IMG/VR virus record: IMGVR_UViG_3300028025_002417
Coordinates: 1 to 38,477 of that record
Length of the DNA stretch: 38,477 bases
Strand: one strand, 5' to 3'
Source of the DNA: a virus
In this document: piece after piece, positions 1-38,477 of the stretch
Layout: the number at the start of each line of letters is the position of its first letter
How positions within the stretch are numbered: position 1 is the first letter of the stretch
The notes under the pieces: model-generated
Database searches by the model: none
What the model saw: the letters and a program-made list of their open reading frames with translations, nothing else
Told to the model about the DNA's origin: nothing
Position numbers and translations under genes: made by a program

Positions 1-1128
1 AGTAATGAAGTTCGTGAAGTTGTTTCTGCTAAAGATTTGTGGCAACGCATACTTGACATTCGTATGCAGACAGGCGAACCATATCTACATTTCATTGACG
101 CAAGCAATCGTGCTATGCCACAGTTTCAAAAAGACTTGGGACTAAGTATCAAGCAGAGTAACCTTTGCTCTGAAATTATTTTGCCTACAGATAAAGATAG
201 AACAGCAGTATGTTGTTTGTCTTCAGTTAACTTGGAGTACTTTGATGAATGGAAAAACGATCCTTTATTTCTTGCTGATATTGCAGAAATGCTTGATAAT
301 GTTCTTCAGTATTTTATCGATAATGCTCCTGCCGCCGTTGAACGTGCAAGGTTCTCTGCCATACGTGAGCGCAGTATTGGCATCGGTGCTCTTGGGTTTC
401 ATGCTTATCTACAACGAAATAACGTGCCGTTCGAATCCGCACTTGCAGTCGGAAGAAACAAACAAATCTTTAAACACATCAGGGATGAATTAAATGTGGC
501 GAATCTTAAATTGGGTAAAGAGCGAGGTGAAGCTATTGATGCTGTTGGCACTGGTCAACGTTTTAGTCATCTTATGGCTGTTGCTCCAAATGCTTCTTCG
601 TCTATCATCATGGGAAATACTAGCCCTAGTATCGAACCTTATCGTGCTAATGCTTATCGTCAGGACACTCTATCGGGATCATCTCTAGCCAAAAATAAAT
701 GGCTTGACAGAATCATCAAAGATATAGTAAAATCAGATGATGAATATCAGACAATTTGGTCTAGCATTATCGCAAATGATGGTAGTGTACAGCACTTAGA
801 TATTCTTGATGATTGGCAGAAAGATGTATTCAAAACATCTATGGAGATTGACCAACGTTGGCTAGTTAATCATGCCGCAGATAGACAAGAGTATATCGAC
901 CAAGCACAATCATTGAATCTGTTCTTCCGTCCTGATGTAAACATTAAATATTTACATGCAGTACACTTTCAAGCATGGAAGCAAGGACTCAAAACATTGT
1001 ACTACTGCCGTTCAGAGAAGATTGGTAAAGCAGATAAAGTTTCAAAGCGTATTGAACGTGAAGTGATTAAAGAACTCGACATGAAAGCACTTATTGATGG
1101 TGATGCATGTCTCGCATGTGAAGGATAA
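1..1128 (+). CDS. nrdA: Ribonucleoside-diphosphate reductase large (alpha) subunit, 3' part
   Basis: Makes dNDPs from NDPs for phage DNA synthesis. The frame is open from base 1, so the 5' part of the gene lies outside the window. Family landmarks seen: SNLCSEI, carrying one of the redox-active cysteines, with the downstream CCLSSVNL stretch; PNASSSIIMGNTSPSIEPYR; TLYYCRSE, which contains the two tyrosines of the radical-transfer path; and a C-terminal DACLACEG whose CxxC pair is the cysteine shuttle re-reduced by thioredoxin or glutaredoxin. The thioredoxin gene follows 3 bases later and nrdB is two genes downstream, so this is a phage nucleotide-metabolism operon. Partial gene, but the identity is secure. 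Confidence 0.96.
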   Translation, partial: SNEVREVVSAKDLWQRILDIRMQTGEPYLHFIDASNRAMPQFQKDLGLSIKQSNLCSEIILPTDKDRTAVCCLSSVNLEYFDEWKNDPLFLADIAEMLDNVLQYFIDNAPAAVERARFSAIRERSIGIGALGFHAYLQRNNVPFESALAVGRNKQIFKHIRDELNVANLKLGKERGEAIDAVGTGQRFSHLMAVAPNASSSIIMGNTSPSIEPYRANAYRQDTLSGSSLAKNKWLDRIIKDIVKSDDEYQTIWSSIIANDGSVQHLDILDDWQKDVFKTSMEIDQRWLVNHAADRQEYIDQAQSLNLFFRPDVNIKYLHAVHFQAWKQGLKTLYYCRSEKIGKADKVSKRIEREVIKELDMKALIDGDACLACEG

Positions 1129-1131
1129 AAA

Positions 1132-1374
1132 ATGAAAGTACTTAGATTTACGGCATCATGGTGTCAGCCGTGTAAAATGTTAGCTAAAACATTAGAAGAT
1201 GTTGATACTCGAATTCCTATTGAAGTTATTGATATCGATGAGAATCGGGAACTTGCAACGAACTATGGCATTCGTGGTGTTCCAACTTTAGTAATGATAG
1301 ATGGTGACATTGAAGTTAAAAGAGTTTCTGGTATGCTGATGAAAAATCAATTGACTGAATGGTTGGGGGCTTAA
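1132..1374 (+). CDS. Thioredoxin-like protein
   Basis: An 80-residue thioredoxin-fold protein that probably re-reduces the C-terminal CxxC of the NrdA encoded just upstream. The active site is WCQPCK (residues 10-15), a variant of the usual WCGPC. The conserved cis-proline is in RGVPTLV. It is shorter than bacterial thioredoxins (about 105 residues), which is typical of phage versions. The start follows the nrdA stop by 3 bases and uses the GAAGGA at the end of nrdA as ribosome site. Confidence 0.93.
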   Translation: MKVLRFTASWCQPCKMLAKTLEDVDTRIPIEVIDIDENRELATNYGIRGVPTLVMIDGDIEVKRVSGMLMKNQLTEWLGA

Positions 1375-1674
1375 ATGGACTGGTCATTCGGGGTAATGGA
1401 ATTAATTTTTCTTGTTAGTTGTCTTGTCATTTTTGTCAGAAGCAGAATGCATAGAGCAGAAAATGAAATTGACAGAGTACTGAAAGAAGCAGAGCAAGTC
1501 AAGCATAAAAATATGGACATACTTATTTGCAAAAGTGAGGTGGTTAATGGACAAATTTTTGTTTGGGAAAGATACACAAATAAATTCATTACACAACAAC
1601 CAAACATAGAAAATACATTTAAGTATTTCATAGATAACTATCCAGGCAGAAGAATACATTTCGGAGAGAAATAA
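1375..1674 (+). CDS. Small membrane protein of unknown function in the RNR operon
   Basis: 99 residues, not recognised. An N-terminal hydrophobic segment (about residues 7-23) should span the membrane. It is followed by a basic, helical, probably cytoplasmic part (RSRMHRAENEIDRVLKEAEQ) and a C-terminal region rich in aromatic residues. It starts at the base after the thioredoxin stop codon and ends 3 bases before nrdB, so it is translated with the ribonucleotide reductase genes. Its position suggests, but does not show, a link to that enzyme. Confidence 0.75.
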   Translation: MDWSFGVMELIFLVSCLVIFVRSRMHRAENEIDRVLKEAEQVKHKNMDILICKSEVVNGQIFVWERYTNKFITQQPNIENTFKYFIDNYPGRRIHFGEK

Positions 1675-1677
1675 TAA

Positions 1678-2673
1678 ATGAGTGCAACAAAAGTAAAAAG
1701 TAATTTAATGGATGGCAGAGATGCATTCAAGCCATTTAACTATCCATGGGCGTATGATGCTTGGTTGAAGCACGAACAAAGTCATTGGCTACACACAGAA
1801 GTGCCAATGGCTGAAGATGTAAAAGATTGGAAGAAAAAATTAACAGCAGAAGAGAAACACTTCTTAACAAACATTTTTAGATTCTTTACGCAAGGTGACA
1901 TTGACGTTGCCGGTGGCTATGTGAAGAACTATCTACCATACTTCAAGCAACCAGAAGTACGAATGATGTTGCTTGGCTTTGCCGCTAGAGAAGCGTTACA
2001 CGTTGCCGCATACTCACACTTGATTGAAACGTTAGGTCTGCCAGACACAACATATAACGAATTCTTAGCATATCAAGAAATGAAAGACAAGCACGATTAC
2101 GTGTTAGATATTTCAAATGCGAATGGCGACTTACAATCTACTGCTACACACATTGCAGTATTTTCTGCATTCACAGAAGGTATGCAGTTGTTCTCTTCAT
2201 TCATTATGTTGTTGAACTTTCCACGTACTGGTAAGATGAAGGGTATGGGACAGATTGTTACTTGGTCTATCGTAGATGAAACACAGCATTGCGAATCTAT
2301 GATTAAGCTATTCAGAACATTCATTCAAGAAAATAATGAAATCTGGAATGACGAATTGAAATCTAAAATCTACACTATTGCGGAACGAATGGTTGAATTG
2401 GAAGATAAGTTTATTGACTTAGCTTTTGGTATCAATCACATGGAAGGACTTACTTCAGAAGAAGTTAAGAAGTACATTCGCTACATTGCAGACAGACGCC
2501 TTATTAGTCTTGGACTGAAAGGTATTTTTAAAGTTAAAAAGAATCCACTACCTTGGGTTGAGGAAATGATTAATGCACCGACACATACAAACTTCTTTGA
2601 GAATCGTGCGACAGATTATGCAAAAGGCGCAACCAAAGGCGATTGGGCAGACGTATGGGGTAAAGCGGCATGA
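1678..2673 (+). CDS. nrdB: Ribonucleoside-diphosphate reductase small (beta) subunit
   Basis: 331 residues, full length. It houses the di-iron centre and the tyrosyl radical that starts catalysis in NrdA. Candidate metal ligands are D74 (TQGDIDV), E105 and H108 (AAREALH), E167 (AFTEGMQ), E201 and H204 (VDETQHCESM). Y112, four residues after H108, sits where the radical tyrosine belongs, so this looks like a normal class Ia enzyme rather than a tyrosine-less variant. The stop codon overlaps the next start (ATGATAA), which suggests translational coupling. Confidence 0.96.
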   Translation: MSATKVKSNLMDGRDAFKPFNYPWAYDAWLKHEQSHWLHTEVPMAEDVKDWKKKLTAEEKHFLTNIFRFFTQGDIDVAGGYVKNYLPYFKQPEVRMMLLGFAAREALHVAAYSHLIETLGLPDTTYNEFLAYQEMKDKHDYVLDISNANGDLQSTATHIAVFSAFTEGMQLFSSFIMLLNFPRTGKMKGMGQIVTWSIVDETQHCESMIKLFRTFIQENNEIWNDELKSKIYTIAERMVELEDKFIDLAFGINHMEGLTSEEVKKYIRYIADRRLISLGLKGIFKVKKNPLPWVEEMINAPTHTNFFENRATDYAKGATKGDWADVWGKAA

Positions 2674-2999
2674 TAATCAATCCAGAGACAAGAGTTCTTG
2701 TTGTAGACGATACGCCAAAACAATTACAAGAGACTGCAAATTTTGCGAGAAGAATTGGTTATAAAGTTGTAGATACTGCAACAAATAATGCTGATGCGTT
2801 AGTTAAACTCAAGTATCAAAAATATGGTTTGATTATTTCGGACAATGCGGGATTGTTTGAAAGCACATTAGACACACCATGTATTCTGACAATCATGGAG
2901 TCGGAGTATAAATTGAATATCATCAATTCTAGTACTCATAAATACATTGTTACGCCTTTTAGTGAAGAAACACTAAAACATACAATAGAAGAAATTTAA
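2670..2999 (+). CDS. Receiver-domain (CheY-like) protein lacking the switch lysine
   Basis: 109 residues, a single response-regulator receiver domain without output domain. The acidic pair D13-D14 (VLVVDD), the likely phospho-acceptor D58 (LIISDN) and T74 (CILTI) fit the CheY fold. The invariant lysine that precedes the proline in CheY (KPF) is replaced: the sequence reads IVTPF with T95. It may therefore not signal by normal phosphorylation, or may be a constitutive binding module. It overlaps the nrdB stop codon by 4 bases. The fold is fairly clear; the role is unknown. Confidence 0.75.
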   Translation: MIINPETRVLVVDDTPKQLQETANFARRIGYKVVDTATNNADALVKLKYQKYGLIISDNAGLFESTLDTPCILTIMESEYKLNIINSSTHKYIVTPFSEETLKHTIEEI

Positions 3000-3008
3000 G
3001 GAACATTT

Positions 3009-3479
3009 ATGACGCATTTAAAACATATATTTTTTGCCCTCGCATTGATTGTTGCGGGATTTATATTTTCTGCATTGAATGCACACGCACAAACAGGAAA
3101 ACAAAAACCAGGAGTTGTCTATGACGCTAATATTACTAGGGTTATTGATGGGGATACTGTTGCGTTTGAAGCGGCTTTCCTTCCAGACCCACTCAAAAAA
3201 GAATTAAGCATTCGTGTCTTTGGTGTTGATACGCCAGAAAAAGGACACAGAGCGCAATGTCCTAGCGAAGCCCAAAGAGGCGAAGCGGCTACTAAGTTCA
3301 CAAAAGAAATGATTGCCGCAAGTCAGAAGCGTCAAATTGTTCTAATGGACTGGGACAAATATGGTGGTCGAGTACTTGGTGACGTTATTCTAAACGGACA
3401 GAGTTTACGTGGTATGTTAATCTCTAAAGGCTATGCTAGAGAATACTACGGAGAAGCTAAGACTTCTTGGTGCAACTGA
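3009..3479 (+). CDS. Exported thermonuclease (staphylococcal nuclease family)
   Basis: 156 residues. Residues 1-27 form a signal peptide (hydrophobic core, ending AHA). The mature part is an SNase domain: RVIDGDTV, then IRVFGVDTPE supplying the catalytic equivalents of R35 (R69) and E43 (E77), and YGGRVLGDV with the R87 equivalent (R121); GYAREYY closes the domain. It would cut DNA or RNA in the periplasm or outside the cell, possibly to recycle nucleotides or destroy competing DNA. The ribosome site AAGGA lies 6 bases before the start. Confidence 0.92.
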   Translation: MTHLKHIFFALALIVAGFIFSALNAHAQTGKQKPGVVYDANITRVIDGDTVAFEAAFLPDPLKKELSIRVFGVDTPEKGHRAQCPSEAQRGEAATKFTKEMIAASQKRQIVLMDWDKYGGRVLGDVILNGQSLRGMLISKGYAREYYGEAKTSWCN

Positions 3480-3486
3480 TTGACAC

Positions 3487-3636
3487 ATGTGGAGACTATG
3501 GGCAAAATCATTGGGTAGTAAAGCCAGTGCATGTGACAAAGAGTCAGACAAAATTGCAATCATCAGAACATGTATTGTGCTTTGCTATATAATAACGAAT
3601 CTGTTTATTGTAGCAGGTATTATAAGGCATTGGTAA
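3487..3636 (+). CDS. Small membrane protein (49 residues)
   Basis: Translation begins MWRLWAKSLGSKAS and ends IIRHW. A short basic N-terminus is followed by one membrane span (about residues 28-46). From memory, similar WRLWAK-starting proteins occur in other marine T4-like phages; their function is unknown. It fills the gap between the nuclease and the 3641 gene. Confidence 0.7.
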   Translation: MWRLWAKSLGSKASACDKESDKIAIIRTCIVLCYIITNLFIVAGIIRHW

Positions 3637-3640
3637 AAAA

Positions 3641-4273
3641 ATGAGTTTTTTAGTTGCAAACACTCCAAGAGTTAGATGTTATATAAGAAAAGAATTTCTT
3701 TATAACTTTGAAAAAGGTTTTGGCGAATACGTACCTTGTATTTGGGTATCAATTAAATCAATGAGCCGCAGAGCATTCTTTATTGAATCGTATTTGCCTG
3801 AGTATGGAGCATTGTACGATAAACTTCCACTAGAAGCGTATGTGAGTAGAAATCACAATTTAGATAGAGATAAATTTTTACCTCTAGACCATTTACAGAT
3901 ATGGGACTGTTTGTCGTATGACCTTACTGTAATACAAAAATCATTTCTAATGAATCTAAGCGGTAAGTTTTACGCAAAAGATAAGCAATGGTATCCTGGT
4001 AACTACATGTTTACTGTTGACAATTGTGCGGCAGATGAATATCTAGATATGGGTGATAGTGAGAATCCAGAAGACCATAAATCATATAACTTTCTTGAAC
4101 TAGACAACGGACAGTATGCGGCACAGCCGAACAATCGTTGTATATTTCTTGACGCCGCAAGCAATCCAAAAGAGATGCTATTCCCAGACTTTAAGGTCTG
4201 CACAAAAAAATACATTGTAGAGCAAAATCCAAAATGGGCGATTGGTGATGCTGATACAGTAATGTACGAATAA
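3641..4273 (+). CDS. Conserved phage protein of unknown function
   Basis: 210 residues, soluble, rich in aromatic residues (e.g. IWVSIKSMSRRAFFIESYLPEY and QWYPGNYMFTVDNC, each given in part). No catalytic motif or signal peptide is seen. Its shape and place beside a zinc-ribbon protein and a RuvC-like nuclease recall a conserved hypothetical of marine T4-like phages. No function is proposed. Confidence 0.8.
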   Translation: MSFLVANTPRVRCYIRKEFLYNFEKGFGEYVPCIWVSIKSMSRRAFFIESYLPEYGALYDKLPLEAYVSRNHNLDRDKFLPLDHLQIWDCLSYDLTVIQKSFLMNLSGKFYAKDKQWYPGNYMFTVDNCAADEYLDMGDSENPEDHKSYNFLELDNGQYAAQPNNRCIFLDAASNPKEMLFPDFKVCTKKYIVEQNPKWAIGDADTVMYE

Positions 4274-4283
4274 GGAGAAAAAA

Positions 4284-4499
4284 ATGTCAAAATATAACGT
4301 ATTCTGCGACTCATGCGAGGCTGAGTATTCAGTAACTCCATTAGCAGGCGGAGACAATACAATACCAACACATTGCTCTTATTGCGGTTCAACAATAACC
4401 GAAGAAGCAGTATCAGAAAAAGACGAAGAGTGGACAGATGAAGATTGGGATAATCTAATAGAAGATGATGAATGGTCCTCTAAAGAAGACGATAGATGA
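4284..4499 (+). CDS. Small zinc-ribbon protein
   Basis: 71 residues. Two cysteine pairs, CDSC (residues 8-11) and CSYC (residues 32-35), make a zinc ribbon. The C-terminal half is strongly acidic (EDDEWSSKEDDR). A good ribosome site (AAGGAG) lies upstream. The stop overlaps the start of the RuvC-like gene (ATGA), so the two are likely co-translated. It could be a nucleic-acid or protein adaptor for the nuclease; this is inference. Confidence 0.8.
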   Translation: MSKYNVFCDSCEAEYSVTPLAGGDNTIPTHCSYCGSTITEEAVSEKDEEWTDEDWDNLIEDDEWSSKEDDR

Positions 4500-5065
4500 T
4501 TATAGCGGGAGTAGATTATTCTCTAACATGTCCTGCAATGTGTGTGTTTGATACTGAAGATGGTGAGTTTACTTTTGAAAAGTGTAATTTTTATTTTCTG
4601 ACCCAATCTAGAAAATATGATGTACAATTTAAAAACATAAGAGGTAAGTTTTTTGACCATGAAGGAATGACTGACGTATTAAGATATGATGGCATATCAA
4701 ATTTCTTCATCGACAGATTGTTAGAAACAGACAAAGACTGCCATGTATTCCTAGAAGGGTATTCTATGGGATCAAAAGGCAGAGTGTTTAACATTGCAGA
4801 GAACGCTGGCATTCTAAAATACAGACTATGGTTGTTTGCCGTAGAGTGTACAGAAGTACCGCCAACAGTACTTAAGAAATATGCTACTGGTAAAGGTAAT
4901 GCAAACAAAGAACGAATGCAAGAAGTTTTTGAAGAATTCAATGACATTCGTTTAAAAGAAGAACTACATATGACTGAGAAGCAATGGAATCCTTCTTCCG
5001 ACTTGATTGATGCCTATTGGCTATGCAAATATGGATTTGACAAGTTGACATCCGAAGCAAAGTAG
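4496..5065 (+). CDS. RuvC-like Holliday-junction/structure-specific nuclease
   Basis: 189 residues with an RNase H-type fold. Expected catalytic acids are D7 (AGVDYS), E87 (VFLEGYS) and D169/D172 (SSDLIDAYWL). The central KKYATGKGNANKERM stretch matches the RuvC-type region after the third strand. It would resolve recombination or replication junctions in phage DNA, a job done by an unrelated enzyme (gp49) in T4. It overlaps the upstream zinc-ribbon gene by 4 bases. Confidence 0.85.
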   Translation: MIIAGVDYSLTCPAMCVFDTEDGEFTFEKCNFYFLTQSRKYDVQFKNIRGKFFDHEGMTDVLRYDGISNFFIDRLLETDKDCHVFLEGYSMGSKGRVFNIAENAGILKYRLWLFAVECTEVPPTVLKKYATGKGNANKERMQEVFEEFNDIRLKEELHMTEKQWNPSSDLIDAYWLCKYGFDKLTSEAK

Positions 5066-5073
5066 AGTATACT
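5045..5073 (+). promoter_or_regulatory. Sigma70-type promoter, spacer 17
   Basis: TTGACA (5045-5050), 17 bases, TATACT (5068-5073), lying in the 3' end of the RuvC-like gene. The predicted start near 5080 precedes the ClpP-like gene. Confidence 0.8.
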
Positions 5074-5099
5074 CTATATTATAATAGAAAGTGATAATT

Positions 5100-5747
5100 A
5101 TGGAAGAAGAAAAAATCAGTTCTTTGTTTGGCTTAGATGACGCTAAGAAACCTAGACAACCAAAGGTACTAGGGCAACTATACACGTTCTATTTGGTTGG
5201 AGAAATAACAACTCCAGACGATTACGTTGACTGGTTCGAAATCATTAGAAACGCAACAGAGAATGATATCGTTAAAATTCATATCAATTCTTCAGGTGGT
5301 AATCTATTTACCGCTGTACAGTTGATGCGTGTCATGGCAGAATCACAAGCAAATATTCTAGCATCAGTAGAAGGCGCATGTATGTCTGCGGCTACGATGG
5401 TGTTCTTATCAGCAGATGGATTTGAAATCTCAGAGCATTCTATGTTTATGTTCCACAACTACTCAGGTGGCACTATAGGCAAGGGTGGTGAGATGTACGA
5501 TAACATCATGTATGAACGTAAGTGGTCAGATAAATTCATGCGTAGCATTTATGATGGATTCTTAACTGACGCCGAAATCAAATCAATGCTAGAGAACAAA
5601 GATATCTGGATGGAACCAGAAGAAGTATTCAAGCGTTTGAACAAACGTGGTGAAGAAATTATGAAGGCATCTGCGCCTAAAAAGCCTAGAGCCAAACCAG
5701 CACCTAAAAAGGTGCCTGCTAAAAAAGTGAGGAAAACAAATGAGTGA
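5100..5747 (+). CDS. ClpP-like serine protease with basic C-terminal tail
   Basis: 215 residues from the ATG at 5100; an in-frame GTG at 5091 is possible but less likely. A complete ClpP-type triad is seen: S96 in GACMSAA, H119 in MFHNYSGG and D168 in NKDIWM. The NSSGG stretch (residues 63-67) forms the oxyanion region. After residue 188 comes a Lys/Pro/Ala-rich tail absent from ordinary ClpP. No Clp ATPase gene is nearby, so it might use the host ATPase or act alone, for example in head maturation. It has its own promoter (5045) and overlaps the next gene by 8 bases. Confidence 0.9.
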   Translation: MEEEKISSLFGLDDAKKPRQPKVLGQLYTFYLVGEITTPDDYVDWFEIIRNATENDIVKIHINSSGGNLFTAVQLMRVMAESQANILASVEGACMSAATMVFLSADGFEISEHSMFMFHNYSGGTIGKGGEMYDNIMYERKWSDKFMRSIYDGFLTDAEIKSMLENKDIWMEPEEVFKRLNKRGEEIMKASAPKKPRAKPAPKKVPAKKVRKTNE

Positions 5748-6450
5748 TGGTGTATTCTTAGTATCGTCAGCGATTCATGCCAAGCATGGTGTGTATGATA
5801 CTCAAACAAGACTTGAACAAACTATTGAAACATGTAAGTCTATCAGAAACAAATGTGATGCAGATATCATTTTGTTAGATGGTGGCTATCAAGATATCAC
5901 AGAAAAAGAACGTGATACATTGTCGCAATACATTGACAAGTATTATAGTTTTGCTGGCGCTGAGAATGTCCAACAACTTCAACAAGTGCCAAATCACGAT
6001 ATCGTAAAGAATATGATTGAGATTATCGTATTTGGTTCATTTTTTGATAAAGCAGTTGAAGATGGTTGGCGTGAAAAATATAAGCGCATCTTTAAGATGA
6101 GTGGACGTTATACGTTGAATGATGATTTCAACTATGACAAACACATGCAAGCTAAAGACAAGGTTGTCATTCGTGGTCCATTCACAAGTCAATTCAAATC
6201 AGAAATCACAGGTGGCGTTTCATTGCAATACATGAGCCGCTTGTGGAGTTTTGATGCATTCTTACTTCCATACGTTCGAGACATTTATACTGACATGTTT
6301 AATCACATGACAGATAGATTGAATGCAAAAGGATATATTGACATTGAACATTTGTTGTTCCATCACATCGATCCAGTATTGATTGAGAACATTGGTAAAC
6401 TTGGTGTAGAAGGTAATATCGCACCGAATGGAGCGAGGGTATCAGATTGA
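5740..6450 (+). CDS. Glycosyltransferase-like protein of unknown specificity
   Basis: 236 residues. The N-terminus (FLVSSAIHAKHGVYDTQ, then CDADIILLDGG) resembles the nucleotide-sugar region of GT-A type enzymes, and YKRIFKMSGRYTLNDDF is a typical companion motif in phage sugar-modification proteins. No certain DxD metal site is seen. It overlaps clpP-like and the next gene, forming a tight three-gene group. The fold assignment is tentative. Confidence 0.6.
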   Translation: MSDGVFLVSSAIHAKHGVYDTQTRLEQTIETCKSIRNKCDADIILLDGGYQDITEKERDTLSQYIDKYYSFAGAENVQQLQQVPNHDIVKNMIEIIVFGSFFDKAVEDGWREKYKRIFKMSGRYTLNDDFNYDKHMQAKDKVVIRGPFTSQFKSEITGGVSLQYMSRLWSFDAFLLPYVRDIYTDMFNHMTDRLNAKGYIDIEHLLFHHIDPVLIENIGKLGVEGNIAPNGARVSD

Positions 6451-7265
6451 ACTATAAGATTTTTCAGATTTGTTTTGAAGACAGACAGATTCCATTAGTT
6501 GATCCTCTGCTAACGCCATTTGATAATACTTCAAATGAAAAGCCAGAGTTGCGTGAGTTTCATTCTTTCAATCGTATCATTGACGAAGGCTTTGCAGATG
6601 ACTTAGATGCTTGGGGTGTCTTTGGTCCTCGTTGGCAAAGCAAGATGCGTTATGAAGCTAATGTAATCAAAGATGCTATCGATAACAATGATGGTTATGA
6701 TGTTTACATTTTCAATCATGCTAGAGTACAGAATGCATTAACTGCGAACGTGTGGGAACAAGGAGATTATTTCCATCCAGGAATTAAACAAGTTGTTCGT
6801 TCTGCATTTACTGCTGGTGGCTATGACACTAATGCACTTGACAATGTAATGACAGACTCGACTTGCTATTGCAGTTACTTTGTTGCGACAAAAGCATTTT
6901 GGTTAGAGTACATTGCATTTGTAAAAGATATCAAAGAAAAACTTGAAGCATTGACTGGCAAAGATGCTGAGATTTATCATGGTAGTGCAAACTACAGTAG
7001 AGATGCAAATCTCAATATGTTTCCATTTATTGTCGAACGATTGTTCTCTACGTTTCTTCAGATGAAAGAATACAAAGTCTATAGTCAACCATACGATTAT
7101 AGCGTATATCAAAATCAGATTAATGATTTCAGCAAAGTGTTAGAGTCATTGTACGCAATTAAGCGCATGGTTGTTGAAAGACAATCACAAGAATTATTTG
7201 AACATTGGAACTTGTTGCGATTGTATTTTGCAAAGACACATCCTGATTTGTTTAACTTGGATTGA
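6447..7265 (+). CDS. Glycan-related hypothetical protein
   Basis: 272 residues, starting at TTG 6447 behind GGAGCGAGGG; the start overlaps the stop of the 5740 gene. The stretches EFHSFNRIIDEGFADDLDAWGVFG (given in part), GYDVYIFNHARVQ and NVWEQGDYFHPG resemble, from memory, proteins found with capsule or glycan biosynthesis genes. Together with its neighbour it may modify phage or host sugars. No enzyme class can be assigned from the sequence. Confidence 0.65.
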   Translation: MNYKIFQICFEDRQIPLVDPLLTPFDNTSNEKPELREFHSFNRIIDEGFADDLDAWGVFGPRWQSKMRYEANVIKDAIDNNDGYDVYIFNHARVQNALTANVWEQGDYFHPGIKQVVRSAFTAGGYDTNALDNVMTDSTCYCSYFVATKAFWLEYIAFVKDIKEKLEALTGKDAEIYHGSANYSRDANLNMFPFIVERLFSTFLQMKEYKVYSQPYDYSVYQNQINDFSKVLESLYAIKRMVVERQSQELFEHWNLLRLYFAKTHPDLFNLD

Positions 7266-7269
7266 CAAT

Positions 7270-7563
7270 ATGAATATTGATTTGTTTCGCCCTACTATAG
7301 AATGGATTAAAGATGACTTTAAGTCTAACAGAATTCGCTTTGCTGTTGAGTTGCTTGCTTGGGCTATTAGCATTGGCTGTAGTATTGTTATGGCACTCAC
7401 GGTCCCCACTCCTCCGCTTCTTACTCTTTATCCTATCTGGATCCTTGGCTGTGCTATGTATGCTTGGGCTAGTTGGACTAGGAAATCTTTTGGCATGTTG
7501 GCTAACTATATTCTGCTAACAACTATCGATACCATAGGTTTGATACGAATGCTTGCCGCTTGA
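7270..7563 (+). CDS. Conserved phage integral membrane protein
   Basis: 97 residues from ATG 7270. A soluble N-terminus (IEWIKDDFKSNRIRF) is followed by three hydrophobic segments (about residues 24-43, 49-63 and 75-95). From memory, similar proteins with LAWAISIG and SFGMLANY motifs are common in cyanophages and other aquatic myoviruses; function unknown. A PnuC-like transporter fragment was considered, but too little supports it. Confidence 0.75.
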   Translation: MNIDLFRPTIEWIKDDFKSNRIRFAVELLAWAISIGCSIVMALTVPTPPLLTLYPIWILGCAMYAWASWTRKSFGMLANYILLTTIDTIGLIRMLAA

Positions 7564-7588
7564 CTTTCCATGACACTTGAGTTATAAT
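7560..7588 (+). promoter_or_regulatory. Sigma70-type promoter, spacer 17
   Basis: TTGACT (7560-7565), 17 bases, TATAAT (7583-7588). The leader is about 20 bases and carries GAGGAG before the 7614 gene. Confidence 0.8.
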
Positions 7589-7613
7589 TGTATTATCAAC
7601 TTGAGGAGCACAC

Positions 7614-8099
7614 ATGGCAAACAAATCTTGGACTATAAACTTGGAAGAAGACCCTGAGACTGGTGACTTGATTCTTCCATTGAATGATGATATACTAGAA
7701 GGAACTGGTTGGCAAACTGGTGATTCTATCGAATGGATTGACAACAAAGATGGAAGTTGGACTATGAAAAAGATTGAAACACAATGGGTGCTTGTTGAAG
7801 CAATCTCTACGTTTCGTGAACGCTACATGGTAGAAGTGCCTGTTGGCATTGACAGATACGGCAAAGATAAAGCTGACTGGGCACTTGATACAGTTACACT
7901 ATCTGAAGCTAAAGAATTTTCGCAAGAACATTTGGGTGAGACTATTGTATCACATCGTGTCGTGACTAAAGAAGAAGCGTTTGCATTGTGTGATAAAGAT
8001 AATGCATATTGCAAAGCATGGACTGAAGAAATGAAAATGAATTCGTTCTTTACCACAATGACAGAACATATTCAGGAGAATGATTATGACGCTACCTGA
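7614..8099 (+). CDS. Conserved phage protein with AbrB/SpoVT-like N-terminus
   Basis: 161 residues. Residues 5-52 (DPETGDLILPLNDDILE, then GWQTGDSIEWID) resemble the swapped-hairpin AbrB/MazE DNA-binding motif. The rest is acidic and unrecognised. It has a clean promoter at 7560 and ribosome site GAGGAG, so it may be an early regulator; the function is inferred only from the N-terminus. Confidence 0.75.
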   Translation: MANKSWTINLEEDPETGDLILPLNDDILEGTGWQTGDSIEWIDNKDGSWTMKKIETQWVLVEAISTFRERYMVEVPVGIDRYGKDKADWALDTVTLSEAKEFSQEHLGETIVSHRVVTKEEAFALCDKDNAYCKAWTEEMKMNSFFTTMTEHIQENDYDAT

Positions 8100-8319
8100 C
8101 GAAAGATATCGTGCATTGCGTTGCGGGCATCAAATGCTTTTAGATTTGTTGAACCCAAAAATAACACCCAAAGTACCTAAATACATTCGTCAACGTGCAT
8201 TGAATGTTTTGCGACACTATCCAGATTCTTATCACTTCACTAAGATTGTGGAGAAGTTGCCTGAAGATTTTTCTATTAACAGTCGATTTATGAGATTATC
8301 AGATGAAGACAAAAGTTGA
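8086..8319 (+). CDS. BPSL0761-like protein
   Basis: 77 residues. ATG 8086 is preferred over ATG 8080 because AGGAG (8074-8078) is 7 bases away. The sequence MTLPDERYRALR, then TPKVPKYIRQRALNVLRHYP, closely resembles the short BPSL0761-type family known from betaproteobacteria. Function unknown. It is one of the clues to a betaproteobacterial host. The start lies within the end of the 7614 gene. Confidence 0.8.
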   Translation: MTLPDERYRALRCGHQMLLDLLNPKITPKVPKYIRQRALNVLRHYPDSYHFTKIVEKLPEDFSINSRFMRLSDEDKS

Positions 8320-8476
8320 AGAAAAAGTTATTTACTTTTTGAAAGAATTATTGGACCCTGAAGGTTTCGGATGGGCAGTAACAGATGAGGTGCGTAGAGA
8401 AGCGCACCAACTTTTAATTATGATAGAAAGTGAAAGTATCAATGAGCAAGATTCAACAGTTCGGCAGACTGCATGA
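8303..8476 (+). CDS. Small conserved protein (57 residues)
   Basis: Starts MKTKVEEKVIYFLKELL and contains DPEGFGWAVTDEVRREA; alpha-helical. The start lies inside the end of the 8086 gene and the end overlaps the next gene, as expected in this compact operon. Not recognised beyond a resemblance to small phage and bacterial proteins with a DPEGxGWAVT motif. Confidence 0.65.
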   Translation: MKTKVEEKVIYFLKELLDPEGFGWAVTDEVRREAHQLLIMIESESINEQDSTVRQTA

Positions 8477-8744
8477 AACGTTTGACCCTAGTAACAAAAA
8501 ACATCGAAAGATTTTCCATGATGTGTTGAGATATCGCACATGGGGTAGGTCTCCAATTTGCTTTTGGGCAGAAGACGATTCTTCAGGTTCTAACAGTTTG
8601 ATGGACCAATGTATTAAAGCGATGGGTAAATACTATATCGAAAAAGAGTTTGGTGCATTGATAGATGACGATCCATTTATCTCCGGCGAACTGACTCGCA
8701 GTAGACCGAATCCGTGTCCACACATTAGGAAGAAATTGAAATGA
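8442..8744 (+). CDS. Hypothetical phage protein
   Basis: 100 residues from ATG 8442; a GTG at 8430 is the alternative. Starts MSKIQQFGRLHETFDPSNKKH and has RYRTWGRSPICFW. No catalytic motif. It overlaps both neighbours slightly (4 bases with the 8741 gene). Confidence 0.75.
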   Translation: MSKIQQFGRLHETFDPSNKKHRKIFHDVLRYRTWGRSPICFWAEDDSSGSNSLMDQCIKAMGKYYIEKEFGALIDDDPFISGELTRSRPNPCPHIRKKLK

Positions 8745-9466
8745 AAGTTTACATCGGACCTTATAAGAATTGGGTTGGACCATATCAGATTGCCGAAGCA
8801 CTTTGCTTTTGGGCAAAGCCTGTCGAGGATGAATATGGATACAAACGTAAGCCTGATTGGGTGCATAACTTTGGTACTTGGCTTTCTCATGGAACTACAA
8901 AAGAAGAAATTGTAGAATCAAAGAATGCTCCAGAAACTTGGCTGTTGAAACTATGTCAATGGATCGAATCTAAGCGTAATCGTAGGTCTTACATCAAGAT
9001 TGACAAATACGACACATGGTCAATGGATCACACACTCGCAATGATTGTCTTACCTATGCTGAAACAATTGCAAGCAACAAAGCATGGTGGACCCCATGTT
9101 GATGATGAAGATGTGCCAGAAGAATTGAAATCAACTTCAGCGCCAGCAAAAGAGAATGAATATGATACTGACGAAAATCATTTCAAGCGTTGGGATTGGG
9201 TATTAGATGAAATGATTTTTGCGTTTACTTGCAAGAATGATGATTCGTGGGAAGAAGCGTTTTGTTCTGGTGAACACGAATTGATTTGGACTCCAATCGA
9301 CAAAGACGGCAATGAAGTTCCCAAGAAAGACGCCAAGTTGTTTCGAATGGGTCATGGTCCTAACGACACATACAAGTGTGACTATGAAGGTATGAAAGTC
9401 GTTGAAACACGAATTCAAAACGGATTTCGCTTGTTCGGTAAATACTATCAAGCACTTTGGGATTAA
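8741..9466 (+). CDS. Conserved T4-like phage protein of unknown function
   Basis: 241 residues. The stretches IGPYKNWVGPYQIAEALCFW, DTWSMDHTLAMIVLPMLKQL and NGFRLFGKYYQALWD are, from memory, well conserved in many T4-like phages, and the order is intact here. No enzymatic motif is identified. It overlaps the upstream gene by 4 bases and ends just before the endolysin's late promoter. Confidence 0.85.
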   Translation: MKVYIGPYKNWVGPYQIAEALCFWAKPVEDEYGYKRKPDWVHNFGTWLSHGTTKEEIVESKNAPETWLLKLCQWIESKRNRRSYIKIDKYDTWSMDHTLAMIVLPMLKQLQATKHGGPHVDDEDVPEELKSTSAPAKENEYDTDENHFKRWDWVLDEMIFAFTCKNDDSWEEAFCSGEHELIWTPIDKDGNEVPKKDAKLFRMGHGPNDTYKCDYEGMKVVETRIQNGFRLFGKYYQALWD

Positions 9467-9473
9467 TTCTATG

Positions 9474-9501
9474 CTAAATACTCCTATGATAATCATAGGA
9501 G
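9474..9501 (+). promoter_or_regulatory. T4-like late promoter plus ribosome-site hairpin for endolysin
   Basis: CTAAATA (9474-9480) followed by CTCCT matches the T4 late consensus TATAAATACTCCT closely. It runs directly into an inverted repeat: CTCCTATGAT (9481-9490), one A, ATCATAGGAG (9492-9501). The 3' arm holds the AGGAG ribosome site (9497-9501), 6 bases before the endolysin ATG. Late starts near 9486 would remove half of the 5' arm. Confidence 0.75.
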
Positions 9502-9507
9502 ATAGCA

Positions 9508-10128
9508 ATGGACTTTTTTACAGAAGAGGCAGTACATCATTTAATTCCAAAAGTCAAAAACTTTGACGAATGGTATACTAATCTAAATGATATTTTACCT
9601 GAGTATGACATAGATACACCAAAGAGAGTTGCCGCATTCATGGCGCAATGTGGGCATGAATCTGGTGGATTTACTTTGATGCAAGAGAATTTAAATTACT
9701 CTGCTAAAGGTTTACGTGGTACATTCGGAAAGTACTTTCCAAATGATGATATTGCAAAACAGTACGAGCGCAAACCGCAAATGATTGCGAATCGTGTTTA
9801 TGCTAATCGTATGGGTAATGGAGATGAAGCATCTGGAGAAGGTTGGTACTTTCGTGGCAGAGGCATTATTCAGATTACAGGAAAGAACAACTACACTAAA
9901 TGTTCACAGTCATTGTTTGAAAGCAATGTGCTAGTTGAAAATCCTGATTTGTTACTTGAAGCAGAATATGCTATTCACTCAGCATGTTGGTTCTGGTCAG
10001 CCGCTAGATTGAATGAATTATCAGATTCTGGAGATATTAAGACAATGACAAAACGAATCAATGGTGGATTCATCGGCTTAGAAGACAGAATCAATCATTA
10101 CAATCATGCAATTGAAATTTTAACTTAA
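9508..10128 (+). CDS. Endolysin, glycoside hydrolase family 19
   Basis: 206 residues. A chitinase class I/lysozyme-type domain expected to cut peptidoglycan at lysis. Catalytic acid E51 is in QCGHESGGF and the second glutamate E60 is in QENLNYSAKGL. GWYFRGRGIIQITGKNNY is the signature substrate-cleft segment. There is no signal peptide, so export needs a holin, which is not identified with confidence nearby. Late-promoter and hairpin control is described at 9474. Confidence 0.93.
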   Translation: MDFFTEEAVHHLIPKVKNFDEWYTNLNDILPEYDIDTPKRVAAFMAQCGHESGGFTLMQENLNYSAKGLRGTFGKYFPNDDIAKQYERKPQMIANRVYANRMGNGDEASGEGWYFRGRGIIQITGKNNYTKCSQSLFESNVLVENPDLLLEAEYAIHSACWFWSAARLNELSDSGDIKTMTKRINGGFIGLEDRINHYNHAIEILT

Positions 10129-10141
10129 AGAGGCGATAATC

Positions 10142-10441
10142 ATGTTTAATAAAATTAAAGAGTTTTTCACAGGTAGCAAACCAGCAGTAGAAACAACTCA
10201 AGAAGTTCCTTTGACTGCGGCTGATGTTGCAATTAAAAATATCAAAGAGACTACTGCGGCTGTAGATGCTAAAATTGAAGTTGCACCAGCAACAACACCA
10301 GTAGCAGAAGCGACACCTGCGCCAGCAAAAGAACAAGCGTGGACTAAGAATCCTCCTGCACCTATTGCTAAACGTGCGCCAAGAAAGCAGTCAACTAAAA
10401 CTACTACTGCGCCTAGGAAAAGAAAGCCAGCACCAAAATAA
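10142..10441 (+). CDS. Low-complexity Ala/Pro/Lys/Thr-rich protein
   Basis: 99 residues. A short helical N-terminus (MFNKIKEFFTGS) is followed by a disordered stretch rich in Ala, Thr and Pro and a very basic tail (RAPRKQSTKTTTAPRKRKPA). Such tails bind nucleic acid or membranes. It follows the endolysin by 13 bases and is probably co-transcribed late. A role in lysis or as a structural adaptor is possible but unproven. Confidence 0.65.
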   Translation: MFNKIKEFFTGSKPAVETTQEVPLTAADVAIKNIKETTAAVDAKIEVAPATTPVAEATPAPAKEQAWTKNPPAPIAKRAPRKQSTKTTTAPRKRKPAPK

Positions 10442-10446
10442 TGTGC

Positions 10447-11160
10447 TTAATTCCAGTATCTATTATGGTATAAACTTTCCCAATATTTTTTGTTATTGCG
10501 ATTAACAAAATTTTTAATAAGATATTTGCCCATACCTAAGTAGCCCATCTTTTTAAATCTACGGCTATCTTGTCCAAAGTGGTGTCGAATAATCTTAAAC
10601 TTTCTAGGGTTATATTTTTTAGACAAAAAGTAGTCTTCAGATGTTAATAGGTTTTCGGGGAACCCACCATACTCTTCAAACTTATCTTTACGTGTCAGCA
10701 TGAATGCACCAACTGCAAATGGTGAAAAGAATTTTAGTGTATGATTAATTAGGTTGAATGCAGTAAAGCCAATCTTTGCACGTATATCTTTATCGTAACA
10801 TTTGATGTTTAGTCCAACAAGATGCAGTTTCTTCAATTCCATATTGTTAACAGAATCTTGAATAACTGTATTTTTGAAGAAACGAACATCAGCATCGATA
10901 AACAGAATGTAAGGAGTAGTGACTAGTCTTGCTCCGTTGTTCTTAGCGATAGACACTGGACCACCATCAATAATTTCAACATTCAGTCCAATACTGTTAT
11001 TTTTAATAACTTGTCTAGTGGCATCGGTGGAACAGTCAGCAATGATTACTCTAGTGTCACCTATGTTTTGTGAACGTAGTGAATCTAGTAGATGATGAAT
11101 ATAATTTTCTTCATTCTTACACGGCACAACAATAGTAATTTTATCACAGAGTTTCATCAT
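10447..11160 (-). CDS. Glycosyltransferase family 2
   Basis: 237 residues. GT-A fold: VVPCKNEENYIHHLL (residues 11-25), DCSTD and the metal-binding DAD (residues 89-91, LFIDADV). Later GGFPENLLTSEDYFLS matches the acceptor-side ED motif of GT2 enzymes. It likely transfers a sugar to a lipid, protein or surface glycan. Last gene of the leftward operon; overlaps the LpxH-like gene by 17 bases, so the two probably act together. It ends 6 bases from the convergent 10142 gene, without an obvious terminator between them. Confidence 0.88.
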   Translation of the reverse strand: MMKLCDKITIVVPCKNEENYIHHLLDSLRSQNIGDTRVIIADCSTDATRQVIKNNSIGLNVEIIDGGPVSIAKNNGARLVTTPYILFIDADVRFFKNTVIQDSVNNMELKKLHLVGLNIKCYDKDIRAKIGFTAFNLINHTLKFFSPFAVGAFMLTRKDKFEEYGGFPENLLTSEDYFLSKKYNPRKFKIIRHHFGQDSRRFKKMGYLGMGKYLIKNFVNRNNKKYWESLYHNRYWN

Positions 11161-11917
11161 TGTCTTTTTCCTTAGTCCAAGTTATAATTTCCCAGCGGCC
11201 GTCATGGTGTTCTACAAGTGCTGTACAACTTTCAACCCAATCGCCATCATTCATATACATAACACCATTAATTTCTTTAATCTCTGCGTGGTGTATGTGT
11301 CCGCATATAACTCCATCAAAACCTCGCTTCTTACAGTAATTGGCCAAGTTTTCTTCAAACTTGAACATAAAGTCTACTGCCTTTTTAACTCTGTGTTTAA
11401 GAAACTTGCTAATGCTAAAGTACCCAAAACCCATGCGATGACGTAGCCAATTATACCTACTATTGACAGAAAGGATGAAGTCATATGCTTTATCTCCTAA
11501 GAAGGCTAACCATGGCGCCAGTTTAGTAATGCCGTCAAACAAGTCTCCATGCGTGACTAGATAGTGCTTGCCGTCTGCACCTATATGCTCTATTTGATTG
11601 TGAATTTCAACAAGACCAAAACTAAAACCATATGGTATCATGGGTCTAAGAAACTCATCGTGATTCCCGGCTATATAAACAACTCTAGTACCACGTTTTG
11701 CGTGACCTAATACTCTACGTACTACATTGGTGTGGCTTTGTTTCCATCGCCACTTGTTTTGTTGTATGCGCCATGCATCAATAATGTCACCTACTAGATA
11801 TAGTGTGTCACAAGTATTATGCTTTAAAAAGTTATTTAACTTATCCGCTTGACTATCTTTGGTACCTAAATGAACATCACTCACAAAAATAGAACGATAT
11901 GTTTTCATGTAAACCAT
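11144..11917 (-). CDS. LpxH-like metallophosphoesterase (UDP-diacylglucosamine pyrophosphohydrolase family)
   Basis: 257 residues. All calcineurin-type metal motifs are present in order: SDVHLG (D14, H16), VGDIIDAW (D44), AGNHDE (N85-D87), THGD (H123) and GHIHHAE (H207, H209). The spacing and the DVHLG form match the LpxH family, which cleaves UDP-2,3-diacylglucosamine in lipid A synthesis. ATG 11908 (residue 4) could be the true start. Next to a GT2 gene it suggests phage remodelling of host lipopolysaccharide. Confidence 0.88.
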   Translation of the reverse strand: MVYMKTYRSIFVSDVHLGTKDSQADKLNNFLKHNTCDTLYLVGDIIDAWRIQQNKWRWKQSHTNVVRRVLGHAKRGTRVVYIAGNHDEFLRPMIPYGFSFGLVEIHNQIEHIGADGKHYLVTHGDLFDGITKLAPWLAFLGDKAYDFILSVNSRYNWLRHRMGFGYFSISKFLKHRVKKAVDFMFKFEENLANYCKKRGFDGVICGHIHHAEIKEINGVMYMNDGDWVESCTALVEHHDGRWEIITWTKEKDNDETL

Positions 11918-11939
11918 TTATCTATGCACATAAAAGTGA

Positions 11940-12536
11940 TTAATTGGATAGTGGATTGTCGAGTGCTTTTTTGATTTTGTTATCTACTTCAACTCTCAAT
12001 GCTCTAACTTCAGCTTGAGTTTCTTTTTGATTCTTCACTAACTCTCTGTTGATATCTTTTAATGTAGCATCAACATCACGTTTGATTTCTTTTACTGTGC
12101 CGTCAACATCACGTTTGATTTCTTTCATGCTAGAGTCAGTTAAACGTTGGTCTGTCTTACTAGAACGTTCAATGTTTTCAACAACACCCTCTAATCTACG
12201 AACATCACCCTTTAAATCTATCTTGATGGTGTCTGTGTACTCAACCATCTTGCTGGTGTTGGCATCCAAGACTTCCATCTTTTTATAGATTTCAGTTAAG
12301 TCTGGAGACACATACTTAGCAATTTTATCTTTCATGCCTTGATAGTCTTTATAGACTTCAAAGGCACCATACAAACCACCAAGTAACGATGACACTAATG
12401 TGAATGCGACCATTAGTTTTGCTGGAGTGAATTCGTATCCACCAATACTGATAACCGTGTCTTTACTTGCGTACTTCTTAACTGCCGCTTCTGCCTCGTC
12501 AATCTTAGCGTTTACGTTTTTAATTTCTTCTGCCAT
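11940..12536 (-). CDS. Membrane-anchored coiled-coil protein
   Basis: 198 residues. A charged N-terminal helix, one membrane segment (about residues 38-63, LMVAFTLVSSLLGGLYGAF) and a long heptad-rich helix. The helix contains a near-exact repeat of KEIKRDVD with GTV or ATL between copies. The overall plan resembles membrane-anchored coiled-coil proteins of T4-like aquatic phages. A spanin-like or structural role is possible; no enzymatic motif is seen. Ribosome site AAGGAAG. Confidence 0.75.
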   Translation of the reverse strand: MAEEIKNVNAKIDEAEAAVKKYASKDTVISIGGYEFTPAKLMVAFTLVSSLLGGLYGAFEVYKDYQGMKDKIAKYVSPDLTEIYKKMEVLDANTSKMVEYTDTIKIDLKGDVRRLEGVVENIERSSKTDQRLTDSSMKEIKRDVDGTVKEIKRDVDATLKDINRELVKNQKETQAEVRALRVEVDNKIKKALDNPLSN

Positions 12537-12545
12537 TTTTCTTCC

Positions 12546-14390
12546 TTATTTGTATTGTTGATTAATCATTTCTTGGTGTAGTCTATCACTACCGCCTTGT
12601 AAACCCCTCAATGTTCTAGCATTGTCTACTGTTTTTTGATTTTTGTAAATTTCTTTTGGCGCATAGAATGCTACGTCAGGAATCATAGCAAAATACTGTG
12701 CATAATTTGCGGGTTGCTTTGCAATAGATTCTATTGTAACATTACCTGCGGCTTCATTGTTTTGTACATTCTTTTTAACTGAAGCATTCTGTTCAAAGCC
12801 AGCGGTCATTTGTGGTAAGAATGGTTTAGATTCCATAGCATTGTCAACTGGACCTTTATATCCAAATTTGATTCCTTCAGTCGGTGGTAATTCAATTTGA
12901 ACTGGCGCATATCTTGTTGGTGCAACTAAACTGTACGACACTTGTGGTGTTACCATTGCAACATTAAACTCTTGTCTTGTAGTGTTTTGAATATTATATT
13001 GCTGTTGTTGAGTTGTTACGCTAGAAGTGACTGTATCAGATTGCGTACCCATGCTACCACTATTGATAGACTGTTGAAGTCTCGCAGAGTTTGATGCAGA
13101 GTTTCCCTGCTGATTGCCTTGCATTGATACAGATGATCCTTGCAATTGTGTAACCGATTGTGTGCCTGATGCGAGTGCTGTTCCTGTTTGTGATGAACCA
13201 CCACTGTTCGCAATGCTTTGAGATTGTACGTCACCAGCAAGTTTTTCAGCATTTTGTTTTGCAGTCTCGCCAGCAGAGAACGCTTGTGCATCAGCCGCCT
13301 GTACTACAGATTTTTCTAGTGCCGCAGTCTTTTCTTGATTAGACCCAATCATACTGAGAACTGAAGATAGAGATACTGTTGATTTTGAACCGCCTGAAGA
13401 ATCAGACACTTCACCAACTTTAGCTTGTGGATTATTTGCGCTAGGTTGTGATGCGGATGCTTGTTGAGTGGGACCTGGCATAGGAGGACCCGCTGGCGCT
13501 GGGCCCACTTGTTGCATTGTTGGTTGTGGTGCTTGAGTGTTATCTAATGGCACGGGGCTTCCTGGCGGTGGCTGACTTCCTGGAGGAGGCGCAAGTTGTC
13601 CAGACTGAATTTGCATAGTCGAATCTGCCAGCATTGGAGGAGGCGGTGCTTGAATGTTGTCTACGACAGGTGGTGGAGGTGGGGCAAGTTTAGCAAGTGC
13701 TTCAAGATATCCAGGACATGTTGGAGAGTATATAGGATTTGTTGCACATGGATCTACAGAATACTTCAGACTAAAATTAACACCATAAATTTCTGGACCA
13801 TAAGGACCAGCCCATCCATTGTTATCTCTTCCAACAAAACCATACTGAACACTGCCTAGATTTTTAGATGCAAGCGGTGTGTTAAATGTTTCGGAGTAGT
13901 TGAACGTAGACCAATTAAATCTAGAATTCAAATCATAGTTTTTATTGAATACTGTAGAACCCTTTGAATCATAGAGACTGACATATGCAGTAAGATAGTC
14001 CATTCTCGCATCATCCCATCCATTTCCATTCTTAGCAGTAAATCCAAAATTATATCCGCTTACTGAAAGCCCAGTTCCGCTGTTTGGTAGAACATTAGAA
14101 ATTGCTTGCATCTGATATAGATTAGTCGTGCCAAATGAAAAGTTGATATTATCTCCAGGACGCACGATTGGATTTGGCCCACAGTAACCAGGATCACCCC
14201 ATCCCCAACATGTAAGATTGTTTTGATATACACCATTAACCCAAGGCGTAGGTCCACCCTGAGGAGTATTCTGAAGAATATTCCCCGTAGTGTAGACTTG
14301 CGTTGGGTCTAATGTTTGCGCTTTACTTAAAAGCGGCGTGAACAATAATGCCAAGCAAAGAGCCAAGCCCAATGTTTTTAGCAGTTTCAT
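12546..14390 (-). CDS. Large secreted protein with Pro- and Gln/Ser-rich regions
   Basis: 614 residues. A signal peptide (1-24, ending SKA) is followed by a globular Asn/Tyr/Gly-rich domain of about 200 residues (WGWGDPGYCGPN, FVGRDNNGWAGPYGPEIYG) with paired cysteines, then poly-proline linkers (PPPPPVVDN, PPPPML) and a Gln/Ser/Asn-rich helical region. It overlaps the next upstream gene by 68 bases. It could form an extracellular or virion-surface fibre. Not assignable to a family with confidence. Confidence 0.75.
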   Translation of the reverse strand: MKLLKTLGLALCLALLFTPLLSKAQTLDPTQVYTTGNILQNTPQGGPTPWVNGVYQNNLTCWGWGDPGYCGPNPIVRPGDNINFSFGTTNLYQMQAISNVLPNSGTGLSVSGYNFGFTAKNGNGWDDARMDYLTAYVSLYDSKGSTVFNKNYDLNSRFNWSTFNYSETFNTPLASKNLGSVQYGFVGRDNNGWAGPYGPEIYGVNFSLKYSVDPCATNPIYSPTCPGYLEALAKLAPPPPPVVDNIQAPPPPMLADSTMQIQSGQLAPPPGSQPPPGSPVPLDNTQAPQPTMQQVGPAPAGPPMPGPTQQASASQPSANNPQAKVGEVSDSSGGSKSTVSLSSVLSMIGSNQEKTAALEKSVVQAADAQAFSAGETAKQNAEKLAGDVQSQSIANSGGSSQTGTALASGTQSVTQLQGSSVSMQGNQQGNSASNSARLQQSINSGSMGTQSDTVTSSVTTQQQQYNIQNTTRQEFNVAMVTPQVSYSLVAPTRYAPVQIELPPTEGIKFGYKGPVDNAMESKPFLPQMTAGFEQNASVKKNVQNNEAAGNVTIESIAKQPANYAQYFAMIPDVAFYAPKEIYKNQKTVDNARTLRGLQGGSDRLHQEMINQQYK

Positions 14391-15546
14391 ATTTGTTCTC
14401 TTTTTCTAATTGAGGTATCTTATCTTTGTTTTCTTCCCATGCCGCTTTAGCTTGTTCACCAATCTTACCTTCGTAAGGGCATGGTGTACCGGCTGCCATC
14501 ATAGCATCAAACACTCTTCTATCTTGACACATAGTAGCAACAGCGGCAACTTTCATACCCATATCAAAAAGAGTTTTAGATAATTTCAATCGTTCACAAT
14601 TCAAGTCTCTGATTGTACCACCAGATGAGACACCAAAGATTTGAGTCTGAACAGAACCAGATGAACCTGTAGAACACAAATCGTTATTACCACCACTCAT
14701 CATTGCAGGTGCTACAGCAGTTGGTGGAGGTTGAATCACACGCTGAGTAATTGTAGTTTCATTGATGTTGCGGTTAGTCATATCACCAGAGTTGATGTTC
14801 TGATTAACGTTAGCATTTTGATTCACGTTTGTAGATGTGCTAGTTGACGCATTGACGTTATTGTTATTGTTCGTCATTGTGCCAGTATTTTCATTCTTAT
14901 TCACGTTTGTGCTAGTCGTTGTATTGACGTTTGTATTTTTATTATCACTTGTTGATACATTGTTATTGTTATATGTCATTGTACCAGTATTTTCATTCTT
15001 ATTAATATTGGTAGATGTGCTGACGCTATTGTTATTATTGTTGAACGTCTGAGTGCCGCTGTTTATATTATGATTAGTGTTTGTATTGTTTGACGTTGAA
15101 GTATTAACGTTATTGTTATTGTTCGTCATCGTTCCGGTATTGACGTTGTTGTTATTGTATGTCAATGTGCCAGAGTTAACGTTGTTATTGTTAAACGTTT
15201 GCGTACCACTATTGATGTTGTTGTTTGTATTAACGTTTGTGGACGTGCTTGTGCTTGCGTTGTTATTATTATTGGTATTTGTGGATGTACTGTTGACAGT
15301 TGAATTGCTTGTTGCAGTACTATTGCTGTTTGATGTACTGTTACTGTTGACTGTGCTGACGCTATTAGAGGTACTATTTGTATCCACTAATGTTTTACTG
15401 TCGTATGTTCCCTGATTGATAAGACTTGTGGTCCCTGTTGTTGTTCCGCCAGTTGTACTGGAAGTTCCAGTTGTTTGTGCTGATACTGCACCAAACATCA
15501 TAACAAAAAGAGCAACTACAAGGCTCTTCTTGCCCAGTTTCTTCAT
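14323..15546 (-). CDS. Secreted Asn/Thr/Ser repeat protein
   Basis: 407 residues. A signal peptide (1-23, ending VSA) is followed by about 230 residues of low-complexity sequence built from a unit close to 12 residues, such as NSGTLTYNNNNV, repeated with drift. After a PPPTAVAP linker comes a globular C-terminal domain with cysteines (LNCERLKLSKTLFDMGMKVA, TMCQDRRVFDAMMAAGTPCP). The regular Asn-rich repeat suggests a beta-solenoid or curlin-like fibre. Frame overlap with the 614-residue gene suggests coupled expression. Confidence 0.78.
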   Translation of the reverse strand: MKKLGKKSLVVALFVMMFGAVSAQTTGTSSTTGGTTTGTTSLINQGTYDSKTLVDTNSTSNSVSTVNSNSTSNSNSTATSNSTVNSTSTNTNNNNNASTSTSTNVNTNNNINSGTQTFNNNNVNSGTLTYNNNNVNTGTMTNNNNNVNTSTSNNTNTNHNINSGTQTFNNNNNSVSTSTNINKNENTGTMTYNNNNVSTSDNKNTNVNTTTSTNVNKNENTGTMTNNNNNVNASTSTSTNVNQNANVNQNINSGDMTNRNINETTITQRVIQPPPTAVAPAMMSGGNNDLCSTGSSGSVQTQIFGVSSGGTIRDLNCERLKLSKTLFDMGMKVAAVATMCQDRRVFDAMMAAGTPCPYEGKIGEQAKAAWEENKDKIPQLEKENKYETAKNIGLGSLLGIIVHAAFK

Positions 15547-15615
15547 TTTTTCTTTTCCTTTTTCTATTGTTTTATATTGACACCCTCATATTATAAAGCA
15601 ATATTCGTGCTTGTG

Positions 15616-15765
15616 TTATGGTAAAAATTTACCGATTAGTCCGTTGACAATTCTGTCTGACAAGTCATCAGGTAAGAATTTTAAGAATCCAAGAAAATAT
15701 AACGCCACACTTCCATACACAAATATCTTTAAGCACATGTCAAATGTCTTTTGATATTCGTTCAT
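15616..15765 (-). CDS. Small membrane protein (49 residues)
   Basis: Starts MNEYQKTFDMCLKIF and has one hydrophobic span (about residues 11-30), then DDLSDRIVNGLIGKFLP. The start overlaps the stop of the upstream gene (ATGA), a normal sign of a real coupled gene. Function unknown; size and topology would allow a holin-like or accessory lysis role, without direct support. Confidence 0.7.
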   Translation of the reverse strand: MNEYQKTFDMCLKIFVYGSVALYFLGFLKFLPDDLSDRIVNGLIGKFLP

Positions 15766-16259
15766 CTTCCACACCTTGCACTTGTTTGACACCATTGTAT
15801 CAGTTCATAACTACCGATTGCAAATATGAATACGATAAATGCAACTGCGCCTATAATCATTGCCCATTCATTTAATTCATCTTCTTTTTGTTTACGCTTG
15901 CGTTCTTGTGCATTAAAGAGTCTTATATCATTAGCATCGTCTGCATCCATTTCAGCTTGACGAGCCTTGATTTTATTCCATACGTCAATCTTGCCTGTCT
16001 GCATAAACAGTAATTTTAATTCTTCTTCGAATGCTCTAGCTTGTTCTAATGCCATCTCAATCTGAAGAGCGGTTCCCATGTTGGAACCTTTCTTAGACTT
16101 TTTAGCTTCAATCAATGCTTTTGTTGCGGTACTCTTGGCATCGAACATCTTGCCGATTATTGGCGCAAGAGAACCTAGGTCATTGGCAACTTTGGCTGCC
16201 TTTTTGACCATACTGATTGCGGATGTGATGCCCGCTAGTGCTGTGATTGGATCAATCAT
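15762..16259 (-). CDS. Conserved phage protein with C-terminal membrane anchor
   Basis: 165 residues. Starts MIDPITALAGITSAISMVKKA, followed by a helical charged region and a C-terminal membrane segment (about residues 133-155). From memory, MIDPxTALA starts are common in small proteins of T4-like aquatic phages. Function unknown. An AATAAATA stretch just before the ATG could be a second late promoter but is too close to the start to be clear. Confidence 0.78.
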   Translation of the reverse strand: MIDPITALAGITSAISMVKKAAKVANDLGSLAPIIGKMFDAKSTATKALIEAKKSKKGSNMGTALQIEMALEQARAFEEELKLLFMQTGKIDVWNKIKARQAEMDADDANDIRLFNAQERKRKQKEDELNEWAMIIGAVAFIVFIFAIGSYELIQWCQTSARCGR

Positions 16260-16265
16260 TTTTAT

Positions 16266-16484
16266 TTATTCCCGTTTACAAATTTCTTTGTGTAATCTAT
16301 TCGAACAGTCTTTTTTTACCCACTCTACGCAATATACTTTTCGTTCAAACACATCACCAGTCCATCTCCAACGGATGCACTTCATTACTTCATCTTTGTT
16401 TGTCTTCTCCGCACTTGCATTTAAAATTATTAAACATATTATAAAGACAATAAGTTTTACAATACTATTGGAAGCCAAAGCCAT
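16266..16484 (-). CDS. Small secreted cysteine-containing protein
   Basis: 72 residues. A signal peptide (about 1-25, ending ASA) and a mature part of about 47 residues with four cysteines (MKCIRWRWTGDVFERKVYCVEW, quoted in part, and KKDCSNRLHKEICK) that could form two disulfides in the periplasm. It overlaps the upstream DUF4337-like gene by 28 bases. The same motif pattern is known to me from other aquatic phages; function unknown. Confidence 0.72.
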   Translation of the reverse strand: MALASNSIVKLIVFIICLIILNASAEKTNKDEVMKCIRWRWTGDVFERKVYCVEWVKKDCSNRLHKEICKRE

Positions 16485-17017
16485 AGACCTTGACTCATTA
16501 GCAAGGCGGCAAAAAGTCCAACGCCAATACTAGCAAAATATAAAGACATGCTGACTGCTAAAATACTTGCAGTTAACAAAACAATTGCAATTTGAAATGC
16601 AGAACCTGCAAATGTCATCCAAGGACTAGACTTACGAATCTGGTCACGTTCAGCTTCAAGTGCTTTTGCCTTTGCCATTAATTCCTTCTTGCCTTCGCCT
16701 GTTGCAGGTTCGGATTCATATCTATCAATCTTTGCAGTTAACTTGTCTGCTTTATCAAATTGTTTTCTGTCAATTGCATCATCTCTAGCCATTTCAGCGA
16801 GAGTTTGTTTAACTGATTTTGCTTGATAGAATGCCCAAGTATTGTTTGCGCTAATCGTATTATTCAAAACTTTACTGCTATTGCCACTGGCAACATACGT
16901 ATTGATTGCAAGCAAAGCGGCTAGAACAGTAATGAGCCATCCAGCTTTGTCTTTAATTTGTGCTTCACGTTCACTACGTGACAATGGTTTCTTTTCTGAT
17001 AATACTACTTCTGACAT
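16457..17017 (-). CDS. DUF4337-like membrane protein
   Basis: 186 residues. Membrane segments at about residues 25-43, 135-155 and 160-185 bracket a helical coiled region. ISANNTWAFYQAKSVKQT is the hallmark of the DUF4337 family, small membrane proteins of unknown function in Gram-negative bacteria and phages. First gene of the leftward operon, 36 bases from a late-type promoter element. Confidence 0.82.
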   Translation of the reverse strand: MSEVVLSEKKPLSRSEREAQIKDKAGWLITVLAALLAINTYVASGNSSKVLNNTISANNTWAFYQAKSVKQTLAEMARDDAIDRKQFDKADKLTAKIDRYESEPATGEGKKELMAKAKALEAERDQIRKSSPWMTFAGSAFQIAIVLLTASILAVSMSLYFASIGVGLFAALLMSQGLWLWLPIVL

Positions 17018-17052
17018 GTTTAACTCCTAAAACAAAGTAATTAATTCATCAT

Positions 17053-17060
17053 TATTTATG
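17053..17060 (-). promoter_or_regulatory. T4-type late promoter for the leftward operon
   Basis: On the minus strand the bases read CATAAATA, one mismatch from the T4 late core TATAAATA. It lies about 36 bases upstream of the first leftward gene (start 17017), and the ten genes behind it run without an obvious internal terminator. Confidence 0.55.
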
Positions 17061-17131
17061 GTAAACCAAGTTTTTGGCAGGTTTCAGAGGGGGTTTTTGT
17101 TGTTTTTCTGCAACAAAAGCCAAAATAACCC

Positions 17132-17159
17132 TTGACTTGTTGTCCTACTATGGTATACT
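17132..17159 (+). promoter_or_regulatory. Spacer-16 promoter module (copy 1), possibly leaderless
   Basis: TTGACT (17132-17137), 16 bases, TATACT (17154-17159). Upstream are the module elements GTTG (17099), CAAC (17111) and AAAATA (17122). The predicted start falls at about 17166, the ATG of the GIY-YIG gene. Confidence 0.75.
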
Positions 17160-17165
17160 AGTCAT

Positions 17166-17483
17166 ATGACATTGAGAAAGAAACGTTCCGACCGAAACCA
17201 TGTACTGTACAAAGTTACGTGCGTGGATACTGGCGATTCATATGTTGGCTTGACTGTTGCACAGGGTCAAGCCTATGTCCGTTCTGTTAAAGTTCGCTGG
17301 CAAAAACATGTGAGTCGTGCAAAGTGCGAAAACAAAAACTGGGCAATGTGTAATGCATTGCGTAATTTAGCTGGTGCCGCATGGCAATATGAAGTCCTTG
17401 AAGTGATTCGTGGACGTAAACCCGCACACCAGCGTGAACGAGAATTGATTGCCGAATTCGAACCATCTTTGAATACATTTTGA
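17166..17483 (+). CDS. GIY-YIG family endonuclease
   Basis: 105 residues. VLYKVTCVDTGDSYVGLTV (residues 13-31) is the GIY-YIG core in a degenerate form (LYK, YVG). The catalytic arginine is in VRWQKHVSRA and the metal glutamate in ELIAEFEPSLN. It is a stand-alone nuclease domain like the T4 Seg proteins, which are homing or DNA-degrading enzymes. There is no Shine-Dalgarno sequence; the ATG sits where transcription should start. Confidence 0.85.
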   Translation: MTLRKKRSDRNHVLYKVTCVDTGDSYVGLTVAQGQAYVRSVKVRWQKHVSRAKCENKNWAMCNALRNLAGAAWQYEVLEVIRGRKPAHQRERELIAEFEPSLNTF

Positions 17484-17508
17484 CATACCATATATGATGT
17501 GTTATACT
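17480..17508 (+). promoter_or_regulatory. Sigma70-type promoter, spacer 17
   Basis: TTGACA (17480-17485), 17 bases, TATACT (17503-17508), overlapping the stop of the GIY-YIG gene and serving the 17535 gene. Confidence 0.78.
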
Positions 17509-17534
17509 GTTCAATCTATCGTATAGGAGTGCTT

Positions 17535-17741
17535 ATGACAAATTTTAAAACTGACAATCTTGTAGTATTTTTTGGTGCGCTTGCCGCTATTGTGACTATC
17601 GTTGCAATCGGTTCAATTTTCACAATCATGTCAATTAATGTAATTTTTGGAACTGACATTCCAGTTAGTGTCGAAACTGTTTCTGCGATTACTTGGTTGA
17701 CTATTGCCATTGGTGGCGTAATGAAAGGTAGCAAACAATGA
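17535..17741 (+). CDS. Small membrane protein (68 residues)
   Basis: ATG 17535 is chosen because AGGAG (17525-17529) is 5 bases upstream; it also follows the promoter at 17480. Starts MTNFKTDNLVVFFGALAAIV. Two membrane segments (about residues 9-34 and 44-61). The stop overlaps the next start (ATGA). Function unknown. Confidence 0.75.
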   Translation: MTNFKTDNLVVFFGALAAIVTIVAIGSIFTIMSINVIFGTDIPVSVETVSAITWLTIAIGGVMKGSKQ

Positions 17742-18097
17742 AGAAAATCTTAGCGGTTGCAGTTACTGCATTAATTGCAACAAGTGCATTTGCAAATGAT
17801 ATTGTCAATTATCAAATTGTGCCTGTGATTAAAGTTGACCCTATTGGAAGCATGAGGGCAATTTCAGCACCGAGAATGTCGTGTACCAATGTTGAACCTG
17901 TTGAAGGTGCAGGTGCGCCCGTTCAAACGCAACAACAAAAATGTGTAACGTATAGTGACAGAGAGTTTCGCTATAACGTTACTGCATTCAATGTGACATT
18001 TGAATATCAAGGACAGATTCGTACAGTTAAGATGAATTATGATCCAGGTAATGCAATTAGAATTAAGACAGTAACGAAAGTTTATGCTGTAGAATAA
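17738..18097 (+). CDS. Exported protein with YNVTxxYxG domain, paralogue 1
   Basis: 119 residues. A signal peptide (1-19, ending AFA) and a mature domain ending FRYNVTAFNVTFEYQGQ, VKMNYDPGNAIRI. From memory, this resembles the C-terminal domain of bacterial glycine-zipper surface proteins (YxVxYxYxG...DPG). Two cysteines could pair. The next gene is a divergent copy. Periplasmic or outer-membrane role; function unknown. Confidence 0.75.
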   Translation: MKKILAVAVTALIATSAFANDIVNYQIVPVIKVDPIGSMRAISAPRMSCTNVEPVEGAGAPVQTQQQKCVTYSDREFRYNVTAFNVTFEYQGQIRTVKMNYDPGNAIRIKTVTKVYAVE

Positions 18098-18100
18098 GTT

Positions 18101-18505
18101 ATGAAAAAAACGTGTACGCTACATAGTATTATAGCAACTTTATTTTTGTGCAATGTCGCACATGCTAGAGTTGTTCTTGTAGAAGATTCGTCAACTAAAG
18201 ACGGCTACTATATGGCAAAGGTGATAAATGTGAAACCTATTATAGAAAAGGTACCGTACATGACTACAAAAAATTATTGTCAAAAACAATATGGCACGAC
18301 ACACTATTCGGGACCAGGAACTAATACTCTAGTCTTGGGTGTGACGCCTCCACTATCAACCCCCACATGTAGACTTGTCAACGAGCAAGTATATCAAAAT
18401 GTTGTTAGGGGATATCAAGTTACATATGATTTTAAGGGTACACTTAAAACTGCAATTTTAAATAATGAACCAAGTGAATTTGTGCAGGTGTACAATGCTC
18501 CATGA
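18101..18505 (+). CDS. Exported protein with YNVTxxYxG domain, paralogue 2
   Basis: 134 residues. A signal peptide (about 1-22, ending AHA) and the same closing motif as its neighbour: VVRGYQVTYDFKGTLKTAILNNEP. It has its own cysteines (NYCQKQYG, TPTCRLV). The pair probably arose by tandem duplication. The stop overlaps the next start by 4 bases. Confidence 0.72.
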   Translation: MKKTCTLHSIIATLFLCNVAHARVVLVEDSSTKDGYYMAKVINVKPIIEKVPYMTTKNYCQKQYGTTHYSGPGTNTLVLGVTPPLSTPTCRLVNEQVYQNVVRGYQVTYDFKGTLKTAILNNEPSEFVQVYNAP

Positions 18506-18768
18506 CGTATTACATTTATGGCGCAGAGGACAGCAAAACAACTTGGAAAGCTGAAACACTTCTAACAGTTTGTAGGCGAGACTATAAGTTATTTTTATTG
18601 GGTCAAGACTATACGATAGACCAATTACAAATATTAGTCCCAAATACAGATTTTGTTCCACACATATACCACGGCGCAAAATACATTGGTGGTATAAAAG
18701 AATTGTACGATTACTTGTATAGCGAAGTTAAGCACGAAAAGCAATTTCAAAACGAAACTAAGGAATAG
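18502..18768 (+). CDS. Glutaredoxin-like protein without catalytic cysteines
   Basis: 88 residues with a glutaredoxin-like plan: YYIYGAE, then KAETLL, a cis-proline segment (DFVPHIYHG) and the YIGGIKELYDYL glutathione-side motif. Where CPYC should be, the sequence has SKTT, so neither active-site cysteine is present. It cannot act as a normal thiol reductase; a binding or structural role is possible. It overlaps the upstream secreted protein gene by 4 bases. Confidence 0.72.
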   Translation: MTYYIYGAEDSKTTWKAETLLTVCRRDYKLFLLGQDYTIDQLQILVPNTDFVPHIYHGAKYIGGIKELYDYLYSEVKHEKQFQNETKE

Positions 18769-18771
18769 ATT

Positions 18772-19224
18772 ATGTCAGATTATGAATATGACTACAAGCG
18801 ATTTGATGATATTATCATTAGTTTATTGACTACATCATGGCGAGAGCCAGAGAATTTAGAAATCGGTGAAGACATTTCCGATATCTCCGAAATCAAAATT
18901 ATCTTTGATGGCTATGGCGATTTGGAAGACGTAGATGCGGATGGTAATTATCGCTATACTGAGGGTGGCAATACGAACATGGAATCGTATGCGATTTTCA
19001 TTCATAAAGATTCTGCACAGGAAGACTTTGTATTTCCCGAACATGAATTGACGCCTTGGTGTTTGATTCACCGACCAAAAGAAGAAGTCTGCATTTATGC
19101 ATGGTATGACGTAGAGAACGACACTTGGGATATTTTGCCATTGGAAGAACGAGTAGAAGATACCGACTTGACAACTGAACAGGTTATGGGTATACTAGAG
19201 ACATTGAACGAAAGATATTTTTAA
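18772..19224 (+). CDS. Acidic hypothetical protein
   Basis: 150 residues, strongly acidic, with no signal peptide, membrane segment or recognised motif. FDGYGDLEDVDADGNYRYTE contains a DxDxDG-like loop that could bind calcium, but only one such loop is present. It is followed closely by the 19241 gene. Confidence 0.7.
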   Translation: MSDYEYDYKRFDDIIISLLTTSWREPENLEIGEDISDISEIKIIFDGYGDLEDVDADGNYRYTEGGNTNMESYAIFIHKDSAQEDFVFPEHELTPWCLIHRPKEEVCIYAWYDVENDTWDILPLEERVEDTDLTTEQVMGILETLNERYF

Positions 19225-19240
19225 CATGGAGAACTTTGAT

Positions 19241-19540
19241 ATGACAACTTTTAACTATGCAACAAGTGATGCAAAAGAACAAAAAGTATTTCGTGATTGG
19301 CTTGTTAGCCACCTCAAGTACGGACCTGTGACCGTTGACTTTCTAAAGAAAGACGGCACAATGCGTACCATGAAATGCACATTGCAAGAGTCTGCAATTC
19401 CAACATACGAAAAGAAAACCGAACGTGTTCGCACCACTTCAACTGATGAGTCTATCTCTGTAGTTGACTTGGAGAAAAACGAATGGCGTTCATTCCGTTA
19501 CGATTCTATTAAATCTGTATCATTTACATTGGGTGAATAA
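19241..19540 (+). CDS. SH3-like beta-barrel protein (DUF2693-like)
   Basis: 99 residues from ATG 19241, favoured by GGAG at 19228-19231; ATG 19226 has no clear ribosome site. The VTVDFLKKDGTMRTMKCTL, IPTYEKKTE and EWRSFRYDSIKSV segments match small phage proteins of the DUF2693 / SH3 beta-barrel type. Probably a nucleic-acid-binding or regulatory adaptor; function unproven. Confidence 0.78.
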   Translation: MTTFNYATSDAKEQKVFRDWLVSHLKYGPVTVDFLKKDGTMRTMKCTLQESAIPTYEKKTERVRTTSTDESISVVDLEKNEWRSFRYDSIKSVSFTLGE

Positions 19541-19542
19541 CT

Positions 19543-20664
19543 ATGAAATTTTCCAAGATTAATCCTGGTGCCGATGCAAAAGCATATGGTATGGAACCTT
19601 CTTGGACCAATCAAGCCGAGATGACAAATCTTAGAAGCGAAGAAATTCGTGCATTGAATTGGTATAATTATTTTTGTGACAACAAGCAAGCAAAAACGTT
19701 TGTTGTCGAATACATGGCTAGCATTGATAGACCAAAAGAAGAAATTTCTTTAGTCGCATCAAGTGACGCATCTATTCCAGTACAACTTGGTTGGGTAGCA
19801 CGTATGATGTGTATGGGTTACGAACCATCCGAATCATTCAAGAAATTCTTTGTGAAAGAGTTTAAGACTGCAATAGAGAATGCAAAGAAAACCAAAAAAT
19901 CAAAAGCACCTGTAGTTGCATCAACCGCACCAGTCGTTAACATTCAAGATAGAATTCGTGAAAAGGCAGCCGAAGAAGTTGGCGAAATTGAAGGTCTTGT
20001 TGATGACTTTATTGCAGGCGGCTGTAAGTCTGCACCAGATATGCAATCATATCTGAAAGGTAAAGAATTATCTGCCGTTGTGCAAAAGCGTATGTGTGAA
20101 GTGTTCATCAAACGTTCTAAAGAATTCGAAGAAGTGATGAATACTTCCGATGCTGATATCAAAGAAGGTTATTCTAATTTCAGTAAAGTTCAATTGCGTA
20201 AAGTAAAAGAGTTCTATGATACGATTGTTGCTGAAACGAATCGTGGTGCAGAAAAGAAACCTACCCGTAAAGCACGTAAAGTAAAAGAGAAACCTGCAAG
20301 TGTGATTGCCGCTAAAGTGCAATACATGAAAGATTTTGCCGAGTTGAATTTGAAAAGTGTTCTACCAGAAAAGATTGTTGGTGCGAATCAAGTATGGTTG
20401 TATAATACCAAAACAAAATTGCTTGGCATGTACAATTGCGACAATGCAAAAGGTTTGACAATCAAAGGCACGACAATTCAAAACTTCAATACTGAAACGT
20501 CCATTGGTAAACGTTTGCGTAAGCCCGAAGTGACTGTTAAACAAGTACTTGATGGTGGTAAGATTGTGTTGAAAAAACTGTTAGACGGATTGACTACCAA
20601 GCCTTCCGAATTGACAGGACGCATTAACTCTGATACAATTGTTGTTAGAGTAATAACTGGATAA
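19543..20664 (+). CDS. Conserved phage protein of unknown function next to RNase H
   Basis: 373 residues. Starts MKFSKINPGADAKAYG. A helical N-terminal half with a Lys/Ala linker (KKTKKSKAPVVASTAP) precedes a central helical domain and a second basic linker (KKPTRKARKVKEKPA). The C-terminal domain (ANQVWLYNTKTKLLGMYNC, then LKKLLDGLTTKPSELTGR) could bind nucleic acid. It sits directly upstream of the T4-type RNase H. Not assignable. Confidence 0.75.
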   Translation: MKFSKINPGADAKAYGMEPSWTNQAEMTNLRSEEIRALNWYNYFCDNKQAKTFVVEYMASIDRPKEEISLVASSDASIPVQLGWVARMMCMGYEPSESFKKFFVKEFKTAIENAKKTKKSKAPVVASTAPVVNIQDRIREKAAEEVGEIEGLVDDFIAGGCKSAPDMQSYLKGKELSAVVQKRMCEVFIKRSKEFEEVMNTSDADIKEGYSNFSKVQLRKVKEFYDTIVAETNRGAEKKPTRKARKVKEKPASVIAAKVQYMKDFAELNLKSVLPEKIVGANQVWLYNTKTKLLGMYNCDNAKGLTIKGTTIQNFNTETSIGKRLRKPEVTVKQVLDGGKIVLKKLLDGLTTKPSELTGRINSDTIVVRVITG

Positions 20665-20670
20665 CTTAAA

Positions 20671-21537
20671 ATGATTTTAATTGATTTGAATCAAGTAATG
20701 ATTTCAAACTTGATGATGCAAATAAATTCGAATGCATCAAACCCAATTGATGAGAACCTTATTCGCCACATGGTGCTGAATAGCATTCGAATGTACAATG
20801 TCAAATTCAAAGATGATTATGGCGACATTGTTATCTGTTGCGATGATAAGAAGTACTGGCGCAGAGACTACTTTCCTTACTACAAAGCTGGTCGTAAGAA
20901 AGACAGAGAGGCATCTCCGTTTGACTGGAATATGATTTTCGAAACGCTAAACAAAGTGCGTGACGAAATCAAAGAATACTTTCCGTACAAAGTGATTCAA
21001 GTTGATAAGACTGAAGCCGATGACGTTATTGCTACGTTGGCGCACAAGTTCGGTGTTCCACTTAAAAACAGTACGACAGAAAAGATTCTGATTCTATCTA
21101 GCGACAAAGACTTTATGCAATTGCAGAAGTTCGCTAATGTAGAACAGTACAGTCCAATGGGTAAGAAGTTCTTGCGTACTAACAATCCAGATGCCTTTCT
21201 GAAAGAACACATTATCAAAGGCGATAGAAGCGATGGAATCCCTAACTTTCTGTCTTCCGATGATACATTTGTCGTAGAAGCACGACAAAAACCTGTAACT
21301 GAGAAAAAGCTAAATAAGTGGTTAGAAGAAGAACCTGAGTCTTTTTGTGATGAAGTTATGCTGAGAAATTACAAGCGAAACGAATTGCTGATTGACCTGT
21401 CTAAGATTCCAACTGAGTATCAAGAGAAGATTCTTGAGGCTTATGAAAATACCCCTAAACGTGGTAGGGAAAAACTACTTAACTATTTTATCCAAAACCG
21501 CATGAAGCAGTTGTTGGAACATATACAGGAATTTTAA
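20671..21537 (+). CDS. rnh: T4-type RNase H (5'-3' exonuclease, FEN family)
   Basis: 288 residues. It removes RNA primers from lagging-strand fragments. The acidic residues of the FEN/PIN active site are in place: D5 (ILIDLNQ), the CCDD pair with YWRRDYFPYYKAGRKK, EADDVIATL, SSDKDF and the helical-clamp end KGDRSDGIPNF. The length is close to T4 RNase H (305). It starts 6 bases after the upstream gene and is followed at once by the DUF6433-like gene. Confidence 0.92.
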   Translation: MILIDLNQVMISNLMMQINSNASNPIDENLIRHMVLNSIRMYNVKFKDDYGDIVICCDDKKYWRRDYFPYYKAGRKKDREASPFDWNMIFETLNKVRDEIKEYFPYKVIQVDKTEADDVIATLAHKFGVPLKNSTTEKILILSSDKDFMQLQKFANVEQYSPMGKKFLRTNNPDAFLKEHIIKGDRSDGIPNFLSSDDTFVVEARQKPVTEKKLNKWLEEEPESFCDEVMLRNYKRNELLIDLSKIPTEYQEKILEAYENTPKRGREKLLNYFIQNRMKQLLEHIQEF

Positions 21538-21538
21538 A

Positions 21539-21982
21539 ATGGCTATTGATATTAGTAAGATGACTTTGCCCGAGTTGCTACAACATGTTGCTGAATTACC
21601 AGCGGCTAAAAGAGCAAGTTCACTAAAGCAGATTGCAAACTTGACACCAGAATTGAAAACGGTGTTGCACTATACGTTTCACAAAAACATTGTATTTGAT
21701 TTGCCTGTTGGCGCACCCCCATATAAACCTATGGAAACTCCAGGTAATTGGGGACACAATCGTCTACCAAAAGAATTGAGAAAGTTTCAGTATTTCTTAA
21801 AAGGAAGTACATTGAATCCTATCAAGCGTGAATCAATTTTTATTGAGGTTCTTGAAACAGTTTCTCCAGAAGAGGCTAAACTTGTTTTGATGATGAAGGA
21901 TAAAAAACTTACGTATAAGGGCATCACTAGAAAACTCATTGAAGAAGCGTTGCCTGAAATCTTGCAGGGAGAATCAGAGTAA
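21539..21982 (+). CDS. DUF6433-like conserved phage protein
   Basis: 147 residues. LPKELRKFQYFLKGSTLNPIKRES, quoted in part, VSPEEAKLVLMMKDKKL and the NWGHNRLP segment mark a family seen in T4-like aquatic phages beside replication genes. No catalytic residues known. It probably belongs to the replication or DNA-binding machinery by context only. Confidence 0.8.
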   Translation: MAIDISKMTLPELLQHVAELPAAKRASSLKQIANLTPELKTVLHYTFHKNIVFDLPVGAPPYKPMETPGNWGHNRLPKELRKFQYFLKGSTLNPIKRESIFIEVLETVSPEEAKLVLMMKDKKLTYKGITRKLIEEALPEILQGESE

Positions 21983-21986
21983 CAAA

Positions 21987-22175
21987 ATGGCAAAGACAAA
22001 AAAATATTCCAGTTTCCGAGACTTTTATGAAGACGAAGGTCGAGTAAGGAAACCGAAGTTGAACGAATCTAAAAAACAAAAAGATAAGTTCAAGCATCAA
22101 ACAAAGTTTATCGATCCAAAAAATCTTAAAGATGATGATTGGGACGAGTTTGAAGAATTTGACGAAGTAAAATAA
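21987..22175 (+). CDS. Small charged protein (62 residues)
   Basis: ATG 21987, 4 bases after the upstream stop. A basic N-terminal part (MAKTKKYSSFRDFYEDEG, KPKLNESKKQKDKFKH) and an acidic tail (DDDWDEFEEFDEVK). Probably disordered. Conserved small partners of this shape accompany replication genes in T4-like phages; function unknown. Confidence 0.7.
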   Translation: MAKTKKYSSFRDFYEDEGRVRKPKLNESKKQKDKFKHQTKFIDPKNLKDDDWDEFEEFDEVK

Positions 22176-22176
22176 C

Positions 22177-22743
22177 ATGTACTTATATAATGAAAACGGC
22201 AAGCATCTAGGTTGGTTCACATGGAAAGATGCTTACGAAGTGAGCAAAAACATTGACTTTGCTGTCTACTCTTTCGCATTCGTAGATAAGATGCCTAAGA
22301 ACAATGTACTCCCATTTCAATTGGAAGATACATTCTACATTGGCATGTCTTGTGGAAGATATTTCGATAAGAAAAATCGTACCGCAACTGGTGGTACTTA
22401 TGTGACATACTTGCAGAAGCGACTTCTGATTCACAACAAGTATCTGTCAAAGCCAACACCAACAAGTAAGAAGTCTAAGATGTTCTTTGAACATTACAAT
22501 CCACTTCTACAACCACAGAAACAAAGATTCGTAAGCATTTCAATTCCCGATGAAAACATGAATGATTATTCTATTCGTGCATTCATTAGTCTTGTCGAAT
22601 CTGAACATGTTTTCTTGTACACTAAACAATTCGGTCAGCCGCCGCTGTTGAATTTGGATGAACAGTACAAGCCAAATCGTAAGAAAGATTCAATTTCAAA
22701 TCGTGTGATGAGTTCGCCTAGTTTGGCACAACATTTTGGATAA
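22177..22743 (+). CDS. GIY-YIG-like protein (tentative)
   Basis: 188 residues. The order VYSFAFVD, DTFYIGMSCG, YLQKRLLIHNKYL and a late FISLVESEHVFLY with PPLLNLDE follows the GIY-YIG plan: first strand, YIG, catalytic arginine and metal glutamate. The motifs are degenerate, so this is a proposal. If right, the window has two GIY-YIG proteins. A non-catalytic derivative is the alternative. Confidence 0.62.
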   Translation: MYLYNENGKHLGWFTWKDAYEVSKNIDFAVYSFAFVDKMPKNNVLPFQLEDTFYIGMSCGRYFDKKNRTATGGTYVTYLQKRLLIHNKYLSKPTPTSKKSKMFFEHYNPLLQPQKQRFVSISIPDENMNDYSIRAFISLVESEHVFLYTKQFGQPPLLNLDEQYKPNRKKDSISNRVMSSPSLAQHFG

Positions 22744-22746
22744 ATT

Positions 22747-23346
22747 ATGAAACAAGAATTGGATGAAGCACTATGTGCAAAGTACCCAAAGATTTTCAAG
22801 TATCGTCATGCACCAATGACGCATACTGCTATGTGTTGGGGTTTCGATTGTGGTGATGGTTGGTACAACATCATTGACGTATTGTGCGGAAACATTCAAA
22901 GCCACGTTGATTTTAAGCGTAAGCGCCGTGCAAGAGCGTTACAATTTAATCGTGCATTGAAACGTGCATTGGCTGGAGATACACGACCACTTCAAATGCA
23001 TTTTACATTTGGTGGTAAAGAAGAGCCGGACGAGTGGGCAATCGAAATGGCTAACAAAGCAATTGTGAAAGCGGAGTTCAATGAAGTCCCACCACCCATG
23101 CCATACATCACAGCAAGTCAAGTGAAAGAAAAGTTTGGTGGATTGCGATTCTACACAAATGGTTATACTGACGAGGTTAGTGGAATGATTCGCATGGCAG
23201 AGGCAATGTCATATCGTACATGTGAAGAGTGTGGCAGTCCTGGTCGTTCAAATAGTTACGGATGGATTTCAACATTGTGCGATACACACCGACTAGAACG
23301 AGGCGAAGACTTACCACAAAACAAGAAACTAGAGTCCGAAAATTGA
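22747..23346 (+). CDS. Conserved phage protein with C-terminal zinc site
   Basis: 199 residues. The CWGFDCGDGWYNIIDVLC region (residues 30-47) and QVKEKFGGLRFYTNG are well conserved in unrelated phages. The C-terminal CEECGSPGRSNSYGW with CDTH gives four zinc ligands. Function unknown despite wide spread. It is the last gene before the terminator at 23373. Confidence 0.8.
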   Translation: MKQELDEALCAKYPKIFKYRHAPMTHTAMCWGFDCGDGWYNIIDVLCGNIQSHVDFKRKRRARALQFNRALKRALAGDTRPLQMHFTFGGKEEPDEWAIEMANKAIVKAEFNEVPPPMPYITASQVKEKFGGLRFYTNGYTDEVSGMIRMAEAMSYRTCEECGSPGRSNSYGWISTLCDTHRLERGEDLPQNKKLESEN

Positions 23347-23372
23347 ATACCGAAGTACTAATACCCATTTCC

Positions 23373-23396
23373 AAGCCGTCCTAGACGGCTTTTTTG
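23373..23396 (+). terminator. Rho-independent terminator
   Basis: AAGCCGTC, loop CTA, GACGGCTT followed by a run of T. It ends the 17-23 kb rightward operon. Confidence 0.9.
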
Positions 23397-23448
23397 TTGT
23401 TTTTTTCACAAAAAGTGTTGTTTTTTTGCACAAAACCTCAAATATCCG

Positions 23449-23476
23449 TTGACTTGCCTACCAGTACCTGTATAAT
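23449..23476 (+). promoter_or_regulatory. Spacer-16 promoter module (copy 2)
   Basis: TTGACT (23449-23454), 16 bases, TATAAT (23471-23476) then AGA. AAATA sits 4 bases before the -35 box; a GTTG and a CAC stand where the other copies have GTTG/CAAC. Confidence 0.8.
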
Positions 23477-23512
23477 AGATTCTGTAGTGAGTGAGATTGA
23501 TTGGAGATTTAA

Positions 23513-23593
23513 ATGATTACGGTTTTGACAATTTTTGCAGTAATGATTCTAGTTGGTGTTGTTGTTGGCGGTTCTGTTACAACCCTCGGTTAA
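23513..23593 (+). CDS. 26-residue membrane microprotein
   Basis: A single hydrophobic helix, starting MITVLTIFAVMILVG and ending GGSVTTLG. It has a strong promoter (23449) and GGAG (23503-23506) 6 bases before the ATG, which is why a protein this short is called. It would sit in the inner membrane. It could regulate a membrane protein or help depolarise the cell; no direct evidence. Confidence 0.62.
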   Translation: MITVLTIFAVMILVGVVVGGSVTTLG

Positions 23594-23611
23594 TTGATAA
23601 AGGAAATGAAA

Positions 23612-23944
23612 ATGATTGACGGATTTAATGAATACCTCGAATGCATCAAAGCTGACTATGTTAAATGGCATGGTGACAATCCTTCTGAAATTCAAAAAGC
23701 AATGGCGCAAGAATTTTGCGATTCCTTGTCCTATGAAGTTGGTCGTAGTTACATCAAAGTAATTACTGGTCGTAAAGGTAGCGGTCGTTCCGTGCATTCG
23801 TTTGTGTGTTTGCGTGATATGGGCAAATTCACTAAAGGTGACATTTTGAAAGCGGCTGGTTGGTCGGCTCCTGCAAAGAATTTCGCACGTGGTAACACGA
23901 TGGCACGGACTTTCCAGAATGTTCGTTGGACTGGAGCAATGTGA
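23612..23944 (+). CDS. Conserved small phage protein
   Basis: 110 residues. ATG 23612 is favoured because AAGGA is 7 bases upstream; ATG 23606 is too close to it. Contains YIKVITGRKGSGRSVHSFVC and GDILKAAGWSAPAKNFARGN; the latter is, from memory, a conserved stretch in many phages of aquatic and soil bacteria. Function unknown. Confidence 0.75.
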   Translation: MIDGFNEYLECIKADYVKWHGDNPSEIQKAMAQEFCDSLSYEVGRSYIKVITGRKGSGRSVHSFVCLRDMGKFTKGDILKAAGWSAPAKNFARGNTMARTFQNVRWTGAM

Positions 23945-23992
23945 ATACCAAAGTATTCAGTTGCAAAAAAACAACAGAATCGAAAATAGTTG

Positions 23993-24020
23993 TTGACAAG
24001 TATACCGATTCTGTTATACT
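23993..24020 (+). promoter_or_regulatory. Spacer-16 promoter module (copy 3)
   Basis: TTGACA (23993-23998), 16 bases, TATACT (24015-24020). Upstream AACAAC (23970) and GTTGTT (23989), separated by 13 bases containing GAAAATA, form an inverted repeat overlapping the -35 box. Confidence 0.82.
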
Positions 24021-24057
24021 AGAGTCTAGAGATTGAGAAACAAAGAGGAAATTTGAT

Positions 24058-24327
24058 ATGCGTACTAAGACTTACATTCAGGGCTTCAAGAATTCACAAA
24101 AAATTCGTGTGATGTTTGACGGAATTGGTGTCTACACTACCGTTGCTGGTGTGTCAAGTGTGTTTGCTACATACACCCATTCACAAGCGGCTAATGATGC
24201 TCTGTTGCGTTTGTCTTACATGCGTTACATGGCACAAAAAGATGGTGCGTTAGTTCCAACTGGTGTTGGCATGACAAGTTACAATACCTCGCAAGTTGGT
24301 ACGCAAGTTCAAGTTGATTTGATTTAA
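24058..24327 (+). CDS. Hypothetical protein (89 residues)
   Basis: First gene after promoter copy 3, with ribosome site GAGG 9 bases before the ATG. Starts MRTKTYIQGFKNSQKIRV; has YTHSQAANDALLRLSYMRYM. No recognised motif. Probably an early-expressed host-interaction or accessory protein, by position only. Confidence 0.7.
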   Translation: MRTKTYIQGFKNSQKIRVMFDGIGVYTTVAGVSSVFATYTHSQAANDALLRLSYMRYMAQKDGALVPTGVGMTSYNTSQVGTQVQVDLI

Positions 24328-24336
24328 GGAAATAAA

Positions 24337-24573
24337 ATGACTACATTATCACATGATATCTCTTACGGAATGTTTAGCGAAGTCGGTAACTTAGCCGTTC
24401 ACGGTATTGTTGTTGCCGCAGTAACAATGAACCTGACATGGCCAGAAACTTACAAGTGCCTCAACATGTTAGCTAAAAATGATTACAGCAAATTTGGTGA
24501 AGCGATGGACACTACAGTTCGGGAATGTGTCTACAATACTTGTGGTTTTACTTCTGACTTTTATGGTGCTTAA
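24337..24573 (+). CDS. Hypothetical protein (78 residues)
   Basis: Starts MTTLSHDISYGMFSEVGN; a mild hydrophobic middle (HGIVVAAVTMNLTW) that is not clearly a membrane span. GGAAATAA precedes the start. Belongs to the small-gene operon after promoter copy 3. Not recognised. Confidence 0.65.
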   Translation: MTTLSHDISYGMFSEVGNLAVHGIVVAAVTMNLTWPETYKCLNMLAKNDYSKFGEAMDTTVRECVYNTCGFTSDFYGA

Positions 24574-24574
24574 T

Positions 24575-24754
24575 ATGATTACATACAAATTTTATGTTGG
24601 TAAAGATGTTTATGAATTCGCCGCAGAGTCTAAACTTAGTGCGATGGAAATGTGCAATCGTCAAGTGATTGACAAATTAGATTTGCATCCTATGGCTTGG
24701 TTTGACGCTGGTCAAAATGCATTTTCATGTCAGTCTGGCAACTTTTTTGATTAA
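24575..24754 (+). CDS. Hypothetical protein (59 residues)
   Basis: ATG 24575 lies one base after the upstream stop. Starts MITYKFYVGKDVYEFAAESK. Soluble with three cysteines or near-cysteine positions (MCNR, FSCQ). Not recognised. Confidence 0.6.
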   Translation: MITYKFYVGKDVYEFAAESKLSAMEMCNRQVIDKLDLHPMAWFDAGQNAFSCQSGNFFD

Positions 24755-24763
24755 GGAAATAAA

Positions 24764-24946
24764 ATGAAAATCGAAACAGCAATTGGTATTCTGAATAAAG
24801 AACGTGAATTTTTGGGTATGGGTTTCTTGGAGTTGTTGCAAGATATCCAACTTGAGGGTAAGATGGTTTACTCTGAAAAGACTATGGAAGCATTCGAGCG
24901 ATTCATGGTTGACGGGCGCAAGATGTTTGCACCTGTTGCAGAATAA
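24764..24946 (+). CDS. Small helical protein (60 residues)
   Basis: Starts MKIETAIGILNKEREFLGMG; predicted two helices. AAGGAA lies 9 bases upstream. Last gene before promoter copy 4. Not recognised. Confidence 0.65.
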   Translation: MKIETAIGILNKEREFLGMGFLELLQDIQLEGKMVYSEKTMEAFERFMVDGRKMFAPVAE

Positions 24947-24967
24947 CAACACCAACGAAAATAGTTG

Positions 24968-24995
24968 TTGACGTACCCACCGAACCGTGTATAAT
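24968..24995 (+). promoter_or_regulatory. Spacer-16 promoter module (copy 4)
   Basis: TTGACG (24968-24973), 16 bases, TATAAT (24990-24995) then AGA. AACAAC (24945), 13 bases with GAAAATA, GTTGTT (24964). Confidence 0.8.
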
Positions 24996-25026
24996 AGATT
25001 CTGTTGAGTTGATAAAGGACATTGAA

Positions 25027-25281
25027 ATGAGAACAGCAAACGAACAAACCCTCTGGGAAATCCAAGCATACGGTGCTAAGAAATCCGAAATCCTTGAGTC
25101 TGTAACAGATTCAATTAGTTTCCAACTTTCTGGTCCTGGTATGGTGATTGCAAGTTACCTTTCTGATGCACAGGAAGTGATGGGACACGGTAGTGAACGT
25201 GCGTTGAATGATGCAAGGCAATATATCAATATTGCCAAAATGTTGATGATGGAATTTGAATTAGGTTTTAAGGAGAGATAA
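25027..25281 (+). CDS. Small helical protein (84 residues)
   Basis: ATG 25027 is chosen because AAAGGA is 7 bases upstream. Starts MRTANEQTLWEIQAYGAKK. The helical second half (SERALNDARQYINIAKMLMM) may be a dimerising segment. First gene after promoter copy 4. Not recognised. Confidence 0.7.
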   Translation: MRTANEQTLWEIQAYGAKKSEILESVTDSISFQLSGPGMVIASYLSDAQEVMGHGSERALNDARQYINIAKMLMMEFELGFKER

Positions 25282-25282
25282 T

Positions 25283-25477
25283 ATGACTAATTTTGTTACT
25301 GTTGCGGATATGATTGCCGCTTTGTCTGCCTTGCCGGCTGATGCCCGCTTGGTTGTGACACAGACTGGTTACTACTGTTATGATGATTTTGCCGATTGTT
25401 TTTTGCCACGACCTGCTGGCGATGACAACGATGGTACCCCATTGTTTGCAGTAGGACATTCTCACCAAAGCTATTGA
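25283..25477 (+). CDS. Hypothetical protein (64 residues)
   Basis: Starts MTNFVTVADMIAALSALPAD. Small proteins of the form 'LxxLPxDARVV.. GYY..' recur in phages and bacteria; function unknown. GGAGAG lies just upstream of the start. Confidence 0.65.
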   Translation: MTNFVTVADMIAALSALPADARLVVTQTGYYCYDDFADCFLPRPAGDDNDGTPLFAVGHSHQSY

Positions 25478-25489
25478 AGGAATAAATAT

Positions 25490-25834
25490 ATGATGATAGT
25501 TATCCGCACTCAGTACCACGAAAATTATGGCGCACATGATTGGGATGGTGTGGGTGAGTGTCCTCAGTATTGGAAAGCCAAAGGCGGTTCAGAGTATAAG
25601 ATACTTGACGTTCCGCTTAATATAGATTACAATGAGTTTGTGAAGTTCACATTGACTGGCATTGAAACGAATACGGATTATTCCAGCGAGTACATGGTTG
25701 ATTGGTCTATGGAAAGTGATGATTACCTTTCATGGTTTGAGAAATCTCAGTTACAGTTTGATGGTGCTATCACTAGCAAAGAACCCACAATGACGTATCA
25801 ACAAGTTTTGGATAAGCAAAAGGAACTAGCATGA
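25490..25834 (+). CDS. Conserved small phage protein
   Basis: 114 residues; ATG 25493 is an equal alternative start. VIRTQYHENYGAHDWDGVGE then CPQYWKAKGG is a pattern, known to me from many phages of Gram-negative hosts, of unknown function. Acidic and soluble. Overlaps the next gene by 4 bases. Confidence 0.72.
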   Translation: MMIVIRTQYHENYGAHDWDGVGECPQYWKAKGGSEYKILDVPLNIDYNEFVKFTLTGIETNTDYSSEYMVDWSMESDDYLSWFEKSQLQFDGAITSKEPTMTYQQVLDKQKELA

Positions 25835-26067
25835 GTAAGATGAGCGAATTGGCGATGGAGATTGAAGAGTTGTATCTTCAAGGGTACAATGAATTCACGA
25901 TTGCAACAATGCTTAATGTACCAGTAGAATTGGTTGACAATTTTGTTGCAAGTTTTATGGAAGTAGAGTATAATGAAAGCATGGACGGAGATTTTGATTC
26001 CGCTATGGCTTCAGCAGGATATGGAACCGATGAGGATTACGGAAGTTATGGAGAGCCTGAATTTTAA
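25831..26067 (+). CDS. Small acidic helix-turn-helix-like protein
   Basis: 78 residues. Residues 6-42 (AMEIEELYLQGYNEFTIATM, then NVPVELVDNFV) look like a short helix-turn-helix of the kind found in sigma-like or small regulatory proteins. The tail is acidic and Gly/Tyr-rich. DNA binding is possible but the acidic charge argues against it; a protein-binding role is as likely. Confidence 0.65.
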   Translation: MSKMSELAMEIEELYLQGYNEFTIATMLNVPVELVDNFVASFMEVEYNESMDGDFDSAMASAGYGTDEDYGSYGEPEF

Positions 26068-26191
26068 ATTGTCGAAAACAAAACCACGTAATATGGTAGC
26101 GAAGGACTTGCGTAGCCCTAAGTATCGTATGCGTGTGGTTGAAGACAAGCGTAAGAGAGAACCGAAGTACAAGGAACAATATGTATATTGA
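26048..26191 (+). CDS. Small basic protein
   Basis: 47 residues from ATG 26048, which overlaps the end of the upstream gene; upstream in-frame ATGs are less likely. KPRNMVAKDLRSPKYRMRVV with a very basic tail (EDKRKREPKYKEQ) matches a short basic protein of T4-like phages (pattern ...AKDLRxPKYRxRVV). Function unknown; likely binds RNA or DNA. Confidence 0.62.
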   Translation: MESLNFKLSKTKPRNMVAKDLRSPKYRMRVVEDKRKREPKYKEQYVY

Positions 26192-26483
26192 TGGTATGGG
26201 TCCACGACAATCGATGGCTGTTGAAATTTTAGATACAGTTCGATTTGGTGGTCTTGATAAAATCAAAGGTGCTAATGGGTATTCCAAGAAAAGACTTGAC
26301 AAAGGTGATGCTTATGTGGTACCATTTGGACTCAGTAAAAATATTTTTGGTGCAGTCGTAATTTCCGCTCCGAAAAGGCTATATATTACATACAGGATGA
26401 ATAGTAAAGATAAGACTGTGCGAATGACTAACGCATGGGAAGTGAAACGATTCTTGGTGAAGCAATTCATTCAGAATATTTAA
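26181..26483 (+). CDS. Hypothetical protein (100 residues)
   Basis: ATG 26181 is chosen by AAGGA (26171-26175) 5 bases upstream. Starts MYIDGMGPRQSMAVEILD; basic, soluble. Last gene before the structured RNA at 26484. The upstream gene's end overlaps it by 11 bases. Confidence 0.68.
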   Translation: MYIDGMGPRQSMAVEILDTVRFGGLDKIKGANGYSKKRLDKGDAYVVPFGLSKNIFGAVVISAPKRLYITYRMNSKDKTVRMTNAWEVKRFLVKQFIQNI

Positions 26484-26700
26484 AGAACGTTTCGGGTTAG
26501 TCTCCGAATACTGTGACCCACAGGATAAGAAGTAGCGTGACAACTACGGGTGGTAGTCTTTGAACCGAAAGGCCGCTGGCAATGCGAGAACGGAGCCTGT
26601 CGGGAAGCGGGTGGAAGGAACGTGTGATGGGTATGATAGCGTCATATCTTGATGTTCTATAATTACCGCCGAGGTTCGCAGAGCATTTTATGAATTGAGA
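26484..26700 (+). ncRNA. Candidate structured RNA / cis-regulatory leader before mazG-like gene
   Basis: No convincing coding potential, and visibly richer in G+C than the surrounding genes. Many short stems can be drawn: TTCGG (26491) with CCGAA (26504); CTGTG with CACAG (26511-26523); GTAG with CTAC (26532-26547); CCGCT (26573) with AGCGG (26606); TATGA with TCATA (around 26632). An outer pairing ACGTTTC (26487-26493) with GGAACGT (26617-26623) closes most of it. GAAGTAG (26529-26535) and GAAGGAACG (26614-26622) recall the conserved parts of the glutamine riboswitch (glnA / Downstream-peptide) class. That match is partial and may be chance. Confidence 0.5.
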
Positions 26701-26712
26701 AAAGGTTAGATA

Positions 26713-26994
26713 ATGAATAGTGTTGAAAAAGAAGTTTTACTCATTGCACAAGAAGAATGTGCCGAAGTGACACAGGCAATCAGTAAAGTTTTTAGGTTTG
26801 GTTTAGATGGTGAACACAATGGTGCATCCAACCGAGACAGATTGACAGAAGAAGTTGGTGATTTATTTTGTATGATTCAATTGATGATTGAAACAGGTAT
26901 CATTAACATTGATGAAGTAGATAGAGCATCCGCAAACAAGAAAGCAAAACTCCAGAAATGGTCTAATATTTTTAACGAAGAAACAGTAAACTAA
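26713..26994 (+). CDS. MazG-like nucleotide pyrophosphohydrolase
   Basis: 93 residues. EECAEVTQAISK and LTEEVGDLFCM form the EExxE...ExxD metal site of the all-alpha NTP pyrophosphatase family. It would hydrolyse (d)NTPs or alarmone-like nucleotides, as other phage MazG proteins are thought to do, easing host starvation signals. It lies between the structured RNA and the attenuator-like leader. Confidence 0.85.
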   Translation: MNSVEKEVLLIAQEECAEVTQAISKVFRFGLDGEHNGASNRDRLTEEVGDLFCMIQLMIETGIINIDEVDRASANKKAKLQKWSNIFNEETVN

Positions 26995-26995
26995 A

Positions 26996-27112
26996 ATGAA
27001 TTTAATATCGAAACTCTCAACAAGAAATTATATGCCGATTACGTGGCAGAGTATTTCTCGCTTTGAGAAATCCGATTGCCATTCACCACTAGTGGGGGCT
27101 TGTTATACCTGA
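26996..27112 (+). CDS. Possible 38-residue leader peptide
   Basis: Starts one base after the mazG-like stop codon. MNLISKLSTRNYMPITW... reads to a stop at 27110-27112. It has no strong ribosome site, but translation could be coupled to the upstream gene. Its stop lies 6 bases after the 5' arm (27094-27103) of a stem that competes with the terminator at 27148. A ribosome at that stop would cover the arm. It may equally be non-coding. Confidence 0.35.
   Translation: MNLISKLSTRNYMPITWQSISRFEKSDCHSPLVGACYT
27044..27081 (+). promoter_or_regulatory. Hairpin in tRNA-array leader
   Basis: TGGCA (27044) pairs with TGCCA (27077); inside, ATTTCTC (27053-27059), loop GCTTT, GAGAAAT (27065-27071) gives a perfect 7-bp stem. 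Part of the structured leader before the attenuator. Confidence 0.6.
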
Positions 27113-27152
27113 GGACCAAAAAAGTCCATAGAGAATATAAAGACAAGCCCCC
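27094..27152 (+). promoter_or_regulatory. Antiterminator-like stem overlapping the terminator
   Basis: GGGGGCTTGT (27094-27103) is the exact complement of ACAAGCCCCC (27143-27152). The CCCCC (27148-27152) is also the start of the terminator stem, so the two structures exclude each other. A GGAC/GTCC hairpin lies inside the loop. Confidence 0.68.
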
Positions 27153-27181
27153 TAGAGACAGAAAACTCTAGGGGGTTTTTC
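27148..27181 (+). terminator. Strong rho-independent terminator (switchable)
   Basis: CCCCCTAGAG (27148-27157), loop ACAGAAAA, CTCTAGGGGG (27166-27175), then TTTTTC. A perfect 10-bp stem. It lies 65 bases before the first tRNA. Confidence 0.88.
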
Positions 27182-27211
27182 TTTGTGTATATCATCGAAT
27201 ATAACAAAAAC

Positions 27212-27226
27212 GTTCTTTAACAATTT
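27212..27226 (+). promoter_or_regulatory. rRNA-type boxA antitermination element
   Basis: GTTCTTTAACAATTT matches the boxA of proteobacterial rRNA leaders (TGCTCTTTAACAATTT in E. coli) almost base for base. It sits 20 bases before the first tRNA gene and just after the terminator. Confidence 0.7.
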
Positions 27227-27245
27227 GCATCCATATTTTTTATGT

Positions 27246-27319
27246 TGGGGGTTAGTGTAGCGGTAGCACACCAGACTTTGACTCTGTTAGCACAAGTTCG
27301 ATCCTTGTACCCTCTGCCA
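27246..27319 (+). tRNA. tRNA-Gln (TTG)
   Basis: Cloverleaf with anticodon loop CTTTGAC and T-loop TTCGATC; encoded CCA. The first acceptor pair is U1-U72, as weak first pairs are typical of tRNA-Gln. First gene of the array. Confidence 0.88.
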
Positions 27320-27326
27320 AATAAAA

Positions 27327-27401
27327 GGTGACATAGCACAGCGGTAGTGCAACTGCTTCATACGCAGTAGGTCGTTGGCTCGAATCCAACTGTCACCACC
27401 A
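27327..27401 (+). tRNA. tRNA-Met (CAT), elongator-like
   Basis: Acceptor GGTGACA/TGTCACC fully paired, loop TTCATAC in an ACTGC/GCAGT stem, encoded CCA. A normal G1-C72 pair makes an initiator role unlikely. Confidence 0.88.
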
Positions 27402-27405
27402 ATTT

Positions 27406-27480
27406 GGGGGTATAACTCAACGGCTAGAGTAGTAGGCTTTTAACCTATTAATCCGAGTTCGATTCTCGGTGCCCCTACCA
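27406..27480 (+). tRNA. tRNA-Lys (TTT)
   Basis: Acceptor GGGGGTA/TGCCCCT, anticodon loop CTTTTAA, T-loop TTCGATT, encoded CCA. Its last base is also the first base of the 15-bp stem at 27480. Confidence 0.9.
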
Positions 27481-27547
27481 TATAAAAACACATTGCCGTA
27501 CACGAGGCGTCCGTGGCATATAAAGAGAAAGTAATGTGTTTTTATAT
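27480..27547 (+). ncRNA. Stem-closed RNA insert between tRNA-Lys and tRNA-His
   Basis: ATATAAAAACACATT (27480-27494) pairs perfectly with AATGTGTTTTTATAT (27533-27547). The 38-base inside has a further CACG/CGTG hairpin and GC/GC flank. The stem starts at the CCA end of tRNA-Lys and ends one base before tRNA-His. Confidence 0.65.
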
Positions 27548-27622
27548 GGTGTCTATGATGTAGTGGTAGCATTAGGGATTGTGATTCCCTCCGTATGAGT
27601 TCGATCCTCATTAGACACCCCA
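27548..27622 (+). tRNA. tRNA-His (GTG)
   Basis: Acceptor GTGTCTA/TAGACAC with the histidine-specific extra G at 27548 opposite discriminator C; loop TTGTGAT. Encoded CCA. Confidence 0.92.
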
Positions 27623-27623
27623 T

Positions 27624-27698
27624 GCCTTGTTAACTCAGCGGTAGAGTGTCTCCCTTACAAGGAGAAGGTCGGCGGTTCGATCCCGTCACAAGGTACCA
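27624..27698 (+). tRNA. tRNA-Val (TAC)
   Basis: Acceptor GCCTTGT/ACAAGGT, stem TCTCC/GGAGA around loop CTTACAA, encoded CCA. Confidence 0.9.
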
Positions 27699-27704
27699 GA
27701 TTTT

Positions 27705-27778
27705 GCTCGGTTAGTTAAATGGTATAACGGACGCTTGATAAGCGTTTATTACAAGTTCAATTCTTGTACTGAGCACCA
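27705..27778 (+). tRNA. tRNA-Ile (GAT)
   Basis: Acceptor GCTCGGT/ACTGAGC, loop TTGATAA, T-loop TTCAATT, encoded CCA. Confidence 0.9.
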
Positions 27779-27781
27779 AAT

Positions 27782-27864
27782 GCCCCGATGGTGGAATGGT
27801 AGACACGCTGGTCTTAGAAGCCAGTGCCTAGTGCGTGAGAGTTCGAGTCTCTCTTGGGGCACCA
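27782..27864 (+). tRNA. tRNA-Leu (TAG)
   Basis: Acceptor GCCCCGA/TTGGGGC, loop CTTAGAA, long variable arm, encoded CCA. Confidence 0.9.
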
Positions 27865-27870
27865 GATTAT

Positions 27871-27945
27871 GCGCCTTTAGTAAAATGAATATTACACAAC
27901 GCTACGAACGTTGAAGTGGGAGTTTGATTCTCTCAGGGCGCACCA
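27871..27945 (+). tRNA. tRNA-Arg (ACG), unusual D and T loops
   Basis: Acceptor GCGCCTT/AGGGCGC, stem CAACG/CGTTG around CTACGAA, encoded CCA. The D-loop lacks the usual GG pair and the T-loop reads TTTGATT rather than TTCGATT, so the G19-C56 contact is lost on both sides. Confidence 0.82.
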
Positions 27946-27947
27946 AT

Positions 27948-28023
27948 GCAACTTTAGCTGATGTGGTCATAGCGGTGGTCTGAAGAGCCATTGAAAGAGG
28001 TTCGATTCCTCTAGGTTGCACCA
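27948..28023 (+). tRNA. tRNA-Phe (GAA)
   Basis: Acceptor GCAACTT/AGGTTGC, loop CTGAAGA, encoded CCA. Confidence 0.9.
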
Positions 28024-28029
28024 AGATAT

Positions 28030-28121
28030 GGAAGATAATGCAGGTGGGATGGTCCGCCGACTAGCCTTGAAAACTAGGTTCTCAGAAATGGGATGGGGTT
28101 CGACTCCTCTGTCTTCCGCCA
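28030..28121 (+). tRNA. tRNA-Ser (TGA)
   Basis: Acceptor GGAAGAT/GTCTTCC with G discriminator, loop CTTGAAA, long variable arm, encoded CCA. Confidence 0.9.
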
Positions 28122-28128
28122 AAATTAT

Positions 28129-28216
28129 AGAGAGTTGGGTGAGTGGTTAAACCAGCAGTTTGCTAAACTGTCATTGCGAAAGCGGTGCATGAGTTCGAAT
28201 CTCATACTCTCTGCCA
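28129..28216 (+). tRNA. tRNA-Ser (GCT)
   Basis: Acceptor AGAGAGT/ACTCTCT with G discriminator, loop TTGCTAA, long variable arm, encoded CCA. Confidence 0.9.
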
Positions 28217-28225
28217 AGAATGTAG

Positions 28226-28254
28226 TTGACAAAAAGTGTGTAGAGTGTTATACT
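28226..28254 (+). promoter_or_regulatory. Sigma70-type promoter inside the tRNA array, spacer 17
   Basis: TTGACA (28226-28231), 17 bases, TATACT (28249-28254). It would drive tRNA-Glu onward independently of the attenuated leader. Confidence 0.82.
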
Positions 28255-28277
28255 CTATTCATAGATTAAAAAAGTAT

Positions 28278-28352
28278 GCACGATTCGTCTATCGGTTAGG
28301 ACTCAGGGTTTTCATCCCTGCAAGAGGAGTTCGATTCTCCTATCGTGTACCA
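28278..28352 (+). tRNA. tRNA-Glu (TTC)
   Basis: Acceptor GCACGAT/ATCGTGT, stem CAGGG/CCCTG around TTTTCAT, encoded CCA. Confidence 0.9.
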
Positions 28353-28360
28353 GAGTTAAT

Positions 28361-28453
28361 GGAGTAATTGATGCTATGGCGTGTGCATCGGCGGACTGTA
28401 AATCCGTCCCCTTGTGGTAAACATTCTTGGTTCGACTCCAAGTTACTCCACCA
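28361..28453 (+). tRNA. tRNA-Tyr (GTA)
   Basis: Acceptor GGAGTAA/TTACTCC, loop CTGTAAA, long variable arm, encoded CCA. Confidence 0.9.
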
Positions 28454-28459
28454 AGTTTA

Positions 28460-28534
28460 GGTCTGTTCGTATAGTGGTTATTACTGCGGATTGTCTATCC
28501 GCTTACAGGAGTTCGATTCTCCTACAGACCGCCA
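28460..28534 (+). tRNA. tRNA-Asp (GTC)
   Basis: Acceptor GGTCTGT/ACAGACC with G discriminator, stem GCGGA/TCCGC around TTGTCTA, encoded CCA. Confidence 0.9.
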
Positions 28535-28542
28535 AGTTTTAT

Positions 28543-28618
28543 GTGAGTGTGCGCCGAATGGTTAGGTAGCAGATTGCAAATCTGAATAATGCAGGTTCGA
28601 GTCCTGTCACTCACTCCA
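28543..28618 (+). tRNA. tRNA-Cys (GCA)
   Basis: Acceptor GTGAGTG/CACTCAC with the cysteine-type T discriminator, loop TTGCAAA, encoded CCA. Confidence 0.9.
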
Positions 28619-28632
28619 TACATATATATTAT

Positions 28633-28708
28633 AGCGGGTTACGTCAGAGGTCAGACTATCAGGCTCATAACCTGGGAGACGAAGGTTCGAATCCTTCACC
28701 CGCAACCA
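28633..28708 (+). tRNA. tRNA-Met (CAT), initiator-like
   Basis: Acceptor AGCGGGT/ACCCGCA leaves an A1-A72 mismatch; initiator tRNAs also lack a 1-72 pair (C1-A72). Loop CTCATAA within AGG/CCT. The full GGG/CCC run of bacterial initiators is incomplete, so the initiator role is tentative. Encoded CCA. Confidence 0.82.
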
Positions 28709-28715
28709 TTTTTAT

Positions 28716-28791
28716 TCCTCAGTAGCACAGCGGTAGTTGCACTTGACTGTTAATCAAGGTGTCCGTGGTTCGATCCCACGCTGAGGAGCCA
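28716..28791 (+). tRNA. tRNA-Asn (GTT)
   Basis: Acceptor TCCTCAG/CTGAGGA with G discriminator, stem CTTGA/TCAAG around CTGTTAA, encoded CCA. Confidence 0.9.
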
Positions 28792-28806
28792 ATTACAAAG
28801 AAGAAT

Positions 28807-29556
28807 ATGAAAAAAATAATCTTGTCTCTAATTTTGTTTACGTGCTTGAGTGCTAGTGCTGGTGCTATTACAGTCTACACATACAACATTACTAAACAGT
28901 ATCCAATTGTTGATGCTGAAATTGATAAAATGAGACCAATAGCAAGCATTACGAAATTGATGACTGCATTGGTGTTACTTGAGAGTGGAGTTTCGTTAGA
29001 TGAGAAAGTTCCATACAAAGGAATGTTCTACTCACACAAGAAGTTCACTAGAGAAGAGTTATTGAATTTGATGCTGGTGAAAAGTGACAACAGAGCCGCA
29101 GAAGCATTAGCAGAAAGCATGGGTGGTAAACTATGGACCGTTTATCAAATGAACAAACGTGCAATTGCGCTTGAGATGTACAATACAAAATTTGATGATA
29201 CGTCTGGTCTAAGTGCAAAGAACATTAGTACCGCAAGAGATTTAGTTATCATGTTGACAGATGCATATAAGCATGATAAGATACGTGAGATATCTGCATT
29301 AAGTAGATACGATTTGAAAGTTGTAGATAAGAAGAATAGAGAGAAACACATTCTAGTCAATAACACTAACGTGAAGTTGATGAACAAATATGATATCATT
29401 GAAGTATCTAAAACTGGCACAACAAATGCGGCTGGTAAGTGTCTTGTGATGATAGTACATAAGAATGGTGAGCAGTATGCAATTGTTATTCTCGGAGGCA
29501 CAACAAGAGCCGATGTAGATAACTTAGCTAAGAATATAATGGAAAGAATAATTTAA
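28807..29556 (+). CDS. D-alanyl-D-alanine endopeptidase/carboxypeptidase (PBP7-like)
   Basis: 249 residues from ATG 28807; upstream in-frame starts would run through tRNA-Asn. A signal peptide (about 1-20) exports it to the periplasm. All three penicillin-binding motifs are present: S47-I-T-K50, S93-D-N95 and K202-T-G-T205. The small size fits PBP7/PBP5-type low-molecular-mass enzymes that trim peptidoglycan cross-links. It lies between tRNA-Asn and tRNA-Thr. It may weaken or remodel the wall before lysis, or act on superinfection; both are inference. Confidence 0.9.
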   Translation: MKKIILSLILFTCLSASAGAITVYTYNITKQYPIVDAEIDKMRPIASITKLMTALVLLESGVSLDEKVPYKGMFYSHKKFTREELLNLMLVKSDNRAAEALAESMGGKLWTVYQMNKRAIALEMYNTKFDDTSGLSAKNISTARDLVIMLTDAYKHDKIREISALSRYDLKVVDKKNREKHILVNNTNVKLMNKYDIIEVSKTGTTNAAGKCLVMIVHKNGEQYAIVILGGTTRADVDNLAKNIMERII

Positions 29557-29561
29557 GTTTA

Positions 29562-29636
29562 GCCGGATTAGCACAGCGGTAGTGCAATCGCCTTGTAAGC
29601 GATAGGTCGTCTGTTCGAACCAGACATCCGGCACCA
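29562..29636 (+). tRNA. tRNA-Thr (TGT)
   Basis: Acceptor GCCGGAT/ATCCGGC, stem ATCGC/GCGAT around CTTGTAA, encoded CCA. Its last base starts the stem at 29636. Confidence 0.9.
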
Positions 29637-29801
29637 TATTTGTTAAGTGTGTGTGAGAAAGTGTTTAGCCGACAGCCTAACTATCAAGGTGAATAACCAT
29701 CCTTCTATGCAATCCAATCCGATGGCTACGGGCATACTGCAATAGAATGTGAGAGTCAAGTAACAGTCTCTTAAACATGCGATAGTACACTTAACAAATA
29801 T
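29636..29801 (+). ncRNA. Stem-closed structured RNA between tRNA-Thr and tRNA-Pro
   Basis: ATATTTGTTAAGTGT (29636-29650) pairs perfectly with ACACTTAACAAATAT (29787-29801), plus two wobble pairs inside. The roughly 135-base interior shows further short stems: TTAG/CTAA near 29670, CCA/TGG around 29720, CTAT..ATAG and GAGA/TCTC (29752-29770). No ORF with a start and ribosome site is seen on the plus strand. Same plan as the smaller insert at 27480. Confidence 0.65.
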
Positions 29802-29808
29802 ATAAATA
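29801..29808 (+). promoter_or_regulatory. Possible T4-type late promoter core
   Basis: An exact TATAAATA immediately before tRNA-Pro. It overlaps the end of the stem at 29787-29801. Context is AT-rich, so chance is possible. Confidence 0.4.
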
Positions 29809-29809
29809 T

Positions 29810-29883
29810 CTCGGTATGGTGAAATGGTATCATTCGTGGTTTGGGACCATGAGGCGCAAGTTCGATTCTTGCTACCGAGACCA
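29810..29883 (+). tRNA. tRNA-Pro (TGG)
   Basis: Acceptor CTCGGTA/TACCGAG, stem CGTGG/CCATG around TTTGGGA, encoded CCA. Confidence 0.9.
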
Positions 29884-29887
29884 ATTT

Positions 29888-29962
29888 GGGGGATTAGTGA
29901 TAATGGGAGCACATGTGCTTTGCAAGCATGAAGTGGGAGTTCGATCCTCCCATCCTCCACCA
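29888..29962 (+). tRNA. tRNA-Ala (TGC)
   Basis: Acceptor GGGGGAT/ATCCTCC, loop TTTGCAA, encoded CCA. Confidence 0.9.
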
Positions 29963-30005
29963 TTAATGTAGTAGTATAAAAACAATATAAGAGTGAAAGT
30001 ATAAA

Positions 30006-30452
30006 ATGTTATATCTAATAAAATCATTTACTGATAGTGTAATGAATATGTTAAGTGAGGATCCTGTGCGTCCTCACATTCCACATGTTGACAGAGTTGG
30101 CGACAACAAAGATATCTTTGTGTTGCGTGATGAAAATGAACAAGTGAAAGCAATTACATGTGTAAGTTATCAAACAGAAATTCCAACAAAAGAAACAGAG
30201 TTATTTCAAGTATCATCTGAACCTGTTGTTGCAATTTTTTATACCATTTGGAGTTATGCTCCAGGTGCCGGTCGCACATTAATTTTTGATGCAGTTAGAC
30301 ATATCAAAGAAAACAAACCAGAAATTCAAAGATACGTTACGCTAAGTCCAAAGACTGAAATGGCTAAACGTTTTCATTTGCGTAATGGTGCAGTTGTTTT
30401 CAGAGAGAATGAGGACACAGTTAACTACGAATATCATAGGGTGATTTTATGA
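30006..30452 (+). CDS. Acetyltransferase-like conserved phage protein
   Basis: 148 residues. The stretch VVAIFYTIWSYAPGAGRTLI resembles the acetyl-CoA-binding beta-bulge and glycine loop of GNAT enzymes, and VTLSPKTEMAKRFHLRNGA fits the C-terminal strand region. DPVRPHIP near the start is, from memory, typical of this phage family. Substrate unknown. Overlaps the next start by 4 bases; four genes run from here between the tRNA blocks. Confidence 0.72.
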   Translation: MLYLIKSFTDSVMNMLSEDPVRPHIPHVDRVGDNKDIFVLRDENEQVKAITCVSYQTEIPTKETELFQVSSEPVVAIFYTIWSYAPGAGRTLIFDAVRHIKENKPEIQRYVTLSPKTEMAKRFHLRNGAVVFRENEDTVNYEYHRVIL

Positions 30453-30751
30453 GTGATGGTGGAAAAGGAAGCGCACCACGTCCATTTAGCGTGAGTCAAG
30501 AAGAATTTGCAAATAACTTTGATGCAATCTTTCGCAAGAATATCAAAGCGGCTGAAGAAATTCATTCTGACAAAGGATATGAATTGGGCACTAAAGAAGG
30601 CTACGAAGAATTCAATAAGAAACGACAAGATGCGTTAGACAAGTTGCATACAGCCAATGAAGAGTTGGGTTTGTATGATGATGAGTATGAAGCAATTCAT
30701 AAGTACAATGAAGAAACTAAAGAAGTTAAGTTCAGGCAATTGAACAAATGA
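30449..30751 (+). CDS. Conserved phage protein starting MSDGGKGSAPRPFSV
   Basis: 100 residues, helical and charged after the N-terminal motif. MSDGGKGSxPRPFSVxQEEFxNNFDAIF is a well-known start of a small protein in many T4-like and other phages; function unknown. It overlaps both neighbours by 4 bases. Confidence 0.8.
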   Translation: MSDGGKGSAPRPFSVSQEEFANNFDAIFRKNIKAAEEIHSDKGYELGTKEGYEEFNKKRQDALDKLHTANEELGLYDDEYEAIHKYNEETKEVKFRQLNK

Positions 30752-31407
30752 AAGTCGAATTACATAAATTATTCTACACTCCAGTCTGGAGATTTCACTA
30801 TCCAGACTTTGAGAATGACCAAGAGTTCTTAGTGCGATATCTTGCACAAGATAATCTATATCTTTCTGAACGTGAGAAGAATGGGCTTCAAATCACTAGA
30901 GCAAACTTACACAAAGACGCTAAAGTAAAGAAGCTAACAGACTTCATTCACAGTTGTGGTAAGTATGCAATGGATGATATGGGTTACTCTGATTCATGTG
31001 GCATTACAAGTATGTGGGCTACTAGACAAAAAGCTGGTGGGTTTCATCATATGCACAGTCATGCGAATAGTTTCTTAGGTGGTTCATTTCATTTGTTTGA
31101 TGCTGATGGTAATGCAAGCGGAACAGTATTCCCGAATCTAAGTGCAGAGAAATATGTATTGCAACCCGCAATCTCAGGTAAGAATGAATTGATGTTGAAG
31201 TCGCAACAAGAGTTACCTTTTGTTCCAGGAACGTTAGTTATGTTTCCCGCATGGGCAACGCACCAAACAAGTCCTACTGATTGTAATTATAGAATCATTG
31301 TTGGCGTGAACATTATGCCAATTGGTAAAACTAATTTTGACCACTTTGATAGATATAATTTTCCTAGTACTGAAGACATGCAATTGATGGAGTATGGTGA
31401 TGAGTAA
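30748..31407 (+). CDS. 2OG-Fe(II) oxygenase (putative, TIGR02466-like)
   Basis: 219 residues. A double-stranded beta-helix with the metal ligands in GFHHMHSHANSFLGG (H-x-N form) and WATHQTSPT; the 2-oxoglutarate-binding arginine is in YRIIVGVNI. Such enzymes hydroxylate proteins, sugars or nucleic acids. It overlaps the next oxygenase gene by 8 bases, so the two are expressed together. Target unknown. Confidence 0.8.
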   Translation: MKVELHKLFYTPVWRFHYPDFENDQEFLVRYLAQDNLYLSEREKNGLQITRANLHKDAKVKKLTDFIHSCGKYAMDDMGYSDSCGITSMWATRQKAGGFHHMHSHANSFLGGSFHLFDADGNASGTVFPNLSAEKYVLQPAISGKNELMLKSQQELPFVPGTLVMFPAWATHQTSPTDCNYRIIVGVNIMPIGKTNFDHFDRYNFPSTEDMQLMEYGDE

Positions 31408-31927
31408 CTTCAGATTCATTGAAACTGGAATTGACATAAGTAAAATTCTAGAACAGATTGAAGATAAAGATTGGCAAGCAGTTTCTACGTATTCTAAGAT
31501 TGGCGGAGAACAAAACCCATATGGGTTTCTTCCTTTAGTCATGGCGATGGTTCGTAGTCCAGATGAGAATCCTAAAAACTCCGATTTGCAAAGACGCACA
31601 CCACTCTATGATAAGTATACAGAAGTGAGAAAGTATCTTAAGAAGCACGGCATTACGCAAACTTCAAGAGCCGCATTCTTCAAGTTGAATCCGAACGATA
31701 GTGTTGGACGCCACATTGATGATGGCACATATTATGCAACAAGAGACAGATATCATTTATCATTACAAGGCACTTACTTATATGAAGTAGATGGTGAAGA
31801 AATACAAATAGAACCAGGAACATTTTTCTGGTTCGATAATAAGAAATATCATTCTGCGTGGAACAATGGTACAGTAGACAGAATTACATTCGTGTTTGAC
31901 GTACCACATTCTGCAAAGAATCCATAA
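31400..31927 (+). CDS. Aspartyl/asparaginyl beta-hydroxylase-like 2OG-Fe(II) oxygenase
   Basis: 175 residues; ATG 31400 is chosen by GGAG (31389-31392) 7 bases upstream. Metal site H-x-D in VGRHIDDG and the distal histidine in NKKYHSAWN; the closing RITFVFDVPHS carries the oxoglutarate arginine. This matches the AspH-type family. A second, different oxygenase lies just upstream. It ends 1 base before tRNA-Trp. Confidence 0.85.
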   Translation: MSNFRFIETGIDISKILEQIEDKDWQAVSTYSKIGGEQNPYGFLPLVMAMVRSPDENPKNSDLQRRTPLYDKYTEVRKYLKKHGITQTSRAAFFKLNPNDSVGRHIDDGTYYATRDRYHLSLQGTYLYEVDGEEIQIEPGTFFWFDNKKYHSAWNNGTVDRITFVFDVPHSAKNP

Positions 31928-31928
31928 T

Positions 31929-32002
31929 TACTCACTGGTGTAATGGCAGCATCACGGTCTCCAAAACCGTTGGTCGGGGTTCGAGTCCCTGGTGGGTAGC
32001 CA
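31929..32002 (+). tRNA. tRNA-Trp (CCA)
   Basis: Acceptor TACTCAC/GTGGGTA, stem ACGGT/ACCGT around CTCCAAA, encoded CCA with G discriminator. Confidence 0.9.
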
Positions 32003-32009
32003 AAAATAT

Positions 32010-32083
32010 GCGGGGTTCGTAAAATGGTATTACCTCAGTCTTCCAAACTGAAGTCAGGAGTTCGATTCTCCTACCCCGCTCCA
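32010..32083 (+). tRNA. tRNA-Gly (TCC)
   Basis: Acceptor GCGGGGT/ACCCCGC with T discriminator, stem TCAGT/ACTGA around CTTCCAA, encoded CCA. Confidence 0.9.
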
Positions 32084-32084
32084 C

Positions 32085-32113
32085 TTGACTTATAAATCAA
32101 TATAAACTATACT
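32085..32113 (+). promoter_or_regulatory. Sigma70-type promoter before tRNA-Arg (TCT), spacer 17
   Basis: TTGACT (32085-32090), 17 bases, TATACT (32108-32113). A second internal promoter of the array. Confidence 0.75.
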
Positions 32114-32132
32114 ACGTGTATAGAAATTAATT

Positions 32133-32209
32133 CTGACTGTAGCTCAGTAGGATAGAGCAACGGATTTCTAATCCGTCGGTCGGGGGTTCGAATCCCTCCA
32201 GTCAGGCCA
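32133..32209 (+). tRNA. tRNA-Arg (TCT)
   Basis: Acceptor CTGACTG/CAGTCAG, stem ACGGA/TCCGT around TTTCTAA, encoded CCA with G discriminator. Confidence 0.9.
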
Positions 32210-32214
32210 GTTAT

Positions 32215-32298
32215 GCGAGAATGGTGGAATGGTATACACAGGAGACTTAAAATCTCCCGCCGCAAGGATTGAGGGTTCGAGTCCCTCTTCTCGTACCA
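32215..32298 (+). tRNA. tRNA-Leu (TAA)
   Basis: Acceptor GCGAGAA/TTCTCGT, stem GGAGA/TCTCC around CTTAAAA, long variable arm, encoded CCA. Confidence 0.9.
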
Positions 32299-32302
32299 AT
32301 AT

Positions 32303-32378
32303 GGGCTGATAGCTTAACGGTTAAAGCAGAGGACTCATAATCCTTTGAGTGTGGGTTCGATTCCCTCTCAGCCTACCA
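32303..32378 (+). tRNA. tRNA-Ile2 or Met (CAT)
   Basis: Acceptor GGGCTGA/TCAGCCT; GGACTCATAATCC anticodon arm resembles the lysidine-modified tRNA-Ile2 of bacteria and phages. If so it reads AUA. The third CAT tRNA of the array. Encoded CCA. Confidence 0.85.
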
Positions 32379-32399
32379 TGTTTTATTAAGGAGTGCGTT

Positions 32400-32870
32400 G
32401 TGCGTAAATTAGATTTAGAAGAGGTGCGGCAGTTCATAGAAAATCAAACACCAGAGACTAAAATCTATATTGGTTGTGATTCCGAAAGATTTAACATAGG
32501 TGGACTTTGGTATGCGGATTACATACTTGCTATTGTAATTCACATCAACGGAAATAATGGATGCAAATTGTTTGGTGAAGTACAGCGTGAACGTGACTAT
32601 GACCAAAAAGTTAATCGTCCAAGATATCGTTTAATGAACGAAGTGTATAAACTTTCTGAGTTGTATATCAAACTTGCAGATGTACTTGAAGGTCGTGATG
32701 TAGAAGTGCATTTGGATATTAATCCGAATGAGTTGCATGGTAGTTCTTGTGTTATTAATGAAGCAATGGGATACATCAAAGGAACATGTAATGTTGTTCC
32801 TATGGTTAAACCGAATGCGTTTGCGGCATCATATGCGGCAGATAGATTGAAAGGATTGAAAGTTGCGTAA
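32400..32870 (+). CDS. YkuK-like (DUF458) RNase H-fold protein
   Basis: 156 residues. GTG 32400 is the start: AAGGAG (32388-32393) lies 6 bases upstream, and longer readings would enter tRNA-Ile2. Acidic residues typical of the fold are in KIYIGCDSERF, VEVHLDINPNE and ASYAADRL. The family is annotated as a ribonuclease H-like protein of unknown substrate. Directly after the tRNA array, a role in RNA processing is tempting but unproven. Overlaps the next gene by 8 bases. Confidence 0.8.
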   Translation: MRKLDLEEVRQFIENQTPETKIYIGCDSERFNIGGLWYADYILAIVIHINGNNGCKLFGEVQRERDYDQKVNRPRYRLMNEVYKLSELYIKLADVLEGRDVEVHLDINPNELHGSSCVINEAMGYIKGTCNVVPMVKPNAFAASYAADRLKGLKVA

Positions 32871-33585
32871 ATTATTTGTTATGACTTTGCTTTGTGTGAG
32901 TACTCTTGCACATGCTGAACGTGTATCGGGTACTGGTGAATATTCATTTGGTCCTGATACTGCTGAGAATGTTGCATGTAGACTTGCTGAAGAAAAAGCA
33001 AAGCAAAATGCAATTGCGAATTTTGTTGGTGAATTGATTGAAGCCGCAACAAACGAAAATTGTAAAGATGAGAAGTGTACGACACTATCAACTTTATATA
33101 CTGAAGTGAGTGGTGAAATTAAAACCATTATCAAGAAAGACAAACAAGTTTATCCTGATAGAAATCGGCAAGTATGTGAAGTTGACATTGTGGCTGACGT
33201 AGAGAAGATTACCAATACAATGAAGTTTCATGTTGAAGGTAAGAATCAATTGAAAGTTGGAGAACGATTTGTCTTTCAAGCTGTCTCTGGGATTACTGGT
33301 ACCGTTGGTGTTTTTAATCTAGTTGACAAAGAGTATCAAATGGTTTATACTGACAAAGTACTGGAGATTAATAAACAGGTTCAAATTCCATCTGCTAGAT
33401 ACAAAATGCAAGCTGAATTGCCAATTGGCAAAGGTCATTCTAATGAGTTGCTTGTGTTCTTGTTTACCGATAAGAATTTGACTTTTAAGAGTCGGTATAG
33501 TACAATGGAGTTTGATTCGCTGGTAAAGGACATTCCTTTTAACAGTCGGAAAGTTATTAATCATCATGTGAGCATTGAAAGGTAG
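32863..33585 (+). CDS. Exported LPP20/DUF4384-like protein
   Basis: 240 residues. TTG 32863 start with AAGGA 7 bases upstream. A signal peptide (1-18, ending AHA). The N-terminal domain (YSFGPDTAENVACRLAEEKA) is LPP20-like; the C-terminal part (LKVGERFVFQAVSGITGTVG) resembles DUF4384-type beta domains. Four cysteines may form disulfides. First of three exported proteins in a row. Role on the cell surface unknown. Confidence 0.75.
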   Translation: MRKLFVMTLLCVSTLAHAERVSGTGEYSFGPDTAENVACRLAEEKAKQNAIANFVGELIEAATNENCKDEKCTTLSTLYTEVSGEIKTIIKKDKQVYPDRNRQVCEVDIVADVEKITNTMKFHVEGKNQLKVGERFVFQAVSGITGTVGVFNLVDKEYQMVYTDKVLEINKQVQIPSARYKMQAELPIGKGHSNELLVFLFTDKNLTFKSRYSTMEFDSLVKDIPFNSRKVINHHVSIER

Positions 33586-33589
33586 TGAA

Positions 33590-33718
33590 ATGAAGTCTCT
33601 TTTTATTATGGGTGTACTAGTAGCCTTAACTGGCTGTGGTACTGTGGGTGGCACTCTGCAAGGTGCTGGACAAGACTTGAATCAAGCAGGTCAATACATT
33701 AAGAATGTGGGAAAGTAA
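33590..33718 (+). CDS. Entericidin-like lipoprotein (42 residues)
   Basis: Starts MKSLFIMGVLVALTGCGTVG: a signal peptide with lipobox LTGC, so C16 should be lipidated. The mature stretch LQGAGQDLNQAGQYIKN matches the entericidin A/B family pattern. In E. coli EcnA and EcnB form a small antidote/toxin lipoprotein pair. AAAGG lies 7 bases upstream. Flanked by two LPP20-like exported proteins. Confidence 0.8.
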   Translation: MKSLFIMGVLVALTGCGTVGGTLQGAGQDLNQAGQYIKNVGK

Positions 33719-33721
33719 ATT

Positions 33722-34333
33722 ATGGAAAAGTTTTTATGTTATGCAGTATTGCCGTTTGTAATTTCATTAAGCGCATGTAGCACTATCAAAGATGGTCCGA
33801 GTGTTAGTGAAACGAAAATGTTTAGTAACGAAGTTGACTACCCTAAGTGGTATGCTGACGCACCAAAGAAAGACGATTCCGCTATCTATGGTGTTGGTAC
33901 TGAATACTCAAACGATTTTCAATTCGCTGTAGACAAAGCAATGCTATCTGCTAAACGTGAACTTGCTTCCAACTATTCTTCATACACTAGTGCTATGATG
34001 AAAGACTTTGCAGTTGAATCTGGTGTGCTAGGTAAAGGTGTTGCTAATGCTGACATTGAACGTACTACACGATTGATTGTTGCTAAAGTAAATCTGGTTG
34101 GTGTGCAACGCACTAACTTTATTGTTGTAAAAGAAGGTAGTGGCTTTCGTTCATTCGTTCGCTTGCGTTTTTCTGCTGACGAATCAAACAAGATTATGCT
34201 TGCTGAAATTCAACGTAACGCCGCACTCTATGCACAACTACGTGCATCTAAATCTTTTCGTGAGTTAGATAAAGAAACTGGTAAGATTGAAACACAAAAA
34301 ATTAATGAATTGAATGCGATGAAGGTGGACTAA
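33722..34333 (+). CDS. LPP20-like lipoprotein
   Basis: 203 residues. A signal peptide with lipobox LSAC (C19). PKWYADAPKKDDSAIYGVGT and FAVDKAMLSAKRELA are the LPP20 hallmark. It shares the fold of the first domain of the 32863 protein, so the two may be related by duplication. It would sit in the outer or inner membrane facing the periplasm. Confidence 0.82.
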   Translation: MEKFLCYAVLPFVISLSACSTIKDGPSVSETKMFSNEVDYPKWYADAPKKDDSAIYGVGTEYSNDFQFAVDKAMLSAKRELASNYSSYTSAMMKDFAVESGVLGKGVANADIERTTRLIVAKVNLVGVQRTNFIVVKEGSGFRSFVRLRFSADESNKIMLAEIQRNAALYAQLRASKSFRELDKETGKIETQKINELNAMKVD

Positions 34334-34659
34334 TGAACAAAGTTATTCGTGATGGAAAAGTTGCAGTACTAGTATCTCCAGGATTCGGTGCTGGTTGGTC
34401 AACATGGGCATATAGTGGTGAAGAAGATAATCGTGACTTTATGCTCTTTGATCCAACACTAGTTACTATGGTTGAACGTGGCGATTCAGTAGAAGCGATT
34501 GAATCATATGTTACTGCTATTCATCCACACACATACTGTGGTGGTGCAGACGATTTGACAATTCAATGGTTGCCTGTTGGTACTGCTTTTCGCATTCACG
34601 AATATGATGGTTCTGAATCTGTAGAGATTCGTGATGAAATGGATTGGAAGATAGCATGA
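34333..34659 (+). CDS. Conserved hypothetical protein (VSPGFGAGWSTW family)
   Basis: 108 residues. KVAVLVSPGFGAGWSTW, FMLFDP and YCGGADDLTIQWLPVGTAF form a family pattern seen in phages and some bacteria; function unknown. The start overlaps the stop of the lipoprotein gene by 1 base, and its stop overlaps the next start. Confidence 0.78.
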   Translation: MNKVIRDGKVAVLVSPGFGAGWSTWAYSGEEDNRDFMLFDPTLVTMVERGDSVEAIESYVTAIHPHTYCGGADDLTIQWLPVGTAFRIHEYDGSESVEIRDEMDWKIA

Positions 34660-34832
34660 TGAAATTTCTATGTGGATGTGCTGTTGGTATCTTTCTTGCA
34701 ACAGCAGGAACTTCCGGAATTGCAATGCTTATAGATAGTAGTGTTAGTAAATTTCAAAACACTATCAAAGAATCTGTTCGTGAACAACCACCACGACAAA
34801 ACAATCAACAAATGAAAATGGAGTCGATATGA
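34656..34832 (+). CDS. Small membrane protein (58 residues)
   Basis: ATG 34656 behind GGAAG; ATG 34659 is an alternative. Starts MMKFLCGCAVGIFLATAG: one membrane helix or an uncleaved signal, then a polar Gln/Asn-rich tail. Overlaps both neighbours by 4 bases. Not recognised. Confidence 0.68.
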   Translation: MMKFLCGCAVGIFLATAGTSGIAMLIDSSVSKFQNTIKESVREQPPRQNNQQMKMESI

Positions 34833-35230
34833 AACACTGGAGCGAATTAACTGACCTAGAATCTGCAATCATTCGAGTTGGAGAATTTAAAAATCTCTTT
34901 AAACTTCTTGTCGCTGGCACAGAAAATTATGTGGACATTAAAGTATTGCAATCTGCAATCTACACAATGGACGGTATGATTGACGATATCGATTCTACAT
35001 TGTATGAAAAATTTCAAACAGTATGGGATTGCGTTAAAGATGACTTGCCAGTAGAATTGGTTGACACCGAAAACAATTATCAATTCGAAAACGGGCAACC
35101 ATTCTATGATAATATGAATTTTACATCTGAGAACCAAGGTAGTACAGTCACAATTACTAGCAATGAAGAGGATGAAGCATTCAAAGACTTAGAAAACGCA
35201 ATCAAAAATTGGCACAAAGCAACCCCATAA
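34829..35230 (+). CDS. Acidic hypothetical protein (133 residues)
   Basis: Starts MKHWSELTDLESAIIRVGEF. Helical and acidic, no cysteine pattern or signal. Last gene before the terminator at 35286. Not recognised. Confidence 0.7.
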   Translation: MKHWSELTDLESAIIRVGEFKNLFKLLVAGTENYVDIKVLQSAIYTMDGMIDDIDSTLYEKFQTVWDCVKDDLPVELVDTENNYQFENGQPFYDNMNFTSENQGSTVTITSNEEDEAFKDLENAIKNWHKATP

Positions 35231-35285
35231 CCAGGCTTTTGGGCGGCTTTCCGCTTTAGACTGTATTCCTACCCCTCCGAGACTA

Positions 35286-35312
35286 GAAAAACCGCCCAAA
35301 AGGCGGTTTTTT
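35286..35312 (+). terminator. Rho-independent terminator with competing upstream stem
   Basis: AACCGCC (35290-35296), loop CAAAA, GGCGGTT (35302-35308), then T. The CCGCCCAAAAG (35292-35302) is also the exact complement of CTTTTGGGCGG (35236-35246). Confidence 0.85.
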
Positions 35313-35347
35313 GCGTTGTTTTTCTGCAACATTCTTGAAAATAGTTG

Positions 35348-35375
35348 TTGACATATACCCTAATGAGAGTACAAT
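35348..35375 (+). promoter_or_regulatory. Spacer-16 promoter module (copy 5)
   Basis: TTGACA (35348-35353), 16 bases, TACAAT (35370-35375). CAAC (35327), 13 bases with GAAAATA, GTTGTT (35344). Confidence 0.78.
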
Positions 35376-35408
35376 AGACTTTGTTGATTGAGAAAACAAA
35401 GGAAATTT

Positions 35409-36158
35409 ATGAAACTGCTCTCTACTGGAAACCCCAAGGTTCTGAAAGGAATGTCACAAGGTTACAATACCTACATTCTGCACCTTGCGCCTGCCAACTT
35501 GAGCGGTTATGAAACTTGCGCCAAGCGCACGGCTGGTTGTACTGCCGCTTGTTTGAACACCGCTGGTCGTGGTGGTATGTTTAAGCGTGGCGAAACCACT
35601 AACGTTATTCAAAAGGCACGTATTCGTAAAACCAAAATGTTTTTCGAAGACCGTATTCAATTTATGAACCTGCTGGTTGCTGATATTGAATTAGCAATTA
35701 AGCAAAGCAAACGGATGAACCTTGTTCCTGTGTTCCGTTTGAATGGTACTTCTGACCTTGCGTTTGAAAAGTATGAGGTTGTTCGTAACGGTCAATTGTT
35801 CCGTAACATGTTCACCGCTTTTCCTGAAGTCCAATTCTATGACTACACCAAAATACTTGGTCGTAAAATTGTTGATATCGCCAACTACCACCTGACATTC
35901 TCTGCCGCTGATGGCAATGATGCCGATGTTGCAAAAGCAATTCAACAAGGTTATAATGTTGCTACCGTGTTCGGTATTAAGAAAACTTTGCCAATGCCTG
36001 AGACTTATATGGGTATGCCAGTTTTCAATGGTGACGAATCCGATTTGCGTTTCCTTGACCCTAAAGGTGTTGTCGTTGGTTTGTATGCAAAAGGCAAAGC
36101 AAAAAAAGATACCACTGGTTTTGTGAAATATCCTATTCTTATGTTGATGGCCGCTTAA
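35409..36158 (+). CDS. GP88-like conserved protein
   Basis: 249 residues from ATG 35409 (AAGGA 5 bases upstream). YNTYILHLAPANLSGYETCA, then GCTAACLNTAGRG and the NVIQKARIRKT helix match the phage 'Gene product 88' family, which has a conserved cysteine cluster (TCAKRTAGCTAAC) that could bind a metal or iron-sulfur centre. Function unknown. First gene after promoter copy 5. Confidence 0.82.
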   Translation: MKLLSTGNPKVLKGMSQGYNTYILHLAPANLSGYETCAKRTAGCTAACLNTAGRGGMFKRGETTNVIQKARIRKTKMFFEDRIQFMNLLVADIELAIKQSKRMNLVPVFRLNGTSDLAFEKYEVVRNGQLFRNMFTAFPEVQFYDYTKILGRKIVDIANYHLTFSAADGNDADVAKAIQQGYNVATVFGIKKTLPMPETYMGMPVFNGDESDLRFLDPKGVVVGLYAKGKAKKDTTGFVKYPILMLMAA

Positions 36159-36159
36159 A

Positions 36160-36408
36160 ATGAAATCTAAAATCTTTATCACTTATCCCGATAATTACAA
36201 ATATTTTAAAAGCAAATTGCCTACGGGACAAAAAGGGTATTGTGAAATTATGCGGAACGTTACTGTAGAACCAGACCCGAATAATGTTTATGATAATTGG
36301 GGTACTATCGAAGCATACGGACAAAAACTTTTTGTCCACGCATACGATTATGAAGGTGAAGAGAAATTGTGGCAAATTTCTGGTGTTGCAAGAAAACAAC
36401 AGTCTTGA
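36160..36408 (+). CDS. Hypothetical protein (82 residues)
   Basis: Starts MKSKIFITYPDNYKYFKSKL; one base after the GP88-like stop. Soluble, with acidic and aromatic residues (EPDPNNVYDNWGT). Last gene before promoter copy 6. Not recognised. Confidence 0.68.
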   Translation: MKSKIFITYPDNYKYFKSKLPTGQKGYCEIMRNVTVEPDPNNVYDNWGTIEAYGQKLFVHAYDYEGEEKLWQISGVARKQQS

Positions 36409-36417
36409 AAATAGTTG

Positions 36418-36445
36418 TTGACATTGTTTCCCATTGTGCTATACT
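36418..36445 (+). promoter_or_regulatory. Spacer-16 promoter module (copy 6)
   Basis: TTGACA (36418-36423), 16 bases, TATACT (36440-36445) then AGA. AACAAC (36395), 13 bases with GAAAATA, GTTGTT (36414). Confidence 0.82.
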
Positions 36446-36474
36446 AGAATTTGTTCAGTTGAAAAGAGATTAAA

Positions 36475-36651
36475 ATGGAAGTTTATATCGTTAAGAGTTT
36501 TAGTCCTGAGAATGGTTGGGTCAATTTGAAGGCATTTGATAACAATGATGCCGCCGTGTATTTTGCTAATACCATTGAAAAGCAAATACCTGATGATGCT
36601 GAAGATGAATTTGTTGAAATTGAAGTACTTAATGTTAGGAGTTGGAATTAA
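36475..36651 (+). CDS. Small acidic protein (58 residues)
   Basis: Starts MEVYIVKSFSPENGWVNLK and ends VLNVRSWN; acidic C-terminal half. AAGAGAT lies upstream of the ATG, behind promoter copy 6. The stop overlaps the next start by one base. Not recognised. Confidence 0.68.
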   Translation: MEVYIVKSFSPENGWVNLKAFDNNDAAVYFANTIEKQIPDDAEDEFVEIEVLNVRSWN

Positions 36652-36815
36652 TGCGTGGTTCTATTCGAATGATTGTTGGTTTTCTGATTGTCTTTGGTGC
36701 TGTTGGTAGTATCGAAATCGATCCCAATGCCAATCTAATAATTGAAATGATTCTTGCTGGCGCTGGTCTGGCACTCTTGTTTTCTGGTGTTAATGCAATG
36801 AAAGAAAATTCATAA
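36651..36815 (+). CDS. Small membrane protein (54 residues)
   Basis: Two hydrophobic segments (about residues 5-21 and 29-48) with a short polar loop IEIDPNANL; starts MRGSIRMIVGF. It overlaps each neighbour by one base. Inner-membrane protein of unknown role. Confidence 0.68.
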   Translation: MRGSIRMIVGFLIVFGAVGSIEIDPNANLIIEMILAGAGLALLFSGVNAMKENS

Positions 36816-37003
36816 TGAGCGACATTGAAATTGAAATTAATGAACTGCTGGACACCACAGTTATGCTTTGCGAAGAAATTGCAGAGCAAGTTGGATGTCC
36901 AGTTGAATGGGTCGAGAAAATTGTTGAGAAGCGTTGGAATGACATGTTGTTTTCCAATGCTGATTTTATGAATGGTTATGATATGGCAAAGGAGAATGCA
37001 TAA
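36815..37003 (+). CDS. Small acidic protein (62 residues)
   Basis: Starts MSDIEIEINELLDTTVMLCE and has QVGCPVEWVEKIVEKRW, a short helix-turn-helix-like stretch that resembles the middle of the 25831 protein (NVPVELVDNFV). The two may be distant relatives. Function unknown. Confidence 0.65.
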   Translation: MSDIEIEINELLDTTVMLCEEIAEQVGCPVEWVEKIVEKRWNDMLFSNADFMNGYDMAKENA

Positions 37004-37431
37004 TGGGTACTCGGTCTTTAACTTTTGTTTATGATTCTAGTGGTCTCAATGGTGAATCTGAACCAATCATGTGCATCTATCGTCAATACGATGGATATCC
37101 TTCAGGGCATGGACATGAACTGGCTCAGTTTTTAAATTCTAAAACCATTGTCAATGGCTATGGTGAACAAAATTCAATGGAAGCAAATGGCATGAGTTGC
37201 CTTGCCGCACAATTAGTTGTTCAATTGAAACACGGTGTTGGTGGAATTTATATCTATGCACCAATGGTCGGTCGTGACCACTGGCAAGATTATGAATACC
37301 ATGTGTATGAAGACAAAGTGATTGTGCAGAATTGCAATACTGTATATGATAGCGGACACAATCAAGTTATCTTTGATGGCACATGGAAAGACTTTGCACA
37401 ATTTTGTTTAGATCCAATTTCTGCGGAGTGA
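37003..37431 (+). CDS. Conserved phage protein MGTRSLTFVY family
   Basis: 142 residues. MGTRSLTFVYD, CIYRQYDGYPSGHGHELAQF and a later aromatic strand region form a well-known phage and bacterial hypothetical family, intact here. Function unknown. Starts at the last base of the upstream stop. Confidence 0.82.
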   Translation: MGTRSLTFVYDSSGLNGESEPIMCIYRQYDGYPSGHGHELAQFLNSKTIVNGYGEQNSMEANGMSCLAAQLVVQLKHGVGGIYIYAPMVGRDHWQDYEYHVYEDKVIVQNCNTVYDSGHNQVIFDGTWKDFAQFCLDPISAE

Positions 37432-37433
37432 AC

Positions 37434-37655
37434 ATGACTGGCTTTCAAAGCAAACGCCAAATGGCAAACGATAGATTTAAAGTATATTGTGAATGGTGCA
37501 ATGATTGGCACTACGTTGACGAAGTTGACGTTTTAAATGTTGAAGAAGATATCGAAGGTCGGGATGTAGCACATTTTGAATGTGGACAACCTCCTTCATG
37601 GAACGAAGACATTTCACGATATGACGGTACCTCATCACTTGTTTATAAGGAATAA
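37434..37655 (+). CDS. Small zinc-site-like protein (73 residues)
   Basis: ATG 37434 with GGAG 5 bases upstream. CEWC (residues 19-22) and a later HFEC could provide zinc ligands. Acidic. Not recognised further. Confidence 0.68.
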   Translation: MTGFQSKRQMANDRFKVYCEWCNDWHYVDEVDVLNVEEDIEGRDVAHFECGQPPSWNEDISRYDGTSSLVYKE

Positions 37656-37661
37656 ATTATT

Positions 37662-37895
37662 ATGTTACTCGCAAAACCAAAACTGACAAACACACTTGAC
37701 TCTAAGCAATTTGAAACTTTTACTGAATGCCAAGAATATCTTGAAGCGTATACTGATACTGCAATGCCACTCGTTGAATGGATTGCAATTGGTAAGATTC
37801 TTGTTGCTGAGACAATGACAACACCCGAATTCTATCCAAAGAAAGTAAAAGGTCAAATCGTTATGACTAAATTCGACATTGAGGAATTCGCATGA
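37662..37895 (+). CDS. Hypothetical protein (77 residues)
   Basis: Starts MLLAKPKLTNTLDSKQFETF; soluble. AAGGAA precedes the start. Overlaps the next gene by 4 bases. Not recognised. Confidence 0.65.
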   Translation: MLLAKPKLTNTLDSKQFETFTECQEYLEAYTDTAMPLVEWIAIGKILVAETMTTPEFYPKKVKGQIVMTKFDIEEFA

Positions 37896-38050
37896 ACAAA
37901 TGTAGTGTTTGTAATTGCTCATTCACCGATGACGAAGGCGGCATACACGGCTACTTTGGTATGCTAAGTGTATCATTCTGTCCAACTTGTTTTAGTTGCA
38001 TGTGTGATATGGTGAATCAGATAACACAAGAGTTTGGAGAAGAAGAATGA
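37892..38050 (+). CDS. Small cysteine-rich zinc-binding protein (52 residues)
   Basis: Starts MNKCSVCNCSFTDDEGGIHG. CxxC (residues 4-7) plus a second cluster CPTCFSCMC (30-38) gives at least four zinc ligands. Overlaps both neighbours by 4 bases. Probably a small adaptor; function unknown. Confidence 0.68.
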   Translation: MNKCSVCNCSFTDDEGGIHGYFGMLSVSFCPTCFSCMCDMVNQITQEFGEEE

Positions 38051-38256
38051 ATGAAGAATTGATTAAATCACTTGCTATGCAGAATGAACGCATCTGGAAC
38101 CTGTATACAATTGGTCCTGTTCAACGTGCAGAAGTGGAACAATTTGTTGAAGCGATTGTTATGCAATGCCTAAACATTTGCGAGAAACTTGGCGACCAAG
38201 GTATGGATGGGCACTACTGTGCGGATGAAATTACTAGAAAGTTTTTTCCGAGGTAA
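38047..38256 (+). CDS. Small helical protein (69 residues)
   Basis: Starts MNEELIKSLAMQNERIWNLY. Helical, acidic, with two cysteines (MQCLNIC, HYCADE). Small proteins ending ADxITRKFF occur in other phages of this kind. Function unknown. Confidence 0.68.
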   Translation: MNEELIKSLAMQNERIWNLYTIGPVQRAEVEQFVEAIVMQCLNICEKLGDQGMDGHYCADEITRKFFPR

Positions 38257-38258
38257 AC

Positions 38259-38459
38259 ATGAGTAACGGACTTACAATTGATTATGATACTGCCGACAGA
38301 ATTACTCTGTTGAACCTGCAAGACCAACTAAAATATTTGCGGAAAGAACTTGAAGATTATAAAGAAGGAAAATGGTTGCATCCAGAAGATGTTGTGAATA
38401 ACGTTAAAATCATTGCCGCTTTAGAACTGCTGATTCCGTACTATGGTGGGACGCCCTAG
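38259..38459 (+). CDS. Conserved small phage protein (66 residues)
   Basis: TADRITLLNLQDQLKYLRKE and WLHPEDVVNNVKIIAAL then LIPYYGG match a frequent helical T4-like phage protein of unknown function. Last complete gene; the stop is at the foot of the terminator stem. Confidence 0.78.
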   Translation: MSNGLTIDYDTADRITLLNLQDQLKYLRKELEDYKEGKWLHPEDVVNNVKIIAALELLIPYYGGTP

Positions 38460-38477
38460 ACCGCCGTTTGGGCGGCT
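38458..38477 (+). terminator. Terminator stem, cut by the window end
   Basis: CCGCC (38461), loop GTTTG, GGCGG (38471) with AG/CT outside. The expected T run lies beyond the window. Confidence 0.65.

Follow-up and report, generated by a model that had tools for sequence, protein, structure and literature searches.

A T4 gene e-type promoter-and-hairpin leader predicted to time the translation of a GH19 endolysin in uncultivated T4-like phages

The 38,477-base viral record IMGVR_UViG_3300028025_002417 from IMG/VR, called the window here, very probably carries a timing control of the T4 gene e type on a non-homologous endolysin of the GH19 family, with both the late start and its effect on translation predicted. 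The reading draws on the sequence and its predicted folds, on the conserved and covarying hairpin arms and, in relatives, on homologues of the late sigma and the use made of late promoters. Early or middle transcripts reading in from upstream would carry the whole hairpin (9472–9507), in which the stretch from the Shine-Dalgarno to the AUG would be paired, and little endolysin would be made. With a gp55-type late polymerase active, RNA would begin within the 5′ arm, near 9486. The short leader, lacking CTCCT and the outer strand, would be unable to refold and would leave the ribosome site open. The elements concerned are:

7560–7588, + strand: sigma-70-type promoter, TTGACT-17-TATAAT (11 of 12 consensus positions)
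8741–9466, + strand: upstream gene, PHROG 11543, function not assigned by PHROG
9472–9476, + strand: outer helix, 5′ strand (TGCTA); overlaps the promoter box (RNA fold)
9473–9480, + strand: T4-type late promoter box GCTAAATA, predicted −13 to −6 (sequence match)
9481–9489, + strand: 5′ arm of the inner stem, CTCCTATGA, of which CTCCT is the anti-Shine-Dalgarno part (RNA fold, covariation)
9486, + strand: predicted late transcription start; RNA from there lacks CTCCT (T4 geometry)
9493–9501, + strand: 3′ arm of the inner stem, TCATAGGAG, containing the AGGAG ribosome site (sequence, RNA fold)
9503–9507, + strand: outer helix, 3′ strand (TAGCA), running up to the start codon (RNA fold)
9508–10128, + strand: GH19 endolysin of 206 aa (Pfam PF00182, E 1.3e-9; PHROG 181 endolysin, E 8e-80)

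The leader was found to read TGCTAAATACTCCTATGATAATCATAGGAGATAGCAATGG over 9472–9511, and its layout over 9472–9510 is TGCTA AATA CTCCTATGA TAA TCATAGGAG A TAGCA ATG. The Shine-Dalgarno AGGAG (9497–9501) is 6 nt from the ATG at 9508. As DNA, 9481–9501 is a perfect palindrome of 10+1+10, and the original prediction that AGGAG lies in the 3′ arm of a 10-bp inverted repeat was confirmed by the sequence and the predicted RNA fold. As RNA, the leader is predicted to form a 9-bp inner stem with a 3-nt loop, plus a 5-bp outer helix; the earlier description of the hairpin was thus right on the inner repeat and overlooked the pairing of 9472–9476 with 9503–9507. The fold of 9470–9530 has a free energy of −18.0 kcal/mol (z −4.4), which was equalled by none of 200 shuffles of this 61-nt stretch, while in RNA from 9486 the ribosome site is without structure (−3.4, z +0.6). 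Among the 84 called starts in the window, the endolysin stem ranks first with a start-site stem score of 22; in shuffles, a score of 20.5 was reached by 1% and 23.0 by 0.1%. Shuffling of 9481–9496 closed the site equally well in none of 2000 cases.

Opening the Shine-Dalgarno/AUG region was computed to cost 16.6 kcal/mol of free energy when the RNA reads through from upstream and 1.7 kcal/mol when it starts at 9486 (the opening cost). T4 gene e, treated by the same method, gave 16.3 kcal/mol for the long and 4.1 kcal/mol for the late RNA. When the start was moved, the cost fell from 12.8 kcal/mol at 9481 to 8.3 at 9483, 5.3 at 9484 and 2.4 at 9485, which places the switch point at 9483–9485. 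The claim that a late start upstream of 9481 would undo the control was therefore about right. The predicted folds pair the Shine-Dalgarno in long transcripts and, together with the opening energies, support the view that early read-through RNA hides it. The long RNA was predicted to be harder to open than the late RNA in all 25 distinct leaders of the window and its close relatives. The gains were small in L049 (1.0 kcal/mol) and L044 (3.1 kcal/mol), and the upper stem of L048 is imperfect. Among 18 late-promoter genes of G001, a 150-kb relative (the contig of locus L030), the long-minus-late difference was by far the largest for the endolysin (18.1 kcal/mol); a DUF6267 gene came next with 7.3 kcal/mol, and the remaining genes gave 5.6 kcal/mol or less.

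The box GCTAAATA overlaps the outer helix and adjoins the inner arm. T4 late boxes are situated at about −13 to −6, and an Aeh1 variant has a/gC at −13/−12 (PMC2988020). As GCTAAATA fits both the Aeh1 variant and the T4 box geometry, the start was put at 9486, inside the inner arm. By sequence and T4 geometry the promoter is positioned so that late RNA would lose the 5′ arm, in keeping with the original prediction that RNA from about 9486 lacks part of it. The same prediction had the late promoter overlapping the 5′ arm; the T4-type box proper is confined to 9473–9480. CTCCT was rejected as a promoter element, because it is absent after the other late boxes of G001 and of a second relative, G002; TAAATA boxes in G001 that lack a following CTCCT identify it as the anti-Shine-Dalgarno arm. 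In G001, TATAAATA-type boxes precede gp23-, gp22-, gp18- and gp19-like genes, assignments that were made by reading the sequences rather than by a search. The T4 gp55 protein, used as query, detected homologues in three relatives, G001, G002 and G004 (E about 1e-20), which points to gp55-dependent late transcription in this group; the window is a 38-kb fragment.

GH19 is the sole Pfam match of the endolysin, which is not a member of the gpe lysozyme family. Upstream of it, on the same strand, lie genes for ribonucleotide reductase subunits, a nuclease and a ClpP-like protease, which are of early or middle type. The sigma-70-type promoter at 7560–7588 is the likely source of early read-through into the endolysin, judged from its sequence; a near-identical one lies about 1.9–2.5 kb 5′ of the endolysin in many relatives. 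Between this promoter and the endolysin, the window has a terminator-like stem at 8389–8408 that may limit read-through, and no stem matching it was found in the relative L030. The stop codon of the 8741–9466 gene (9464–9466) ends 14 nt 5′ of the inner arm; at that distance a ribosome that terminates there should interfere with the outer helix but barely with the inner stem. In L021, L026 and L046 the endolysin is preceded by other sequence, yet the promoter and hairpin are retained. On the other side of the endolysin, a 198-aa protein is encoded at 11940–12536 (− strand), with a single hydrophobic segment close to its N-terminal third, a long polar tail and no Pfam match; it is a possible membrane protein.

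A scan of IMG/VR for the enzyme gave 80 relatives. The 48 nearest (L002–L049) formed the close set, with 25 distinct leaders including that of the window. All 48 have TAAATA plus a hairpin enclosing the ribosome site, and the promoter and hairpin are thus, at the sequence level, a unit that is kept in a group of uncultivated T4-like freshwater phages. The arms change together, as in L022 (TATAAT/ATTATA, G-C to A-U), L047 (CTCTTCGTA/TACGAGGAG), L046 (CTCTGTA/TACAGGGAG) and L049 (ATCCTTGTA/TACAAGGAAT); the stems of L045–L049 differ from the rest. Exchange of 5′ and 3′ halves between lineages weakened the pairing to a mean of −7.5 kcal/mol, compared with −11.5 kcal/mol for native pairs, and none of 20000 permutations was as stable as the native arrangement. 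In a strict set of seven lineages, 5 of 5040 arrangements were as stable, the native one counted among them. The true register also exceeded all slid registers in paired cells, double changes and covariation score. More weight was given to the alignment-free arm-swap test than to column counts because MAFFT misaligns the L002-type insertion. The outer helix varies between lineages, with 73% of cells paired. Outside the close set, relatives of the enzyme at 54–71% identity lack the hairpin, and nearly all lack the late box. No further clear case of hairpin and promoter was found among the distant GH19 relatives L050–L081 and L153–L216; L162 combines a late box with a weak 6-bp match whose effect is small, at 1.5 kcal/mol.

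The variation among relatives also bears on other explanations of the hairpin. It could be mainly an intrinsic terminator of the upstream early operon, with the late promoter in the 5′ arm letting late RNA escape. This is unlikely for the window, where T occupies two of the eight positions behind the stem and no terminator was called at 9481–9501, the intrinsic terminator pattern being absent. The window and 19 other distinct leaders have one to three T in these eight bases, and on that ground sequestration is clearly the better reading in the window clade. The stem moreover always includes the Shine-Dalgarno, which a terminator does not need. In the most distant leaders, L045–L049, six of the eight bases are T, so termination may contribute there, and L046 fits the pattern of an intrinsic terminator. 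In some DUF6267 leaders of related phages, a promoter of this kind is likewise followed at once by a stem and T-run. The promoter-in-hairpin layout may thus have served termination earlier, or may serve it in addition.

A DNA operator, at which a bound protein controls the late promoter, is suggested by the perfect palindrome adjoining it, but such a site would be expected to keep its sequence and spacing. In the relatives, the arms are lineage-specific, the loop lengths differ and the 3′ arm can carry an insertion, while RNA pairing holds. In eleven leaders, one position of the CTTCT/AGGAG part is a U-G pair; this keeps the RNA pairing and breaks the DNA symmetry and therefore argues for RNA rather than a DNA operator. 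The operator reading was rejected as very improbable. CTCCT and AGGAG are complementary on their own, and the pairing could be a by-product, without regulatory role, that arises where a C-T-rich extension of the promoter lies opposite a purine-rich Shine-Dalgarno. This was judged very improbable: the other late boxes of G001 and G002 lack CTCCT, and late promoters with TAAATACTCCT but without a complementary ribosome site were not found among those compared in these two genomes. The pairing also extends past the five bases, and when CTCCT and AGGAG were fixed and the rest shuffled the site was closed equally well in 12 of 2000 cases. With these shuffles and the coevolving arms of the arm-swap test, the chance reading was rejected.

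Hiding of the ribosome site in long RNA, the preferred reading, follows a known principle; what is new is its use on an endolysin of another family. In T4 gene e, early transcripts form an inhibitory structure that reduces expression about 100-fold, and late RNAs lack its 5′ portion (PMC3014915). The leader hairpin with late promoters in its 5′ arm was described by McPheeters (1986) and reviewed in PMC3014915, where soc, gene 49 and I-TevI are given as further cases. According to the same 2010 review, several T4-type phages have an e gene without such a structure, and many have no gene e. Like gene e, the window has a Shine-Dalgarno in the 3′ arm, a late box within or beside the 5′ arm and similar computed opening energies, and its late gene may likewise be reached by early transcripts. 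It differs in its enzyme family (GH19 rather than gpe) and arm sequences, in a box that lies outside the inner stem, in an extra outer helix to the AUG and in having one late promoter where gene e has two. The precedent, the near-identical opening energies, the covariation in 25 leaders, the gp55 homologues, the late promoters of the same type before gp23- and gp18-like genes, the conserved early-type promoter upstream and the apparently separate occurrence in Vibrio phages described below support the original comparison with gene e. Its alternatives, conserved or convergent, both apply in part: the control is conserved within the phage group and, because the enzymes belong to different families, convergent with T4 e.

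Hairpins of I-TevI, soc, gene 49, segB and Aeh1 mobE also hide the ribosome site in long transcripts (PMC2988022, PMC3014915), and late transcripts of I-TevI contain too little of the sequence to form the hairpin. These genes differ from the present case in being homing endonucleases, whose leader hairpins are described in PMC2988022, or other late genes, and not lysis enzymes. The putative endolysin gp67 of the T4-like methylophage Melnitz has also been described under an early promoter (PMC9004378). No report of this control on a GH19 enzyme was found in the open-licence papers searched.

Four cultured Vibrio phages, pv27, phiKT1024, phiTY18 and Va1 (L222, L307, L308 and L223), have a GH19 endolysin leader of the form TATAAATACTC...GGAGTATTTT-ATG. 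In pv27 (L222 559) and Va1 (L223 559), the late box TATAAATA is predicted to pair with bases around the ribosome site. The opening cost was 11.5 kcal/mol for the long and 2.5 kcal/mol for the late RNA of pv27, and 13.0 and 2.6 kcal/mol, respectively, for Va1; both phages have a gp55 homologue. As in the window, a late box accompanies the 5′ arm and the Shine-Dalgarno is in the 3′ arm, in front of the same protein family. Unlike in the window, the stem is a different one and the box itself is paired; the proteins are about 52% identical. On the GH19 tree, the hairpin/promoter trait requires four changes, partly as a result of the cut-off, which scored L044 and L049 as without it. The Vibrio branch is long, so the design was likely, rather than provably, gained there independently of the window clade. 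No report of it for a Vibrio phage endolysin was found in the open-licence literature searched. The gene e rule has so far been described for T4 and its close relatives. The same logic on an unrelated endolysin, with compensatory changes and recurrence in Vibrio phages, indicates that blocking endolysin translation in early read-through RNA is selected in itself. As the Vibrio phages are cultured, the design is directly testable in the laboratory.

More tentatively, and with rather less than even confidence, a late promoter inside one arm of a hairpin abutting the start codon might be a control element that T4-like phages use generally and have evolved repeatedly, serving unrelated endolysins and at least one other conserved gene (DUF6267), and acting as a terminator too in some lineages. 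If so, a single element would end early transcription and gate late translation in those lineages. The hairpin arms of DUF6267 leaders coevolve strongly (25 distinct leaders; 0 of 20000 permutations); some of these leaders have a terminator-like T-run, and most are without a clear Shine-Dalgarno.

In the DUF6267 (PF19782) leaders L227–L306, the late box is followed immediately by a hairpin adjoining the ATG. The genes include those at 79705–80931 (− strand) of G001 (L219/L227) and 58872–59369 of G002 (L221). A structure model of modest quality (mean pLDDT 74) gave no PDB match. In the alignment of L227–L306 the proteins have an invariant KWDG, a GD motif and EGxV, motifs that recall covalent nucleotidyltransferases (ligases). 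In G002 (contig 3300022752_000022; 58872–61189, L220/L221), the gene is broken immediately behind KWDG. An intein-like N-terminal part (weak match to Pfam PF14890) comes first, then a separate ORF at 59431–60066 with its own late box, and then the remainder of DUF6267. From its sequence, this locus looks like a fractured or split intein whose endonuclease is free-standing.

Follow-up and report, generated by a model that had tools for sequence, protein, structure and literature searches.

A putative ribosome-mediated attenuator with a leader peptide of all 20 amino acids ahead of a viral tRNA array

It is a long-standing question for what reason phages carry large tRNA arrays and at what times they use them. 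According to two reports, phage tRNAs stand in for host tRNAs that anticodon nucleases or retron effectors have inactivated (PMC10264068, PMC11555353), and a strong promoter of phage tRNAs is described in the latter (PMC11555353). Here, we analyzed a 38,477-nucleotide stretch of viral DNA (IMG/VR record IMGVR_UViG_3300028025_002417, referred to as the window), in which a short open reading frame (ORF) and an intrinsic terminator precede a tRNA array. We propose that the locus is very probably a ribosome-mediated transcription attenuator, the leader of which contains all 20 amino acids and covers nearly every tRNA decoding box. The sequence itself provides the anatomy of the switch, the pangrammatic leader, its retention across diverged leaders, the co-varying arms, and the position before tRNA arrays.

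The core of the locus consists of two alternative pairings (Table 1). Arms 1 and 2 constitute a 10/10 inverted repeat, 39 nt apart, and the antiterminator and terminator pairings, which share the CCCCC of arm 2, are mutually exclusive. Six nucleotides separate the end of arm 1 from the leader stop codon. A first-pass annotation, made from the sequence alone, had described the perfect pairing of the arms, the CCCCC as the 5' end of a perfect 10-bp terminator stem, the inability of the two pairings to coexist, and a 38-codon leader ending 6 bases past arm 1. Each of these descriptions proved correct, the 6 bases being counted to the end of the last sense codon; the occurrence of all 20 amino acids in the leader and the boxA element had gone unnoticed. 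The terminator reached a score of 13 pairs in a terminator scan, and a 195-nt region of the window folds with -65.9 kcal/mol (z = -6.8). A small hairpin predicted within the antiterminator loop is still recognisable in the related loci L003, L005, L011, and L013.

Table 1. Positions of the switch, its neighbors, and the tRNA array in the window
Feature	Position	Strand	Remarks
MazG-type nucleotide pyrophosphohydrolase gene	26713..26994	+	Pfam MazG E 7e-6; PHROG 4856 E 2e-24
Leader ORF	26996..27112	+	38 codons, all 20 amino acids
Arm 1 (antiterminator 5' arm)	27094..27103	+	GGGGGCTTGT; overlaps the last leader codons Gly-Ala-Cys
Small hairpin GGAC-CAAAAAA-GTCC	27113..27127	+	from the predicted fold; in the antiterminator loop, directly after the stop codon
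Arm 2 (antiterminator 3' arm)	27143..27152	+	ACAAGCCCCC; its CCCCC opens the terminator stem
Intrinsic terminator	27148..27182	+	perfect 10-bp stem CCCCCTAGAG / CTCTAGGGGG (27148-27157 / 27166-27175), 8-nt loop, then T-rich tail TTTTTCTTT
boxA-like element	27212..27227	+	GTTCTTTAACAATTTG, CAA variant; before the first tRNA
tRNA array	27246..32378	+	24 ARAGORN tRNAs plus a probable tRNA-Ser(UGA); 20 amino acids

The leader ATG starts 1 nt after the mazG stop codon (26992-26994), a spacing which suggests that translation of the leader is probably coupled to that of mazG. The encoded peptide, MNLISKLSTRNYMPITWQSISRFEKSDCHSPLVGACYT, contains 20/20 amino-acid kinds in 38 codons, and for each anticodon reported by ARAGORN in the window array, the leader offers at least one readable codon. 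Its Gly, Ala, and Val codons are confined to arm 1 or adjoining positions and are so close to this arm that a ribosome stalled there would hide it. The clear sensing zone of the window leader holds 17/20 residue kinds, and that of other leaders up to 20/20. In the close family of the window, the leader ORF is subject to purifying selection (pN/pS 0.35), which would also be in keeping with a functional micro-protein whose overlap with the terminator is incidental. We regard this explanation as extremely improbable, since leaders ahead of the same kind of array, although so dissimilar that grouping at 55% identity yields 17 clusters, agree in completeness, in length, and in their placement over arm 1, and since the last leader codons follow the terminator sequence.

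Upstream of mazG, the window contains an intergenic element of ~230 nt (26475-26712), which some relatives share and L005 and L012 lack. The start of this element (26475-26492) shows 89% complementarity with the boxA region (27208-27225), and positions 26483-26712 did not fold better than shuffled sequences (z 0.01). Phages with related MazG genes (L021, L025, L026, L028, and L030) possess tmRNA genes a few kb downstream, with tags such as ANDESYALAA and ANDEKFALAA.

Completeness of the leader is not a peculiarity of the window. Relatives were collected from IMG/VR by MazG similarity and boxA patterns, neither of which selects leader content. Such leaders were found at 48 loci of other IMG/VR phages, falling into 17 sequence clusters, and 86 leaders were found by peptide similarity, with overlap between the two sets. 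The relatives' leaders contain 18-20 amino-acid kinds within 31-55 codons, compared to 13-16 residue kinds in control ORFs of 30-47 codons, and tRNA arrays lie downstream of nearly all of them. In L171, 32 residues suffice for 20 kinds (MLFCLKSTSMQPSYRSSNWEAIGFDHGFGVCV), and dissimilar leaders show the same completeness, such as those of L198 (MIKNNKIFKLLNRQFSWPTVYCSQHNDSIRAERLKGVCG) and L236 (MQSISHHSRKLDCTYAMPFVGSRTPAIWENCRGGTD). With one leader taken per cluster, 20/20 amino acids were present in 10/17 (0.24 expected) and at least 19 kinds in 16/17 (1.4 expected; Fisher p 4e-14), the expectation being derived from same-length windows of proteins from the same phages. Some cluster members were first spotted partly by their composition, and thus the sets obtained by structure only and by peptide similarity represent cleaner tests. 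Selection by structure only, requiring a terminator and an alternative arm of at least 8 bp, retained 39/93 unique array starts; with close relatives included, the leader ORF had at least 18 kinds in 38/39 and at least 19 in 34/39 of these. Among the 86 leaders found by peptide similarity, 31-42 codons in length, 73 contain all 20 amino acids and 13 contain 19, and a tRNA occurs within 900 nt downstream of 81. These leaders belong to two families and are partly loci of the first set, so they do not represent 86 independent events.

As judged from the alignments, completeness is retained while leader sequences diverge. Shuffling of alignment columns, which ignores relatedness, reduced the number of 20/20 leaders from 24/29 to 12.9+-2.2 in one family and from 13/20 to 2.0+-1.2 in a second; for the window family, the shuffling gave p = 0.025. 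In a further check that is independent of alignment columns, close leaders separated from a complete one by 1-4 substitutions were themselves complete in 48/61 cases, versus 54% expected under random substitution. A connection between a missing Phe in the leader and a missing tRNA-Phe in the array was considered and dropped, as L005 and L007 fit and L011 did not.

Sampling by the leaders extends to the level of codons and tRNAs. Both decoding boxes of Leu, Ser, and Arg, as well as AUA plus AUY of Ile, are represented in 57/68 cases. Simulations in which the peptide was fixed and synonymous codons were drawn from phage usage gave 37.3+-3.3, and 0/2000 reached 57. In 26 arrays, 480/501 anticodons have a matching leader codon, compared to 76.5+-1.7% for random gene windows of the same length and 93.4+-0.8% after synonymous randomisation. 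Outside the arm-constrained last six codons, leaders over-use GAG, CAG, AUA, UAU, CGC, and UGC. Part of this preference fits codons that are read by wobble, as would be expected under a theory in which sensitivity to charging governs the choice of leader codons (PMC1183508), although UGC and CGC are not simply accommodated. In a generalised form, leader codons thus match what the controlled operon encodes, and a run of a single amino acid is absent. An attenuator of the same anatomy might instead respond to how fast translation proceeds overall or to how many ribosomes are available, and not to particular tRNAs, with mixed codons averaging the timing; several leaders located right after a -10 box would, as probable leaderless mRNAs, sense initiation capacity. 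However, averaging requires neither completeness to the last residue nor its retention under divergence, and neither coverage of both decoding boxes of the six-fold degenerate amino acids nor of AUA, which makes such a speed sensor unlikely.

Lack of covariation in related phages would, in the terms of the first-pass annotation, count against the switch. Across clusters, the arms were found to change together, as in L049 (GAGGCTTTTTG/CAAAAAGCCTC), L177 (GGGTTTTGTGT/ACACAAGACCC), and L376 (TCCCCTTAGA/TCTAAGGGGA), and changes of the antiterminator arm track the terminators. Arm complementarity was higher than in dinucleotide-shuffled upstream DNA, with a combined p = 4e-17 for one leader per cluster, where clusters may share ancestry, and p = 0.005 for the window family (400 shuffles; floor 0.0025). 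Individually, 4/17 cluster representatives miss p = 0.05, namely L216 and L265, and marginally L236 and L125. In the 46 leaders tested, the distance from the start of arm 1 to the downstream stop codon is 1-32 nt, implying that a terminating ribosome would cover it wholly or largely.

A plain terminator of the mazG operon, with a coincidental upstream arm and short ORF and an array transcribed from its own promoter, would be a simpler explanation. Indeed, at 32/48 loci, e.g., L003, L007, and L013, the interval from the terminator to boxA contains a strong sigma-70 promoter (TTGACA-17-TATACT or similar). This second promoter is absent from the window (27183-27211), L002, L005, and L014, and alternative arms of at least 8 bp accompany 37/56 unique terminators with a tRNA downstream versus 25/418 without. 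Moreover, the leader is under coding constraint, and leaders with their own promoter and without adjoining mazG precede the same switch. Taken against these points, a plain terminator is very unlikely. Under the attenuator reading, the second promoter implies that in most relatives the switch controls only part of transcription, whereas in the window, L002, L005, and L014 the array seems to depend on read-through. The weight of the attenuator must thus differ between close phages, as far as predicted promoters indicate. Ahead of the leader, many loci have a near-consensus sigma-70 promoter. In about a dozen loci, 3-10 nt separate the end of its -10 box from the leader start codon, and in L159, L162, L167, L192, L249, L270, L145, and L276, the -10 box lies 6-7 nt before this codon. 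Such proximity suggests that these leaders are probably leaderless mRNAs, an arrangement that would keep the first ribosome closely coupled to the polymerase.

Predicted folding provides insights into how the switch might operate. In 13/17 cluster representatives, the stability of the antiterminator hairpin, considered in isolation, equals or exceeds that of the terminator; in the window, the values are -25.0 and -22.3 kcal/mol, respectively. When the upstream RNA was masked to mimic a stalled ribosome, pairing of arm 1 with arm 2 had a probability of 0.77-1.00 before the 3' arm of the terminator was made. With a ribosome modelled at the stop codon, this probability was 0 and that of the terminator ~0.95. 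The comparative data support the earlier proposal of an attenuator-like switch that would couple tRNA-array transcription to translation, and they agree with the proposed polarity, in which a ribosome that has reached the stop codon favors termination. Once the complete terminator is allowed to form under equilibrium conditions and with the leader masked, the terminator prevails in the window (0.88 versus 0.22); it also prevails in several other loci. Hence, the switch must act kinetically, by folding order, as in classical attenuation. A leader-internal hairpin that would hide arm 1 in untranslated RNA is strong in L171 and L177, and the predicted folds of the window contain none.

These properties are compatible with the following course of events, in which we infer leader ORF translation, ribosome stalling, conditional read-through, and a function of boxA. 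At plentiful supply of aminoacyl-tRNAs, the ribosome would reach the stop codon and cover arm 1, arm 2 would enter the terminator, and transcription would halt before the tRNA array. If almost any aminoacyl-tRNA became scarce, the ribosome would stall in the leader and leave arm 1 free to capture arm 2 once the latter is transcribed. The terminator then could not form, and RNA polymerase would proceed into the boxA element and the array with its tRNAs for 20 amino acids.

A boxA is present at 37/48 leader loci; in the window, L159, L167, L177, and others, a boxA-like element immediately precedes the array. The AAAA variant in sister phages (TTGTTCTTTAAAAATTTG, 18 nt) and the boxA in rRNA leaders of Burkholderiales are identical. 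Matching rRNA leaders were found in Zwartia, Sheuella, and others among freshwater Burkholderiales, with 16S starting 144-229 nt downstream in nine of them. This identity suggests betaproteobacterial hosts, and the placement of boxA before the arrays points to a putative rRNA-type antitermination of tRNA arrays. In 120 genome contigs with TTGTTCTTTAAAAATTTG, no leader was detected ahead of tRNAs.

The window array is interspersed with protein genes. One of these, a D-alanyl-D-alanine carboxypeptidase (Peptidase_S11) gene at 28759-29556, would share the switch. The probable tRNA-Ser(UGA), at ~28029-28116, was missed by ARAGORN and the Rfam tRNA model; relatives carry tRNA-Ser(UGA) at this place. 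Between tRNA-Lys and tRNA-His, a perfect 18-nt inverted repeat surrounds 38 nt (27477-27550). Similar inverted-repeat units (CCATATTGAAA...) occur in other arrays, e.g., those of L268 and L354, and may be mobile elements.

Going beyond attenuation as such, we lean, with some reservation, toward regarding the leader as a viral universal sensor of tRNA sufficiency, in which practically every tRNA species finds a codon to read and the loss of any one host tRNA would induce the complete replacement set. Its natural trigger, a less certain matter, is perhaps tRNA depletion by host tRNA-cleaving defences or host shut-off. If the switch works as proposed, the tRNA arrays of these freshwater phages would be inducible emergency sets, and the leaders would state what the phage measures, namely the availability of essentially every tRNA and not the codon bias of one gene. 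A universal sensor would be the first attenuator of pan-amino-acid scope, and its array the first in a phage to be induced by a sensed signal. The leader family represents a natural experiment in attenuator design, as codon choice and position relative to the arms can be compared across many dozens of leaders, and it would offer a ready biosensor for aminoacyl-tRNA depletion. Short pangram ORFs ahead of tRNA arrays are a searchable signature that could reveal more such systems.

Among cultured phages, blastn searches with the region returned tRNA genes as best matches, and tblastn searches with two leader peptides returned chance matches only. No such leader was present in the examined tRNA regions of DLP6, OC, PA5oct, V45v66, Cr30, A7_1, DSS3_MAL1, C48C1, and Ahp1. 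Stenotrophomonas phage Mendera (L531:14264-14396) has a 27-codon ORF with 16 amino-acid kinds, a 12-bp alternative arm, and a terminator ahead of tRNA-Trp and tRNA-Cys, identical or nearly so in 16 records. This locus may be a weaker cousin with fewer sensed residues and may provide a cultured test case. A term search of PMC10264068 and PMC11555353 found no leader peptide or attenuation. Searches of an open full-text library, preprints excepted, yielded no listed paper that connects leader peptides with control of phage tRNAs, nor did they reveal a pan-amino-acid leader for viral tRNAs.

Rfam scans of the region detected tRNAs only, apart from sub-threshold hits of His_leader and trpB around the terminator. 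The His_leader model (RF00514) reached 32.8 bits, below its 49-bit threshold, and the terminator hairpin aligned best; the T-box covariance model had no match in the region. T-box riboswitches likewise couple tRNA charging to transcription termination, but T-box RNA directly binds one uncharged tRNA, whereas here a translated ORF would act as the sensor. With rRNA-operon boxA antitermination, the locus shares the GTTCTTTAANAATTTG element, which here is situated between the switch and the tRNAs, ahead of a phage array and downstream of an attenuator. Ribosome-mediated attenuation is a known class of mechanism, and a pan-amino-acid leader on viral tRNAs appears to be new compared with the literature searched. 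As in the trp, his, thr, and ilvGMEDA attenuators, a short leader ORF ends over an antiterminator arm that excludes an intrinsic terminator, the position of the ribosome would select the fold, and the leader codons match the product of the operon. However, the attenuators of amino-acid operons contain runs of one or a few regulatory amino acids and control biosynthetic enzymes, whereas the leader described here contains all 20 amino acids and would control tRNAs carried by a phage.
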